Assembly: GCA_007129335.1 (NCBI GenBank)
Contig: SKVS01000135.1
Span: 1-12,994, forward strand
DNA: 12,994 nucleotides
From: Spirochaetaceae bacterium
Lineage (GTDB): Bacteria > Spirochaetota > Spirochaetia > DSM-27196 > Salinispiraceae
Reading direction: 5' to 3'
This document shows positions 1 through 12,994 of this stretch, in pieces. The notes under the pieces were generated by a model. That model saw nothing but the letters and a program-made list of their open reading frames with translations, was not told where the DNA came from and searched no databases. The translations under genes were made by a program, and so were the position numbers. Every line of letters starts with the position of its first letter. Position 1 is the first letter of the stretch.

Positions 1-554
1 ACAATCGGCTGGGTCGAACGGTAAATACTGATCCTCCGGTTATCCCCTTCGGTGGTGAAGGTAATTTCCAGTGCCCTGCCGTCGGTGCGGGGATTTACCT
101 GGAGCCTGCCCAAGGTTTCGGCCAGGGGAACAGGAGGGGGTTCTTCGATCGGGGGTGGGTTAGTAATTCTTGCAGAAACCAGGGTCACATTCCGCATGGG
201 TATGAACAGGCGAAAAGGATTATTGGCCTGGTCGAGAGCCATGACTGCGTAAAAGTAATCACCCATTTCCTGGGGAATATCGATGTACAGTTCAACCCCC
301 GTACCAACCCTATCTATGAGAACAGCCTGGGGAAAATTAGCGCCGGTAATTTCTGTGGTATGGCGATAGATCCCGTAGGAGTTTTCAAAACCCGGAATAT
401 CTGTCCAGGTCAGGCGAACCTCCGGATCTCTTACGGCTATTCTGAGATTATTCACAAATGGTACAATCCCCTGTTGGGCAATCCCTGCTGAAAGGGGGAA
501 AAAAATGAGGAGAATCAGCAAGAGGGTTTTGAGCGGGGTTTTCATTCCATTCAT
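1..554 (-). CDS. Exported FN3-like domain protein, 5' part only (runs off the left edge)
   Basis: An open minus-strand frame runs from ATG at 554 to the window edge, giving 184 codons and no stop. The N-terminus (MNGMKTPLKTLLLILL...) is a classic signal peptide: positively charged start, hydrophobic core at about residues 8-22, and likely cleavage after AGIA (residue 26). A beta-rich module follows at about residues 29-125, containing VRLTWTDIPGF...YGIYRH. Then comes a proline-rich linker (NPPPIEEPPPVP) and a second module that begins with a similar pattern (LEITFTT...RISIYRS). This looks like tandem fibronectin-III-like domains. The start at 554 is preceded by AGGA four bases upstream; ATG at 545 is an in-frame alternative. 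The gene is divergent from prfB. The product is probably periplasmic or surface-exposed. I do not recognise a specific family and the C-terminal half is missing, so no function is assigned. Confidence 0.8.
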   Translation of the reverse strand, partial: MNGMKTPLKTLLLILLIFFPLSAGIAQQGIVPFVNNLRIAVRDPEVRLTWTDIPGFENSYGIYRHTTEITGANFPQAVLIDRVGTGVELYIDIPQEMGDYFYAVMALDQANNPFRLFIPMRNVTLVSARITNPPPIEEPPPVPLAETLGRLQVNPRTDGRALEITFTTEGDNRRISIYRSTQPI

Positions 555-592
555 TCTATCCTGTATTATCGGTCTTTTCCAAGGAGAACAAA

Positions 593-679
593 ATGAAAAA
601 GACCAAATTGTACCGGAGAACCGCAGAAAAGCTCTTTATCTGTATTCAAGCTCTATTCAATCTCTATACAATTCTCTGA
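593..679 (+). CDS. Possible 28-residue leader peptide or small protein upstream of prfB
   Basis: An ATG at 593 sits six bases after a strong Shine-Dalgarno sequence (AAGGAG, 581-586). It opens a 28-codon frame ending at TGA 677-679. The product starts MKKTKLYRRTAEKLF and is basic, then moderately hydrophobic. It lies entirely upstream of the best prfB promoter, so it would need its own promoter, and I do not see a convincing one. The good ribosome-binding site is the only positive evidence. Chance occurrence is quite possible. Confidence 0.22.
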   Translation: MKKTKLYRRTAEKLFICIQALFNLYTIL

Positions 680-684
680 CTGCC

Positions 685-713
685 TTGAGTAAGCCCATGT
701 CCGAGGGTATACT
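685..713 (+). promoter_or_regulatory. Sigma-70-type promoter for the prfB operon
   Basis: TTGAGT (685-690) and TATACT (708-713) are separated by exactly 17 bases. The -35 box matches TTGACA at four of six positions and the -10 box matches TATAAT at five of six. Transcription would start near 720, giving a leader of about 30 bases before the prfB start at 751. It is the only good promoter I found in the divergent region and could drive the whole rightward gene run. Confidence 0.6.
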
Positions 714-750
714 TATCGTGGTTCTTTGAACAAAATACGGAGGAATGAGC

Positions 751-1870
751 ATGATCGAGGATCTTCAAGCACCAATCCAGGAGATTGCAGAGCTAATTAC
801 AACTACCTGGAGGGGACTTTGACCCCGATAGAATACGGGAAGAGCTGAAAAATCTTGAATCAAAAACCCTGAACCCGGAATTCTGGAATGACAGGCAGAA
901 AGCCGAAAAGACCTTACAGGAAATAAATCGGCACAAGAACCGCCTGGATCCCTGGGAGGAATTGAAGAAAGAGTCTACTGACTTGCAGGAACTGTATGCC
1001 ATGGCCTGTGATGAAAGAGATCCGGACATGGAACAGGAAATCCGCGATCATCTTGAAGATATTCAGACCAGATTTGAAAAAATGAGAATCCTTGAACTTC
1101 TCAGCGATCCCCACGATTCGGACGATGCATTTCTTACTATTCATGCCGGAGCAGGGGGGACCGAAGCCTGCGATTGGGCGAGCATGTTGTACCGAATGTA
1201 TACCCGGTGGATAGAAGACCACGGCATGAAGTACTCCCTCATGGATATGCAGGAAGCCGAGGGGGGAATAAAAAGCACTACCATTCAGGTTATGGGAGAT
1301 TACGCCTATGGGTATTTGAAAGGGGAAACCGGGGTTCACCGGCTGGTCAGAATTTCTCCCTTCGATTCGGGAGGAAGACGCCATACTTCCTTTACCTCGG
1401 TGTATGTTTCTCCGGTGGTCGATGAGGATATTACTATTGACATCAGGCCGGAAGATCTGCGGGTCGATACCTATCGCTCCAGTGGTGCAGGTGGCCAGCA
1501 CGTGAACACCACTGACTCGGCGGTACGGTTTACCCACCTTCCAACCGGTATTGTGGTTCAGTGCCAATCCGAGAGAAGCCAAATAAAGAACCGGGATACG
1601 GCAATGAAAATGCTCAAATCCCGATTATTTGATTATTATAAAGAGCAGCAGAATCAGGAACGGGAAAAAAACAGCGTGGAAAAAAAGGATATTTCCTGGG
1701 GAAATCAAATCAGGTCCTATGTCTTTCAGCCTTACACCATGGTTAAAGACACCCGAACCCGCTGGGAGACAGGAAATATCGGGGCGGTCATGGATGGTGA
1801 TCTGGATGATTTCATTGAAGCCTATTTGAAGTATGCCTGGGAAGTGAAATCGAAAAAGCAGGGTGTATAA
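751..1870 (+). CDS. prfB: Peptide chain release factor 2, expressed by programmed +1 frameshift
   Basis: RF2 recognises UGA and UAA stop codons in the ribosomal A site and triggers release of the finished peptide. The start is ATG 751, seven bases after GGAGG (739-743); ATG 745 is too close to that site. The first 23 codons end in CTT followed by an in-frame TGA (820-822). Reading then resumes one base later at GAC (821) and stays open to TAA 1868-1870, giving about 372 residues, close to the usual RF2 length. Two diagnostic motifs are seen: the stop-codon anticodon-like tripeptide SPF at about residues 202-204 (RF1 has a different motif here), and the catalytic GGQ loop at 247-249 within SSGAGGQHVN. 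Its stop codon overlaps the next start by one base (TAATG), so the response regulator is probably translationally coupled. An annotation without the frameshift would lose the first 70 or so residues. Confidence 0.96.
809..823 (+). promoter_or_regulatory. Programmed +1 ribosomal frameshift site of prfB
   Basis: The site consists of an internal Shine-Dalgarno-like GGAGG (809-813), a three-base spacer (GGA), the slippery CTT (817-819) and the stop TGA followed by C (820-823). This is the established autoregulatory arrangement: when RF2 is scarce the ribosome pauses at TGA, the P-site tRNA slips from CUU to UUU, and full-length RF2 is made. The three-base spacer matches the well-studied Escherichia coli geometry. 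Confidence 0.93.
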
Positions 1871-2283
1871 TGACAAGCAACCGGAGCCAGGGTGGAACCA
1901 CACAATCGGTACTCATTATTGATGACTTGCCCTTCATGCGGAAAATGTTGCGGGGTATAGCGGAAACCAGTGGATTCACTGTTGCCGGAGAGGCTTCCAA
2001 TGGAAAAGAAGGAGTAAAGCAGTACGTCCTTCTAGAGCCGAACCTTGTTTTGCTCGATATTACTATGCCGGTTATGGATGGAATAACTGCATTGAGAAAG
2101 ATCCTGGCTTACGATCCCGAGGCCCGGGTTGTTATGTGCAGCGCCCTCAGTGAAGAGGGGCTTATTCAACGGGCTTTGCAAATTGGTGCCCGGGACTACG
2201 TGGTAAAACCCTTTCTCCCCCAACGGGTTTCAAATGCACTTTTTCGAGCTCTCGATAACGGAGCTCCGGGATTAGGTTTCTAG
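1870..2283 (+). CDS. Stand-alone CheY-like response regulator (receiver domain only)
   Basis: This 137-residue protein is a single receiver domain with no output domain. All phosphorelay residues are present: the acidic pair D18-D19, phospho-acceptor D63 (in LVLLDITMPVMDG), the Ser/Thr switch at S91, the aromatic switch position Y110 and the invariant lysine K113 followed by P114. A polar 12-residue extension precedes the first strand. The start ATG overlaps the prfB stop (TAATG), with AGGG a few bases upstream. Known relatives act by phosphorylation-dependent binding to a partner such as a flagellar motor switch or an adaptor. No histidine kinase is present in the window, so its input and partner are unknown. 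Linkage to prfB and ftsY gives no clear chemotaxis context. Confidence 0.93.
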   Translation: MTSNRSQGGTTQSVLIIDDLPFMRKMLRGIAETSGFTVAGEASNGKEGVKQYVLLEPNLVLLDITMPVMDGITALRKILAYDPEARVVMCSALSEEGLIQRALQIGARDYVVKPFLPQRVSNALFRALDNGAPGLGF

Positions 2284-2295
2284 GGTATAACAGTC

Positions 2296-3834
2296 ATGAT
2301 ACGGTTAAGAATGCCAGGGCTCATGGTCTTTTTCCTGTTGTTCCTGTGGCAGGGTGCATGGTCCACGGATATAAGGCAGCAGGTTGTACAGGAAATTGCA
2401 GCCTTTCCCGGTCCCCAGGGTGCGGTTTTGGGATATTTGTCCTTTGCAGTTCCAGAAACCGAGGATCCGGTTCTCTCCTATTTTTCCCGGCTCATTCCTT
2501 CCATGCTGGTCAGCAAGGTGGGAGAAATACCTCACCGATACCTGGATGAACAGGAACGCAGGTTTCTCGGCCGCAGGGCACTTGACAGGGTGTCTGGAAG
2601 ACTCCTGCAGTCCTACGGGGAGCAGCAGAGGCAAAAGGCTCAGGCATTCCTGCGGAATACCAGCTTTACCCCAACGGGTAACCGCCGGGAACTGGCCAAA
2701 AGGGCTGTTTCATCTCTCTTGCCTGCCAGGGAGGATCCCGAATTAGGTGGGTATTTACCAGAGGTTCCCCGGCGGGTTGCTGTAACGGTAAAGAGAACCG
2801 AAACTCCGGTGAAACCCCCGGAGGCATTTCATCGGTGGTACCTTTCTCCCGAGGAAATACTCGGTCAGGCCTACGATCCTGGATCCTCAGAGTTTTCCCT
2901 CGGGGTATTCCTCCGGGAATTAGAGAGGGTTGCGGTTGAACAACAGGTACATTACCTGATGTTTGGTCGAATTCGCAGCCTGGGCTCGGATCGTGTATCC
3001 GTTGACTACGGGGTCTATTCCCGGTTCAGCAGGACCATAATTCAGTCGGGTTCGTTTTTTCCCCCTCTCTCCGAAGCAGGAGACAGGGCAAGAGAAATTT
3101 CCCTGGGGTTTGCCGAAGAGTTTAGCAGGGAGGATCGGGGTGAACTGGTTGTTCGAACCTTTCCTCCCACCTTTGATATTCTGGTTAATGGTCTGGTCCG
3201 TGGTCAGGGTCAAGTAATCCTTGAATCTTTCCCAACAAGCCCTATTGATATAGTTATCCAAAGGGGTAATACTCCCCTCATAGTGGATCGGAGACAGCTT
3301 GTTTCCGGAGAAACCAATGAATGGAACTTTGTTGTTCGCCCAGGTATCCAGCCCCTTGTGGTTCTGGATTCGGTTCCCCGATCCTCCAAAGTTCTGGCTG
3401 ATGGTATTCCTTTGGGATATACCCCCGTTTCCGCAGCATTACCACCCTGGGCCTCGGTACTGGAATTTCAACGGGAGGGTTATCATACTCGCAGAATTGT
3501 GCTGGATTCCCAAAACCGGAGCAGTGGCTTGAATGTTCATCTCCTGGACGAAAGGATAGACTGGTCGGGAAGAGTAAGGGAAACCCGGGATCGATTCTAC
3601 CTTGCGCTGGGAATCTCTTCGGTCAGCCTGGCTGTTCCTATGATTCTCAATGGCCTCTTCGAAGAAGCGGCTACTGTTGCCAGGAATTCCACCGATCCTC
3701 AAATGACAAACAGGGCCAATACCCTGTATTTTTTGCGGAATGGAGCCTGGGTACTTGCCGGAACTGCAATAACAAATACCCTTTTTGAATTAGGGAATTA
3801 TATGAGGACAGCGAAAACCGCTGTTACCCGTTAG
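2296..3834 (+). CDS. Exported PEGA-domain protein with C-terminal hydrophobic segments
   Basis: The 512-residue product begins with a signal peptide (residues 1 to about 23, ending GAWS before TDIRQQ). Residues 24-280 are an unrecognised, probably periplasmic region rich in Arg and Glu. Two PEGA-like beta modules follow at about 283-352 and 353-413; the second carries the typical pattern SVPRSSKVLADGIPLGYTP followed by FQREGYHTRRIVL. Near the C-terminus are two hydrophobic stretches at about 434-455 and 484-503 that could anchor it in a membrane. PEGA domains are common in bacterial surface and periplasmic proteins and are thought to mediate binding, not catalysis. An AGGG lies ten bases before ATG 2296; in-frame ATG codons five and nine residues later are alternatives. 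It sits 12 bases after the receiver gene and eight bases before ftsY. Specific function is unknown. Confidence 0.85.
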   Translation: MIRLRMPGLMVFFLLFLWQGAWSTDIRQQVVQEIAAFPGPQGAVLGYLSFAVPETEDPVLSYFSRLIPSMLVSKVGEIPHRYLDEQERRFLGRRALDRVSGRLLQSYGEQQRQKAQAFLRNTSFTPTGNRRELAKRAVSSLLPAREDPELGGYLPEVPRRVAVTVKRTETPVKPPEAFHRWYLSPEEILGQAYDPGSSEFSLGVFLRELERVAVEQQVHYLMFGRIRSLGSDRVSVDYGVYSRFSRTIIQSGSFFPPLSEAGDRAREISLGFAEEFSREDRGELVVRTFPPTFDILVNGLVRGQGQVILESFPTSPIDIVIQRGNTPLIVDRRQLVSGETNEWNFVVRPGIQPLVVLDSVPRSSKVLADGIPLGYTPVSAALPPWASVLEFQREGYHTRRIVLDSQNRSSGLNVHLLDERIDWSGRVRETRDRFYLALGISSVSLAVPMILNGLFEEAATVARNSTDPQMTNRANTLYFLRNGAWVLAGTAITNTLFELGNYMRTAKTAVTR

Positions 3835-3842
3835 AGGTGAGA

Positions 3843-4736
3843 ATGTTTTTTCAAAAAAAGAAACAGGATATTGGTTCAAAAATTAAGTCCTTATTCAAGC
3901 TTGGGATCGACACTGAGACCTTTTACGAGGAACTGGAAGAAATCCTTCTGGAAGGAGATCTCGGACCCCGTATGACCATGGATATCCTTGATGAATTACG
4001 GGAGCTGGGCTGGAAGAATAAGCTGAACTCTGAAGAGGATCTGAAACAGGCCCTTGTTGAGCTGGTGAGTTCAATTCTGCGGCCCCTCCAGATCAACCCC
4101 GACGATCAGGGGCTGTGGTGTTTTCTCATTTTGGGAGTGAATGGTGTGGGAAAGACCACCTCTATTGCGAAGCTCGCTCACTGGTATCGGGCCAAAGGTA
4201 TTACCGATAAAATTGTTTTGGCTGCAGGAGATACCTTTCGGGCAGCGGCAACTGAGCAACTCATTACCCATGGGCAGCGGCTTGGTTTCCGGGTAGTTTC
4301 CCAGGGGGCTGGTGCCGATCCGGGAGCTGTTTTATTCGATGCACTGGAAAGTGCTAGGGCAAAGGGAGATCACCTGGTCATTGCCGACACCGCCGGAAGG
4401 TTGCACAACAAGGCAAACCTGGTCCGGGAACTCCAGAAAATCCACAAGATCGTGGCAAACAGGGTTGAACCTCATCGGTACAAGAAACTGCTGGTTCTGG
4501 ATGCAACCACCGGTCAGAATGGTTTACAGCAAGCCCAGGTATTTCATGAAGCTCTGGGAATAGACGGCATTATTCTGACAAAATATGACTCAACAGCCCG
4601 GGGAGGGCTTGCGGTGAGTGTTGCCAGGGCGTTGGATATTCCTTTTCTTTTCCTCGCAACGGGTGAGGGCATGGGGGACTTAACTCCCTTTGATCCCCGA
4701 GAGTTTGCCCAGGAGCTGATATCGCGGATCTTGTAA
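3843..4736 (+). CDS. ftsY: Signal recognition particle receptor FtsY
   Basis: FtsY is the membrane-associated GTPase that receives SRP-ribosome complexes and hands nascent membrane proteins to SecYEG. The product of 297 residues is nearly all NG domain: an N-domain helical bundle (about 10-85), then the G domain. GTPase motifs are all present: P-loop GVNGVGKT at 98-105, DTFRAAATEQL, DTAGR at 182-186, TKYD at 246-249, and the closing GEGMGDLTPFDP. The acidic N-terminal A domain seen in enterobacteria is absent; only a short basic stretch (FFQKKKQ) remains, which could contact lipid. I chose ATG 3843 because GAGGTG (3834-3839) is a good ribosome-binding site for it; the in-frame GTG at 3837 lies inside that site and would add two residues. 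The GEGMGDL ending and lack of an M domain separate it from Ffh. Confidence 0.95.
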   Translation: MFFQKKKQDIGSKIKSLFKLGIDTETFYEELEEILLEGDLGPRMTMDILDELRELGWKNKLNSEEDLKQALVELVSSILRPLQINPDDQGLWCFLILGVNGVGKTTSIAKLAHWYRAKGITDKIVLAAGDTFRAAATEQLITHGQRLGFRVVSQGAGADPGAVLFDALESARAKGDHLVIADTAGRLHNKANLVRELQKIHKIVANRVEPHRYKKLLVLDATTGQNGLQQAQVFHEALGIDGIILTKYDSTARGGLAVSVARALDIPFLFLATGEGMGDLTPFDPREFAQELISRIL

Positions 4737-4795
4737 AGCCGAATTCTTTGGACCATGCAAGCCAGTTATCCCAAGAAAGGACAGGGTGTGCCAGG

Positions 4796-5911
4796 GTGAT
4801 CAAAAAACGTTTATTTAGTATCCTGATGGGAACCATTTTTATTGCTCTTACCACCCCCCCCTTCATTCTTGCCCAGACGGCCGGGGGCTTAGATACCCTT
4901 GTTATGCCAAGGGTTAATCTTGGACCGCCGACGGTCTGGACTTCCTCAGGGGGATTCACCCAGGATGAACAGGTGTCCCTCCAATGGCGGTCCGGCCTAT
5001 TCACCCTGGAAAACCTTGCACAAAGACTTTCAGAACAGCAAGAGGTTTTGGCTGGGCAGGGAACCCATGTTGCAAGGTTTGATCTAACCCGCAGTTCCCA
5101 GACCCTCTTGGTAGAGTTCTCCGCTGATTCTGAGGATCTGAGTATTACCGGATATCGGCTTACCTTATGGGATGCTGGACTCCCGGTTAGGATTTTTGAA
5201 TACCCTTCGGAAAAGAGTAATCCGGTTGTTACTATTCTCCGGTATACAGCCACTGGCTTGTTACAGGGTTTGACTGTTCAAAATCCCGATGGAGAAACCA
5301 CCCATCATTCTTACCAGTGGCGGAATGGTCTCATTCGGGAAGAGCGGATTTCCCAGGGGGACCAGAGGGAATTCCGGTTCTTTTCCGACACAGGCCTTGT
5401 TGAAAGAATTCTCCTGTACACCAACGATACCAAAAGGGAAACCCGGGAGTTTTTCTATATGGATGGAGTGCTTTCCCAGAAGGTCATAACCACGCCGGCA
5501 AATGCATCTCGGGGGTTGGCAGAAACCCGGGAAACTGTTCGGTGGAATGAACAGGCACAGGAAGTCTCCCGAACCGTTGTGCGTGGGGAGTTGCTTGTGT
5601 CCGAGACCGAGTATGTGTATACCCGCGATCTTCTGGTGGAAGAACTGGTCCGATCTGGTGGTCAGGAGCGAAGGACCCTCTGGGAATACTCCGAAGATTC
5701 GGAACTCACGGGAAAGGAAGTATTCATGAATGGCCAGTTGGAACAGCGTACGGAATACGATGGTGATCAGAGGGTTCAGCGGTACTATCAGGATGGGAGG
5801 GAAATTCTCAGGGTTCATTATGCGGATAATCAGCCTGTTCGGGAAGAAGAAATCCGTAATGGCCAGGTTACCCGTACCCGGATTGTTGCACCCCGGAGCA
5901 TAAGGCAATGA
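4796..5911 (+). CDS. Exported repeat protein of unknown function, coupled to the Lol permease
   Basis: The likely start is GTG 4796, seven bases after AGGGTG (4783-4788). It gives 371 residues with a clear signal peptide (IKKRLFSILMG..., cleavage near LA-Q at residue 26). A TTG at 4748 would add 16 residues but places an unusual polar tail before the signal peptide. From about residue 133 to 365 the protein is built of degenerate 20-25 residue units with a charged, beta-strand-like rhythm, for example GLIREERISQG, GVLSQKVITT, LTGKEVFMNGQLEQRTEY and VQRYYQDGREILRVHY. These resemble YD/RHS-type or MORN-2-type repeats in style, but I cannot assign either firmly. Its TGA stop overlaps the permease start by four bases (ATGA), so the two are probably co-translated. 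A periplasmic or outer-membrane role connected with lipoprotein transport is an inference from context only. Confidence 0.75.
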   Translation: MIKKRLFSILMGTIFIALTTPPFILAQTAGGLDTLVMPRVNLGPPTVWTSSGGFTQDEQVSLQWRSGLFTLENLAQRLSEQQEVLAGQGTHVARFDLTRSSQTLLVEFSADSEDLSITGYRLTLWDAGLPVRIFEYPSEKSNPVVTILRYTATGLLQGLTVQNPDGETTHHSYQWRNGLIREERISQGDQREFRFFSDTGLVERILLYTNDTKRETREFFYMDGVLSQKVITTPANASRGLAETRETVRWNEQAQEVSRTVVRGELLVSETEYVYTRDLLVEELVRSGGQERRTLWEYSEDSELTGKEVFMNGQLEQRTEYDGDQRVQRYYQDGREILRVHYADNQPVREEEIRNGQVTRTRIVAPRSIRQ

Positions 5912-7167
5912 AACAGTTTTTTTCCCTTGGAATACGGTGGTGGATGATTTTCACCGCTGCACGATATTTGAAATCCCGCCGAAAGGAAAAGAAACTCAGT
6001 ACCAGTCTGCTGAGCATAGTCGGAATAACCGTTGGTGTCATGGCACTGAATGGGGTTATAGGGGTCATGAATGGCTTTCAGTTAGGAACCATCGAGGATA
6101 TTCTCGAACTGAATTCCTACCACATTCAATGGACACCCGGGGATGAGGAGGCGACATCAATTGCCCGGCAGATTTCCCAACTGGGTTTCGTTCGCCACGC
6201 AGAGCCCTTTGTCGATGCCCAGGCCCTTGTTCAGGGTAATTTCATAGACTTGCAGGGCCTCCAGCTTCGGGCCCTGGACCCTGCTTTTGCCCTTGAGGAT
6301 GTTCAGGGACAGAAAATGCGCCGGATTACCCAGGGTAAATTTGATCTTTCCCAACCAGAATCGATCCTGTTGGGCCGGGAGTTGGCCCGGTTTCTGGGTG
6401 TCAGGGTGGGGGACCGGGTATCCCTTGTATCTATTGCCAGTCCGGAATTGGATCTTCGAAACCCTGCAGAAATAAACCTGGTGGTTACGGGAATATTCTC
6501 CACCGGTTATTATCCTTACGACCGGAACTGGGGCCTTGTTTCTCTGGATACTATTCGAAGTTCATTCGAGGTCAGTACGCCCCCATCGGTGGGTATCAAG
6601 CTCGTGGATCGGTTCCGGGATCAGGATGCCCTGGTAAGATTGTACCGTGAGCTGGACGGCAGGGGGGAGCTGGTATCGTGGAGAATCTTGAATCGGGCCA
6701 TTTTCGGTGCACTCAGGGTTGAAAAAGGTATGATGCTCTTCCTTGTGAGTCTGATCTTTCTTGTTGTAGGGGTCAATATTTACCAGGGTCTGCGCAGGGT
6801 TATTCACGATAAAACCCGGGATATCGGGGTGTTCAAGGCCCTGGGAGCATCCCCCTCTCAGATCCAGGGAATTTTTATCCTCGAGGGATGGCTCATAGGA
6901 CTCATTGGTTCTGTTCTTGGAACCCTGGGTGGATTAATCATAAGCCTTTACCTGAACCAAATCCTGGGGTTCTTTTACCAGATTTTTGGAGGGACCCAGG
7001 CTTTTGCTTCCCAGTACTTCCATCTGACGAGTATTCCCGTTGAGCTGGTCGATCTGGAGGTATTTCTCATTGGGTTGTTCGGATGTATTTCTGCAGTTAT
7101 TGCCGCCTGGGGCGCATCCCGGTCGGTAAAGGACATACTGCCTGTTGCTGTATTAAGGGAGGAATAA
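5908..7167 (+). CDS. lolC: LolC/LolE-family lipoprotein-releasing ABC permease
   Basis: This is the membrane subunit of a LolCDE-type transporter, which extracts lipoproteins from the inner membrane. The 419-residue protein has the family layout: a short cytoplasmic N-terminus with ARYLKSRRKEKK, the first membrane helix with SIVGITVGVMALNGVIGVMNGFQ (about 32-58), a large periplasmic domain (about 60-270), and three C-terminal helices (about 273-291, 321-347 and 385-405) forming the FtsX domain. The segment RDIGVFKALGASPSQI between helices two and three is the typical coupling region that contacts the ATPase. The start ATG 5908 overlaps the preceding stop (ATGA); ATG 5944 is an in-frame alternative nearer the conserved start. 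The stop overlaps the lolD start (TAATG). The lolC/lolE naming of the two permeases here is by gene order and could be swapped. Confidence 0.88.
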   Translation: MKQFFSLGIRWWMIFTAARYLKSRRKEKKLSTSLLSIVGITVGVMALNGVIGVMNGFQLGTIEDILELNSYHIQWTPGDEEATSIARQISQLGFVRHAEPFVDAQALVQGNFIDLQGLQLRALDPAFALEDVQGQKMRRITQGKFDLSQPESILLGRELARFLGVRVGDRVSLVSIASPELDLRNPAEINLVVTGIFSTGYYPYDRNWGLVSLDTIRSSFEVSTPPSVGIKLVDRFRDQDALVRLYRELDGRGELVSWRILNRAIFGALRVEKGMMLFLVSLIFLVVGVNIYQGLRRVIHDKTRDIGVFKALGASPSQIQGIFILEGWLIGLIGSVLGTLGGLIISLYLNQILGFFYQIFGGTQAFASQYFHLTSIPVELVDLEVFLIGLFGCISAVIAAWGASRSVKDILPVAVLREE

Positions 7168-7889
7168 TGGAGGGATCCATCGTACTGAAAGAAGTTACAA
7201 AATCCTATCAGAATGGAACCGAGTCCCTGGATGTATTGCATAATGTATCTCTGGAAATTCCCGGTGGTGCAATAGTGGTAATTACCGGGGAAAGCGGTTC
7301 GGGGAAATCCACCCTGCTCCATCTTCTGGGGGGCATGGATAAACCGACCAAGGGAACCATTGTTGTAGCAGGAAAAGATGTTGCCCATTCATCCGAAGCT
7401 CAACTGTCCCAATATCGCATGAAAACCATAGGGTTTATTTTTCAATTTCATCACCTCCTCAAAGATTTTACCGCCCTGGAAAACGTCCTCATGCCCGGAC
7501 TTCTTGGGGGCCTTGACCGGAATGCTGCCCAGCTGCGGGCAATGGAACTCATAGAACGGGTCGGAATTAAAGACCGGATGCACGCCTACCCCACCGAACT
7601 CTCGGGAGGAGAAAGGCAGCGTGCTGCGGTGGCCCGGGCAGTCATGAACGATCCTGGGGTTTTGTTGGCCGATGAGCCCACCGGCAGTCTGGATGAGTTT
7701 CACAGCAGAGAGGTAGAGCAGCTCCTGTTCGGACTTTCCCGGGATCTGGGTAAAACCCTCGTACTGGTAACCCATAACAACCGTCTTGCCCGGGATGGAG
7801 ACATACACCTTCACCTTACTCGGGGCAGGGTAGAATGGATTTTTGGCCCCAATGGGGCTGATTCGTCTGCCTTTCCGGAGAAAGTCTGA
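7167..7889 (+). CDS. lolD: LolD-family ATP-binding subunit of a lipoprotein-releasing transporter
   Basis: The 240-residue cytoplasmic ATPase powers the flanking permeases. All ABC motifs are intact: Walker A GESGSGKST at 41-49, Q-loop Q93 (IFQFHHLL), signature LSGGE at 145-149 followed by RQR, Walker B LLADEP at 166-171, D-loop SLD, and H-loop H203 (VTHN). FQFHHLLKDFTALENV is typical of the LolD/MacB branch of ABC proteins that work with FtsX-fold permeases. The start ATG 7167 lies just after AGGGAGGA (7156-7163) and overlaps the upstream stop by one base; a longer in-frame reading from 7083 would run inside the permease gene and is not credible. Its stop overlaps the next start (TGATG). Confidence 0.94.
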   Translation: MEGSIVLKEVTKSYQNGTESLDVLHNVSLEIPGGAIVVITGESGSGKSTLLHLLGGMDKPTKGTIVVAGKDVAHSSEAQLSQYRMKTIGFIFQFHHLLKDFTALENVLMPGLLGGLDRNAAQLRAMELIERVGIKDRMHAYPTELSGGERQRAAVARAVMNDPGVLLADEPTGSLDEFHSREVEQLLFGLSRDLGKTLVLVTHNNRLARDGDIHLHLTRGRVEWIFGPNGADSSAFPEKV

Positions 7890-9190
7890 TGGTTTTCCGG
7901 ACAGCTCTCCGGCTGGCCCTGGGCGGCGGAGGACGGAGAAAGGGTACCTGGCGTCGCCTGCGGGGGGGAATAATAGGTCTCGCCCTGAGTCTGGTACCCC
8001 TTACCGTGGTGCTCCATGTATCCGAGGGAATGATCCAGGGAATAACCGCCCGTTTTCTGGAAACCGGAACCGGTCATATTCGAATTCAGACCCGAAGGTC
8101 TTTAGATTATGAGGCAATCGATTTTGCCGTTTCCCAACTGGAAGGGCATATTGAAGGCATACGGAATATCAGTATTGAACACCAGGGAATAGGACTCATT
8201 CGTTCGGATCGGGGAAATTCGGGCGTTCAAATCCGGGGAGTTCCCTCTGACTGGTATTCTGCCGATCCGGGTATTCGACAGTACCTCCGGGTCGATTCTG
8301 GAGACTTCGACCTTACCGGGCAGGATTCCCTGGTTCTTGGTCTGGGACTTTCGGAGCAACTGGGGGTTATGGTAGGAGATGAGCTGCGGATTTTGACGGT
8401 TCGCAGGGGGGCTGCGGGGGGGCTTTTGCCCCGGGTTACCCGATTCCGGGTTACAGGCATAGTGTCCAGTGGGTATCGGGACCTGGACCGGTTATGGGCG
8501 TTTATCCCTTTGGACCGCAGCCGCTCCCTCCTGCCTGGGGAAAGTGGAAACCAGAGTATAGTGGTTAAACTCGATGATCCCTTCATTCTGGAAAACCCCC
8601 TTATTACCCGGGATTTTCAGGAGGGACGGAAAATTCTGGGGGAAATCCGGGCACGCCTGTCTTCTGATTGGCGGGTTCTTACCTGGTTTGAGTTGGAACA
8701 AGCCCAATATATGAATTTCCTGGGAACTAAGAATATGCTGGTTTTTATTATGGTCATTATCCTTCTGGTAGCAGGGGTAAATATTGCATCTACCATGATA
8801 AGCCTGGTAACCGAGCGTCAGCAGGAGTTTGCAATTCTTCAGTCCCTGGGAGCCCATCCGGTAACCATTGGTCAAATAGTTCTTGTCATTGCGGGTATTT
8901 CCGGAACCGCCGGTATTGTGCTGGGATTGGGTATGGGGACAATCTGTGTTATCTTTATTAATGAAATTATCCTGGGCATAGAAACCTTGTTGAATCTCTT
9001 TGCCCCTTCAGCCAGTCATGTGCAAATCATCAATCCGGAGTTCTACCTGGAAAGAATTCCTGTGGTGGTTCTTCCTGCTCAGATTCTTGTTCTTGGGGGG
9101 GCTGCGGGGTTGATAAGTGTCATTTCCAGTCTAATACCCGCGTTAAAGGCTGCCCGGATTCGTCCCGGGGTTCTCTTTCGCCGGGACTGA
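7889..9190 (+). CDS. lolE: Second LolC/LolE-family ABC permease
   Basis: The 433-residue protein has the same architecture as the upstream permease but is clearly divergent from it. It has a first membrane helix at about 26-46 (GGIIGLALSLVPLTVVLHV), a periplasmic domain of about 235 residues, and three C-terminal helices at about 283-302 (MLVFIMVIILLVAGVNIASTM), 326-358 and 393-420. The coupling segment is ERQQEFAILQSLGAHPVTIGQ. Two different permeases flanking one ATPase implies a heterodimeric membrane part, as in LolC-LolE. The start ATG 7889 overlaps the lolD stop (TGATG), with GGAGA just upstream. The N-terminus is unusually rich in Gly and Arg (GGGGRRKGTWRRLRGG), which would lie in the cytoplasm and could help topology. 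Confidence 0.87.
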   Translation: MVFRTALRLALGGGGRRKGTWRRLRGGIIGLALSLVPLTVVLHVSEGMIQGITARFLETGTGHIRIQTRRSLDYEAIDFAVSQLEGHIEGIRNISIEHQGIGLIRSDRGNSGVQIRGVPSDWYSADPGIRQYLRVDSGDFDLTGQDSLVLGLGLSEQLGVMVGDELRILTVRRGAAGGLLPRVTRFRVTGIVSSGYRDLDRLWAFIPLDRSRSLLPGESGNQSIVVKLDDPFILENPLITRDFQEGRKILGEIRARLSSDWRVLTWFELEQAQYMNFLGTKNMLVFIMVIILLVAGVNIASTMISLVTERQQEFAILQSLGAHPVTIGQIVLVIAGISGTAGIVLGLGMGTICVIFINEIILGIETLLNLFAPSASHVQIINPEFYLERIPVVVLPAQILVLGGAAGLISVISSLIPALKAARIRPGVLFRRD

Positions 9191-9246
9191 GACGGTTCGG
9201 CCCGGGTTGATCCTTCCCAACATAACCATGAGGAGAACGCAAACCA

Positions 9247-9759
9247 TTGAAGAAAAAAACTGTTTGCACTGCCTGCGGTAAAGCAGGAACAATTCGAATT
9301 CTTACGGTCAGGCACGGCAGAACAACCCGGGAGGTTGAGCTGTGTGATGATTGTGCCCTGCTGTGGGGAATCGGACCCGATGATACAGGACTACCCATGA
9401 ACATAGGGGATTTTTATTTTCCCCAGATCGATGATGAAGAGCACGATAAGGAATGCCCCTTGTGCGGTCAGACTCTTTTGGACATACGCATTACCGGTTC
9501 GGTGGGCTGCAGCGAATGCTACGCCACCTTTTCCCGTGAACTGTTGACCATGTTGAAAAAAGATCCTGAGGGTGTGTACCACCCGGGAAGAATTCCCGAG
9601 CCCCTTCAGCTTCTTCGGGCCATTATTCATAAGCAGCACATCCGGGGTGAACAAATTCACCGGGCTCTGGAGCAGGAAGACTACGAAGAGGCAGCCCGGC
9701 TGCGGGATCTTGACCAGGAAATATCCGGGGAATTCCATGAGGAGACAGGAGATGAATAA
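9247..9759 (+). CDS. mcsA: McsA: zinc-finger and UVR-motif partner of McsB
   Basis: McsA is the zinc-binding activator and scaffold for the arginine kinase McsB in the ClpC regulatory system. The 170-residue product shows four CxxC pairs (C7/C10, C33/C36, C70/C73, C88/C91), consistent with two zinc sites. A C-terminal UVR helix-hairpin motif lies at about 133-160 (RGEQIHRALEQEDYEEAARLRDLDQEI), of the kind that contacts UvrB- or ClpC-type partners. TTG 9247 is the only credible start: an in-frame TGA lies 18 bases upstream, and AGGAG (9231-9235) precedes it at a somewhat long spacing of 11 bases. TTG plus long spacing suggests low expression. It overlaps the mcsB-like gene by eight bases, a strong sign of coupled synthesis. 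Confidence 0.92.
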   Translation: MKKKTVCTACGKAGTIRILTVRHGRTTREVELCDDCALLWGIGPDDTGLPMNIGDFYFPQIDDEEHDKECPLCGQTLLDIRITGSVGCSECYATFSRELLTMLKKDPEGVYHPGRIPEPLQLLRAIIHKQHIRGEQIHRALEQEDYEEAARLRDLDQEISGEFHEETGDE

Positions 9760-10825
9760 GATTTCGGATATTCGCCTTCCTTCGGTTGATGGTTGGTCAA
9801 TTCTGCCGGTCTCCGGTGAGGATCATGATGTTGTAGTCTTGTCCCAGGTTGTTTTGTACAGAAATTTTCGCAAGCTCCCCTTTCCTTCTTCCCAAAACTC
9901 GGTTCAAGCCAGGGAAATCCTGTCATCGGTCGAGCTGATTATCCAATCGATCAGTTCCCAGGGGTATGCCATTGCCCAGGCAAGTCCCAGGGATGATGGG
10001 ACCGTACAGGGAATGTTTCTGGAACGGTACTACTGTGCGGATTTCCTGAAGGACCACCAGCATTGGTACATAGACGCAGGCCAGAACAGGGTGCTCAGGG
10101 TCAATCATTTGGATCATCTTGAGTTCCTGGGTATCGGAACCGGGTTGGATTTGGCCGGTGCCTTGGAGTATGCCCGTTCCTGGGAACAGGTTATGGAGGT
10201 TTCCCAGGGGTTCGCTGCATCGGTTGAAATGGGTTATTTGACCAGCCGGGTTGCCTTGGCCGGGCCGGGAATGGAAGCCCGGGTCATTCTCCATTTACCC
10301 GGATTGTTTCGGGAAGACGCTATTCCTACCATGGTTCAGAATTATCCCCTGGAACCCCTGGCCCGGGATGGGCTGGATTACTCTCCTTCTCACCTCTTTT
10401 TGCTTCGGGGATTTGGCTGCCTGGGTCAAACAGAGCACGATTTTCTCGATCTGTTTACCGAAGGAGTTTCGGAAATAGCCCATTTGGAACGTCAGGCGAG
10501 GGAAAGATTACGGGATACCGATCCTCTGGAATTTGACGACCAATCGTGGAGAGGCTGGGGGAATCTGGTACACCATCGGTTAATGGGTTGGAATGAGGCC
10601 TTGACCCTCTGGTCCAGGTCGCGGATGGCCTGGGGAATGGAAGTGTTGCCCGATTTTCCCAGAGAATTTGGGGGGCTGATCTTTCGATTAGGGGAAAACC
10701 ATCTTTCCCAGTGGTTGCTGGAACAGAATGATGGAGAAAAAGGGTCGCCAAAGACTGAAAAAATGACGATATTAGACGAAGCTAGGTCGGAAATAATACG
10801 CCAGATCTACGCTGGAGGTATGTAA
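9752..10825 (+). CDS. mcsB: McsB-like protein with degenerate active site (putative pseudo-arginine-kinase)
   Basis: The 357-residue product is close in length to McsB (about 360) and lies between mcsA and clpC. Colinear similarity to Bacillus subtilis McsB, recalled from memory, is visible throughout: [12 protein letters not shown] versus VLSSRIRLARNF; GYLTS...HLPGL versus GYLTS...[13 protein letters not shown] versus LGKSEQDI. But catalytic positions are lost. The SRIR arginines are Q32 and V34. In the EEDHIR motif the catalytic Glu is L120 and the Arg is E124. The active-site Cys after GYLTS is R166. In GTGLRAS the Arg is E175. The RG..GEGSEA nucleotide loop is shortened and unrecognisable, and no RDxxRA phosphoarginine-sensing motif is visible near the C-terminus. 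The frame is intact, so this is not a decaying gene. ATG 9752 has GGAG close upstream; longer readings start inside mcsA. An adaptor or scaffold role is inferred. Confidence 0.85.
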
Positions 10826-10826
10826 A

Positions 10827-12994
10827 ATGTTTCGAGGATTAACCCAACGGGCGCAAAAGCTCATTACCATATTGGCTCAGGATGAAGCGAAGCGGTTTCA
10901 TTCGGATCTCCTGCTGCCCGAACACCTTATGCTGGCATTGCTCAAAGAGGCCAGCGGCATTGGTTTCAAGGCTCTTGTGAAAGCTTCTGCAGATCCCAAC
11001 AAAATGCTCATAGAGCTGGAACGTTCTATTCCCCGTAAGCGGGTGGGCTTTGGTTTTGGGGACGTAAAATACTCCCCCCGGCTGCACCGGGTTCTGGAAG
11101 AGTCCAGCGAAGAGGCAAAGTCCCTGGGTCACGAATTTATTGGTACCGAACACCTTCTGCTCGCCTGTTCTAAAGAACTCTCCAGTGAAACGAACCGATA
11201 CCTCCAGGAAATTGGGGTAACCGTCGATACCCTGCGGGACATAATCGTTCAGCTCAGCGGTTCTTCCTACCGAGGGCATTCAGAGCAGTCCAGCGCAGCA
11301 AGTGAAAATACCGGAAGACCCACCGGTTCCCGGCGGGGTACAGGTACAGCTACCCCCGTTGGAAAAAAATCTACCCCAACCCTGGATGAATTCAGCCGGG
11401 ACCTTACGGTCATGGCCAAGAATGGGGATCTCGATCCGGTGGTTGGAAGAACGAAAGAAATTGAAAGGGTCATTCAGATCCTGGCCAGAAGAACAAAGAA
11501 TAACCCCGTACTCATTGGCGAGCCGGGAGTAGGGAAAACCGCAATAGTCGAGGGCCTGGCCCAGCGAATCGTCGATGGGGTTGCTCCTGAAGTGCTTATG
11601 GACAAGCGAGTCCTCACCCTGGATTTGGCATCGGTCATTGCCGGTACAAAGTATCGGGGAGAATTCGAGGAGCGGCTCAAACGGGTCATGAAAGAAATTC
11701 TTGCCGCAGGGAATGTTATTCTGTTTATTGACGAACTGCATACCATTATTGGGGCGGGAGGCGCAGAAGGCGCAATTGATGCATCCAACATGCTGAAACC
11801 AGCCCTGAGCAGGGGGGAAATCCAATGTATTGGAGCAACAACCCTGAATGAATACAAAAAATACGTTGAACGGGATGCTGCCCTGGAACGAAGGTTCCAA
11901 ACGGTCATGGTTAACGAACCCTCGGTAGATGAAACCATGGAAATACTCAAGGGAATCAAGGAGCGGTACGAAGCTCACCATAATGTTAGCTACACCCCCG
12001 GGAGTATCGAGGTTGCCGCTCTTTTGTCTTACCGGTATATCGCCGACCGGTTTCTTCCAGACAAGGCTATTGACCTCATTGATGAGGCGGGTGCCCGAAA
12101 AAGAATTAAGAACTCCGTAAGACCAACGGAGGTACAGGAAATAGAGCGGGAAATTGACCGGCTGAATAATGAAAAAGTAGCTCTGGTGAACAGCCAGAAC
12201 TACGAACGGGCTGCGGCGGTACGGGACGAGGTTCGCCAATTGCGCAACCGGGTGGAAGAGGTAAAGAATGCCTGGAAGGTAACCTTAAAAACGGCTCAAA
12301 CCACCGTTGATGCCGAAGATATCCAAGTAGTAATCAGCGATATTACGGGTATTCCTATGACCCGAATTGCCCAAACCGAGAGCGAAAAGCTCTTGAGCGT
12401 TTCCCAGGAGCTGAGTAAAAAGGTCATAGCCCAGGAAGAAGCTATAGAGGTTATAGCCTCGGCAATCCGCCGCAGCAGAACCGGCCTCTCCAGCCCGAAT
12501 AGACCTATGGGGTCCTTCATTTTCCTGGGACCGACTGGGGTAGGAAAAACCCTGCTTGCCAAGACCCTCGCGGAATTCCTCTTTGGAAACTCAGACTCCC
12601 TGGTTCGTATAGACATGTCTGATTTTATGGAAAAACATAATGTAAGCCGGTTGGTAGGATCTCCTCCAGGGTATGTAGGTTACGAAGAGGGTGGTCTGTT
12701 GACCGAGAAAATCCGGCGCAAGCCCTATTCGGTGGTTCTTTTCGATGAAATTGAAAAAGCCCACCCCGATGTGTTCAACATTCTTCTCCAGGTTCTTGAA
12801 GAAGGGGAGCTCCAGGATAATTTAGGCCATAAGGTGAGTTTCCGGAATACCGTACTGATTATGACCAGTAATGCCGGAGCAAGGGAAATTACCCGGGATG
12901 CAGCCCTGGGTTTTCAGCCTCTGGGCAACGAGTTGAGCCACGATGAAATTAAGTCCAGTGCGGTTCACGAACTTAAGAGATTGTTCCGGCCCGA
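10827..12994 (+). CDS. clpC: ClpC-type AAA+ unfoldase, 3' end beyond the window
   Basis: ClpC unfolds substrates and feeds them to the ClpP protease. The visible 722 residues contain, in order: an N-terminal double Clp repeat (about 1-145) with LPEH (E32) and GTEH (E108); a Ser/Gly/Thr-rich linker (about 148-180); ATPase domain 1 with Walker A GEPGVGKT (231-238) and Walker B ILFIDE (298-303); a short middle domain with a UVR-like segment ([15 protein letters not shown], about 457-471); and ATPase domain 2 with Walker A GPTGVGKT (568-575) and Walker B VVLFDE (636-641). The short middle domain with UVR motif fits ClpC, not ClpB (long middle domain) or ClpA. The sequence ends in domain 2 before the ClpP-binding loop and C-terminus. 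E32 and E108 correspond to the glutamates that bind phosphoarginine in B. subtilis ClpC. The start ATG is one base after the mcsB-like stop, with GGAGG (10815-10819) upstream. Confidence 0.96.

Follow-up and report, generated by a model that had tools for sequence, protein, structure and literature searches.

The locus described here raises the question of whether an McsB homologue encoded between mcsA and clpC still phosphorylates arginine or acts on ClpC in some other way. The window, meaning the whole stretch of DNA that was analysed, is one complete contig of 12,994 nt from an assembly that is 57.7% complete. The preferred answer, to which a probability of about 0.7 is given, is that the protein belongs to the McsB family, is most likely unable to phosphorylate arginine and would function together with McsA as a structural adaptor of ClpC. 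The McsB family is already known; the new part is the loss of catalytic residues throughout a class.

The mcsA-mcsB-clpC locus and its products

The mcsA-mcsB-clpC operon is present in the window (Table 1). A preliminary description of this DNA, made from the sequence, had called the mcsB frame perfect and tightly coupled to its neighbours. Both points hold: the 357 codons contain no stop, the gene overlaps the last 8 nt of mcsA and a single base separates it from the clpC start. Upstream on the forward strand are found, among others, genes coding for an ABC ATPase (PF00005) and for a release factor with PCRF and RF-1 domains. The ATPase gene is flanked by two ORFs resembling membrane permeases (positions 5908–9190 of the window), a layout that, by its arrangement, we take to be a Lol-type lipoprotein export set. 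The release factor 2 gene prfB (751–822 and 962–1870) has an apparent ATG start at 751 and an in-frame CTT TGA at 817–822 behind GGAGGGG, the remaining gene being in the +1 frame; this presumably is the programmed frameshift site that prfB usually carries.

Table 1. Features of the mcsA-mcsB-clpC locus, in window coordinates
Feature	Position	Strand	Basis or remark
mcsA	9247..9759	+	170 aa, TTG start as listed; zinc-finger partner; matches to NCBIfam McsA, 8wtb_B and 8gqd_E
mcsB homologue, putative pseudokinase	9752..10825	+	357 aa, no internal stop; 8-nt overlap with mcsA
SRIR to SQVV: Q32 and V34 replace two ATP-phosphate arginines	9845..9853	+	alignment
NEEDHxR to NHLDHLE: L120 (catalytic Glu position) to E124 (Arg position)	10109..10123	+	alignment
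GYLTSC to GYLTSR: R166 replaces the active-site Cys	10247..10249	+	alignment
GTGLRAS to GPGMEAR: E175 replaces Arg	10274..10276	+	alignment
VRGxYGEGSEA lid loop, shortened remnant, approximately residues 198–213	10343..10390	+	alignment
LDEARS (341–346), half-kept phosphoarginine receptor element	10772..10789	+	alignment
clpC	10827..12994	+	exits the window end; 722 aa visible

The McsB homologue matches Pfam PF00217 with 51.5 bits and NCBIfam McsB with 82.8 bits, below the curated cut-off of 500; this cut-off separates little here because it is passed by none of the 247 genomes of the phylum. The best PDB match to an McsB has an E value of 1.4e-16, and the nearest relative of the protein shares 43% identity with it. 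The predicted structure, compared by fold only, is that of a complete McsB, and both the phosphotransferase domain and the C-terminal dimerisation/pArg-binding domain of the McsB fold are present. Identity to the McsB proteins of Bacillus, Geobacillus and Staphylococcus (6FH1, 6TV6, 8GQD) is approximately 21%, and the window protein differs from them by replacement of the catalytic Glu, the Cys, the lid Glu and all five ATP-phosphate arginines. It also lacks the catalytic residues of phosphagen kinases (arginine kinase, creatine kinase), whose matches fall mostly within residues 21–255, whereas the C-terminal part matches McsB. The kinase fold of Ser/Thr pseudokinases differs from that of McsB. 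The likeness to bacterial Ser/Thr pseudokinase families is that catalytic residues are gone while the fold is retained (PMC12599244); in that article the word McsB was found in the reference list only.

The McsA partner scores 56.7 bits against NCBIfam McsA (cut-off 210) and matches the McsA chains 8wtb_B (residues 63–156) and 8gqd_E (68–118), the matched stretch being the part solved with McsB in 8GQD. The McsA zinc-finger motif was found in 46 of 50 ORFs of the class that match McsA. Two of the four exceptions have an altered first CxxC, a third differs in the residue that follows the last Cys and the fourth (L051) is not an McsA. The zinc finger binds the McsB loop adjoining the catalytic Cys (PMC12467219), and the window McsB keeps the GYL of this McsA-contacted loop.

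Active-site residues of the window protein

Eight residues were scored, namely the catalytic Glu, the Cys, the lid Glu and five ATP-phosphate arginines. All assignments other than that of the Cys are taken by us from phosphagen kinases and McsB. The catalytic Cys is assigned as in PMC12467219 and PMC7235348. None of the eight is kept in the window protein in two alignments to canonical McsB, or one of eight in one alignment if Asp is permitted at the lid Glu. The replacements that had been read by eye in SRIR (Q32, V34), EEDHIR (L120, E124), the Cys following GYLTS (R166) and GTGLRAS (E175) were all recovered in alignment, as was the shortening of the GEGSEA loop. The lid loop is unrecognisable, with Asp at the lid Glu in one alignment and a gap in another.

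The C-terminal RDxxRA element had been reported as not visible. It can be seen as LDEARS, in which the equivalents of the phosphoarginine receptor residues D338 and R341 are kept, and the earlier reading stands in that the equivalent of R337 is lost (residues as named in PMC8370763). This last loss alone means little because the position varies in reference McsBs, being Arg in just 34 of 72, and it was rejected as evidence for lost function. R341 is Arg in all 86 homologues of the class. A relocated catalytic Cys was also looked for in the window protein and rejected: the sole cysteines, C95 and C223, do not align to the catalytic loop.

Extent of the catalytic loss

A first set of 61 genomes was formed by that of the window and 60 relatives. 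An McsB homologue is found in 51 of them and was not detected in the other 10, some of which are more than 90% complete, a point that counts against the preferred answer. A phylum-wide family search gave matches in 164 of 247 genomes. Of the 161 loci examined, 51 are those of the first set, taken in full, and 110 were added from the phylum-wide search; six genomes are common to both sets and 116 of the 164 were examined, the remaining 48 being all outside the window's class. The 161 loci divide into 86 in the class and 75 outside, and were set beside 72 reference sequences hand-picked from 186 listed matches to the window protein or its relatives.

By strict scoring, eight of eight residues are kept in 0/86 class rows, 2/75 rows outside the class and 48/72 references. 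Allowing Ser for Cys and Asp for Glu gives 0/86, 8/75 and 59/72 (13 of the 72 references thus missing the tolerant score), and allowing Lys for Arg as well gives 0/86, 17/75 and 59/72. Glu or Asp, Cys or Ser, and Glu or Asp at the three non-arginine positions do not occur together in any of the 86 class rows, and the catalytic Cys is kept in none of these homologues; its position is taken mostly by Asp (20), Glu (17), Arg (12) or Ser (12). The same kind of catalytic loss is observed in every relative examined within the window's class. Since none of the 86 keeps the Cys and complete copies exist in the same phylum, the loss of residues is not attributable to chance. R33, G163, G173, E252 and R342 (reference numbering) are invariant in all 86 class rows.

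The loss looks stepwise, with the window protein at the far end, because many class rows keep ATP-phosphate arginines (R1 in 69 of 86, R2 in 61 of 86). In the window's family (f1) the Cys position is occupied by Arg in three of the four members and by Lys in the fourth, and L002, the nearest relative of the window protein, retains the EDHLR stretch. The arginines kept by most class members, together with Asp or Glu at the Cys position in 37 of 86, would fit a protein that is still an enzyme, in which other residues catalyse or a different phosphoryl or nucleotidyl transfer takes place with ATP in the old cleft. This is nevertheless unlikely: the window protein is devoid of all five arginines, the Glu and the Cys, its lid loop is cut short, the replacements vary from lineage to lineage and a new catalytic set common to them was not seen. 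In the preferred pseudokinase reading, catalysis would have been lost in steps; many relatives that keep ATP-phosphate arginines may still bind nucleotide, and the window protein would have lost these arginines as well.

Outside the class, L058 (genome G071) and L081 (G095) have the only strictly complete McsB active sites among the 161 loci. Most of the loci L053–L080 (families f35, f46, f54, f62 and f64) code for McsBs with Cys and catalytic Glu, many of them with Lys or other residues at the lid Arg or Glu; these families possibly represent a half-way stage. Family f37 (14 loci among L090–L134, also outside the class) keeps 0–2 of the eight residues and has Ser, once Thr, at the Cys position. 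It may represent a separate loss because it lies apart from the class on the tree.

The tree was built by a quick method from 114 of 166 rows with the catalytic columns removed, and its deep order is not relied on. It sets the phylum apart from the references (98) and groups family f1 (97). The class label needs two changes, the outside row L084, which has a long branch, falls inside the class, several long class rows lie near the root, and the Cys state requires at least 7 changes. Mean retention was 0.42 in five active-site columns versus 0.66 in 56 other conserved columns (p 0.04), a weak comparison that is not leaned on because neighbouring columns of the active-site loops were counted among the others.

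Because they resemble the family, homologues of this kind are named protein arginine kinase, and the name may lead to phosphoarginine signalling being taken for granted. An example is the degenerate protein of L027, from the same order as the window, which contains P0121 of Spirochaeta sp. save its first residue; P0121 is named protein arginine kinase in one source. A search of the open-licence literature, judged by title, found nothing on catalytic loss in spirochaetal McsB.

The window mcsB has the appearance neither of a lone decaying copy nor of a chance resemblance. The idea that it stands beside a canonical mcsB was rejected, no genome searched showing both. The window's own genome (57.7% complete) has one match, as does the same-genus genome G001 (93% complete), and a second mcsB was found in none of the relatives searched. 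Double matches in G018 and G038 (first set) and in G192 and G254 (phylum-wide search) read as pieces of one gene since the two matches lie on different parts of the protein that complement each other; those of G018 and G038 are adjacent pieces of one frame.

Translational coupling offers another explanation, in which a dying mcsB frame is a passenger kept only because translation of clpC is coupled to it. The 8-nt overlap with mcsA and the clpC start one base past the mcsB stop are compatible with this, as are the strong divergence of the window protein, only 43% identical to the closest relative, and a dN/dS of its own that is not estimable at saturated dS. Against it, dN/dS is 0.03–0.23 in 39 within-class pairs of 70–99% identity, none of them from family f1 (93 pairs in total; dS could not be estimated for four of them, all outside the class), none of the 161 loci has a stop reported within the match and structural columns are invariant, which makes a passenger very improbable. 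The earlier statement that the protein is under selection is thus borne out for its class relatives, but not for the window protein itself, whose dN/dS cannot be estimated. The neighbourhood is also maintained: among class loci with enough flank, clpC is downstream in 51 of 51 and mcsA upstream in 49 of 50.

Phosphoarginine partners and proposed adaptor function

At P-loop position PX5, arginine phosphatases of the YwlE type carry Thr and tyrosine phosphatases Ile (PMC8001253). This residue is Ile or Val in all of the best 20 LMWPc loci of the 61 genomes; the single LMWPc match in the genome of the window is weak (41 bits) and lies outside the 20 that were read. Fifteen genomes with an McsB keeping Cys and Glu were searched as well, corresponding to 15 of the 27 Cys-keeping loci outside the class. 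A copy with the P-loop CTGNTCRSPM was found in two of them, G071 and G095, where its gene adjoins one resembling glyA by eye. These are the genomes of the only two strictly complete McsBs among the 161 loci. With the G071 enzyme as query against the 247 phylum genomes, scores were 357 and 99 bits in G071 and G095, respectively, and at most 53 bits in 42 other matched genomes; among 28 further loci the P-loop was readable in 27, all with Ile. The agreement between the YwlE-type phosphatase and complete McsB supports a loss of phosphoarginine signalling in the class. Note that the absence of YwlE alone is no proof of absent kinase activity, because the Thr-type phosphatase was not found in 13 of the 15 searched genomes whose McsB keeps Cys and Glu. 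Bacillus subtilis has both McsB and CtsR. CtsR was detected in 0 of the 61 genomes, an absence to be read cautiously because the search missed the B. subtilis control; among 14 control genomes the McsB family search matched none and the CtsR search Lactococcus only, while the LMWPc search did match B. subtilis.

The Thr, Arg and Glu of the ClpC phosphoarginine pocket are kept in all 50 readable rows of the 51 class ClpCs (by eye), as if the phosphoarginine mark might still be read, and this counts against the pseudokinase reading. Decay of the pockets, tried as a test of lost signalling, was rejected since the pockets are not decayed. According to PMC12583610, the ClpC resting state is held partly through the phosphoarginine pockets, and MecA binds the same pockets. 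Since these pockets have a part in the resting state as well, their preservation is not diagnostic. The question raised is what role kept pockets have when no mark is written.

Of the readings considered, the earlier proposal that the window protein is a pseudokinase acting structurally has the best support, and its grounds are now wider. It agrees with the class-wide loss, the kept operon, the kept McsA zinc finger, the purifying selection in relatives and the restriction of YwlE-type phosphatases to genomes with a complete McsB. The class probably uses McsB as a non-enzymatic ClpC helper because catalytic residues are lost throughout while fold and gene neighbours are kept; judged from its residues, the McsB set of the whole class appears unable to make the phosphoarginine mark. 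McsA, with its zinc finger kept, and McsB would form a structural complex that docks on ClpC and releases it from the resting state. The complex would bring substrates to ClpC for proteolysis without phosphoarginine marks, binding by the pseudokinase pair taking the place of the chemical mark. MecA, to which such a pair would be compared, is presumably not a relative of McsB. The proposed likeness would be functional only: MecA is a stoichiometric ClpC adaptor whose binding activates ClpC with no chemical mark involved, and McsA-McsB is itself described as a ClpC adaptor (PMC12583610).

Kinase and adaptor roles of McsB are both discussed for Bacillus. In B. subtilis, MgsR has a half-life of 12.3 min with the kinase-dead McsB C167S and of 17.7 min when mcsB is deleted, a difference that the authors ascribe to an adaptor role independent of the kinase (PMC7235348). 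The same substitution lengthens the MgsR half-life relative to wild type, so the kinase does matter in that bacterium (PMC7235348). The separation discussed there for Bacillus would have a natural counterpart in lineages where only the adaptor can remain. A broader proposal is that the whole class gave up arginine phosphorylation, that McsA-McsB is a pure, MecA-like adaptor acting through the ClpC phosphoarginine pockets and that the phylum holds intermediates; this is put at a little under even odds. The series would begin with the two lineages that have both a complete kinase and a YwlE-type phosphatase, pass through kinases in partial decay and end in copies of the window type, which lack the catalytic and the ATP-binding residues.

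The contact with ClpC could have the opposite sign, McsB with McsA holding ClpC inactive or McsB sequestering McsA. No direct point speaks for such a negative regulator, although in B. subtilis the McsB-ClpC contact inactivates the McsB kinase (PMC7235348), an instance of contact without ClpC activation. McsA-McsB is described in PMC13125188 as an adaptor needed for ClpC activation, and negative regulation is given a very low probability. A side observation concerns ClpC itself: in the window and in L002, its SPRxKKVLE stretch carries His at the equivalent of K85, a position that is Lys or Arg in most of the class, and K85 is crucial for the ClpC resting state (PMC12583610).
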